This document shows positions 1-40,526 of a stretch of DNA of 40,526 bases, one piece after another. Location: assembly GCA_904420615.1 (NCBI GenBank), contig CAJFVY010000029.1, positions 1 through 40,526 on the forward strand, read 5' to 3'. Position numbers and translations under genes: made by a program. The stretch is from an uncultured Bacilli bacterium (lineage in GTDB: Bacteria > Bacillota_I > Bacilli_A > RF39 > UBA660). Position 1 is the first letter of the stretch, and each line of letters begins with the position of its first letter. The notes beneath the pieces are model-generated. The model was given only the letters and a program-made list of their open reading frames with translations. It had not been told where the DNA came from and searched no databases.

Positions 1-24
1 GAAAGGTATAAAATTACAAACAAA

Positions 25-44
25 AACGAGAATATTTTCCCGTT
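25..44 (-). terminator. Rho-independent terminator candidate
   Basis: Imperfect hairpin: AACG and GAA pair with TTC and CGTT around a TATT loop, with one A-C mismatch. On the minus strand the stem is followed by TTTGTTTG, a reasonable U-rich tail. It lies downstream of the decayed gene at 156-379 and could end minus-strand transcription there. Short stem, so only moderately sure. Confidence 0.45.
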
Positions 45-155
45 AATGTTTAAATTTTTTTGAGACATTTTCAAATACTATTGACAGAAAATTAACTAAA
101 AATGAAAAATAAACAAATAGTAGCCTATTCATAATATACGTATAGAAAGAAATTA

Positions 156-379
156 TTATTCCATTTGCAAAATATATGGATCACTTCTCGTTCCTGTACC
201 GTCTGTTATACTAACATTAGATACTAAATAAAGAACTGGATAAACATTGCGTGAAGAATAAAGCATCACACTCTATTCTTCTTATTTTGAGAAACTATGA
301 AAACACTATGTTCTACTGGGTATTTACTAAAACACACGCCAGATAACTTATAATTAATTAAATATACTATATTTTTCAT
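156..379 (-). pseudogene. Decayed C-terminus of a surface/extracellular protein
   Basis: An ATG at 377-379 behind GGTGAGG opens 37 codons that stop at a TGA. One base out of register, the same strand continues through YSSRNVYPVLYLVSN and a Gly/Thr-rich stretch to DPYILQME and a TAA at 156-158. The first frame (SVFIVSQNKKNRV) joins the second naturally if one base is added or removed near position 270. The ending resembles the PV-LYLKSNV-I-G-GT-xDPY ending that I recall from surface proteins of gut Firmicutes; this is from memory, not a search. With no upstream body and a broken frame, I read it as a 3' relic. A genuine 37-codon peptide with its own ribosome site is the alternative. Confidence 0.45.
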
Positions 380-474
380 GTACCTCACCTTTATCTTTCT
401 AAATAAAGTTTAACGCAATTATCTACAAATTCATCATATTATATATTTTTAAATTAATCTATCTAATTCTAACA

Positions 475-1977
475 TTATTTGCTTTTTCTAACACTTTTAT
501 TATAAGCTTGAATACTAGTATTATTGTTATTATTTGAAGGTACTACAGCTACAAAATCAATTAACTGCTTACTAAACTTAGGATTTCTTAACTTTGCTAA
601 AGCTTTACTTTCTATTTGCCTTATTCTTTCTCTTGTAACACCTAATATATCTCCCACTTCTTCTAGTGTACGAGGTTTTCCATCTTTTAAGCCATAACGT
701 AAATTCATTGTTTCTATTTCTCGGTCTGTTAAACAGTCCTTCATAACTGATACAAGTTTCCCACTTAGTTCCGTCTGTGAATATGAATCTTCAAGGGGTT
801 CATCTTTGGCAGAAATCATATTTTGAAGTTCTTCAGAATCTTCTCCTTCTGTTAGTGGTGTATTTAGACTGGCAGTATCATATTGTAATCTATTTAGTTC
901 TTTTGCAGTTTCTATTGATATATTCATTTCATGAGCTATCTCAGTGATACTAGGTTCTTTACCAAGTTTATTTTCTAAACTGATTCTTACTTTTTTATAC
1001 TTGTTTATTTTTTCAATCATATGAACAGGTATTCTTATATTTCTACCTTTATCTGCTATCGCTCTTGACATAGCCTGTTTAATCCACCAAGTGGCATAAG
1101 TAGATAACTTATATCCTTTTTCAGGATCAAATTTTTCTACTGCCTTTATCAATCCTAAATTACCTTCTTGAATTAAATCCAAAAATGATAAATCAGTGTT
1201 ATGAATTTTTTTAGCAACAGAAACAACTAATCTTAAATTCCTATTAATCAATGTTTGTCTAGCTGTCATATCTCCTTTTTTATATTTAAATGCTAAATCT
1301 TGTTCTTGCTCTTTAGTTAATAATGGATTTTTAGAAATTTCCTTTAAGTATTCCTTTAATGGATCATCCAAGCTAGAATCATAATCTGCAAAATCTTCTT
1401 TTTCATTATAATGATTATCTTGAATATTAATATTATGACTATCACAATATACTTCTAATAATGATATAATATTTCGATCATCAAATAATTCAACTAAATT
1501 ATGATCAATCATTAATTTTTTGTTATCATCTACTACTTTTTTTAAAGTATGAATTAAAATAGAATTTTGATTAATCAAATTTATTACTAGTTCTGGATCT
1601 AATATTATATGATATTTATAAAAAAATCTGCTAAGCCTTCTAAGTGAAATACTTATATTATTCTCTTGATCCGTTGTAGCTATATTATTAATATAACTAT
1701 TAATGATTGCTTCTTTTTTGTCATCTTCTTTTAATTTCTGTTGTGTTTCATAATCTAACCGTTTTCTTAATAAATCTTGAAGATAAGAATCATAATTTTT
1801 ATCAGATGAATAATCAGTAACAGATTGGACAATAACACTTCCTACTATTTGTTTCATATCTTCTTTTGATAAATTTAGATATTTATATTCTTGATATATT
1901 TGCTCGATAATTGGTTCTATGCTAGCATAAATTTCGTCTTCTGACATATTCATAATAGCTGTAGTAGTTAACTTCAT
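475..1977 (-). CDS. Sigma-70 family RNA polymerase sigma factor (RpoD-like), with N-terminal extension
   Basis: Directs RNA polymerase to promoters. Residues about 204-330 carry regions 1.2-2.4 close to housekeeping sigma factors: [29 protein letters not shown] (about 266-283), [11 protein letters not shown] and IRIPVHM. Region 3 follows, then region 4 with [15 protein letters not shown] and the helix-turn-helix [14 protein letters not shown] near the C-terminus. The first ~200 residues are not canonical region 1.1. They look helical, with [17 protein letters not shown] around 119-133, and align with the next gene along their length. Region 2.1 lacks the usual glycine-rich GRG before the -10-binding part (HNTDL instead). 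SD GTGAGG supports the ATG. It is 127 bp downstream of its paralogue. The housekeeping factor itself or a close alternative; neighbours such as dnaG are absent, so I leave it unnamed. Confidence 0.88.
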
Positions 1978-2012
1978 ACTTCTTTACCTCACTTTTACAT
2001 AACTCGTTTTTT

Positions 2013-2104
2013 CTACTTTTTTTTGCTTGAATTCTTCATCATATAATTTAACCGATATGTTTTACTACGCTTCCGCGCACTTTCAGGATCAGCTGCATAT
2101 TCTA
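2013..2104 (-). pseudogene. Out-of-frame C-terminal tail of the second sigma factor
   Basis: Directly after the TAG stop of the sigma gene at 2105, a -1 frame remains open to a TAG at 2013-2015. It reads IEYAADPESARKRSK, then a basic ending NSSKKK. Adding one A to the A5 run at 2108-2112 (T5 on the plus strand) fuses it in frame and gives about 495 residues, matching the 500-residue paralogue, which also ends in a basic SVRKSK. Whether this is a real mutation, a slippage switch or an assembly homopolymer error cannot be told from one sequence. Confidence 0.5.
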
Positions 2105-3499
2105 CTATTTTTCTATATTATCTTTTTGACGCAATTTATTTAGAGCTTTTTCTTGTATTTGTCTAACTCTCTCTCTTGTAACTCCTATAACTTGTCCTGT
2201 TGCTTTTAAAGTATATTCATTACCATCTTCTAATCCAAAGCGCAATCCAATAACCTTTGCTTCTCGTTCTGTTAAATCACTAGCAATAAGATCGCGTACA
2301 TTTTTTCTCATAACTTGAGCTATACCAGATTCTTCCACTGAAACTTCATCATCACGAATAAAAGATTGAATCTCTTCACCATCTTCATTTTCTGAGGAAT
2401 ATAAAATCGTATTAATACTCATAGCATCATATCTTAACAAATGTAATTTTCTCACATTTTCAATAGATATTCCCATTTTTTCTGCAATCTCTTCCATGGT
2501 TGGTTTTCTAAGAAACTCATTAGCTAATTCATATTTAACCTTGTTATATCGATTTAATTGATCAAGCTGATGAGCCGGTATTCTAATTGTTCTATTTGTA
2601 TTAGCGATCGCTCTTGTAATAGCCTGTCTAATCCACCAAGTTGCATAAGTCGAAAATCTATATCCTTTCATAGGATCAAATTTATCTATTGCTTTCATCA
2701 AACCAATAGTTCCTTCTTCTATCAAATCATCTTCTGATAAAAAATAGGTATGGTATTTTTTAGCATTTTTTATAACTAAACGCATATTGTGTTCTATTAA
2801 TTTATTTCTAGCCGTTATATCTCCCTCTTTATATCTAAGAGATAACTCTTTTACTTCCTCTGGTGTTAATAAAGGTTTAGAAAAAATAGCTTTATAATAT
2901 TCCTGTGAACCATCTAATGTATAATCAGTTGGAAGATCTAGTTCTTGACTATCTTCTATATCCATTCCATATTCTAATTGATATCCATTAATTAAAGACT
3001 TAATATTATAATTATTATATAATTTTCCTAGTGATTTTTCATCATTTTCTTCTACTATTCTAGATATAGTATGCTTCAAGATAGGACTCTTGTCCATTAA
3101 ATTTAATGTAATATCTGGATCTAACAAAAGTCTATATTTAGTAAAAAATTTACTAAGTTTAGTAAGTGATACAACAGGTCTTTCTAAAGTATCATTTGTC
3201 ATAATAGTATTAATATATTGACTAATGATTTTGAGTCCTTGTTCTTGATCTTTCAATTTTTCTTGTATTCTACTATCTAAATTTTTCTTTAAAGCTGTAC
3301 TAAGATAATTTCCATAAGACTGATTATCAAAATCCAAAGACATAGAATAATCTATTTCCTCTATTATAATTGATTTCATTTCTTCTGCTGTTAATCCTGA
3401 AAAGCGATATGTTTTATAAATTTTTTTTATCATTGGTTTTAATACCATATAGATTTCTTCCATAGACATAGTTTTTGCTTTTTTAAAATTAAATTCCAT
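2105..3499 (-). CDS. Sigma-70 family RNA polymerase sigma factor, divergent paralogue
   Basis: 464 residues, paralogous to the adjacent sigma factor over the whole length including the N-terminal extension (MSMEEIYMVLKPMI matches [28 protein letters not shown] matches [14 protein letters not shown]). Region 2 is present ([35 protein letters not shown]) as is the promoter-contact motif IRIPAHQL. Region 4 has LTEREAKVIGLRFGLEDG and VTRERVRQIQEKALNKL. Region 1.2 is weak (EYYKAIFSKPLLT, without DPLKxYL), so it is more divergent and likely an alternative (group 2) factor. SD GAGGGG lies 6-7 bases before the ATG. Its own promoter is at 3531-3559. The C-terminus is probably cut short by a frameshift (see 2013-2104). 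Confidence 0.85.
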   Translation of the reverse strand: MEFNFKKAKTMSMEEIYMVLKPMIKKIYKTYRFSGLTAEEMKSIIIEEIDYSMSLDFDNQSYGNYLSTALKKNLDSRIQEKLKDQEQGLKIISQYINTIMTNDTLERPVVSLTKLSKFFTKYRLLLDPDITLNLMDKSPILKHTISRIVEENDEKSLGKLYNNYNIKSLINGYQLEYGMDIEDSQELDLPTDYTLDGSQEYYKAIFSKPLLTPEEVKELSLRYKEGDITARNKLIEHNMRLVIKNAKKYHTYFLSEDDLIEEGTIGLMKAIDKFDPMKGYRFSTYATWWIRQAITRAIANTNRTIRIPAHQLDQLNRYNKVKYELANEFLRKPTMEEIAEKMGISIENVRKLHLLRYDAMSINTILYSSENEDGEEIQSFIRDDEVSVEESGIAQVMRKNVRDLIASDLTEREAKVIGLRFGLEDGNEYTLKATGQVIGVTRERVRQIQEKALNKLRQKDNIEK

Positions 3500-3530
3500 T
3501 CTTTTCCCCTCATTCCAAGTTTTTGACTAT

Positions 3531-3559
3531 ATTCTACTCCTTACTACTTAAAAAGTAAA
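3531..3559 (-). promoter_or_regulatory. Sigma-A-type promoter for the divergent sigma factor gene
   Basis: On the minus strand TTTACT (3554-3559), a 17-bp spacer and TAGAAT (3531-3536), about 32 bp ahead of the ATG at 3499. The spacing is ideal and each box has one mismatch. It lies just downstream of recX, so the sigma pair can be transcribed independently. Confidence 0.5.
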
Positions 3560-3566
3560 GAAAAAA

Positions 3567-4316
3567 TTAATCATCCATATCTTTAAACCCAAGTTGTCTC
3601 ATTTTCATTTTAATTCGATATTCTAATTCTTTACCACTATATTTTCGTTCTAATTTTGTTTTTATTTTCTTTAACTGTTTTTGTCTAATGTTATCTTCAT
3701 CGTCCTGCTTTAGATTATCTAGTTCTAATTCAATCAAATTTTTATTAAAACCATCACTTATTAATTTTTGAAAAATAGTTCTTTTTAACATCGCAATACT
3801 TTTATTAGAATTACCTTTCAATGCTTTCATAACTATTTTTTTTATTTTAGTCTTTTCAATTTCTTCATCATATTCTTTTATAGCTTCTTGAAAATCATTT
3901 TCAGAAATACCTTTTTTTAATAATTTTGCTTTAATCGTTAAAGGACCACTAGAAGTAGTTAAAATTTGGTCATGTACAAAACTCTTAGCATAAGCTAAAT
4001 CATTTAAATAGCCCTGCTTTTGTAGTTTAACAATAGCTTGTTCCCTATCTTTTTTAGAGAATTCTTTTTTTATTAAATAGCCATCTACTTCTTTACTACT
4101 CTTGACTACTCTATTAAGTAGTTCTAAAGCAGTATAATAACATCTAAAACTATCATTTTCCTTAAGAATTATTTCTAATTCTTCTTCTGCTAACTCATTT
4201 TTATATAATAATTGATATTTTAAAATAATCTCATCATAAAATAAATATGCTCTTCCATCATTAAAAGTAACGGCATATAATCCTGCTTTTTTTCGCTTAC
4301 AATGTTCTAGTTTCAT
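3567..4316 (-). CDS. recX: RecX-family regulator of RecA
   Basis: RecX binds RecA filaments and modulates recombination and the SOS response. The protein has the family's repeated three-helix modules: RQQ-type helices around DREQAIVKLQKQGYLND and AYAKSFVHDQ, then LLKKGISENDFQEAI, and a terminal repeat IKMKMRQLGFK. The N-terminal part (AGLYAVTFNDGRAYLFYDEI) is the beta-rich leader typical of Firmicute RecX. I chose the ATG at 4316 (249 residues) because AGAGGTAT precedes it; the 7 codons upstream start only at a TTG without SD. RecA is not in the window. The gene stands between the dnaJ terminator and the sigma factor promoter and may be a single unit. Confidence 0.85.
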   Translation of the reverse strand: MKLEHCKRKKAGLYAVTFNDGRAYLFYDEIILKYQLLYKNELAEEELEIILKENDSFRCYYTALELLNRVVKSSKEVDGYLIKKEFSKKDREQAIVKLQKQGYLNDLAYAKSFVHDQILTTSSGPLTIKAKLLKKGISENDFQEAIKEYDEEIEKTKIKKIVMKALKGNSNKSIAMLKRTIFQKLISDGFNKNLIELELDNLKQDDEDNIRQKQLKKIKTKLERKYSGKELEYRIKMKMRQLGFKDMDD

Positions 4317-4394
4317 AAGATACCTCTTTTCATTCAAAATAATATAACATTTGTTCTATTTGGTCAATTACTAATTCAAAAAATAGACAAACGA

Positions 4395-4423
4395 AAACAC
4401 GATTCTGTTCTTCAATCGTGTTT
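4395..4423 (-). terminator. Terminator of the hrcA-dnaJ operon
   Basis: Perfect 10-bp stem AAACACGATT / AATCGTGTTT with a 9-base loop, overlapping the dnaJ stop codon. On the minus strand it is followed by TTCGTTTG, a moderately U-rich tail. Confidence 0.75.
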
Positions 4424-5570
4424 ATCTGTCATTCTTCTTTACAAATTTTTCAAAGCGATCTATGTCTACATCTTTAAAATCAGTATCAGCTAGGCTTTCA
4501 AATAATTTCTTTTGATCGCGACTCAATTTCTTAGGAGTTTGTACTTGGTATGTAACATACATATCACCGGTACGTCTTGTCATAGAATTTTTAATTCCCT
4601 TACCTCTAATACGTTGTTTTGTACCACTATCAGTTCCAGCTGGAATGGTAACAGTAATATTCCCATAAATAGTTGGCACTTCTTTTTTGGAACCTAAAAC
4701 TGCTTCTGGGATAGTAATTGGAACATCAAGATAAATATCATCACCATTTCGTTCAAAGAAACTATGTCCTTTAATCTGAAATTCAATATATAAATCTCCC
4801 GGAGTACCACCATTCGCGCCCGCATGTCCTTTACCAGAAACACGAAGTCTTTCTCCATCATTGATACCGCTTGGTACATTAACGGTAATAGTTTTATCAA
4901 CCCTTACTTGTCCTTCGCCATGACAAATTGGACATTCTCTTTTATAAACCCTTCCTTTACCATTACAATCAGGACAAGTTGTTTTGGTAACGAATGATCC
5001 TAGAATAGTCCTTTGTTGTGAAGTAATCGTACCACTACCATGACATCTTGAACATGTCTTTTCATCGAAGCCACCTTTACCGTGGCATTCATCACATTCT
5101 TCTACTACTTCTAGGTCAAAGTCCTTCTCACAACCAAAGACAGCCTCTTCAAAAGTTAAAGTTTGCTTTACTAAAACATCACTACCTCTTTTGGATCTAG
5201 TCTTAGATCTACTTGATCCACCGCCAAAACCGAATCCTCCAAATAAGTCTTCAAAAATATCACCTAAATCGCTACTATCGAAGCCAAAGCCAGAGCCTCC
5301 AAAACCACCGAAGCCACCAGCTCCGCCACTAGCTCCTGCAGCACCCCCGAAAGCAGCATGACCAAATTGATCATATTGACGGCGTTTATTTTCATCCGAT
5401 AAAACAGAGTAAGCTTCTTGGACTTCTTTAAATTTTTCTTCGGCATTTTCTTCCTTACTAATATCTGGATGATATTTTTTAGCTAGTTTTCTAAAAGCTG
5501 ATTTAATTTCATCTTGGCTAGCACTCTTCGAAACTCCTAATACTTCATAGTAGTCTCTTTTTGTTGCCAT
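4422..5570 (-). CDS. dnaJ: Chaperone DnaJ (Hsp40)
   Basis: Co-chaperone that delivers unfolded clients to DnaK and stimulates its ATPase in the cytoplasm. 382 residues, the usual size. The J domain (about 1-70) has the HPD tripeptide in [10 protein letters not shown] Gly/Phe-rich linker follows (about 75-125). The zinc domain has all four CxxCxGxG repeats: [24 protein letters not shown] and CPICHGEG. The C-terminal substrate-binding beta domains are intact. SD AGGAGG precedes the ATG. It lies 12 bp after pepF, not next to dnaK as usual, and closes the operon at the 4395 terminator. Confidence 0.98.
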
Positions 5571-5582
5571 AATCTACACCTC

Positions 5583-7382
5583 CTACTCATTATTTAAAGA
5601 TATGAACTTATCTAAAGTCTCTTTAAACATATTCATTGCTTCATCAAATACTTTTGTATCACTTAAATCAATATCAATTATTTTTAATACTTCTAATGGA
5701 TAATCTCTTCCCCCACTTTTCAAAAATTCTATGTATTTTTCTTTAAAATTAGGGGTATGATTTAAAATATTTTTAGCAATATAACTTGCAATGGATAAAC
5801 CTGTAGCATATTTATATACATAAAATGGAGTATAAAAATGTGGTATTCTCAAAGCTTCAAATTGTACTTCTTTATCTATTACTACATTTTCGCCAAAATA
5901 TACCTTATTTAATTCATAATAATAGTTACAAATAGCATCAGCTGTCAATACCTCACCTTTATCTGTCAAATCATGAATATATCTTTCAAATTCTGCAAAC
6001 ATCGTCTGTCTAAAAACAGTGCTTTTAAAAGTATCAAGCCTTTCATTTAAAATAGAAAGTTTTTCATCTTTAGTTTTAGCTTGTTCTTCCATATAATATG
6101 AAAATAACAATTCATTCACCGTAGATGCTATTTCTGCTAAAAAGATAGGATAACTTGATTCTTCATAAGAGTTATATTGATTAGAAAAATAACTGTGCAT
6201 TGAATGTCCTAATTCATGGGCAAGAGTAGAAACATCATTATATGTCTCGGTATAATTTAATAGAATGAAAGGTTTTGTATCATAACTTCCAGATGAATAA
6301 GCTCCACTTCTTTTATTTAAGTTAGGATATTTATCAATATATCCTTCTTTAAAAGCTTTATTTAAAACTTGGCTATATTCCTCTCCTAAAATACTTAGTG
6401 CTTTTTTGACTAGCTCTTCTGCTTCTTCAAAACTATATTTCTTATCTATTTCTTTTATAGTGCTAACATAACCATCATATAGATGAAATTCATCTAATTT
6501 TAATAATTTTCTTTTTATTTCAAAGTAATTATAAAGGTTAGGTAAATTTTTATGTACTACAGTAATTAAATTATCATATAAAGAAGTAGGAATAAAATCA
6601 TCAAATAAACTAGCTTCTAAACTAGAATTAAATTTTCTTAATTTACTAGAGACTGATAAACTTTCACAGGTTGCTGCTAAGGTAGATGTTAAAGTATTTT
6701 TAAACTCTCCATACACTTTATGATAGTTAATAAAAGCCTCTTTTCGAACTCTTCTTTCCTTTGATAATAACAAAGTACTATAGTTACTAGACGTAAGTTC
6801 TACTTCTTCATCATTTTCATCCTTTATGGTACCAAATTTCATATCAGTATCCATTAAATAATCCGCTGTATCACTACTACTACCTAAAACTTTAGAATAG
6901 GCTGAAATTATTTTTTCCTCTTCTTTAGTTAGTGAATGTTCTTTATATCTTAAAATATCTAAGATACTATGTTTAAAACACTTTAATGCTTCATCTTCTT
7001 CTATATATTTTATAATAGTAGCAGGATCAGTTTCCAATATCATAGGTACAACAAAAGAAGTTGCTTCACTATAATGTTGATATAAATTATTCATTTTACC
7101 ATATAATTCTTGATAAGGAGTAATTGCTGTATCTTCATCATTCTTACGAGCAGCAAAAGTATATAATTTTTCTATTAGTCTTGACGTTTCACTATCTAGT
7201 AATAGAAATTCTTTAAATGTATTCCTATTTGTTAGAAATGTATCTTGCAGATTTTTTATTTTTTCTATATTATTTTTCACTAACTCATAATCTTTATTAT
7301 AATCGTCTATATTTTTATAAACACTCTTTATATCCCACTTATCTTGATCTTTTATTTCATCTCTTTTTAATAGTTTATCCAT
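5583..7382 (-). CDS. pepF: Oligoendopeptidase F (M3 metallopeptidase)
   Basis: Cytoplasmic zinc endopeptidase that cuts short peptides. The HExxH motif is in LAHELGHSMH (residues about 389-393 of a 599-residue protein), with the third zinc ligand in the downstream FLAEIASTVNE helix. The N-terminal KWDI and TSLYDNLI segments also fit the family. I chose the ATG at 7382 because a TTG five codons upstream lies inside a strong palindrome. Neither start has a good SD, which is unusual here. The gene is inserted between dnaK and dnaJ, so it is probably cotranscribed with the HrcA-controlled operon. A role in clearing peptides from stress-damaged protein is inference. Confidence 0.95.
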   Translation of the reverse strand: MDKLLKRDEIKDQDKWDIKSVYKNIDDYNKDYELVKNNIEKIKNLQDTFLTNRNTFKEFLLLDSETSRLIEKLYTFAARKNDEDTAITPYQELYGKMNNLYQHYSEATSFVVPMILETDPATIIKYIEEDEALKCFKHSILDILRYKEHSLTKEEEKIISAYSKVLGSSSDTADYLMDTDMKFGTIKDENDEEVELTSSNYSTLLLSKERRVRKEAFINYHKVYGEFKNTLTSTLAATCESLSVSSKLRKFNSSLEASLFDDFIPTSLYDNLITVVHKNLPNLYNYFEIKRKLLKLDEFHLYDGYVSTIKEIDKKYSFEEAEELVKKALSILGEEYSQVLNKAFKEGYIDKYPNLNKRSGAYSSGSYDTKPFILLNYTETYNDVSTLAHELGHSMHSYFSNQYNSYEESSYPIFLAEIASTVNELLFSYYMEEQAKTKDEKLSILNERLDTFKSTVFRQTMFAEFERYIHDLTDKGEVLTADAICNYYYELNKVYFGENVVIDKEVQFEALRIPHFYTPFYVYKYATGLSIASYIAKNILNHTPNFKEKYIEFLKSGGRDYPLEVLKIIDIDLSDTKVFDEAMNMFKETLDKFISLNNE

Positions 7383-7395
7383 AATTATTATCGAC

Positions 7396-7427
7396 AAGAA
7401 GTAGTCCTAGTACTAGCACTACTTCTT
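7396..7427. repeat. 32-bp palindrome between dnaK and pepF
   Basis: AAGAAGTAGT and ACTACTTCTT form perfect 10-bp arms around a C, the self-complementary CTAGTACTAG, and another C. The full transcript could fold into a long hairpin with one mismatch. On the minus strand it ends 14 bases before the pepF ATG and has no U-tract, so it is not a classic terminator. It may be an intercistronic stabiliser or processing site, or a protein-binding palindrome. Confidence 0.8.
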
Positions 7428-7445
7428 ATTGTTTACCTTTCTTTT

Positions 7446-9900
<2,455 letters not shown>

Positions 9901-9932
9901 TATTACCTCCGTTTTAATTTCATAAATACATC

Positions 9933-10931
9933 CTAAGACGAAGCATCGCTTTCAATATTTTCTTTAATATACTCAAGCATACTCATGACTCGATCATATT
10001 CCATTCTCTTAGGACCAATAATGGCAATGGTTCCATCCATGGAAGATGATTTAAAATTAGTCTTAATCACAGTTACATCTTCATCAATGCTATTTTCACT
10101 ACCTATATATACTTCTATATTATTAGAATTATCATGCTTAATTTCCCGAATTAAGTCATCATTATCAAGTTTACTAAATAAATTTTTAATTTTAGTAACA
10201 TCACTAAATTCTGGCTGTTCCAAAAATTTTGTTCTTCCAACTACATTGATATCAGGATTTACAAAATCATTAAATACATTATAAATAGCATCATATAACT
10301 TTTCATGCTGGAAAACATAATTACCAATAATTGGTTTTACTTCAAACTCTAACTTAGCACTTACTTCATCAATTGGTGTTCCAACTACTAACTTATTAAT
10401 AAGATCAACCGTTTTTTTCACATCAGCCACATTAACGCCATCTAAATTTAAAGTCTTATGTTCTACTTTTCCTTTATCTGTCACAATAATGACAATCACT
10501 TGACTATCAGATAATGGCACGACACTAACTTCTTTCAATAAGTTTTCATGACTTGCTGTTCCTAAAACTACAGCCGTATAAGATGTCATATCAGAAACGA
10601 CTTGTAAACTCTTTTTAATACAGTCTGAAAGGTCCAAAGATTGATTATGAAATATAATCTGTAACTTTAACATATCTTCGCCATTCATCTTTTTAGGTTC
10701 AAGTAAATGATCTACATAATAACGATATCCTTCCTCACTAGGAATTCTACCACTCGAAGTATGAGTCTTTTCAAGCAATCCTTCATTTTCAAGATTAGCC
10801 ATCTCACTTCTAACAGTAGCACTTGAACACTTTAATTTTTTACAAATCTGTTTACTACTGACTGGTTTGGCTTGTTTCACATAATATTCTACAATCATTT
10901 TTAATATTTGATTTTGACGATTACTTAGCAT
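9933..10931 (-). CDS. hrcA: Heat-inducible transcription repressor HrcA
   Basis: Represses class I heat-shock genes by binding CIRCE, helped by GroEL in known systems. The N-terminal winged helix is clear (LSNRQNQILKMIVEYYV, then PVSSKQICKKLKCSSATVR and LEKTHTSSGRIPSEEGYRYY). The rest is the GAF-like dimerisation region, ending GTIAIIGPKRMEYDRVM. I start it at the ATG at 10931, behind AGGAGGTG. An in-frame extension to 10961 would run through the CIRCE operator, so it is rejected. 332 residues. First gene of hrcA-grpE-dnaK-pepF-dnaJ and autoregulated by the two CIRCE sites. Confidence 0.98.
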   Translation of the reverse strand: MLSNRQNQILKMIVEYYVKQAKPVSSKQICKKLKCSSATVRSEMANLENEGLLEKTHTSSGRIPSEEGYRYYVDHLLEPKKMNGEDMLKLQIIFHNQSLDLSDCIKKSLQVVSDMTSYTAVVLGTASHENLLKEVSVVPLSDSQVIVIIVTDKGKVEHKTLNLDGVNVADVKKTVDLINKLVVGTPIDEVSAKLEFEVKPIIGNYVFQHEKLYDAIYNVFNDFVNPDINVVGRTKFLEQPEFSDVTKIKNLFSKLDNDDLIREIKHDNSNNIEVYIGSENSIDEDVTVIKTNFKSSSMDGTIAIIGPKRMEYDRVMSMLEYIKENIESDASS

Positions 10932-10941
10932 GAAACACCTC

Positions 10942-10968
10942 CTAGCACTGCTTTTTCTCAAGTGCTAA
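10942..10968 (-). promoter_or_regulatory. CIRCE operator 1 (HrcA site)
   Basis: On the minus strand TTAGCACTT, a 9-bp spacer and CAGTGCTAG. Two or three bases differ from the consensus TTAGCACTC-N9-GAGTGCTAA. It sits immediately downstream of the -10 box, at the expected transcription start, and its proximal arm runs into the hrcA SD (AGGAGG), so HrcA bound here would block initiation. Confidence 0.92.
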
Positions 10969-10972
10969 TACC

Positions 10973-11001
10973 ATTGTATGTAATTTTTTAGCACTTGTCA
11001 A
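10973..11001 (-). promoter_or_regulatory. Sigma-A promoter of the hrcA operon
   Basis: Minus-strand TTGACA (10996-11001), exactly 17 bp, then TACAAT (10973-10978). Perfect -35 and near-perfect -10. Flanked by CIRCE 1 downstream and overlapped by CIRCE 2 at the -35 box. Confidence 0.9.
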
Positions 11002-11014
11002 CACCTTTTGCTAA
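10988..11014 (-). promoter_or_regulatory. CIRCE operator 2, degenerate, overlapping the -35 box
   Basis: Minus-strand TTAGCAAAA, 9-bp spacer, AAGTGCTAA. One arm is near consensus, the other keeps only TTAGCA. The spacer contains the start of TTGACA, so binding would mask the -35 element. The same TTGACAAGTGC arrangement recurs at the hsp20 promoter, which supports this site being real. Confidence 0.65.
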
Positions 11015-11030
11015 TTTTTTACAAAAAAAA

Positions 11031-11219
11031 TTAACAGCTACCATCTAACACGCAGCTATTTAATTTTTCCGCCTCTTGATCAGCAAAATCATCTGTAGAA
11101 CTTCGCTCAAAGCTTTGAAGAGAAACTAGCAAAAATAGAATTAATGCTAATAAAAGAATCAGAGCATATAAAATACTAGTAATAGCAAACCCTTTCTTAT
11201 TCAATATTAGTTTTTTCAA
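11031..11219 (-). CDS. Mini-pilin-like membrane protein (type IV pilin N-terminus)
   Basis: 62 residues. After a short basic leader comes KKGFAITSILYALI followed by a hydrophobic stretch to about residue 33, then a charged tail with two cysteines (SCVLDGSC). The K-K-G-F junction plus hydrophobic helix is the type III signal of type IV pilins and pseudopilins. Mature position 5 would be Ser in place of the usual Glu, and the globular domain is nearly absent. The start is a TTG supported by AGGAGG at good spacing. It is 9 bp from the anchored protein upstream. No prepilin peptidase or assembly ATPase is in the window, so assembly into a filament is unproven. Confidence 0.65.
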   Translation of the reverse strand: MKKLILNKKGFAITSILYALILLLALILFLLVSLQSFERSSTDDFADQEAEKLNSCVLDGSC

Positions 11220-11228
11220 AATATCCTC

Positions 11229-11783
11229 CTATTCTTCCACGACCTCAATTACCGCATGAAAATGGCTTGTTCGATCAACTATAAAATTACTTGTCATAGG
11301 CCATACACGTATAGAATAATCTTCACTCTCATTACTTTCTAACGTATCTTCATAAATTACACCATCTTGAGATTCACTGTAAATCATCGCAATGGGAGCC
11401 AAATGATCTTTTCTAAAACTAATCTTTAATAATTCACTAGGTATTACTCTATCACTACAACCACATTCTAATATTTTTTCTTCATTTGGAATCATCGTTA
11501 TTTTGTAACTAACAGTATTAGGAGTAGTATTGCTAACAGTAAAATTGTAGGCTGTTGTCGATAATCCTACTGCATCTGTTACAGGAGTAAATTGTAATAA
11601 ATCTACTTGATTACCATTCTTCTCATGAAAAACCACTTCTAATTGTCCAGCATCATAATCTTGATCTCGTAATTTAGAAAACTTTTGATAAATCAAATAA
11701 GTAGAAACAATCACAAAAAGAAAAAGAAAAGCAATAATAATAGCACATTTTAATTGATATTTTCGATATTTAGTAAGTTTCAT
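11229..11783 (-). CDS. Membrane-anchored extracytoplasmic protein, unknown function
   Basis: 184 residues. Basic N-terminus, one membrane helix at about 13-33 (CAIIIAFLFLFVIVSTYLIY), then an exported domain with alternating hydrophobic/polar stretches that looks like a beta-sandwich (TTAYNFTVSNTTPNTVSYKITM). It contains a Cys-Gly-Cys (ECGCSD). The layout resembles small TasA/camelysin-like or pilus-associated exported proteins, but I see no diagnostic motif. SD GAGGTG precedes the ATG. It is followed at 9 bp by the mini-pilin-like gene, so the two are likely expressed and may act together at the surface. Confidence 0.7.
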   Translation of the reverse strand: MKLTKYRKYQLKCAIIIAFLFLFVIVSTYLIYQKFSKLRDQDYDAGQLEVVFHEKNGNQVDLLQFTPVTDAVGLSTTAYNFTVSNTTPNTVSYKITMIPNEEKILECGCSDRVIPSELLKISFRKDHLAPIAMIYSESQDGVIYEDTLESNESEDYSIRVWPMTSNFIVDRTSHFHAVIEVVEE

Positions 11784-11852
11784 TCCTACACCTCATACTT
11801 ATTTTAAAACTTCTTTAAAATCTAGTCAATATTATAGCTAAAATGGCAACAA

Positions 11853-11881
11853 AAAATGTATGAAATTTTCTCATACATTTT
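11853..11881 (-). terminator. Terminator after the NodB-like gene
   Basis: Minus strand: 11-bp stem AAAATGTATGA / TCATACATTTT with a 7-base loop, running into TTTTTTG. It overlaps the stop codon at 11880-11882. Confidence 0.85.
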
Positions 11882-12746
11882 ACTTATCAAAATCCCTAGC
11901 TTCATTTAATAAATGATCAAGCGTATCAAGAATATAACCCCTTTGTTTCAAATATTTAAGAGTTACATTTAATTCTTTTAAAGTTTCTTTATTAATATTA
12001 ATACTAATAATAGACCCATTTGTAATATTACCTTTTACTTGTTGATATAAATTATCTTTAATTAATAATGTAGGAATAATAGTATGCATTTTTTCTTTAC
12101 TACACAATTCTAATACTTCTTTACTATCGTATTCAGCATAACAATACTTTCCTTCTTGATTGGTAATTGTTTCTAATTGATCAAGAGAAGCTTCAAATAA
12201 TAATTTGTCATACTGATTATTATAACTTAAAAGTTCTACTTGATGAAAATCTGAAGCAAGCATAGTTACTTTATCTTTATTATTTTCAAGCCACACACCA
12301 TCCACAAAAAAAGTACCATATGCATCATTATCATTCAAAATCTGATTTACTTCATCTACTTTAGTATCACCTGTAACTTTAAAAACTAACGAAATTCTAT
12401 TTGTAAATCCATTTCCAGATGATATATATTTATCATAATAATCTTCCATTGAAATACTAGGTTCTACTTCTTCAAATACTAATAAACTCTCATTATAACT
12501 ACCATATTGTTTCATTTTATCAAAACTCTTTTTGGTATTTACTTCTACTCCATTATACCCAGGAACTAAATAATCTTCCTCTACTACAGCATCAACTGCA
12601 GCTTCACTAACAGAAGATTTCATAGTCACGATCTCTTGCATAATTGGATCTGTTTCTTCAACCATATCTACCACTTTATCAGTGTAATAAAAGCTAAAAA
12701 GAACAAGTAAAATAATAAAACTGCCTTCAATGATTTTTTTAACCAT
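11880..12746 (-). CDS. Anchored NodB-fold (polysaccharide deacetylase-like) protein, probably inactive
   Basis: 288 residues from the ATG at 12746 (SD AGAGGTG); a longer frame to 12794 lacks a ribosome site. One membrane helix near the start (IIEGSFIILLVLFSFYY), then a linker, then a region resembling NodB homology: ISLVFKVTGDTKVDEVNQIL, DAYGTFFVDGVWLENN, and a C-terminal YLKQRGYILDTLDHLL. Active deacetylases have T-F-D-D-G and H-S/T-x-x-H; here these are VFKVTG and FHQVELLSYNN, so the metal and base residues are missing. I infer a binding or scaffold role at the outer face, perhaps on peptidoglycan. Next to rnj and the pilin-like pair. The fold call rests on pattern recognition only. Confidence 0.55.
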   Translation of the reverse strand: MVKKIIEGSFIILLVLFSFYYTDKVVDMVEETDPIMQEIVTMKSSVSEAAVDAVVEEDYLVPGYNGVEVNTKKSFDKMKQYGSYNESLLVFEEVEPSISMEDYYDKYISSGNGFTNRISLVFKVTGDTKVDEVNQILNDNDAYGTFFVDGVWLENNKDKVTMLASDFHQVELLSYNNQYDKLLFEASLDQLETITNQEGKYCYAEYDSKEVLELCSKEKMHTIIPTLLIKDNLYQQVKGNITNGSIISININKETLKELNVTLKYLKQRGYILDTLDHLLNEARDFDK

Positions 12747-12797
12747 TATTTCACCTCTACCAAATATTATGATTACAAGAAAAAAACATACCAAAAA

Positions 12798-12823
12798 AAG
12801 ACAATCTTTCTTTTGATTGTCTT
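12798..12823 (-). terminator. Terminator of the RNase J gene
   Basis: Minus strand: 9-bp stem AAGACAATC / GATTGTCTT with an 8-base loop, followed by a run of seven T. It overlaps the stop codon at 12822. Strong. Confidence 0.92.
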
Positions 12824-14477
12824 ATTGAACTTCTTGAATAACTGTAATAATCATTGGTTTGGATTCTGTCATCTTATAAAAATATTTACCCAATGTTTCT
12901 CTTACATCATTTTTAATTTTACTATAGTCAACTTTCTTAGTACCGTATTCTATATTAGATTCTATAATTTCTTTAGCCACTTTCTTAATTTCTGAAATTA
13001 AATCTAAATTTTCTTTTACATAAATAAAACCACGAGTTAATACCTCTGGACCAGCTAAGATAGTTTTCGTATCTTTATCAAGTGTACAACTAATAATAAC
13101 AATACCATTTTCTCCTAGCATTTCTCGATCTTTTAATACTAAATCACCAATATCACCAGATGTATTTCCATCTATCAATATTTCATCTGTTTCAATGTGT
13201 TCACTAGTTGGTTTTAATTTACCATTTACAAATAATACTACATCACCATTTTGTTTTAACAAAATATGATCTTTATTTATTTTCATCTCTTCTGCTACTT
13301 CAGCATTAGCATATTGATCTTTATATTCACCCTTAACTGGAAAATAATATTTTGGTTGCATAATATTGATCAATAATTTTAAATCTTCACTAGAGGCATG
13401 ATGTAATAAATGCTTTTTAGAAGATAGACTAATGGCATTCATTCCCATCATAGCAATTTCATCCATAATACCAGTAAGTCTCTTTTCAATTCCTACATAA
13501 GATGGTTCAGTAATAAAAATCGTATCCGTCTTTTTCAATTTAATATATTTATCAAATCCTTTTAAAATACGTTCCAAATTAGCAAATGGTTTTTCTTTTT
13601 CATCAGAAATTAATACTACTACATCTTTATCATTCAAGTTACTAAGATCACCAATTACTCTTGAATCAATTGTTAAATAATGATTCTTAATTGCATAGTT
13701 AATAATAGTTTGTAAGCTCTTACCCATAATAACAATCTTACGATGAGTTTTGCTAACTTCATCAAAAATTTCTTGAATACGATAAAAATGAGCTGGAAAA
13801 ACAGTAGCAATAATACGATCAGGATTTTTTGCTAAAACATTTCTAATAAAGTCTTGTACTCTATTATTAGGACTAGTATAGCCACTACGATAAGCATACA
13901 TAGACTCAGCTAATAAACAAAGTACTCCTTGTTTTCCTACATAAGCTAGTTTTCCTATATCTGTCTTATAAAGACCTGTCATAGCATGATCGAAAGTAAA
14001 GTCTCCCGTATAAACAATAGCACCATCTTTAGTATATAAAACATAACATAATGCATCAGGAATAGAGTGTGTCATAGCAATTGTAAACATACTTTCTTCT
14101 TTGAAATCTAATTTCGTATGAGCTTTAATTTCATGAAGATTAATTTTCTTTCTCTGATTAGCATTAAGATCTAATTTTAATATTTCAAGCGTTAATTTAG
14201 CACCATAAATTGGTACTTCTGGAATATAATTAATAATATCAGGAACAGCTCCAATATTTCCCTCATGACCATGACTCAAAAAAATACCTTTAATTCGTTT
14301 TCTGTTTTTAATTAAATAATCAAAATTAGGAATAATATAATCAATCCCCAAATTTTTTTCATTATCATATTTTAGTCCGGCATCAAATACATAAATATTT
14401 TTATTTACTTCTACAACATACATATTTTTTCCATTTTCATTTAATCCACCAAGACTAAAAATTTTTATTTTACTCAT
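12822..14477 (-). CDS. rnjB: Ribonuclease J, J2-like with degenerate active site
   Basis: Metallo-beta-lactamase/beta-CASP ribonuclease family acting in mRNA decay and rRNA processing. 551 residues cover the whole fold: start KIKIFSLGGLNENGKNMYVV, VYTGDFTFD, beta-CASP region, HHASSEDLKLL and the C-terminal RGFIYVKENLDLISEI domain. Catalytic residues are altered. The motif HxHxDH is SHGHEGNIG (His69 and His71 kept, Asp and the third His replaced by Gly73 and Asn74), and the last metal histidine of VHGEY is Lys382 (VKGEY). His137, Asp159 and His360 remain. Such changes are known from RNase J2, a partner of active J1, so I call it J2-like; the name is a guess. SD AAAGGAG. Confidence 0.85.
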   Translation of the reverse strand: MSKIKIFSLGGLNENGKNMYVVEVNKNIYVFDAGLKYDNEKNLGIDYIIPNFDYLIKNRKRIKGIFLSHGHEGNIGAVPDIINYIPEVPIYGAKLTLEILKLDLNANQRKKINLHEIKAHTKLDFKEESMFTIAMTHSIPDALCYVLYTKDGAIVYTGDFTFDHAMTGLYKTDIGKLAYVGKQGVLCLLAESMYAYRSGYTSPNNRVQDFIRNVLAKNPDRIIATVFPAHFYRIQEIFDEVSKTHRKIVIMGKSLQTIINYAIKNHYLTIDSRVIGDLSNLNDKDVVVLISDEKEKPFANLERILKGFDKYIKLKKTDTIFITEPSYVGIEKRLTGIMDEIAMMGMNAISLSSKKHLLHHASSEDLKLLINIMQPKYYFPVKGEYKDQYANAEVAEEMKINKDHILLKQNGDVVLFVNGKLKPTSEHIETDEILIDGNTSGDIGDLVLKDREMLGENGIVIISCTLDKDTKTILAGPEVLTRGFIYVKENLDLISEIKKVAKEIIESNIEYGTKKVDYSKIKNDVRETLGKYFYKMTESKPMIITVIQEVQ

Positions 14478-14600
14478 AAAATCTCCTTTCTTTTTATATC
14501 CAGTTAAAAGGCGAAACTATTATACCGTATTTTTACTATTTTGGCAAGATACCACATTTTATAATGAATAATGTCTTAATTTTTTTCTTTATATTTTATA

Positions 14601-15536
14601 TTATCTTTCACCTATTAATTTACCATGGACAACTAACCTTCCAGTATTATCTAAATTACAAGTAGATAATGTAATAATTTTAGTATTTGCATCTAATTCT
14701 TCATTAAAATTAAAGACACTTCTTTGTTTTAAAGTATTTAAAAAATCTAAATAACTAGAATCACTTTGAAAACTAGTAGTTAAATAATATACTTCTGGAT
14801 CAATTTCATAAACAGAAAATACTTTAAATGTATAAGTCTTATTCTCAGTTTTTAAAAGAATAATATGATCTTTATTTTGTAAATAATCATTAGTAAATAA
14901 AACATCAATTTGACCAAACATAGTATTATCAAGACGATGATGTCCATAAATAATAGTATTTTTAGAAAGAGTATCAAATGAATTACGATAATCTGCAAAA
15001 ATAGCTCCTCTTTGCGAATATGTTTTATTAAAATCATGTGTTAAATAATAATCATTGTCTGTAGTTTGTACAACAGGATAACTAATATTTGTATCTAATA
15101 CTTCTAAATACGCTACAGTATCAGGATTACTAGTTTTTAAAGATGTAAAATCTATTATAGTATTAGTATTATAATTAGTATTATTGTTATTTTCTGTATT
15201 AGAAGTAGAGTCATTATTAGTTTCAATTGTACTGACATCTTCATAAGAAACTTGACTTTGAGCATTAGTGCCAAATGTATTACTATTTTTAGGTACAAAT
15301 ATATTGATAAAAGATAGTATAGCTACTAAATATAAAATTGTTAACAGAAAATTTTCAGGATGTTCTTTTTGATTTTCAAAAAAGTTTCTTGTTTTTATAA
15401 ATTTAGTTGTTCCTCCAATTTTTAGGAGCAACCAATTGATACCATCACATAATAAGGAATAGAAAGTACTAATAGTAAAAGAAAAACCATATATTGCATA
15501 TCGAATTGGTAATAAAATAGCTTTTAGTACTTTCAT
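14601..15536 (-). CDS. Class B sortase
   Basis: Membrane transpeptidase that attaches proteins to the cell wall or pilins to each other. Catalytic residues (numbering from a GTG three codons upstream): His202/203 in IYGHHRLDNTMF, Cys296 in ITLSTC, and Arg303 in GRLVVHGKLI. The spacing and the SYPVVQTTDNDYYLTHDF lead fit class B. One membrane helix at about 66-83, preceded by another hydrophobic stretch, then an Asn/Thr-rich linker (105-130). I prefer the ATG at 15536; the GTG at 15545 has equal ribosome-site support (weak GGGTAGGG). No sorting-signal substrate is evident in the window, so the target is unknown. Confidence 0.9.
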   Translation of the reverse strand: MKVLKAILLPIRYAIYGFSFTISTFYSLLCDGINWLLLKIGGTTKFIKTRNFFENQKEHPENFLLTILYLVAILSFINIFVPKNSNTFGTNAQSQVSYEDVSTIETNNDSTSNTENNNNTNYNTNTIIDFTSLKTSNPDTVAYLEVLDTNISYPVVQTTDNDYYLTHDFNKTYSQRGAIFADYRNSFDTLSKNTIIYGHHRLDNTMFGQIDVLFTNDYLQNKDHIILLKTENKTYTFKVFSVYEIDPEVYYLTTSFQSDSSYLDFLNTLKQRSVFNFNEELDANTKIITLSTCNLDNTGRLVVHGKLIGER

Positions 15537-15572
15537 TTTTGTCACCCTACCCTAAAATAAGTATCTTGGATT

Positions 15573-16238
15573 TTATTTAGCTAATTTGGCTAAAGCTTCT
15601 TTAGCTGCTTCTTGTTCTGCTTCTTTTTTACTACTCCCTTTACCACGGCCATAAACAATGTTATCTATTTTTACTTCCATTACAAATGTTTTATCATGAG
15701 ATGGTCCACTTTCTTCTACTAGATCATAGTAAAGACTTTTTTTACTTGTTTGTACTGCCTCTTGTAAAGCTGATTTATAATCTTCAAAAAAAGTAATATT
15801 AGGATTTTCAATATAAGGTACAATTACTTTTAATACAAATCTTCTAGCAGTAGCATATCCTAAATCTAAATAAATAGCTCCTACAAAGGCTTCAAAGATA
15901 TCAGCTACAATTGCTTTTTTATATTTACCTCCTGTTGTTTCTTCTCCATGCCCCATTTTAATATATTGATTTAAGCCTAAAGAGATAGAATATTCAAAAA
16001 GAGCATTTTCACATACATAACTAGCTCTAACTTTGGTCATTTCTCCTTCTGTTTCACTATAATTACTATATAGGTAGTCCGCTACTACTAAATCTAATAC
16101 TGCATCCCCTAAAAATTCTAATCTTTCATAATCTTTTTTTAGTTTATGTTCATTAGCATAAGAAGAATGAGCAAAGGCCGTTTTATATAAAGAAATATTT
16201 TTCGGTTTTAGATTTAATTTTTCAAATAATTCTTCCAT
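15573..16238 (-). CDS. rnc: Ribonuclease III
   Basis: Cleaves double-stranded RNA in rRNA precursors and mRNAs. 221 residues. The catalytic signature is YERLEFLGDAVLDLVVADYL, and the second acidic patch is ADIFEAFVGAIYLD. The dsRNA-binding domain (about 150-221) ends with KKEAEQEAAKEALAKLAK. It begins 1 base after the end of the ArsC/Spx-like gene, whose last codons carry its SD, so the two are coupled. Confidence 0.97.
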   Translation of the reverse strand: MEELFEKLNLKPKNISLYKTAFAHSSYANEHKLKKDYERLEFLGDAVLDLVVADYLYSNYSETEGEMTKVRASYVCENALFEYSISLGLNQYIKMGHGEETTGGKYKKAIVADIFEAFVGAIYLDLGYATARRFVLKVIVPYIENPNITFFEDYKSALQEAVQTSKKSLYYDLVEESGPSHDKTFVMEVKIDNIVYGRGKGSSKKEAEQEAAKEALAKLAK

Positions 16239-16239
16239 G

Positions 16240-16602
16240 TTATTTCCTACTTTCTAAATAATTTTCCCAATCTTGTTCTTTAAAACCACTTAAAACAGTA
16301 TCTTCAGTAACTAAAATAGGCCTTTTTACTAACATACCATCTTTACTCAATAAGTCTAGCATTTCATCATCACTCATCTCATTTATTTTATCTTTCAAGT
16401 TTAGTTTACGATAACTAAGTCCGCTCGTATTAAAAAAGCTTTTTAAACTTCTATTACTTATTTTTGCCCATTCTTTTAGTTCATTCTTGGTAGGATTTTC
16501 TAACACAATATTTCTATCTTGATAAGAAATAGCATTGTCATCTAAAAACTTCTTAGCTTTTTTGCAAGTACTACATTTAGGATATTCTATAAATAAATAC
16601 AT
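16240..16602 (-). CDS. ArsC/Spx-family protein (thioredoxin fold)
   Basis: 120 residues. Cys10 and Cys13 form the CxxC redox switch in YPKCSTCKKAKKFLDDN, and KRPILV near residue 93 is the conserved Arg-Pro loop of the ArsC/Spx/MgsR family. Members are either glutaredoxin-linked arsenate reductases or regulators that bind RNA polymerase. A retained CxxC is compatible with Spx/MgsR or YffB types. No ars genes surround it, so I do not favour arsenate detoxification. Packed between a glycosylase and rnc (gaps of 2 and 1 bases), so cotranscribed. Confidence 0.85.
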   Translation of the reverse strand: MYLFIEYPKCSTCKKAKKFLDDNAISYQDRNIVLENPTKNELKEWAKISNRSLKSFFNTSGLSYRKLNLKDKINEMSDDEMLDLLSKDGMLVKRPILVTEDTVLSGFKEQDWENYLESRK

Positions 16603-16604
16603 TA

Positions 16605-17099
16605 TTATCGCTTCTTTCCTTTATTATTTAAAATCTGATATTCTTTTATTAATTCTTCTATTTTTATTCTACAGTTAGCAGGTGATGTGGATGGTAAATA
16701 AATTGTTTCTTGCTTGATCTTAGGAAAAATATATTTCTGATAAAGATTATAAGCTTTTTTACCAGTAGTATAAATAGCTTTAATCTGACACTTATTAAGT
16801 ATAATAGAAATATCATTTACTACAGGATCCTTAATACTACTATCGCTTGCTCCTTTAATATCACAAGATGCTAAAACGTCCCATAGAGCAATATGATGTT
16901 TAGTTAAAAAGTTCTTTTTATCTTCTATAGTAAGAGGAACTTCATCCTCAAAAACACTTGCTAATACTTGCCAAAAACGGTTTTTAGGATGACCATAATA
17001 AAATTTTTGTTCTCTTGACTTTGGTGAAGGAATACTGCCTAAAATTAGAATTTCAGACTTTTCATCATAGTATGGTTCAAATTCATGATAAACAATCAT
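16605..17099 (-). CDS. Mug/HDG-type DNA glycosylase (UDG superfamily)
   Basis: Base-excision repair enzyme. 164 residues. The nucleotide-binding loop is LILGSIPSPKSREQKFYYG, followed by HPKNRFW, and the C-terminal catalytic/leucine loop is LPSTSPANCR. The GSIPS-x-S loop followed by FYYGHPKNRFW is that of the hypoxanthine-DNA glycosylase group (family 6), in contrast with the GINPG of classical Mug, so deaminated adenine is the probable substrate (family knowledge). Its ATG overlaps by four bases (ATGA) the stop of a 29-codon ORF, which implies coupling. It is the first established gene of a run through spx-like and rnc. Confidence 0.88.
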   Translation of the reverse strand: MIVYHEFEPYYDEKSEILILGSIPSPKSREQKFYYGHPKNRFWQVLASVFEDEVPLTIEDKKNFLTKHHIALWDVLASCDIKGASDSSIKDPVVNDISIILNKCQIKAIYTTGKKAYNLYQKYIFPKIKQETIYLPSTSPANCRIKIEELIKEYQILNNKGKKR

Positions 17100-17185
17100 G
17101 ATTTACACATCCTATAAATTTGAAAACACAAATTTAAATAGAGTATTGTATCATTAGATAAATCTATTTTTTTTACTTGCTCCAT
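17096..17185 (-). CDS. Small ORF (29 aa) coupled to the DNA glycosylase
   Basis: ATG at 17183-17185 behind GAGG with 6-base spacing. The peptide is MEQVKKIDLSNDTILYLNL followed by CFQIYRMCKS, ending at a TGA that overlaps the glycosylase ATG as ATGA. Polar N-terminus, then a short hydrophobic stretch and two cysteines. The ribosome site and the coupled overlap are the evidence that it is translated. It may be a leader peptide whose translation opens the glycosylase start, or simply a small protein. Not recognised. Confidence 0.5.
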   Translation of the reverse strand: MEQVKKIDLSNDTILYLNLCFQIYRMCKS

Positions 17186-17268
17186 ACCTTTCCTCACTAA
17201 CTTTCTCATTAAGTATACCCTAAAATATTAGCATTTACAACTATTACTTTTAGGGAAGAACAAGAAAA

Positions 17269-17290
17269 AAGTAAGTTGTTATACTTACTT
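17269..17290 (-). terminator. Terminator after the anchored protein at 17309
   Basis: Minus strand: AAGTAAG / CTTACTT stem with an 8-base loop, then TTTTCTTG. Lies 19 bp past the stop codon. The stem is symmetric, so it could also stop plus-strand transcripts weakly. Confidence 0.7.
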
Positions 17291-17308
17291 TATTACAAAA
17301 AGATTTTA

Positions 17309-18166
17309 TTATTCTTGAGTTCTTTCTACCTTTTCTAAATAGTAAAAACCATCTTCATTCAAACGATAAGTATAGGTATATTGTTCTAATTCATCTTGAT
17401 GTTCATCAATATATTGGCCTACTGCTTCTGAATTTACACCATCAAAATTAGTAACAGTTTCTAAAACCTTAGTCTTATTATAATCCTTATAATAATTGGC
17501 TTTAGGGCCAGTTGAATCACTAGCATCTCCAACATATAAAGTAGCACTAACTATTTCTATTCTATCATCATACTTGGTAGCTTCTATAATTTTTTCTCTA
17601 ACTGCGAAAGCAGTTGTTCCTCCACATCCAGAAGCACCAGTATATGAATATCTTCTTGTTGAAGCATCATAAGTTAAAGTAGTACACAAACCATCTGTAA
17701 TTTGGTTTACAGCTTGATAAGTATTAGGACCAAACGTTCTTTCATAAATATCTTTTAAAGTATCCTCATCTAAATAATAAGTTGTTGTAAGATTCGGACT
17801 AACACCAGTGTCATAATGTTCTATATAAGAAGACCACTGGCTAGCTAGTAAAGTCATTTTAGCTTCAGTACTCATTTCACTAACGCGATATCCACCATCT
17901 CTATAAATAAGAGTTTCTGGACCAATTGATAAAGAATGTGCATTATTAAACAAAAGCTTAATATTAGCATTATCAGTTGAAATGGCTACTCCACTATCTT
18001 CTTCTACCTCTTCCACTTCATTATTTTCTTCTACTTGATTAGGTTCTGTTGTAGTACTTCCTAGATTAATAACTTTATTATCTATCAAGATATAAAAAAC
18101 TAACCCTATAATACATATTATTAACACTACAATTAAAACAATAAGCCCCCTATTTTTCTTTTCCAT
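17309..18166 (-). CDS. Membrane-anchored extracytoplasmic protein, unknown function
   Basis: 285 residues. KKNR start, one membrane helix at about 6-29 (GLIVLIVVLIICIIGLVFYI), an acidic linker rich in Glu/Val (about 40-60), then an exported domain of about 225 residues. Two cysteines (GLCTTLTY and ASGCGG) could form a disulfide. Repeated YxY and Thr-rich stretches suggest a mixed alpha/beta fold. I do not recognise a family. SD AAGAGGTG precedes the ATG. It stands alone, ending at a terminator. Confidence 0.7.
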   Translation of the reverse strand: MEKKNRGLIVLIVVLIICIIGLVFYILIDNKVINLGSTTTEPNQVEENNEVEEVEEDSGVAISTDNANIKLLFNNAHSLSIGPETLIYRDGGYRVSEMSTEAKMTLLASQWSSYIEHYDTGVSPNLTTTYYLDEDTLKDIYERTFGPNTYQAVNQITDGLCTTLTYDASTRRYSYTGASGCGGTTAFAVREKIIEATKYDDRIEIVSATLYVGDASDSTGPKANYYKDYNKTKVLETVTNFDGVNSEAVGQYIDEHQDELEQYTYTYRLNEDGFYYLEKVERTQE

Positions 18167-18282
18167 ATTTATTCACCTCTTACTTAGGAGTATACTATAT
18201 TAATTACAAAAAAGTGGATAATATAACCATCTTTTTGATTGAATAATGTCTAATTATGTAAAATTATATTTTACTATCAGTA

Positions 18283-19080
18283 TTATTTTATAATAAATTT
18301 ATTTAATGCCTTGGCAATACTTGCATCTTCATTAATACCAATAACTTCTCTTGCTACTTTTTTTACTTCCATACTAGCATTTCCCATAGCAATTCCACAA
18401 CCAACAGCTTTTAACATTGAAATATCATTTTTACCATCACCAAAAGCCATTGCTTCTTTACTATTTATATTTAAATATTGACATAAATAAAGAACAGCAT
18501 TTCCCTTAGAAACTTTCTCATTTGCAACATTAATAATCCATAAACTTATACCATTAAAAGTTACATAATACTTATTAATGATTTTAACAGCTAACATTCC
18601 TTTTAATTTTTTAATTATTTGATCAATTTCTTTTTCTTCTTTAGTACCAATACTAATTTGCAAAATTTGATTATTATCTATAAATTTTTCAATATCTTCT
18701 TCTAATAATATTTCATCGTTAATACGATACTTTAAATTATTAATATATCTTGCTATTTTAGTATCTACTCTTAATAAATATTTATTTCTTAAAGCTATTT
18801 CACAAAGCCATTTTGATGCATTTTTATCCATTCCAATTTCTAATATTACTTTTTTAGCTTCAAAATCATATATTTCAGCACCATTAGTACTTATTATATA
18901 TCTTCCTGTATCAGCTATTCTCTTATATCTTTCTACAGCATTTTTTTGTCTACCTGAACAAAGTACTACTTCTACACCACTCTTTTTGACTTTTTCTATC
19001 GCCATCTTACTTTCTTCTAATACTTCTTTTTTCTCATCTAATAATGTTCCATCTAAATCAAAAAATATTATTTTATACAT
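18283..19080 (-). CDS. Cof-type HAD-family phosphatase
   Basis: 265 residues. Motif I FFDLDGTLLDEKK gives the nucleophile Asp and the acid Asp; motif II is VVLCSGRQ; motif IV is MAFGDGKNDISMLK. The region between (about 85-185) is the alpha/beta cap of the Cof type. Family members dephosphorylate sugar phosphates or flavin-related phosphates; the substrate cannot be read from the sequence. SD GATGAGG precedes the ATG. Flanked by intergenic gaps of over 100 bp on both sides, so probably single. Confidence 0.92.
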   Translation of the reverse strand: MYKIIFFDLDGTLLDEKKEVLEESKMAIEKVKKSGVEVVLCSGRQKNAVERYKRIADTGRYIISTNGAEIYDFEAKKVILEIGMDKNASKWLCEIALRNKYLLRVDTKIARYINNLKYRINDEILLEEDIEKFIDNNQILQISIGTKEEKEIDQIIKKLKGMLAVKIINKYYVTFNGISLWIINVANEKVSKGNAVLYLCQYLNINSKEAMAFGDGKNDISMLKAVGCGIAMGNASMEVKKVAREVIGINEDASIAKALNKFIIK

Positions 19081-19214
19081 ATATTTACCTCATCTTTAAT
19101 AAAATATCTAATTATATATTTATTATACCATCACTTATTTGCATATAGTTAGTACTAAATCTCTGTTCATTATATTAGGTATCTTTTTTATATCTCTTGA
19201 GTTATAGTCTAATT

Positions 19215-19478
19215 TTATTTTTGGAATTTATCAGATTTCAATATTTTAGATTTAATAATATCAAAACTCTGATCATAAAAAGAAATATTTACACCTTCTA
19301 CATTACCTAATTTATCATAAAGTTCCTCATTAGAAATTTCTAAATTATTTGATAAAATAGACACTAGTGAGGGATCTTTTTCCAAACAATCAAGAATATC
19401 ATGAACATAAATCAATTTAATTTGTTCTAGTTTTCTCAATCCCTGTTCATTCTTCTGATCTATAAAACCTTTCATCAC
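19215..19478 (-). CDS. Small protein paired with a RelE-like gene, possible antitoxin
   Basis: 87 residues, mostly helical. The centre (LIYVHDILDCLEKDPSLVSI, then NNLEISNEELYDKLGNVEG) could be a short helix-turn-helix, but no consensus is clear. It starts at GTG 19478 or ATG 19475; either overlaps the stop of the upstream gene (GTGATG junction), so the two are translated together. Toxin-first order with a small downstream partner is that of HigBA-like modules. I do not recognise the family, and the antitoxin role rests on context only. Confidence 0.5.
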   Translation of the reverse strand: MMKGFIDQKNEQGLRKLEQIKLIYVHDILDCLEKDPSLVSILSNNLEISNEELYDKLGNVEGVNISFYDQSFDIIKSKILKSDKFQK

Positions 19479-20248
19479 TTTTTTTCTCCTTTATTACTTC
19501 TTTTATTTTCTTCTAACTTTTGTCTAATTTTACAGCAAATAATTTCATTTTCTTGCAATAACATATCACATTCAGTTGGATCTTGAACGATCTTCTTTAA
19601 TTGCCTATATTCATCACTTGTGGTTCTACTTCTATTGATTACTTCTTTTTGATCTATTAAAGCATTATCATCTTTTTTCATTCTAGCTTGCATAACATAA
19701 ACTATATTATTAGATAAAACTCTATAAATAAGTCTTATTTTAAATTCTTTAATTTCATATAACCCAAACATTTTTTTATTATTAGTAAGTTGTCTAACTT
19801 TTTCTTTATTGGATTTCATTTCACCAAATTCTAAAAAATCTAAAGCTGATAGAACTTTACCATAATATTCAGGAGGAATATCTTTCAAGTCTCTTTCTAA
19901 AAAAGTTTCTCCATAAGTCGTCTTTGCAAAAACTAAACGTCTCTTAGAATAAGTAGCCTGATTAACTAGATTATCATCAGCAAGTTGTTTTTTAACGTTT
20001 TCTACTTCACTTTTACATAATTCTATTTTTTCTTGTAATTCTCGAATAATTTCTAAAGCTTCTTTGTCATTTCCTAATGTTTGATACTCCATACATTCTT
20101 CCACTAATCTTGATATAATTCCTTCCATCAGCGGAAAAAAGTTTTGATATTCTGGAGTTGGTAAAGCCTCTAATACATCTTTTTTATCTTGTAATAAAAC
20201 AATTACATCATAATAACTATCTCTATGTTCCTTTAATTGTTCATCCAT
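19475..20248 (-). CDS. RelE-superfamily toxin-like protein with long helical N-terminus
   Basis: About 257 residues from the ATG at 20248 (weak AGAAGTG site; the in-frame ATG at 20293 has none). Residues about 1-125 are charged and helical, probably coiled coil (EIIRELQEKIELCKSEVENV). The C-terminal part has LKDIPPEYYGKVLSAL and MFGLYEIKEFKIRLIYRVL, then IVYVMQARMKKDD. This is the strand pattern of RelE/HigB/Gp49-type mRNA interferases (G-L-x-E-h-K...R-h-h-Y-h...KK). Stand-alone toxins have about 90-120 residues, so the extension is unusual. It precedes and overlaps a small partner gene. Toxicity is inference. Confidence 0.6.
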   Translation of the reverse strand: MDEQLKEHRDSYYDVIVLLQDKKDVLEALPTPEYQNFFPLMEGIISRLVEECMEYQTLGNDKEALEIIRELQEKIELCKSEVENVKKQLADDNLVNQATYSKRRLVFAKTTYGETFLERDLKDIPPEYYGKVLSALDFLEFGEMKSNKEKVRQLTNNKKMFGLYEIKEFKIRLIYRVLSNNIVYVMQARMKKDDNALIDQKEVINRSRTTSDEYRQLKKIVQDPTECDMLLQENEIICCKIRQKLEENKRSNKGEKK

Positions 20249-20366
20249 ATAAAATATCACTTCTCTATCTATATTAAATTTTTTTATATACATATTATGA
20301 TTTACTATGTATGATTTTCTACTAATTATTTTGTTAATTCAATTAGCATTATCATAACCTAATTTC

Positions 20367-20518
20367 TTATCTTGTTCTATGATTTACATTCTCTACATCC
20401 TCTAACGTTTTTTGTTCTTTTTCTAAATATAAATTATAACTCTTTTTTATTTTATACAAGTCATAAATAACCAATTTCAAATTTGCTTTGTCAGCTTCTT
20501 CTTTAGCATCATTTATTT
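20367..20518 (-). pseudogene. Out-of-frame C-terminal tail of the KilA-N gene
   Basis: After the KilA-N stop (TGA at 20509-20511) a neighbouring frame is open for about 49 codons, reading INDAKEEADKANLK, then IYDLYKIKKSYNLYLEKEQK, to a TAA at 20367-20369. Dropping one A from the AAAA run near 20518 joins it in frame and makes a protein of about 337 residues with a charged helical end. Suggests a recent frameshift in a phage-derived gene or a sequence error. Confidence 0.45.
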
Positions 20519-21381
20519 TCTATTAACTTATTCTTACAATTAGTATCAATAGTTTGAATCCTCACAATATTATTGTCATTTTTTAATATTTCTATTTCTC
20601 TAATAGCATTATTATTTAACTTTTCAAGCCTTTCTTTTTGACTAATTCCATTTTCTATCATATTACTATTTAATACTTCCAAATTACTTAATATAACTAA
20701 ATGTAAAATGTCTGTATGATCTCTTATATTTCCTTCTAAGTTTGGATTTTTTTCTCTCCACTCTCTAGCTGTCATGCCAAAAAGAGCAACATTTATAACA
20801 TCAGCTTCATTTGCATATACAAATTTTTTCTGTTTTTCTGTAAGTTTTGGAACAATATATTCTTTTATACTATCAGTATGTATTCTATAGTTAGTTTTAG
20901 ATAAACTTCTTCTAACAGACCACTCAATTTCTCTTTGATAACTCTCATTATATTTTAATCTTTTAAACTCTTTAATCAAATACAATTTAAACAAATTATC
21001 AATCCAAGAAGCAAATTCTAGTGCTATATCAGAATGGGCAAATGTACCTATACTATATTTCCCTTTACTAGGAATTAAACCTTTAGCGCCCACTCTTGTA
21101 CACCACTGACTTGGAGTCATTGTAAAAGATCTTTTGGGGGCCTCGCTTTTAATTCGGCTGAATTCCGCCAAATTAAAATTTTCATTACTTAATTCTTCCC
21201 AAAGGCCTAAAAATTCTATAGTATCATAATTACTTAACCATTTTTTTATAACATCTGAAGGTTCTTTAGGATTTTTATAGCGGGCTAAATCAGTAAGCGA
21301 AATATAATCTTCATTATCTACTCGCATCACTCTAATCTCATTATCATTAACATTCATAATAGTTGTAGCTTTCGTATTCAT
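20509..21381 (-). CDS. KilA-N domain protein (phage-derived), probably C-terminally frameshifted
   Basis: 290 residues. The KilA-N DNA-binding domain covers about residues 10-120: YISLTDLARYKNPKEPSDVI, WLSNYDTIEFLGLWEEL, GLIPSKGKYSIGTFAHSDIA, LEFASWIDNLFKLYLIKEF. The rest is helical. Such proteins are typical of phages and mobile islands and probably bind DNA; exact function unknown. A strong SD AAAGGAG precedes the ATG. It lies beside the toxin-like pair, and both look accessory. The frame breaks near the end (see 20367-20518). Confidence 0.9.
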   Translation of the reverse strand: MNTKATTIMNVNDNEIRVMRVDNEDYISLTDLARYKNPKEPSDVIKKWLSNYDTIEFLGLWEELSNENFNLAEFSRIKSEAPKRSFTMTPSQWCTRVGAKGLIPSKGKYSIGTFAHSDIALEFASWIDNLFKLYLIKEFKRLKYNESYQREIEWSVRRSLSKTNYRIHTDSIKEYIVPKLTEKQKKFVYANEADVINVALFGMTAREWREKNPNLEGNIRDHTDILHLVILSNLEVLNSNMIENGISQKERLEKLNNNAIREIEILKNDNNIVRIQTIDTNCKNKLIENK

Positions 21382-21386
21382 ATGGA

Positions 21387-21476
21387 TTAACTCCTTTCAA
21401 TTATGCAATTTTTTATCGTTTCTAATACTTTAGTCCTAAGCGCTGTTGCAAGGATTGCAATATCTTTTTCATTCAT
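21387..21476 (-). CDS. Small ORF (29 aa) just upstream of the KilA-N gene
   Basis: ATG at 21474-21476, stop TAA at 21387-21389, reading MNEKDIAILATALRTKVLET then IKNCIIERS. The stop lies inside the spacing of the KilA-N ribosome site, so a ribosome could pass on directly. Only a weak GAAAG precedes the ATG. Composition looks like a small amphipathic helix. It may be a short phage-type peptide or leader; I am not sure it is translated. Confidence 0.35.
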   Translation of the reverse strand: MNEKDIAILATALRTKVLETIKNCIIERS

Positions 21477-21707
21477 AAATATTCTTTCAATTTACTAATT
21501 ACTAAAATGTTAAACAACAGAGATCGTCAAAAGAAATTTTATTAGATCTTTTTTTAAACTTTTAGAATCAGTTTTCTATGATCTTATCATCATCCAATAA
21601 TATATTATTTATATTTCTTTATAAATAAATTAAAAATGTATTTACACATAAACAGTATTTTTTCTTTAATTCTATCCTATTAATATTATACGACAAAAAA
21701 TATCTTC
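21477..21707. other. Non-coding stretch between KilA-N and the rRNA methyltransferase
   Basis: No gene seen on either strand. It is AT-rich. It would hold the promoter of the KilA-N unit (TTGACG near 21525 on the minus strand, with no convincing -10 box). No clear terminator hairpin for the methyltransferase gene. Confidence 0.4.
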
Positions 21708-22901
21708 TTATTTTTTTACTAATAGTAATACACATTCTACATGATAGGTATTGGGAAATTCATCAATTATTTTAATATCATGTAAGTTATAAAGACTTGA
21801 GAATAAATTAAGATCACGTGCGAGAGTCATAGGATCACAAGATACATAAATAATGGCTTTGGGTAATAAATCTATAATTTTTTTTATTACTAAGGACAAT
21901 AAACCTGCTCTTGGGGGATCAACAATAATAGTATCAGGGCTAGCTTTATATCTAGTTAAAAAACGTCCTACATCATCATGGTAAAAAGAAACATTTGTAA
22001 TACCATTTAGTTTTTTATTATCATTAGCATTTTCTATTGCTTCTTTAACAGTTTCTACCCCAATTACATTTTTAGCATAAGGTGCAACTAATAGACTCAT
22101 CGTTCCAGTACCGCAATAAAGATCGTATAAAAGATTAGGCTTTAACATTTTTACCTGTTCTAATACTTGTTTATATATTTCATTTACACCAATAGTATTT
22201 ACTTGAAAAAAAGAATCTTTGGAAACATAAAAAGAATGATCCAAAATAGTTGCTTGCAACCTTTTCTTCCCACTTAATAATTCATTATTGTAATATAAAG
22301 ATGAAACAAAAGAGGCAAAGAATTTTAGGATAACATCTTTATCTTCTTTTCCTTTTAAACTAAGCATAATTTCTTCTTTAAAAATACGAATCATAGCTTC
22401 TTCTAATGAAGAATGTGTTTCTATAAACTTCCTTAATTTTTCAATAATAGGATTCATTTTAGGATCTAGTAAAGCACATTCTTTTATATCAATAATTTCA
22501 TTTGTTCCCTCTTTATAATAACCTAAAAAAGATCCCTTAATATGAAAAATAACTTTATTTCGATATCCTTTTTCTTTAGTAGGAATGATTTTAGGCATAG
22601 ATATTTGGTATGGTGTATAACGATTGATAATATCTTGTACTTTCTTCTTTTTAAATTCTAATTGTTCTTTTATTGTTAAATGTTGTAAGTGACAACCACC
22701 ACACTCATAATAATATGGACAAAAAACAGAATCTTCTATCACAGGATTTACTACTCTTGCAAGATCATAATTCTTTTTACTTTTTATAAATTCTATTTCT
22801 ACTAACTTTTCTTTTTTAGCTTTCGGTACAAAAATAACTTTACCATTTTCTTTCGCAATTCCTCGTCCTAAATGATCATAATCTATAATTTTTACTTTCA
22901 T
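21708..22901 (-). CDS. rlmD: 23S rRNA m5U methyltransferase, RlmD/TrmA family
   Basis: SAM-dependent enzyme that methylates uridine in rRNA (or tRNA). 397 residues. A short N-terminal TRAM-like segment precedes the iron-sulfur site: Cys61, Cys67 and Cys70 in CPYYYECGGCHLQH plus a later cysteine (KECALLD). The SAM loop is DLYCGTGTMSLLVA, the Asp motif VDPPRAGL, and the nucleophilic Cys is in IYVSCDPMTLARDL. The Fe-S cluster points to RlmD/RlmCD rather than TrmA. The protein is slightly short because the TRAM domain is reduced. SD AGGTGA. Confidence 0.9.
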   Translation of the reverse strand: MKVKIIDYDHLGRGIAKENGKVIFVPKAKKEKLVEIEFIKSKKNYDLARVVNPVIEDSVFCPYYYECGGCHLQHLTIKEQLEFKKKKVQDIINRYTPYQISMPKIIPTKEKGYRNKVIFHIKGSFLGYYKEGTNEIIDIKECALLDPKMNPIIEKLRKFIETHSSLEEAMIRIFKEEIMLSLKGKEDKDVILKFFASFVSSLYYNNELLSGKKRLQATILDHSFYVSKDSFFQVNTIGVNEIYKQVLEQVKMLKPNLLYDLYCGTGTMSLLVAPYAKNVIGVETVKEAIENANDNKKLNGITNVSFYHDDVGRFLTRYKASPDTIIVDPPRAGLLSLVIKKIIDLLPKAIIYVSCDPMTLARDLNLFSSLYNLHDIKIIDEFPNTYHVECVLLLVKK

Positions 22902-22972
22902 TTTTTAATCACCTATTAAATTAAGTATAATGATTTTTCTTAAATTTGTACATATTAAAAATGGAGGTACAT

Positions 22973-24394
22973 ATGGAAATCATTGAAAAGCTAAAAGAAA
23001 AATTACAAATGAATGGCGATTTTATTTTTCGTGACTTAACTATAAATGGTATTAAAATCTATCTAATCCAAAACGAAGTGTTATGTAGTAGTACTTATAT
23101 TAATCATTATATCTTAAAAGCAATTACTACTCTTCCTTTAACGAATGAGAATAAGGAGGCGTTACTCTACGATTTATTACCAGATAATTCTGTAATCAAA
23201 ACAGAAAAATTAGAAGAGATGCTTGATTATTATTATAAAGGTTTTGCTCTTATTGTATATGATGAAAATAAGGCACTTGCCATTGAAGCTAAGGCTAGCC
23301 TAGATCGTGGTATTAGTAATAGTTCAAGCGAAAGTACTGTTAGAGGTAGTAAGGATTCTTTTAATGAAAATTTTAATACTAATGTTGGTTTAATTAGGAG
23401 AAGATTACGTAGTGAAAATTGTATTATGGAAAGTTTATTTATTGGCAAAGAAAGTAGAACTAAGGTTGGTATCATGTATATGGATACTATTGCTTATCCT
23501 AGTAATGTTGATAAAGTTAAAGAAAAGATGCAAAAAGTAGATATTGATGGTGTATTAGATAGTGGCTTTTTAAAAATGTATCTTGAGAAAAAAAGTAATC
23601 TTTTCTTTCCTACTGTTATGGCTACAGAACGACCTGATCGTGTAAGTCAAGCTCTTTTAGAAGGAAAAATCGCTATTGTAGTTGATAATTCGCCTTATGT
23701 TTTAATTACTCCAACCTTTTTCATTGATTACTTACATACTCCTGATGATTACTATCAGCGTGCTCTTAATATTTCCTTTATTAGAATTATTCGTTTTTTA
23801 GCTTTTCTTGTGGCTATTTTTACACCAGCTCTTTATATTGCTACTACTACACACAATCAAGGTGCATTACCCCTTGACCTATTATTAAATTTTGCCTCTC
23901 AAAGAGAAAGTGTCCCTTTTTCGCCCTTAGTAGAGGCTTTATTCATGAGTATTGCCTTTGAAATCTTAAGAGAAAGTGATATTAGAAAACCTGCTGCTAT
24001 GGGAAGTGCTGTTTCCATATTAGGGGGACTTATCTTAGGAGAAGCTGCCGTCTCGGCTGGAATTATTTCACCGATTATGATTATTGTCATTGCTATATCA
24101 GCAATATCAGGTCTTGCTTTTTCTTCTATGGAAATGATCGCTGCCCTTAGATTCTTACGCTTTATCATGATGTTTTTAGCTATGTTCTTTGGTTTATTTG
24201 GTATTTATTGTGGTGGTATTTTTATCTTAGCTATGTTAACAACAACCTCTACTTTAAACCTTCCCTACTTTGCCCCATTCACCCCATTCATCAAGAGTGA
24301 ACTAGAAGATGCCTTAGTAAAGTTTAAAAATAAAAAAATTAAAAAACGGAATCCATTACTTACTAAAAATATCGTTAGAGGGAGGGAAAAATGA
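22973..24394 (+). CDS. gerAA: Spore germination protein, GerA/GerKA family
   Basis: Subunit A of a germinant receptor in the spore inner membrane. 473 residues from the ATG at 22973 behind GGAGG; a further 9 in-frame codons upstream lack support. The N-terminal soluble domain (to about 235) includes the conserved DNSPYVLITPTFFIDYL and LHTPDDYYQRALNISFIRI. Four or five membrane helices follow (LVAIFTPALYIATT, ESDIRKPAAMGSAVSILGGL, GEAAVSAGIISPIMIIVIAI). It overlaps the GerC gene by 4 bases (ATGA). Confidence 0.93.
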   Translation: MEIIEKLKEKLQMNGDFIFRDLTINGIKIYLIQNEVLCSSTYINHYILKAITTLPLTNENKEALLYDLLPDNSVIKTEKLEEMLDYYYKGFALIVYDENKALAIEAKASLDRGISNSSSESTVRGSKDSFNENFNTNVGLIRRRLRSENCIMESLFIGKESRTKVGIMYMDTIAYPSNVDKVKEKMQKVDIDGVLDSGFLKMYLEKKSNLFFPTVMATERPDRVSQALLEGKIAIVVDNSPYVLITPTFFIDYLHTPDDYYQRALNISFIRIIRFLAFLVAIFTPALYIATTTHNQGALPLDLLLNFASQRESVPFSPLVEALFMSIAFEILRESDIRKPAAMGSAVSILGGLILGEAAVSAGIISPIMIIVIAISAISGLAFSSMEMIAALRFLRFIMMFLAMFFGLFGIYCGGIFILAMLTTTSTLNLPYFAPFTPFIKSELEDALVKFKNKKIKKRNPLLTKNIVRGREK

Positions 24395-25404
24395 AAAAGA
24401 TAATAGCTTTAATCGTGATTATCCTATTATTTACAGGATGTACGAAATATACTGAAATTAATAATCTTGCCATTGTGGATATGATACTTTTAGAAAAACA
24501 AGAAGATCAATATATTTTAAATATTACAACAGTAAAAGGGCAAAAAGAAGAAAATGACACCGGTATTAAACATCAAACTTATCACATTGAGGGAAAAAGT
24601 TTAGGTGAAGCATTTAATAAAGCTGAACAACTAGATAACAAAAAAACTTATTATGAACATTTAGCACTTATTATTATTCATGATTCACTACTACAAGAAG
24701 ATGCGATAAATATTCTTGATTTCATTAAGAATCAGTTTCCTAAAACAAATTACTTAGTCTTGGGTACTACTTCTTCTACTACTCTAATTAGTAATCAATT
24801 TAAAGGTCACCAAGATATTGAAAAGTTTATCAAAAAAGAACAGTTAGAAAATGCTACTATTGCTCCTCTTACCTTTGATCAAATTTATAAAGCAACTCTT
24901 GATAAAGAACATGATAGTTTTATTCCCATGATTCGTTATCAAGAAGAAACACTTTCTGGCGCAGGAATCAAAGTCTTAAAAAATAATACTCTTTATGATC
25001 AAAATATGAGTAAAATCAATTACTTATTAAATAATAATGTAAATCAAATACCTATGACTTTAGAAAAAGATAATAAAAGTTACTTTATCAACTTTGATCA
25101 TCTTAATGTTACAACTTCTTTTCGTAAGGATACTTTTACTATTACTATAACCGGTGATTTACAAAGTAGTGATGTTACTAAAAAAGAACAAGAAGAGATG
25201 GAAGCATTATTAAAAGAACAACTAAAAAAAGAAATAACAACCTTTATTGAAATGGAGCAAAAAGAAAGTATTAGTACTACTAATTTAAAAAATCTTGTCT
25301 ATCTAAAGATGGGTAATAAAGAAAAACTAGATACTACTTATCAAAAAAGTAAGCTAAATATTAAAATAAATACAACATGGAAAGGAGAAACAATCGATGA
25401 CTAA
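24391..25404 (+). CDS. gerAC: Spore germination lipoprotein, GerAC/GerKC family
   Basis: Lipoprotein subunit C of the germinant receptor. Signal peptide with lipobox LLFTGC (Cys17 modified). 337 residues: the family's first domain includes YTEINNLAIVDMILLEK and YYEHLALIIIHDSLL; the second the IKVLKNNTLYD segment and the C-terminal alpha/beta part ending TTWKGETIDD. Conserved sequence is weak, as usual for GerC, but the start, size and place between A and B subunits identify it. Overlaps gerAA by 4 and gerAB by 8 bases. Confidence 0.85.
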   Translation: MKKIIALIVIILLFTGCTKYTEINNLAIVDMILLEKQEDQYILNITTVKGQKEENDTGIKHQTYHIEGKSLGEAFNKAEQLDNKKTYYEHLALIIIHDSLLQEDAINILDFIKNQFPKTNYLVLGTTSSTTLISNQFKGHQDIEKFIKKEQLENATIAPLTFDQIYKATLDKEHDSFIPMIRYQEETLSGAGIKVLKNNTLYDQNMSKINYLLNNNVNQIPMTLEKDNKSYFINFDHLNVTTSFRKDTFTITITGDLQSSDVTKKEQEEMEALLKEQLKKEITTFIEMEQKESISTTNLKNLVYLKMGNKEKLDTTYQKSKLNIKINTTWKGETIDD

Positions 25405-26275
25405 TCGTAATGTAGGATTATTACAATTATTTTCTTTAACCTTTTTCTTGAGTCATTTCTTTTTTCTCTTCTATGGAGGTAATATTATTAAAATTAGTGG
25501 AAGTGATACAATTTTTTCTTGTCTATTGGGTACATTTTTAAATATTTTTCTCTTTTCTATTCTATTACGAATTAGAAAACATAAAAAAACAAAATCAAAA
25601 AATAAAGTGCTCGCTATTGCAATAGCACTCATCATATTAGTAACTATTTTTTTAGTAGCAAATGACACAACTTATTTTGTAATACATCACTATCTAGAAA
25701 ATGGAAATTATTTTTATATTTTCTTATTACTTCTTATTTGTGCTTATATTATTTCTAAACGAAACATGGATAGTGTTGCTTCTCTTGCTCTTTTACTATT
25801 CTTTCTTTTTGTACCATCTTTCATCTACAATATGATTGGTTCTATTAATATCTTAGATCTATCTTATTTAAAGCCTCCTTTTGATAGTTCTTTCGCTAAT
25901 GTAATAAAAGGTGCTTTACTATTTTCTTTTTATACTCTACTACCTCTTCTTTTATTGTTATTTATTCCCTATGATCAAGTAGATCAAAAAGAAAAACAAC
26001 ATAAATATCTTCATTTAGGTTTAATCATTAGTAATATTGTTACGATTATTAGTTTTATGATGATTGGTCTTGGTCCTAGTTTTGTTTTAGCTAGTACTTA
26101 TCAATATCCTTATATGGTTGTGATTAATAAAATATCTGGTTTCTTAGTATTTAATCGTTTAAATTATATTTTTTCATTATATCTTTTATTTGATGCAACT
26201 GTTTTACTAGGATTATTATTTTCTATTTTGAAAAAAGAGGGCGAAAATTGGCGGTTATTTAAAAAGTCTCAGTAA
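25397..26275 (+). CDS. gerAB: Spore germination protein, GerAB/GerKB-type permease
   Basis: Membrane subunit B of the receptor, an APC-type transporter relative that binds the germinant. 292 residues, with about 8-9 hydrophobic helices; the usual family length is near 360, so this one is short by about two helices at the expected N-terminal FFFLFYGGN region onwards. Segments such as GLLQLFSLTFFLSHF and SFYTLLPLLLLLF are visible; sequence is otherwise diverged. Identified mainly from its position as third gene of a gerA-gerC-gerB operon. Ends in a terminator. Confidence 0.75.
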   Translation: MTNRNVGLLQLFSLTFFLSHFFFLFYGGNIIKISGSDTIFSCLLGTFLNIFLFSILLRIRKHKKTKSKNKVLAIAIALIILVTIFLVANDTTYFVIHHYLENGNYFYIFLLLLICAYIISKRNMDSVASLALLLFFLFVPSFIYNMIGSINILDLSYLKPPFDSSFANVIKGALLFSFYTLLPLLLLLFIPYDQVDQKEKQHKYLHLGLIISNIVTIISFMMIGLGPSFVLASTYQYPYMVVINKISGFLVFNRLNYIFSLYLLFDATVLLGLLFSILKKEGENWRLFKKSQ

Positions 26276-26286
26276 GACTTTTTTTT
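26261..26286 (+). terminator. Terminator of the ger operon
   Basis: 9-bp stem AAAAAGTCT / AGACTTTTT, 5-base loop, followed by a T8 run. It overlaps the stop codon of the gerAB gene. Very strong. Confidence 0.95.
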
Positions 26287-26335
26287 ACTTTTCTTTCATA
26301 TAGTTTAAAGAGTTATAGCATGGGAGTGATCGATC

Positions 26336-28243
26336 TTGTTTTTTAAAAATATTGATAAAAGAATTAAATTAGTACTAATTATATTTATCTTATTATTAAT
26401 TATTATTATTTTAAGAGTATTTTATGTTCAGGTGTTTGAATATGATAAATTATCGTCTCTTGCTAGTGATTTATGGAGTCGTAATTTACCCATTGAGGCG
26501 GCAAGAGGAAGAATTTTAGATCGAAATGGAGTCGTTTTAGCGGATAATGAAACGACTACTTCACTTGTATTAATTCCTAATCAAATTACAGATAAAGAAA
26601 CAGCAACAGAAAAACTAGCTGAAATTTTAGGAGTTACTTATGATGAAATGAAAGAACACGTCTATAAAGAAACGTCTATTGAAAGAGTACATCCCGAAGG
26701 AAGAAGATTATCTTATGAGATTGCTGATAAAATAGAGGCTTTAAATTTAGAAGGAGTTTATTTGGTAAAAGAAGCTAAAAGGACATATCCTTATGGAAGC
26801 TTACTAGCACATGTACTAGGTTATGTAGGAATTGATAATCAAGGATTATCAGGACTAGAGTTACAGTATGATGATTATTTGACAGGAAAAGCTGGAGCTA
26901 TTAAGTATTTTTCAGATGCGAAAGGAAATCAATTAGAATTAAATGACGTTTATATTGAACCACAAAATGGAATGGATTTACAGTTAACGATTGATATTAA
27001 TATTCAACAATCATTAGAACGAGAGCTTGATAATGTTGTTAGTATGTTTAATCCTGATATGGCTTTAGCCGTAGTAATGGATCCTAATAATGGAGAAATT
27101 CTAGCTATGAGTTCTAGACCTACTTTTGATCCTAATAATTATCAAGATTACTCGCAAGAAGTATTGAGTCGAAATTTACCTATTTGGGCTACTTATGAAC
27201 CTGGTTCTACGCAAAAAATTATTACTATGGCAGCCTCTGTTGAAGAAAAAGTAATGGATATTTTTAAAGATCATTTTTATGATAGTGGTAGTGTTGATGT
27301 TGATTCTGCTCATATTAAATGTTGGAAAGCTGGAGGTCATGGAGATCAAACTTTTTTACAGGTTCTTCAAAATTCTTGTAACCCTGGCTTTGTCAAGTTA
27401 GGTCAACTACTTGGTAAAGAAAAATTATTTTCCTATCTTGATTTATTTGGATTCGGTAGTAAAACAGGAATTGATCTAAATGGTGAAGGAGAAGGAATTA
27501 TTTTTCCATTATCTCGTGTTGGTAATGTGGAGCTTGCTACTACTGCTTTTGGTCAAGGAATCAGTGTTACGCCAATTCAACAAATTACTGCTATTTCAGC
27601 GGTATTAAATGGTGGTAGTCTTTATACTCCCTATGTATTAAAAAATATTTTAGAGCCAGAAACAGGCAACGTCTTATACCAAAACAATGCTAAATTCGTA
27701 CGAAAAACCATTAGTGAAGAAACAAGTGAAATCATGCGATATGCCCTTGAAAGCGTAGTAGCTTTAGGTGGTGGAAAAGCTGCTTATATTGATGGATATC
27801 GTATAGGTGGTAAGACAGGAACTGCTCAAAAAGTAGAAAATGGTGCTTATTTAGTAAATAATTATATTATGTCCTTTGTAGGAATTGTACCAAGTAATGA
27901 TCCAGAAGCAGTTTTATATATTGCCATTGATAATCCCAAAAATACGGCACTCCTTTCTAGTTATACTACTACTCCTATCGCTAGACGTATTCTTTTAGAT
28001 ATTATTGATGCTTTAGATATAGAAAAACAAGAAGGTGGTATTGAGAAAGATTGGCAATGGGATGATAAAGTCTATTATGAAGTAGCAAATGTAGTAGGAA
28101 AAACACCACAAGAAGCAAAAACACTATTAGAGCACTTTGCCTTAGAATACTCTGGTAGTGGAGATAAGATTATTAGTCAATCACCGGAGGCTGGCACTCG
28201 TCTTGAAGAAGGAAGTACTATTAAATTAATGTTAGGTAATTAG
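26336..28243 (+). CDS. spoVD: Penicillin-binding transpeptidase, SpoVD/PBP2 family with PASTA domain
   Basis: Septal or spore-cortex peptidoglycan transpeptidase. 635 residues; the start is TTG at 26336 behind GGGAGTGA. One membrane helix at about 11-29, then the dimerisation domain with AARGRILDRNGVVLAD. Active-site motifs: Ser291-x-x-Lys294 in YEPGSTQK, Ser-Cys-Asn at 347-349 (QNSCNPGF), and KTGTAQK from 493. A single C-terminal PASTA domain (about 577-635: YEVANVVGKTPQEAKTLL and the ending GSTIKLMLG). SpoVD versus cell-division PBP2X/FtsI cannot be settled from sequence; adjacency to mraY and ftsW fits either. Confidence 0.9.
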   Translation: MFFKNIDKRIKLVLIIFILLLIIIILRVFYVQVFEYDKLSSLASDLWSRNLPIEAARGRILDRNGVVLADNETTTSLVLIPNQITDKETATEKLAEILGVTYDEMKEHVYKETSIERVHPEGRRLSYEIADKIEALNLEGVYLVKEAKRTYPYGSLLAHVLGYVGIDNQGLSGLELQYDDYLTGKAGAIKYFSDAKGNQLELNDVYIEPQNGMDLQLTIDINIQQSLERELDNVVSMFNPDMALAVVMDPNNGEILAMSSRPTFDPNNYQDYSQEVLSRNLPIWATYEPGSTQKIITMAASVEEKVMDIFKDHFYDSGSVDVDSAHIKCWKAGGHGDQTFLQVLQNSCNPGFVKLGQLLGKEKLFSYLDLFGFGSKTGIDLNGEGEGIIFPLSRVGNVELATTAFGQGISVTPIQQITAISAVLNGGSLYTPYVLKNILEPETGNVLYQNNAKFVRKTISEETSEIMRYALESVVALGGGKAAYIDGYRIGGKTGTAQKVENGAYLVNNYIMSFVGIVPSNDPEAVLYIAIDNPKNTALLSSYTTTPIARRILLDIIDALDIEKQEGGIEKDWQWDDKVYYEVANVVGKTPQEAKTLLEHFALEYSGSGDKIISQSPEAGTRLEEGSTIKLMLGN

Positions 28244-28337
28244 TCTAACTCTATCTATTTATCATATATTAGTAACGAAAAGAATTGTCAATCATATTGT
28301 CTAATATGTAAAATTATTTAAGCTTTTTATAAAGGTG

Positions 28338-28346
28338 TGATATAAT
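28338..28346 (+). promoter_or_regulatory. Extended -10 promoter for mraY-ftsW
   Basis: TGATATAAT: a perfect TATAAT (28341-28346) with the TG of the extended -10 class, 28 bp before the mraY ATG. No good -35 is visible, which extended -10 promoters tolerate. Gives mraY-ftsW transcription independent of the preceding PBP gene. Confidence 0.55.
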
Positions 28347-28373
28347 CAATAACAGAAACAGGAGCGTGAAAAC

Positions 28374-29354
28374 ATGTTATTATTAACTAAAGCCGTCTTT
28401 GCCATTATGATTGGATTTTTATTTAGTGTATGTTTAGGACTATTTTTAGTACCTTTATTAAAGAAACTAAATGTTGGACAAAGAATTAGTGTCTTCGTTG
28501 GAGAAAACCATCGTAAAAAAGAGGGAACCCCCACAATGGGTGGCTTAATCTTTATTATTCCTACTATTGTGATCACTCTATTCTTATTATTAACGAATAA
28601 AATTGCTTATTCTGATAATCTAGCTATTGTTCTAATCGTATTTGCTGGATTTGCTGTTATCGGGTTTCTAGATGATTTCTTATCCATTAAGCGGCATAAT
28701 AATGAAGGATTAACTACTTATCAAAAGTTCTTTGGTCAAATCATCATTTCAACGATTTTCTTCTATATCTATATGCGTAATGGTGGTCAAACCTCTTGGG
28801 TAGTTGGTACACTTCATATCGATTTAGAAATGGGCTGGTTATATGGATTATTTATTCTATTTATTCTAATTGGTTCTTCTAATGCTGTTAATATTACGGA
28901 CGGATTAGATGGGTTAGCTGGTAGTCTATCTGCTATTGCCTTTATTGCCTTTGCCTTAATTTCTTTTATGGTAGGTTTTGAAGATATTGGTATTTTCTGT
29001 TTAATTTTAGTTGGATGTTTGATTGGCTTTTTAGTCTTTAATACCCATCCCGCTAAAGTATTCATGGGCGATACAGGAAGTCTCGCCTTAGGTGGCGTAA
29101 TGGGTGCTGTTGCTATTCTAACTCATAGAGAATTAACCTTATTAGTAGTAGCTGGTATCTTTGTTATTGAAACCTTATCTGTTATCCTACAGGTCATTTG
29201 GTTAAAATGTTTTCACAAAAAGTTATTTTTAATGACTCCTTTGCATCACCATTTTGAAAAAATGGGTTGGAAAGAAACAGATATTGTAAAATTATTTTGT
29301 ACTTTTGGTTTATTATTAGCCATGGGTGGTATTTTATTTGGTGTGTGGTTATAA
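28374..29354 (+). CDS. mraY: Phospho-MurNAc-pentapeptide translocase MraY
   Basis: Integral membrane enzyme that makes lipid I from UDP-MurNAc-pentapeptide and undecaprenyl phosphate. 326 residues, about 10 helices. Signatures present: VGENHRKKEGTPTMGGL, NITDGLDGLAG (catalytic Asp motif), HPAKVFMGDTGSLALGG and MTPLHHHFEKMGW. SD AGGAG precedes the ATG. In most genomes mraY sits with murE/murF/murD/murG, which are absent here, leaving a reduced spoVD-mraY-ftsW group. Confidence 0.97.
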   Translation: MLLLTKAVFAIMIGFLFSVCLGLFLVPLLKKLNVGQRISVFVGENHRKKEGTPTMGGLIFIIPTIVITLFLLLTNKIAYSDNLAIVLIVFAGFAVIGFLDDFLSIKRHNNEGLTTYQKFFGQIIISTIFFYIYMRNGGQTSWVVGTLHIDLEMGWLYGLFILFILIGSSNAVNITDGLDGLAGSLSAIAFIAFALISFMVGFEDIGIFCLILVGCLIGFLVFNTHPAKVFMGDTGSLALGGVMGAVAILTHRELTLLVVAGIFVIETLSVILQVIWLKCFHKKLFLMTPLHHHFEKMGWKETDIVKLFCTFGLLLAMGGILFGVWL

Positions 29355-29374
29355 GAGAGGAATGAAAGAAAAAG

Positions 29375-30466
29375 ATGAAGAAAAAGGTTGATTTGCCTTT
29401 GGTAATCGCCATAACACTTCTTATAATATTCGGACTCATAATGATATATTCAGCTTCCAGTATTTGGGCAGAATATAAGTTTCATGATAGTTTTCACTAT
29501 GTGAAACAACAAGCATTATTCACGGTAGCAGGGTTCATACTAATGTATATTATTTCAAAAATAGATTACAAAGTATATTTTAAAAAGGCAAATATCATAT
29601 TAGGTATTTGCCTTTTATTATTAATTTTAGTATTAATACCAGGAATTGGTAGTGTAAGAAATGGTAGTAGAAGTTGGTTTGGAATTGGTCCTTTTGGAAT
29701 TCAACCTAGTGAATTTACCAAACTTGCTCTTATTATTTTTACTAGTAAATATTTAAGTAAAAGTAATAAGTTTTTAAAGAGTTATAAACATGGAGTTTTC
29801 CCTATTCTGTTGATTGCTATTCTATGTTTTGGATTAATTATGCTACAACCTGATCTTGGAACAGGTTTAGTATTAATGATGAGTATTATTGCCCTTTTAT
29901 TTATTGCTGGTGTCAATATGAAATTTTTCTATGGTATTGGAATTATTGGTATTATTGGTATTTGTATTTTAATTGCCATCGCTCCTTATCGAATGGATAG
30001 AATTACCTCTTTTCTTGATCCGTGGAAAGATCCCTTAGGAACCGGATTTCAAATGATTCAGTCATTATATGCTATCGGACCAGGTGGCTTATTAGGACAA
30101 GGATTTCTAAATTCAAGACAAAAGCACTTTTATTTACCAGAACCACAAACAGACTTTATTTTCTCCATTATTTGTGAAGAATTTGGAGTAGTTGGTTGTA
30201 TCTTAGTGTGTGCATTATTCATGATTGTATTCTATCGTGGTATTAAAATTGCTTTAAGAACAAAAAATACATTCGCTAAATATTTAGCTTTTGGTATGAT
30301 CTTTCAAATGATCTTTCAGGCTTCTATGAATTTATGTGTCGTTATTGGATTAATTCCAGTTACTGGTGTAACATTACCATTCTTATCCTATGGTGGTTCT
30401 TCACTCTTAATTTCGATGATTTCGATTGGTATTCTCTTAAATATCTCAAAAAGTTCTAATAATTAA
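29375..30466 (+). CDS. ftsW: SEDS peptidoglycan glycosyltransferase FtsW/SpoVE/RodA
   Basis: SEDS-family glycan polymerase that works with a class B PBP at the septum or cortex. 363 residues, ten hydrophobic helices. Conserved loops: PFGIQPSEFTKLALI, LPEPQTDFIFSIICEE, and TLPFLSYGGSSLLIS. The partner PBP is the gene upstream (26336). FtsW or SpoVE cannot be separated by sequence. The SD (AGAGAGG) is 14 bases from the ATG, longer than ideal. The stop codon overlaps that of the convergent gene. Confidence 0.93.
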   Translation: MKKKVDLPLVIAITLLIIFGLIMIYSASSIWAEYKFHDSFHYVKQQALFTVAGFILMYIISKIDYKVYFKKANIILGICLLLLILVLIPGIGSVRNGSRSWFGIGPFGIQPSEFTKLALIIFTSKYLSKSNKFLKSYKHGVFPILLIAILCFGLIMLQPDLGTGLVLMMSIIALLFIAGVNMKFFYGIGIIGIIGICILIAIAPYRMDRITSFLDPWKDPLGTGFQMIQSLYAIGPGGLLGQGFLNSRQKHFYLPEPQTDFIFSIICEEFGVVGCILVCALFMIVFYRGIKIALRTKNTFAKYLAFGMIFQMIFQASMNLCVVIGLIPVTGVTLPFLSYGGSSLLISMISIGILLNISKSSNN

Positions 30467-31974
30467 TCACTACGTTTATATAAATACATAGTATCATTTT
30501 TACCACTATTTTCTCTTTTTTCTTCCATTACATATTGATAATTTTTATTATCCTTTTTTGATAAATATTGATCATATATATAATCAGTTTCTTCTAAAAC
30601 TAAATAATCAAAATTATATTCACTTAAAAACTGATCTATATCTACTCTACCTTTTTGTAATTTAGAATATTCTTCAATTACATCTTTTTGTTTATTATTA
30701 CTCTTTAAAAATACTTCTGCCCTGGGATCTAAATAGACTTTAAAGCCATAAAATTCTAGATACCCGCCATCATTATAACCTGTATAAATTTTTAATTCTT
30801 CTTTATGATTACTTTCATGTTCTACTAAATAATTTTTAATATTTTCTATACGGTTTTTATACTCATGACTAGAATCTAAAAATGTCACTCCTAACAAAGA
30901 TAGAAGACATAAAACAATAATAGCATAACGAATCTTAAATTGTTTAGAATAGTGATAATTCTCCTGATATATTTTAAAATTAGGCTTTAAATAAGAAGCT
31001 AAAGGAAAGAAACAAGCTAATAAGAAAAATTGAAAACCTTTTATGCTACTAAGTGTCAAAACAGTAGTACCAAGATAAAGTAATAAATATCTAAGCTTTA
31101 ATTTACTTTTTCTATAAAATACATAACACAATAAAATTCCGAAAAGACTAGCATAAATAACTATTCCAGTTAGACTAGTAATATTAGGAATATGCATTTC
31201 AATTACTAAATCATTAATATAACGATTTCCGAAAGAAGAAAAAATATAGACAATTGCTCTTATTCCATAAGGATTTAGAAAACCAGCTAAAAACATAATA
31301 ACTACAGCAACAAGTAAAGGCTTTATTTTATATTTATCATAGGAAAACAACTTTATTTTAAAATTTAATAGATAAGGAAGTATAAATAAAAAAAGCATAA
31401 ACCAACTAGAAGCATGAAAATTAATTAACAAGAAAGAACAAATAGGCAAACCAATTAAGTATTTAGTCTTACCCTTTTTTATATATAGCTCTAAAAAATA
31501 AAAACTTAGAATCAAGAAAAGAGCATCAAATATTTGAGGACGACTTGTCAAATAAAATAAGGAATATAAACTTCCAAAAATTGTAGTAATTAAAATAGAT
31601 AAATGAATCCTATTATCACTAACTAATTTACACAATTTATACATAAAAAATAGTATGCAAACAAAGATCAATATAACAAAAATAGAAATTCCAATTAAAC
31701 CAAACAAATCAAAAATTTTATAAAAAGTGACATCAGTAAACCATTGTTGAACTACAAAAGAAAAATTTTCATGAATGGTAAAAGGTTCTATTAAGGGAAA
31801 TCCCTGTGTTAAAATATATCGACCTGTTGTTAGTAAAAACCAAAGATCATTATTAATTCTGTTATCTCCAGTTATAGAAATAAATAATGGAATCAATAAA
31901 AATAAAAAGGCTAATGGTTTAGCAGGATGATAATTTTTTAAACTACTTTTTATTTTTAGAACTATTTTTTTCAT
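30463..31974 (-). CDS. Multi-pass membrane protein, GT-C glycosyltransferase-like
   Basis: 503 residues, 10 or more hydrophobic helices. The N-terminal loop [20 protein letters not shown], then PLIEPFT and QQWFTD, follows the pattern of a GT-C glycosyltransferase with an acidic residue in the first outer loop. The C-terminal soluble domain has [20 protein letters not shown] and PRAEVF, often seen in such polyprenyl-sugar-dependent enzymes. Substrate unknown. It overlaps the upstream flavoprotein gene by 32 bp with its SD (GGAGG) inside it, so the two form one unit. The stop converges with ftsW, sharing TTAA (30463-30466). Confidence 0.7.
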
Positions 31975-33430
31975 GAATTGTTTCCTCCATATACTCCTTT
32001 TCAGTGTTTACATTCCATATATTTTCTTTAGTATCTTTACCAGATATAATATTATTGATAGCTTCTATTGCCGTCAACATAGAATGATCCATATTATTAT
32101 AATGATGTTGTCCATTGCGACCAATACAATATAAATTAACAATAGTATCTAAATAATCTTTTACATCATCTATATATTGATAAGAATCAAAATAAGCTGG
32201 ATAGGCTTTTTTTACTCTTTCTACATGATGAAGAACTATATCACTAGTATGTACAATATTCATCTTTTCTAACTCTTTTACGGCAAACTCATAAAACTCA
32301 TCATCTGTAAGATTCCATAGCTTATCTCCCTCATTACAAAAATATTCTAAGCCTAAGGAATAGCAATTCTTATCTTTTACCAAATAAGATGACCAATTAT
32401 TAAAAATTTGAATGCGTCCCATCTTAATATTTTCTTCTTGAATATAAATCCAAGTATCATCAATCTTATCTTTACCTTCAAAATTAACTTTCTTGGTTAG
32501 AATACCAACTGTCATAAAATCACGATAAGGAAGGTCTTTTGCAATTTTAGTAATTTTTTTAGGAACTTGATTTAAGGATTCTATTAAATCTTTAATTGGC
32601 ATAGAAGAAATAAGTATATCTACATCTTTACTAATACTTTTCCCATCTTGATTATAAACAACTTTAGTGATTCTATGATTACTTTGTTTGAGGGCAATTA
32701 CTTTTGCATTTAAAATAATATTTCCTCCCATAGCTGTTATTTCACTAGCTAGTTGTTCCCACATTTCTCCTGGACCATATTTAGGATATAAAAATTGATC
32801 AATAAAAGATGTTTCTATTTTTTTATCTTTTATATGAAATAATTTTTTTAAATATGCCGTAATCACTTTCGTAATAGAAATTCCTTTTACTCTTTGGCTC
32901 CCCCATTCTGCTGATATATCTTTAGGATCTCTTCCCCAAAGTTTCTCAGTATAACCTTTAAAAAACATAGAATATAGTTTCTTACCAAAACGATTAATAT
33001 AAAAATTCTCTAAATTTGTTTCTTCTTTTTTAAATATTTTACTTTTTAAATAACTAAAAAAAGCAACCACTGTATTAACAAATCCTAAATTTTTAATAGT
33101 TTTAAAATTTAAAGATACAGGATAATCAAAAAATTTATTTAAATAATAGATATGAGAAACTCTTTTTTGGACTAACAAATCACTTTTTGTTTTATCTTTA
33201 GATGACATAATTTCTTGCCATAAATCATTAATCTTTTGATTCTTCGAAAAGAAGCGATGACCTCCAAGGTCCATTTTATTTCCCTGATAAGTCACTGTTT
33301 TTGCAATTCCACCCACCATACTATCAGCTTCTAAAATCATAACATCATAATCTTTTGTACTTTTTAATAATTGATACGCTGCAGTAAGACCGGCTGGTCC
33401 TGCTCCTACAATAATAACTTTCTTTTTCAT
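31943..33430 (-). CDS. FAD-dependent oxidoreductase, UDP-galactopyranose-mutase/amine-oxidase-like
   Basis: 495 residues. The N-terminal FAD-binding motif is [18 protein letters not shown], then [13 protein letters not shown] and [11 protein letters not shown]. Middle sections ([53 protein letters not shown]) fit the NAD(P)/FAD flavoproteins near UDP-galactopyranose mutase and protoporphyrinogen-oxidase relatives. A role in a sugar-nucleotide or polysaccharide pathway is suggested by the coupled GT-C-like gene and by the GT2 and ligase genes further on. Exact reaction unknown. SD GGTGG. Confidence 0.8.
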
Positions 33431-33457
33431 TTAAATACCACCAATCATATATAATAA

Positions 33458-33487
33458 AAAGCTAGAAGTCATCTTTAATCTAGCTTT
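33458..33487 (-). terminator. Terminator of the acidic membrane-anchored gene
   Basis: Minus strand: 9-bp stem AAAGCTAGA / TCTAGCTTT around a 12-base loop, followed by TTATTATATA. It overlaps the stop codon. The tail is only partly U-rich. Confidence 0.7.
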
Positions 33488-34554
33488 CCCTTTAATTCTT
33501 TTAATTTAGCCAAAAATTCATTTGTTTTTCTAATTTCTTCATCTAATTTTTCATAATTAGCTGTATTTTCTAATTCCAATGAATGATGATTGACTTGATC
33601 TTGATCCGGCTTTTCAATACCAAAAATAGGACTAATAATTGGTGATGGAACATATTTTCTTACCGGTTCTTCTGATACTTTAGTTGGTGCTGTATAAAAA
33701 TCATAAAGCGAAACTGACTCTTCTTTAGTCTCTACAGGAGGTACAGAAACATTTTCAGTAACATTGGCTTTATTTTTCTCCTCTTGATAACGTTGTTCTA
33801 ACTCAGTAATAGAGATTGGTTCATTTCCGTCATCTTGATATTGACTTACTTCATTATAAGCTGTTAAGCTAGGACCTTTTTGTAATAATTCTTGTAAGCT
33901 AATAATAGCATTTTCTTCTTGTTCTTCTTCAAAACTAGTAAGTTCAATATTTTGATCTTGCTCTTCTTCATTTTCTTTTTTTAATTCTTCTACTAACCGG
34001 CTTAATTCTTCTTTTGCTTCTTCCTTGGTATAAACTTCTTCTTTATATTGAACTTGTTCTTCTTCCTTTTTAGTAACTGGTTCATTAACATCTAATACTT
34101 CTACAGGTCCATGATATATCTCATCTACTTTTACACCTAATTCATTATTTGTAACAATAGGCTCTTTCTTTTCTTGTGCTGTTTCTTTAGATTCAACTTT
34201 AGTAACTTCTTCTTTTTTTACTTCTACTACACTAGGAGTCTCTACCTTTTCAGAAATATTAAGTGGTTCTACTTTTACCTCTTGATTCGTATTAGTTTCT
34301 GGAATCTTTGCCATTTCTACTTTAGGTAAATCTTCTTTAGCTATTACAGTAGGTTCTTGAGTTTTTTTATAGGCTTCTACTTCTTCTACTAATTTTTTTA
34401 ATTCAGCTGTATTATTCTTCAACTTTTTAGTCTGTTTATGTTTTTTTAATAATTCATATATAAACGAGCTAAGATAAAGAACAAAAACTAGTCCTAATAT
34501 TCCTAAAACAATTGCTACTTCCTTTGTTGTTAAAAAATTTATTAAATCATTCAT
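33475..34554 (-). CDS. Membrane-anchored acidic low-complexity protein, possible cell-division or scaffold factor
   Basis: 359 residues. One N-terminal membrane helix (about 13-35: VAIVLGILGLVFVLYLSSFI), basic cytoplasmic-side segment KKHKQTKKLKN, then a coiled coil (AELKKLVEEVEAYKK) and about 200 residues of Glu/Val/Lys-rich, probably disordered chain. Near the C-terminus (about residues 304-313) is the short motif SPIISPIFGI, and the end is again coiled coil (NEFLAKLKELKGKL). The architecture resembles ring-associated or cytoskeletal tethers of Firmicutes with a short interaction motif; I do not recognise a family. SD GAGGTG. Confidence 0.6.
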   Translation of the reverse strand: MNDLINFLTTKEVAIVLGILGLVFVLYLSSFIYELLKKHKQTKKLKNNTAELKKLVEEVEAYKKTQEPTVIAKEDLPKVEMAKIPETNTNQEVKVEPLNISEKVETPSVVEVKKEEVTKVESKETAQEKKEPIVTNNELGVKVDEIYHGPVEVLDVNEPVTKKEEEQVQYKEEVYTKEEAKEELSRLVEELKKENEEEQDQNIELTSFEEEQEENAIISLQELLQKGPSLTAYNEVSQYQDDGNEPISITELEQRYQEEKNKANVTENVSVPPVETKEESVSLYDFYTAPTKVSEEPVRKYVPSPIISPIFGIEKPDQDQVNHHSLELENTANYEKLDEEIRKTNEFLAKLKELKGKLD

Positions 34555-34745
34555 GGTAACACCTCTACTACTTTCGATACTATTAGAATATCACGAAAGG
34601 AATTTAAAGAAAAGTAGTTACATAAAATTTTACAAATAATATGACATTTTTATACATTCTAACTTAACACTTTTTTACAAACAAAAATTCGGCAATTTTT
34701 TAAGTTTAATAAACATATATTGTAGAAAGGAATAAAGGTGGCAAT

Positions 34746-36038
34746 ATGAAAAAAGAAACATTTATCATCTCTACAATAATTTTAATCGTTGGTGGATTCA
34801 TTACCAAAGCACTTGGTATGTTAATTAAAATGGTCATGAGTAGGCTTATGGGAAGCGAAGGAATTGGCCTTTATATGTTGGTGTTACCTACTTTTAGTCT
34901 TTTAATTGGATTAGGTCAATTTGGTCTTCCTATTGCACTATCTAAACTAGTTGCTGAAGATAAAAAAAATAATCGTAATTTAATTTTTTCTTTATTACCT
35001 ATTTCTTTTGCTATTAATATCATTATTATTGCTTTTGTAATTATTCTAGGTCCTACTCTAGCAGTTAATTTTCTTCATGAAGAGCGAGCTATCTTGCCAA
35101 TTCTAGCTATGAGTGTTGTATTACCACTTACTAGTTGTTCTGGTTTATTACGTAGTTATTTTTTTGGTAAAGAAAAAATGTTACCTCATGTAGTTTCCAA
35201 TTGTCTTGAAGATGTTGTAAGACTATTATTGATTATCATTCTAGTACCACTTTTCTTACCTAAAGGAATTGAAATTACTGTAACTATTATAATCTTAACT
35301 AATATTATTAGTGAACTTTCTTCTATTTTAGTTCTATTTTTCTTTCTACCAAAACATCTCAATATAAAAAAAGAAGATTTAAGTTTTAATAAAACTTACG
35401 CTAAAGAAGCTATGCATATTAGTATTCCTAATACAGCAAGCCGTCTAGTTGGATCCTTAGGATACTTTTTAGAGCCAATTATTCTAACCACTACTCTTAC
35501 CCTCGTTGGATATCCAAGTTCTTATATCGTAAATCAATATGGTATTCTTTCAGGTTTTGTTCTACCACTTCTTTTATTACCATCCTTTTTTACCATGGCT
35601 ATTTCTCAAGCTTTATTACCCGTCATATCAAGAGCTACTAGTAATAATCAAAAAGTATATGCAAAAAAGAAAATCAATCAAGCGATTTTCTTCTCTTTAT
35701 TAATTGGTATACCCATGACTATATTATTTATGACCATTCCTGATATTTTTCTAAAATTAATATATAACACAGACCAAGGTGTCAACTATATGCGTTTCTT
35801 AGCCCCTTTCTGCCTATTAGAATATATCCAGTCTCCCCTTTCTGCAAGTTTAGATGCTATGGGTAGAAGTAAAGATAATTTTAAAACAACACTAATTGGT
35901 ACTTTCATTAGAACAACTCTTCTATTTTTATTTTCTTTAGGAAAAATTGGTATCTGGGGACTAATATTTTCAACTAGTATTAATATTATTTTCACTACTT
36001 TATGTAATTATTATCAAGTAAGAAAGGCTCTCAAATAA
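34746..36038 (+). CDS. spoVB: SpoVB-like lipid-linked oligosaccharide flippase (MVF/MATE-like)
   Basis: 430 residues, 12 or so helices. SpoVB-type landmarks: VMSRLMGSEGIGLYMLVLPT and FGLPIALSKLVAEDKKNN in the first helices, SCSGLLRSYFFGKEKM, VVRLLLIIILVPLFLP. In Bacillus SpoVB is needed for cortex formation; the family flips undecaprenyl-linked precursors. Usual length is about 500-520, so this one lacks one or two C-terminal helices; the final residues FTTLCNYYQVRKALK do look like a natural end. SD AAGGTGG. Divergent from the acidic anchored gene. The context of ger and cortex-type genes favours a spore role. Confidence 0.82.
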   Translation: MKKETFIISTIILIVGGFITKALGMLIKMVMSRLMGSEGIGLYMLVLPTFSLLIGLGQFGLPIALSKLVAEDKKNNRNLIFSLLPISFAINIIIIAFVIILGPTLAVNFLHEERAILPILAMSVVLPLTSCSGLLRSYFFGKEKMLPHVVSNCLEDVVRLLLIIILVPLFLPKGIEITVTIIILTNIISELSSILVLFFFLPKHLNIKKEDLSFNKTYAKEAMHISIPNTASRLVGSLGYFLEPIILTTTLTLVGYPSSYIVNQYGILSGFVLPLLLLPSFFTMAISQALLPVISRATSNNQKVYAKKKINQAIFFSLLIGIPMTILFMTIPDIFLKLIYNTDQGVNYMRFLAPFCLLEYIQSPLSASLDAMGRSKDNFKTTLIGTFIRTTLLFLFSLGKIGIWGLIFSTSINIIFTTLCNYYQVRKALK

Positions 36039-36072
36039 TGAAATTTTTTTATTATTATTTTCAAAGTAAAAA

Positions 36073-36090
36073 GTTAGTATTTCTACTAAC
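36073..36090 (-). terminator. Terminator of the thioredoxin-like gene
   Basis: Minus strand: 7-bp stem GTTAGTA / TACTAAC with a GAAA tetraloop, then TTTTTACTTT. It overlaps the stop codon at 36086. It may also serve the plus-strand SpoVB gene weakly from the other side. Confidence 0.8.
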
Positions 36091-36328
36091 TCATACAATA
36101 TTCTTTAATATAATTTTTTATTTCTCTATCTGTTAAAACATTTCCTGATGATACTATCTTGTCTTCAATTATAAGAGCGGGAATAACAGTCACGTTGTAT
36201 TTTTTCTTATCGTTAGCATCTATCTTTTCAATGTCAAAATTCATATCCAATTCTCGTTCTACTTTATTTAAATTCTTAAGAATTTTCATTCCATTACTAC
36301 AATTCGCACCTACAATTTTTACCTTCAC
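36086..36328 (-). CDS. Thioredoxin-like (Thioredoxin_3 type) small protein lacking the second active-site Cys
   Basis: 80 residues. The pattern KVKIVGANCSNGMKILKNL, then YNVTVIPALIIEDKIVSSGN with the cis-proline loop TVIPAL, matches the small MTH895-like thioredoxins. The usual C-x-x-C is C10-S-N-G13, so the resolving cysteine is missing and a dithiol reaction is not possible; monothiol or binding role only. Starts at GTG with GGAAGGTGA ahead of it. Isolated, followed by a terminator. Confidence 0.75.
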   Translation of the reverse strand: MKVKIVGANCSNGMKILKNLNKVERELDMNFDIEKIDANDKKKYNVTVIPALIIEDKIVSSGNVLTDREIKNYIKEYCMS

Positions 36329-36398
36329 TTAATCACCTTCCTTTCATATTTAAACTATAACAAATAAATATGGAAGAAATATGGTAAAAAAATGAAAT

Positions 36399-37271
36399 TT
36401 AATGTTTTTTCGAACTAAAGAAAACTCGAATATAAAGTGTAATTAACGTTAATCTAGCTGCAAACTTCATAAGAAATAATTCTCTCTTAGTAGCATTATT
36501 ATATTTTTCTTCAAAATAATACTGACTTTTTTTTAGAGTTTTAAATTTCTTAATCATATTCATATTTTTATTAATAGTTACAGCATGATCATGAATAATT
36601 ACTACCTTATTATAGACTGCAATTTTATAATTTGTACTTTTTAATTTAGTAGCTAAAATGTTTTCTTCATAATACAAAAAGACATTTTCATCAAAGAAAC
36701 CTACTTGTTCTAATACTTCACTTTTAATTAAGAAAAAACAACCTGATACTGCATCTACATAAGAAATATCTGTCTTATAATGTTCTTCAGGATAAACAGT
36801 ATATTTTTTAGAGAATTTACGTCCTACGATAGGTAGATTAGTCCAAATAGTTTTTTTAGGAAGTGGTATCTTCCAGCCACGACTTAGTTCATGATCTTGA
36901 CAAATTACAGGACCTAAAACTCCTATTTCTTTATTAGATAACACTTTTTGTAACTCTTCTAAATTTTCATTGGATGATAAAATAATATCAGAATTTGAAA
37001 AAACTAGATCACATTTTTTATATAATTTTAAAGCTATTTTAGCGCCCTCATTCATTCCATAAGAAAAACCTTTATTTTCCTTTGTCTTGTACACAGTAAT
37101 ATGTTTACTTTCATATTTTTTTAAATATGTATAAGACTGATCAGTTGAATGATTATCTACCACAATAATATGATGAATACTCTTATAATCTTTAATATTT
37201 AAAAGTAATCGCTCAGTTGTTTTATAATCATTATAATTAATGATGATGAAGACTAAAGGCCTTTTTTTCAT
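36399..37271 (-). CDS. Family 2 glycosyltransferase (rhamnosyltransferase-like)
   Basis: 290 residues. GT-A fold: VFIIINYNDYKTTERLLLNI, HHIIVVDNHSTDQSYTYL, then ENKGFSYGMNEGAK, with VFSNSDIIL serving as the metal-binding acidic motif, and DAVSGCFFLIKSEVLEQVGF and FLYYEENILATKLK. This is the dTDP-rhamnose-type GT2 group working on surface polysaccharide; donor and acceptor are unproved. One base after the ligase-like gene, with SD AAGGAGG inside its end. Forms a two-gene unit. Confidence 0.88.
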   Translation of the reverse strand: MKKRPLVFIIINYNDYKTTERLLLNIKDYKSIHHIIVVDNHSTDQSYTYLKKYESKHITVYKTKENKGFSYGMNEGAKIALKLYKKCDLVFSNSDIILSSNENLEELQKVLSNKEIGVLGPVICQDHELSRGWKIPLPKKTIWTNLPIVGRKFSKKYTVYPEEHYKTDISYVDAVSGCFFLIKSEVLEQVGFFDENVFLYYEENILATKLKSTNYKIAVYNKVVIIHDHAVTINKNMNMIKKFKTLKKSQYYFEEKYNNATKRELFLMKFAARLTLITLYIRVFFSSKKH

Positions 37272-37272
37272 T

Positions 37273-38526
37273 TTATTGTTCCTCCTTTTTAGGATATATT
37301 AGTAATAATGCTACAAAGATACTAACAGCAGGTGCTGTAAGAACATGTCCTGTTATTAAAGATAGTATAATACTTAAGAAAATAGCTAAAAAATATGCAA
37401 GTTTTCTTAAAGAATCTTTATCATGTAAGTGATTTTTAATAGCTTGTGTTAAAAAGAAAATATAAATAGTCATATAAAGAATAAAACCGATGATACCATG
37501 ATGAAAGAAAATATCAGCATAATCCATTTCAATCATCTTAAGTTCCTCATTCTGATCAGTATAACCAATTCCCAATAATTTCTCTGAAACAGACGCTTCC
37601 TGATAAATATCAGCAGTATTACTTAAAAATTTAAGTCTTGAACTAAAAATAAAGTGATCGATTAATTTAGGACTTTTAAAAATATCACTAATATTATTTA
37701 CTTCAAGGAAATCTAAATGTACTCTTATATTTTTATAAAAAGTAGTTTTAGGTAAGAAATAAATCCCTCCTATAATCAGTAATAAAGAAGCACCAATAAT
37801 AATAGAGGCTTGTTTAAATTTCTTTTTTTTAAATAAATGATATAAACAATAAATAATAAAAGCAAGAGCAATAATTATAAAGGATAATAATGGTCCTTTT
37901 GTGCCTATTGAGAATAAAACATAGAGTAATATAAAAAGAAATAAAAGGAATAAAAGTATATTACGTTTTTTATATGAATAGTATAAGAATAATGGCATTA
38001 AAATAGATAAAATAGCCCCTATTTCATTAGCAGAGTTAAAAAAGCCTATACTACCACTTTTCGTGACTTCATAGCTATCAAAACCAATACCTAATAAGCT
38101 TGGTACAAAAACACCGCCTAAATAGATTAAATAAATAAGATATAAATAGTTTTTTGGTATGATTTTTTTATCATCTTGTACTAATGCCCAAAATAGTAAC
38201 AAAATAATTAAAAAGTAAAAAGATCTAAATGTTCCTTGCATTTCATACCAGAATGATTCAGGACTTTTTAATACCAAAACTAAGATAGCAAAAGATAACA
38301 AATAACTAATTAAAATAATTAATAATATTCTTATTTTAGTAGCTTGTTTCCCACGATATAGAAAAAAAAGATAGAAAAAGCTAACTAAGCAAAAAATAAA
38401 ACGAAATATAATACCAATCGTAATAGGAAAATCAAACATATGAATACCAAAGGCAGTAAATATATCTAAAAATGGATTAGAAATAAGAAATATTTTGACT
38501 ATATTTTCTATTGTTAATTTCTTCAT
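37273..38526 (-). CDS. O-antigen ligase/polymerase-like membrane protein
   Basis: 417 residues with about 11 hydrophobic helices (FDFPITIGIIFRFIFCLVSF, FILLYVLFSIGTKGPLLSFI). The cue of the Wzy/WaaL-type family is a large outer loop between later helices (SSRLKFLSNTADIYQEAS, then EKLLGIGY), followed by FFHHGIIGFILYMTIYIFF. Such proteins join or polymerise lipid-linked glycans. It stands with the GT2 gene, so a small wall-polysaccharide unit. SD AAAGGAG. The exact role is inference. Confidence 0.78.
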   Translation of the reverse strand: MKKLTIENIVKIFLISNPFLDIFTAFGIHMFDFPITIGIIFRFIFCLVSFFYLFFLYRGKQATKIRILLIILISYLLSFAILVLVLKSPESFWYEMQGTFRSFYFLIILLLFWALVQDDKKIIPKNYLYLIYLIYLGGVFVPSLLGIGFDSYEVTKSGSIGFFNSANEIGAILSILMPLFLYYSYKKRNILLFLLFLFILLYVLFSIGTKGPLLSFIIIALAFIIYCLYHLFKKKKFKQASIIIGASLLLIIGGIYFLPKTTFYKNIRVHLDFLEVNNISDIFKSPKLIDHFIFSSRLKFLSNTADIYQEASVSEKLLGIGYTDQNEELKMIEMDYADIFFHHGIIGFILYMTIYIFFLTQAIKNHLHDKDSLRKLAYFLAIFLSIILSLITGHVLTAPAVSIFVALLLIYPKKEEQ

Positions 38527-38563
38527 ATGATTAAGCTCCTTTTTTATATTCTAACACAAAAAA

Positions 38564-38586
38564 AGAAAGTACACTAGGAACTTTCT
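38564..38586 (-). terminator. Terminator of the rubrerythrin gene
   Basis: Minus strand: 7-bp stem AGAAAGT / ACTTTCT, 9-base loop, then a run of seven T. Lies about 15 bp beyond the stop codon. Confidence 0.88.
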
Positions 38587-38601
38587 GTTAGTTGACATGA
38601 A

Positions 38602-39144
38602 TTATTCGTAATTGTCAGCTTTAACTTCCATAAAGCTTCTTGGATGATTACATACTGGGCAAACATCAAGAGCATCTTTACCTACGTAAACATGGCCACA
38701 GTTACGGCATACCCAAATTTTATCTCCATCTTTATGGAATACACGATCATCTTTAACATTAGCTAGTAAAGTTAAATATCTCTTTTCATGTTCAGCTTCA
38801 ATTTTAGCTACACTTTCGAAAAGAAATGCTAAATGATCAAATCCTTCTTCTTTTGCTGTTTCAGCAAATTCTTTATACATCTCAGTCCATTCATAGTTTT
38901 CACCAGCTGCTGCATCTTCTAAGTTAGTCATAGTATCTGGTATATCACCACCATGAAGTTCTTTAAACCACATTTTAGCGTGTTCTTTTTCATTGTTAGC
39001 TGTTTCTTCAAAAATAGCTGCGATTTGTTCATAACCATCTTTTCTAGCTTTTGAAGCATAGTAAGTATATTTATTCCTAGCTTGACTCTCTCCAGCAAAT
39101 GCTGTCATTAAGTTTTGTTCTGTTTTTGAACCTTTTAATTCCAT
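38602..39144 (-). CDS. rbr: Rubrerythrin
   Basis: Non-haem di-iron peroxidase that reduces hydrogen peroxide in anaerobes. 180 residues. The four-helix bundle supplies the ligands: E-S-Q-A-R-N-K-Y ([18 protein letters not shown]), [15 protein letters not shown], and [15 protein letters not shown]. The C-terminal rubredoxin-like domain binds iron through [12 protein letters not shown] and [12 protein letters not shown]. Its own sigma-A promoter, an SD of AGAAGGAGG and a strong dyad in the 5' UTR are present. Indicates an anaerobic or microaerophilic lifestyle. Confidence 0.98.
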
Positions 39145-39174
39145 TTTTTCTTTTCCTCCTTCTTTAAATAATCC

Positions 39175-39204
39175 ATTATTTATAACAATATGTTGATAAA
39201 TAAT
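39175..39204. promoter_or_regulatory. Large inverted repeat in the rubrerythrin 5' UTR
   Basis: ATTATTTAT-AACA-ATA-TGTT-G-ATAAATAAT: 9-bp and 4-bp paired arms with one extra G. It sits just after the likely transcription start and about 20 bp before the SD. Candidate operator for a peroxide- or iron-responsive repressor, or a 5' stabilising hairpin. It is not a match to a PerR box I can name. Confidence 0.6.
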
Positions 39205-39214
39205 TTACATTTAA

Positions 39215-39243
39215 AGTATACGAATTATTAAAAGAAATGTCAA
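39215..39243 (-). promoter_or_regulatory. Sigma-A promoter of rbr
   Basis: Minus-strand TTGACA (39238-39243), 17 bp, TATACT (39215-39220). Near-consensus; the expected start falls just upstream of the 39175-39204 dyad. Confidence 0.85.
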
Positions 39244-39270
39244 CTTGTACTGACTCTTTTTAATCAAAAA

Positions 39271-39308
39271 AAATTCATTTCCTGAACACTAATTCAAGAA
39301 ATGAATTT
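39271..39308 (-). terminator. Terminator of hsp20
   Basis: 11-bp stem AAATTCATTTC / GAAATGAATTT, with an inner TGAA/TTCA pair, then a T8 run on the minus strand. Very strong; separates hsp20 from rbr. Confidence 0.95.
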
Positions 39309-39328
39309 CTATATAAATAAACGATGAA

Positions 39329-39715
39329 TTATTTGATATCAATATATTTCTTAGTTTCCTTTTCTTCTAGTTTAGGAACGCTAATGTGAAGTATACCATT
39401 TTCAAATTTTGCTTCGATTTCATCTTCTTTGATATCTCCTAAATAAAAGCTACGTGAATATTTTCCATATACTCTTTCTTTACGAAGATATTTTTTATTA
39501 TCCTCTTTATCTTCTTTTTCATTATTCTTTTCAGCAGAAATGATTAAATTTCCATTATTACATTCTACTTTTATTTCATCTTTTGTAAATCCTGGTAAAT
39601 CCATTTCAATATGGAAAACATCATCCTTTTCATAAATATCACATTTCATTTTAGAATCATCATCAAAGAAATGATCTAAAGCATCATCAAAATAAAATCT
39701 TCTTGGTAACATCAT
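39329..39715 (-). CDS. hsp20: Small heat-shock protein, Hsp20/alpha-crystallin family
   Basis: Holdase that keeps denatured proteins soluble. 128 residues, all within the alpha-crystallin domain: FHIEMDLPGFTKDEIKVECN, LIISAEKN, YLRKERVYGKYSRSFYLG and the end FENGILHISVPKLEEKE. The final IDIK may be the I-x-I tail. SD AAAGGTG precedes the ATG. Controlled by a CIRCE (39760) that overlaps its -35, so it is in the HrcA regulon; hsp20 under CIRCE is less common than groE and dnaK. Confidence 0.95.
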   Translation of the reverse strand: MMLPRRFYFDDALDHFFDDDSKMKCDIYEKDDVFHIEMDLPGFTKDEIKVECNNGNLIISAEKNNEKEDKEDNKKYLRKERVYGKYSRSFYLGDIKEDEIEAKFENGILHISVPKLEEKETKKYIDIK

Positions 39716-39744
39716 GTTATCATCACCTTTCCTTTCACAATTAT

Positions 39745-39773
39745 GTTATAGCATATTTTTTGGCACTTGTCAA
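39745..39773 (-). promoter_or_regulatory. Sigma-A promoter of hsp20
   Basis: Minus-strand TTGACA (39768-39773), 17 bp, TATAAC (39745-39750). The first bases after the -35 (AGTGCCAAAAAAT) are almost the same as at the hrcA promoter. Confidence 0.87.
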
Positions 39774-39786
39774 TAAAGAGTGCTAT
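39760..39786 (-). promoter_or_regulatory. CIRCE operator of hsp20 (HrcA site)
   Basis: Minus-strand ATAGCACTC, 9-bp spacer TTTATTGAC, AAGTGCCAA. Two to four mismatches to TTAGCACTC-N9-GAGTGCTAA. Overlaps the -35 box in exactly the same phase as CIRCE 2 of hrcA. Confidence 0.88.
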
Positions 39787-40039
39787 TTTTTTAAAATTTT
39801 TTCATTCATAAATATTATAACCAGATTTTAATTATTTATTTCTTTTTTTTAATTATAATTTTAGGCATATTTCAACTAAATTAATAAAAATCACTTAGGT
39901 ACTTTTATAGTACGATTAAAAGTTCGATCTCATTTTTACAGGGCGATGGGAGTCATCTTTTAAAAATATAAGATAAAAATCGATTCTTTGTGTTGTATGT
40001 TAGCTCTGTTTGAGGGGAATTGCAAGTTATTTTTCAACT
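39787..40039. other. Intergenic stretch of unknown content
   Basis: No gene recognised on either strand. From about 39895 to 40020 the sequence is less AT-rich than elsewhere and carries patches such as ACAGGGCGATGGGAGTCATC and GTTTGAGGGGAATTGCAAG, plus GTAC-7-GTAC. This could be a structured RNA or the relic of a mobile element. Nothing I can name. Confidence 0.35.
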
Positions 40040-40480
40040 TTAAGATTGTTTTAACAAGGTTTGATAAAAAGTTTGAATTTCTTGCACTATTTGTTTAGTA
40101 CTTCCATTTTCATTGTTATATATTTCCAATAGTTTTTTATACATCGTTTCTCCGTAATATTCTACAAATTCTTTTTTAAAATATGTGTTTAAAAAGTAAT
40201 TTTTAAACTCTTCATAAATTTCATCTATTAAATTTTCTGTTAAATTATTAAAATTTATATTTTTTAATTTTTGTAATAACATTTTATTCTGTTGATATAA
40301 TTCAAGATGTTCTTCCTTCTCTTTTTCATTTTGTTTGTCTAAATGTAAAATTGACTTCTGAATTGATATTATAGTTTCAGGATTTTCTAAAATCATACTT
40401 TTAATTTCATCTGATGTTAACTTGTTCAGTTCAAAATCTATGGTGCTAGTATAGATATTGGGACACAAAATTTTACACAC
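40040..40480 (-). CDS. Hypothetical helical protein, probably the 3' part of an interrupted gene
   Basis: 146 codons from a GTG at 40480. No SD precedes the GTG or the first in-frame ATG (residue 29). The protein is helical and polar: LTSDEIKSMILENPETIISI, then LDKQNEKEKEEHLELYQQNK as a probable coiled coil, then FVEYYGETMYKKLLEIYNNE. The first eight codons coincide with sequence that looks like the terminal repeat of an insertion element, so the true N-terminus was probably elsewhere and has been cut off. No family recognised. Confidence 0.45.
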   Translation of the reverse strand: MCKILCPNIYTSTIDFELNKLTSDEIKSMILENPETIISIQKSILHLDKQNEKEKEEHLELYQQNKMLLQKLKNINFNNLTENLIDEIYEEFKNYFLNTYFKKEFVEYYGETMYKKLLEIYNNENGSTKQIVQEIQTFYQTLLKQS

Positions 40481-40526
40481 ATGATATAATATATATCACT
40501 TGTGAAAGGAGTTGTGTCTCATGGGA
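40459..40526 (+). mobile_element. Possible end of an IS256-like insertion sequence (partial, at window edge)
   Basis: GGACACAAAATTTTACACAC, then AT-rich TATAAT-like sequence, then AAAGGAG and ATG at 40521. The outward-facing GGACAC...TTTTACACA block resembles ends of IS256-family elements as I remember them, and the CDS to its left has an N-terminus encoded by that block and no ribosome site. The rest of the element is outside the window, so neither the other end nor a target duplication can be seen. Confidence 0.35.
40521..40526 (+). CDS. Start of a plus-strand CDS running off the right edge
   Basis: ATG at 40521-40523 with AAAGGAG nine bases ahead and a TATAAT-like box at 40485-40490. Only two codons are in the window. 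If the terminal repeat reading is right it would be the transposase. Confidence 0.45.

Follow-up and report, generated by a model that had tools for sequence, protein, structure and literature searches.

On balance, our data favor reading the 62-residue protein encoded at positions 11031 to 11219 of the window as a tip-type minor pilin from a type IV filament, modular, lacking Glu5, and present here in a headless form. The window is the whole stretch of 40,526 nucleotides that was analyzed, from an uncultured Bacilli bacterium of the family UBA660. The observations behind this reading are the conservation of the gene, the absence of Glu5, the exchange of head domains, the pairing with a partner gene, the presence of filament machinery in the genome, and adjacency to pilin genes in some other genera. 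The features of the region are as follows.

9933..10961, minus strand: hrcA-like ORF (by eye), which follows the pair in the window and in many other genomes of the genus
11031..11219, minus strand: mini-pilin, 62 aa, TTG start; headless allele of a Glu5-less modular pilin-like gene (from sequence and orthologues)
11187..11192, minus strand: codons for G10 and F11 at K-K-G↓F, the predicted cleavage junction for prepilin peptidase (from sequence and invariance in the genus)
11224..11230, minus strand: Shine-Dalgarno sequence AGGAGG(A) of the mini-pilin (from sequence), overlapping the anchored-protein stop codon
11229..11783, minus strand: membrane-anchored protein, 184 aa, a candidate TasA-like beta sandwich (from orthologues, model, and fold match)
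11801..11829, minus strand: weak promoter-like TTGACT-17-TAAAAT before the mini-pilin/anchored-protein pair
11834..11890, minus strand: hairpin and T-run just 3' of the NodB-like gene (-12.1 kcal/mol, z -3.5)
11880..12746, minus strand: predicted YlxY-like NodB-fold pseudoenzyme, 288 aa (from profiles); only a neighbor of the conserved pair
12822-14477, minus strand: RNase J-like ORF (by eye), upstream of the NodB-like ORF

Read along the minus strand, the order is RNase J-like, NodB-like, anchored protein, mini-pilin, and hrcA-like, with a gap of 9 bp between the anchored-protein gene and the mini-pilin and only ~70 bp between the mini-pilin and the hrcA ORF. In front of hrcA (~10943-10968) lies a CIRCE-like inverted repeat, and the hrcA-grpE-dnaK set is therefore probably a separate unit from the pair. 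The hairpin at 11834..11890, which is absent from the terminator-scan list, perhaps separates the NodB-like gene from the pair. Promoter-like sites in this region are no more frequent than in shuffled sequences.

Other parts of the window yielded separate observations, i.e., a sortase gene upstream of the RNase J-like gene (14601-15545; PF04203, E 1.9e-16), a small island with a toxin-antitoxin-like ORF pair and a KilA-N-like ORF that is possibly a mobile remnant (19215-21381; by eye), and three ORFs in a row resembling a GerA/GerC/GerB germinant-receptor set (22946-26275; by eye) in a genome of 1.07 Mb. In one relative (L014), spoIIGA-like and sigma-factor-like ORFs were seen by eye behind the NodB-like gene.

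The pilin-type junction and type IV filament genes

An earlier sequence-only reading of this DNA had described a 62-residue protein with a pilin-type KKGF junction, and this description holds: K-K-G↓F is followed by a hydrophobic run. Around the cleavage site, the window protein has the marks of a class III prepilin (a Gly or Ala ahead of the site, usually preceded by a basic residue, and behind it a hydrophobic residue leading into about 20 more). An alignment of 26 genus sequences, the window included, shows no variation at G, F, A, L, and Y in the junction region, and G, F, and Y are invariant in an N-terminal alignment of 27 members. The signature of the gene is G↓F-A-x-S/T-x-x-x-Y, without Glu5; in the window mini-pilin, the mature protein has Ser at +5. 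The N-terminal methylation motif PF07963 is matched by none of 26 genus members tested, and the best match of the window mini-pilin among curated families is ComGE, at an E value (0.012) that falls under the cut-off. If cut after Gly10, the mature protein would be 52 residues long, which is about the size of the pilin alpha-1 helix.

That no assembly genes are present, as had also been stated, is true of the window and false for the genome, which encodes a prepilin peptidase, a PilC/GspF protein, and a PilB/GspE-type ATPase elsewhere. More specifically, in this assembly of 92 contigs and 1.07 Mb (92% complete), the gene for a prepilin peptidase (PF01478, with an A24_N domain) directly follows that for a T2SSF/PilC protein, and a full-length PF00437 ATPase of the PilB/GspE type is encoded close to two ORFs whose starts are class III-like. 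A type IV pilin calls for a peptidase, PilC, and an ATPase for assembly, and this one genome has all three. In addition, four other ORFs of this genome match PF07963 above the cut-off.

A family profile built from 27 N-termini was matched, at E up to 1e-3, in 124 of the 145 genomes of the family and, at E up to 1e-6, in 107; the figure of 124 is an upper one, since weak profile matches can be canonical prepilins, as at L248 and L250. Seven weak matches among 392 phylum genomes beyond the family (E 1.6e-4 or worse), six of which start at model position 10 or later, were not accepted. Outside the genus, we examined 77 genes from 71 genomes, 10 of the genes running off the fetched stretch; non-family loci, L180 (no ORF found), and L149, L150, L248, and L250 (contig end, poor match, or canonical prepilins) were excluded from this set. 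The first mature residue is F in 74 of the 77, I in 2, and L in 1, and the +5 residue is T in 29, S in 18, G in 18, A in 7, V in 3, I in 1, and Y in 1, with Glu in none of them. Sixty-one of the 77 genes are headed, and 16 encode proteins of under 100 aa.

In 10 of the 71 other-genus genomes, the gene lies ≤34 bp from, or overlaps, a gene for a canonical Glu5 prepilin or a prepilin peptidase; such encoding together with other pilins or assembly genes is not seen in the window. In one of them (G435, L238), the order is PilC-like (by eye/motif), PilD, and the pilin-like gene with a glycine-rich head, and in another (G346, L231), three genes overlap in a row, first two canonical prepilins and then a 62-aa headless copy. 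The fetched flanks of the other 61 genomes hold no canonical prepilin or PilD within 400 bp of the gene, and an rsmD-type housekeeping ORF (by eye/motif) is near it in 19 of the 71. Since the genome has type IV machinery and the gene adjoins prepilin or peptidase genes in those 10 genomes, the small self-contained envelope structure first imagined for this cluster is not needed. Co-occurrence with the prepilin peptidase is uninformative because both are nearly universal. There is no visible dependence of the gene on the peptidase, in that 9 of the 13 genomes with no PF01478 match contain it, although the genomes are incomplete.

As a separate observation, several very large canonical prepilin-type ORFs (590-1438 aa) lie beside the Glu5-less gene at L252 and L253 (G161 and G389), and these loci are possibly whole sets of modular pilins.

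The anchored partner and the NodB-like neighbor

Our genus set comprised 35 genomes of a Candidatus Onthousia-type genus, our own included. In 30 of them, the anchored protein and the mini-pilin both have strong orthologues; the other 5, 4 of which are <90% complete, have neither. The coupling proposed earlier was borne out in that the two genes form a pair in all 30 genus loci. Beyond the genus, the partner has strong matches (E below 1e-38) in 18 other genera, and wherever an other-genus genome has both partner and pilin, the two are on different contigs (16 of 16); their physical pairing is therefore a genus trait. The partner's neighbors in other genera, at the 10 of 18 loci covered, are unrelated genes or another TasA-like paralogue. 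At L268, L269, and L273, the partner orthologue was seen by eye to adjoin another TasA-like paralogue near murG/murB-like genes.

The partner had been called anchored and beta-rich, and one N-terminal helix followed by beta strands is indeed predicted. An AlphaFold2 model based on 25 sequences (pLDDT 73.6) has a helix at 5-40, a weak stretch at 38-73, and then a beta sandwich. VIA-align placed TasA first (5of2, Z 8.3, 129 residues, rmsd 3.2, 3% identity; 5of1, Z 7.9), and because other, unrelated folds follow at Z 7.1, we have moderate confidence that the modeled partner is TasA-like. TasA was not among the first 50 rows of a Foldseek search against the PDB, which placed PliG lysozyme inhibitors and other beta proteins first (E 3.6e-4, TM ~0.3). 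When the sequences of the anchored protein and of its two paralogues in the genome, which have the common motifs P-x-x-D-x-V-G-L...F-T and Y-x-x-R-x-W, were searched against solved structures, nothing significant was returned; among curated families, no Pfam match was found in 16 members and no NCBIfam match for the window protein. When set against TasA/CalY, the anchored protein has TasA 5of2 as its best structural match, but the identity is only 3%, its membrane helix is apparently kept, and it has no Pfam match. The genome also encodes a TIGR02228-type signal peptidase, a type that is presumably linked to SipW.

The NodB assignment of the neighboring protein survives by sequence profile. 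It matches solved NodB proteins (7bkf, 6hpa, and 6hm9) over positions 33-285 of 287 (E 4e-37 to 1.5e-35), 14 of 15 members match PF01522 with E values of 0.01 or better (the window protein, at 22.4 bits, is just under the cut-off of 23.1), and the match to TIGR02873 (YlxY) reaches 96 bits, far below the cut-off of 391.5. A single-sequence structure model (mean pLDDT 37) was discarded, and the assignment rests on these profiles. The catalytic Asp and His were correctly reported as lacking, both motifs being absent in all 15 aligned members: Asp is missing at the place of the TFDD motif in each of them, a few having VDD two residues on, and so is HxxxH, which is visible in the 7bkf alignment. 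Judged by profile and alignment, the predicted protein is a YlxY-like NodB homologue without catalytic residues. It has the N-terminal extension plus NodB domain of the YlxY-type putative polysaccharide deacetylases (TIGR02873), in a nearly full-length profile match, but has lost their metal and catalytic residues. BA0330 and BA0331 are described in PMC4505593 as NodB proteins without deacetylase activity that stabilize the wall, and by analogy wall stabilization is a likely role for the protein studied here.

The three genes had been taken for one cluster, a proposal that was to be given up if they did not co-occur in relatives, and in relatives they do not travel together: the NodB-like gene was seen to adjoin the pair at a single one of its 30 loci, that of the window. 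Upstream of it, 26 of the 30 have a penicillin-binding-protein-like ORF (by motif). Three NodB loci end ≤90 bp after the gene (L013, L016, and L025). The pair was not found in the genome of L013 and has other upstream genes in that of L016; in G025, the genome of L025, the NodB-like gene and the pair genes both stop at contig ends, which leaves their adjacency undecidable.

Exchange and loss of head domains

The gene is not intrinsically mini, as the sequence-only reading had it, since 18 of the 30 genus orthologues are 204-681 aa long (one of them cut by a contig end at 286 aa) and the other 12, the window included, are headless proteins of 57-64 aa. The first 50 residues are alike across headed and headless forms (26 sequences, mean column identity of 67%). 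What defines a modular pilin, an N-terminus fused to a domain that is not pilus-specific, is seen in the headed genus orthologues; the window allele is headless. A Pfam scan of 15 of the 18 headed genes, whole or in part, revealed ricin-B lectin heads (L098, L099, L114, and L116), ALK_LTK glycine-rich heads (L097, L098, L102, and L104), a LamG head with a weak FGE-sulfatase match (L103), DUF6273 heads (L109, L112, and L118, with L121 just under the cut-off), and a ChW head (L110). For L108 and L120, Pfam gave no significant family, and the names given to the heads of L115, L119, and L123 go by resemblance.

At the DNA level, flanks that are mostly 90-100% alike surround pilin alleles that are 65-85% alike, from which it follows that whole alleles are exchanged. 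When the headless L106 and the ricin-headed L115 are compared in blocks of 60 nt, identity is 83% in the block just ahead of the junction and 90-100% in the nine that precede it, over the partner gene; the pilin blocks are at 65-85%, the first block past the stop is at 57%, and fourteen blocks at 95-100% follow. The comparison of L099 (ricin) with L109 (DUF6273) gave 90-100% for thirteen blocks before the junction and 65-85% for the pilin N-terminus, with identity past the stop recovering more raggedly. On a partner-gene tree of 29 rows (L125, with a partial partner gene, was left out), the head state (8 states, minimum 7) changes at least 13 times, and headed and headless forms switch at least 9 times. 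Both counts were made without a shuffle control, on a tree with many open forks and with long branches for the window, L100, and L105.

A diversity-generating retroelement was observed on contig C58 of the same genome as the window (L127, 4339-8312), with an RT (PF00078, E 3e-17) and a bAvd-like ORF (E 0.0016, under the cut-off). Its repeats, in L127 coordinates, are as follows.

6151-6229: C58 template repeat
6410-6488 and 7076-7154: C58 variable repeats, inside a 662-aa protein

The mismatches lie at template adenines in 10 of 10 and 17 of 18 cases, and the 662-aa protein has an N-terminal domain related to the window's anchored protein (E 5e-16) plus DUF6273. Among 20 further genus stretches, equally clear repeats were found in G014 (10/11 and 13/13) and G018 (15/16 and 16/16), whose fetched stretches show no RT, and weaker repeats with an RT-like ORF were found in G002, G007, and G024. 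An RT motif scan over the retrieved loci gave one clear case and one false one. One of the seven DUF6273-type heads, that of L109, contains a GC-rich stretch (0.54 vs 0.32 for the gene) that is absent in the other six and is 71-76% alike to the template repeats of G000, G007, and G024, although no more than half of the mismatches fall at A. The genome to which L109 belongs, G014, has a template repeat of its own, and this repeat does not match the DUF6273-headed pilin of L109.

Alternative readings, known systems, and biological meaning

We infer processing, polymerization, the tip position, and the partner's role as follows. The chromosomal prepilin peptidase would cut after Gly10, leaving 52 residues, and PilC and PilB, encoded elsewhere, would insert the helix into a short pilus or pseudopilus. 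According to PMC10191384 and PMC9934059, the partner of Glu5 is the N-terminal amine of the next subunit up, and a Glu5-less subunit caps the minor-pilin tip complex. As no such pairing would form without Glu5, the protein would take the tip-most position. A fused head, often glycan- or wall-binding, would be shown at the tip; headless alleles would keep an initiating or capping helix and display nothing by themselves. The TasA-like partner, outside the membrane, would probably serve for docking or stabilization.

It is possible, if doubtful, that the protein is no filament subunit and that its N-terminus is a plain membrane anchor, cleaved or not, for the display of exchangeable surface domains; the headless form would then be an anchor without cargo. 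This reading agrees with the missing Glu5, with the lack of PF07963 matches (0 of 26), with most genes not being seen near pilin genes, and with head kinds that occur in wall- or glycan-binding surface proteins; however, an anchor of this sort would not need the conserved G-F-A-x-x-x-x-x-Y junction, and other genera show overlaps with canonical prepilin genes and the order PilC-like, PilD, pilin. We consider it unlikely that the mini-pilin is the stick of a Geobacter-like split pilin with the anchored beta protein as its separate head. Split pilins exist (PMC10191384), and the mature length of 52 aa and the strict pairing within the genus would suit one, but the partner is equally present where the pilin has its own head (18 of 30), has a predicted membrane helix of its own, finds its best fold match in TasA, and is unlinked to the pilin elsewhere in the family. 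According to the same paper, the Geobacter stick lacks a globular head, like the headless form, but is a major pilin, whereas headed and headless forms here are alleles of one gene.

Decay of a headed gene into a 62-aa remnant seems very improbable to us. Headed forms are the commoner ones (18 of 30 in the genus and 61 of 77 outside), and selection on the window copy itself is not measurable, pairs with the window (pN/pS 0.48-1.01) being too distant to judge it; on the other side, headless forms recur (12 of 30, and 16 of 77 under 100 aa), a good Shine-Dalgarno sequence precedes the window copy, only ~70 bp separate this copy from the hrcA ORF, and pN/pS is 0.12-0.17 in eight headless pairs of near relatives, other headless pairs ranging from 0.22 upward. 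That the mini-pilin, the anchored protein, and the NodB pseudoenzyme together form one unrecognized envelope structure is scarcely credible: the three genes adjoin on one strand in the window and the contig ends of G025 leave one further case open, but the NodB-like gene is beside the pair in that single locus of 30, a stable hairpin lies between it and the pair, and 26 of the 30 NodB loci have the penicillin-binding-protein-like ORF upstream instead.

The Glu5-less tip pilin is proposed on the strength of cited precedents for tip complexes and for modular pilins. Of the latter, >1,200 proteins with 264 architectures were collected by IPR012902 (PMC8179133). The Streptococcus sanguinis modular pilins PilB and PilC join a pilin N-terminus to unrelated effector domains, e.g., ConA-like lectins, and they are likewise likely tip exposed and of many architectures; PilC has a normal Glu5, unlike the pilin-like gene described here (PMC8179133 and PMC9934059). 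In further contrast to modular pilins, PF07963 is matched by 0 of 26 members, the headless form leaves no room for the pilin beta-sheet, and a single orthologous gene has different heads, or none, in close relatives. The pilin-like family would probably escape an IPR012902-based search. GspK/PilK and S. sanguinis PilA also lack Glu5 and are tip-placed, and PilA has a solved globular structure (PMC9934059 and PMC10191384). Our literature searches found nothing that joins modular pilins with recombination or with lectin or variable heads and nothing on UBA660 pili, and RF39 with pilin gave only seemingly unrelated work, none of which proves absence.

More broadly, we tentatively propose that the family has a Glu5-less tip-pilin socket whose whole gene, head included, moves between genomes by homologous recombination in the conserved flanks, which would leave sister species with unrelated lectin-like heads or a bare plug. 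The L109 tip, whose DUF6273 stretch resembles template/variable repeats, could possibly be, or have been, diversified by reverse transcription too. If the tip-pilin reading is right, searches based on Glu5 and PF07963 (the latter in 26 genus members) can miss a gene that is matched in most family genomes, and nature would have provided a minimal tip pilin in the bare mature form of 52 residues. Uncultured, small-genome gut Bacilli would then exchange what their filament tips bind, which would help to explain how reduced genomes vary glycan attachment.
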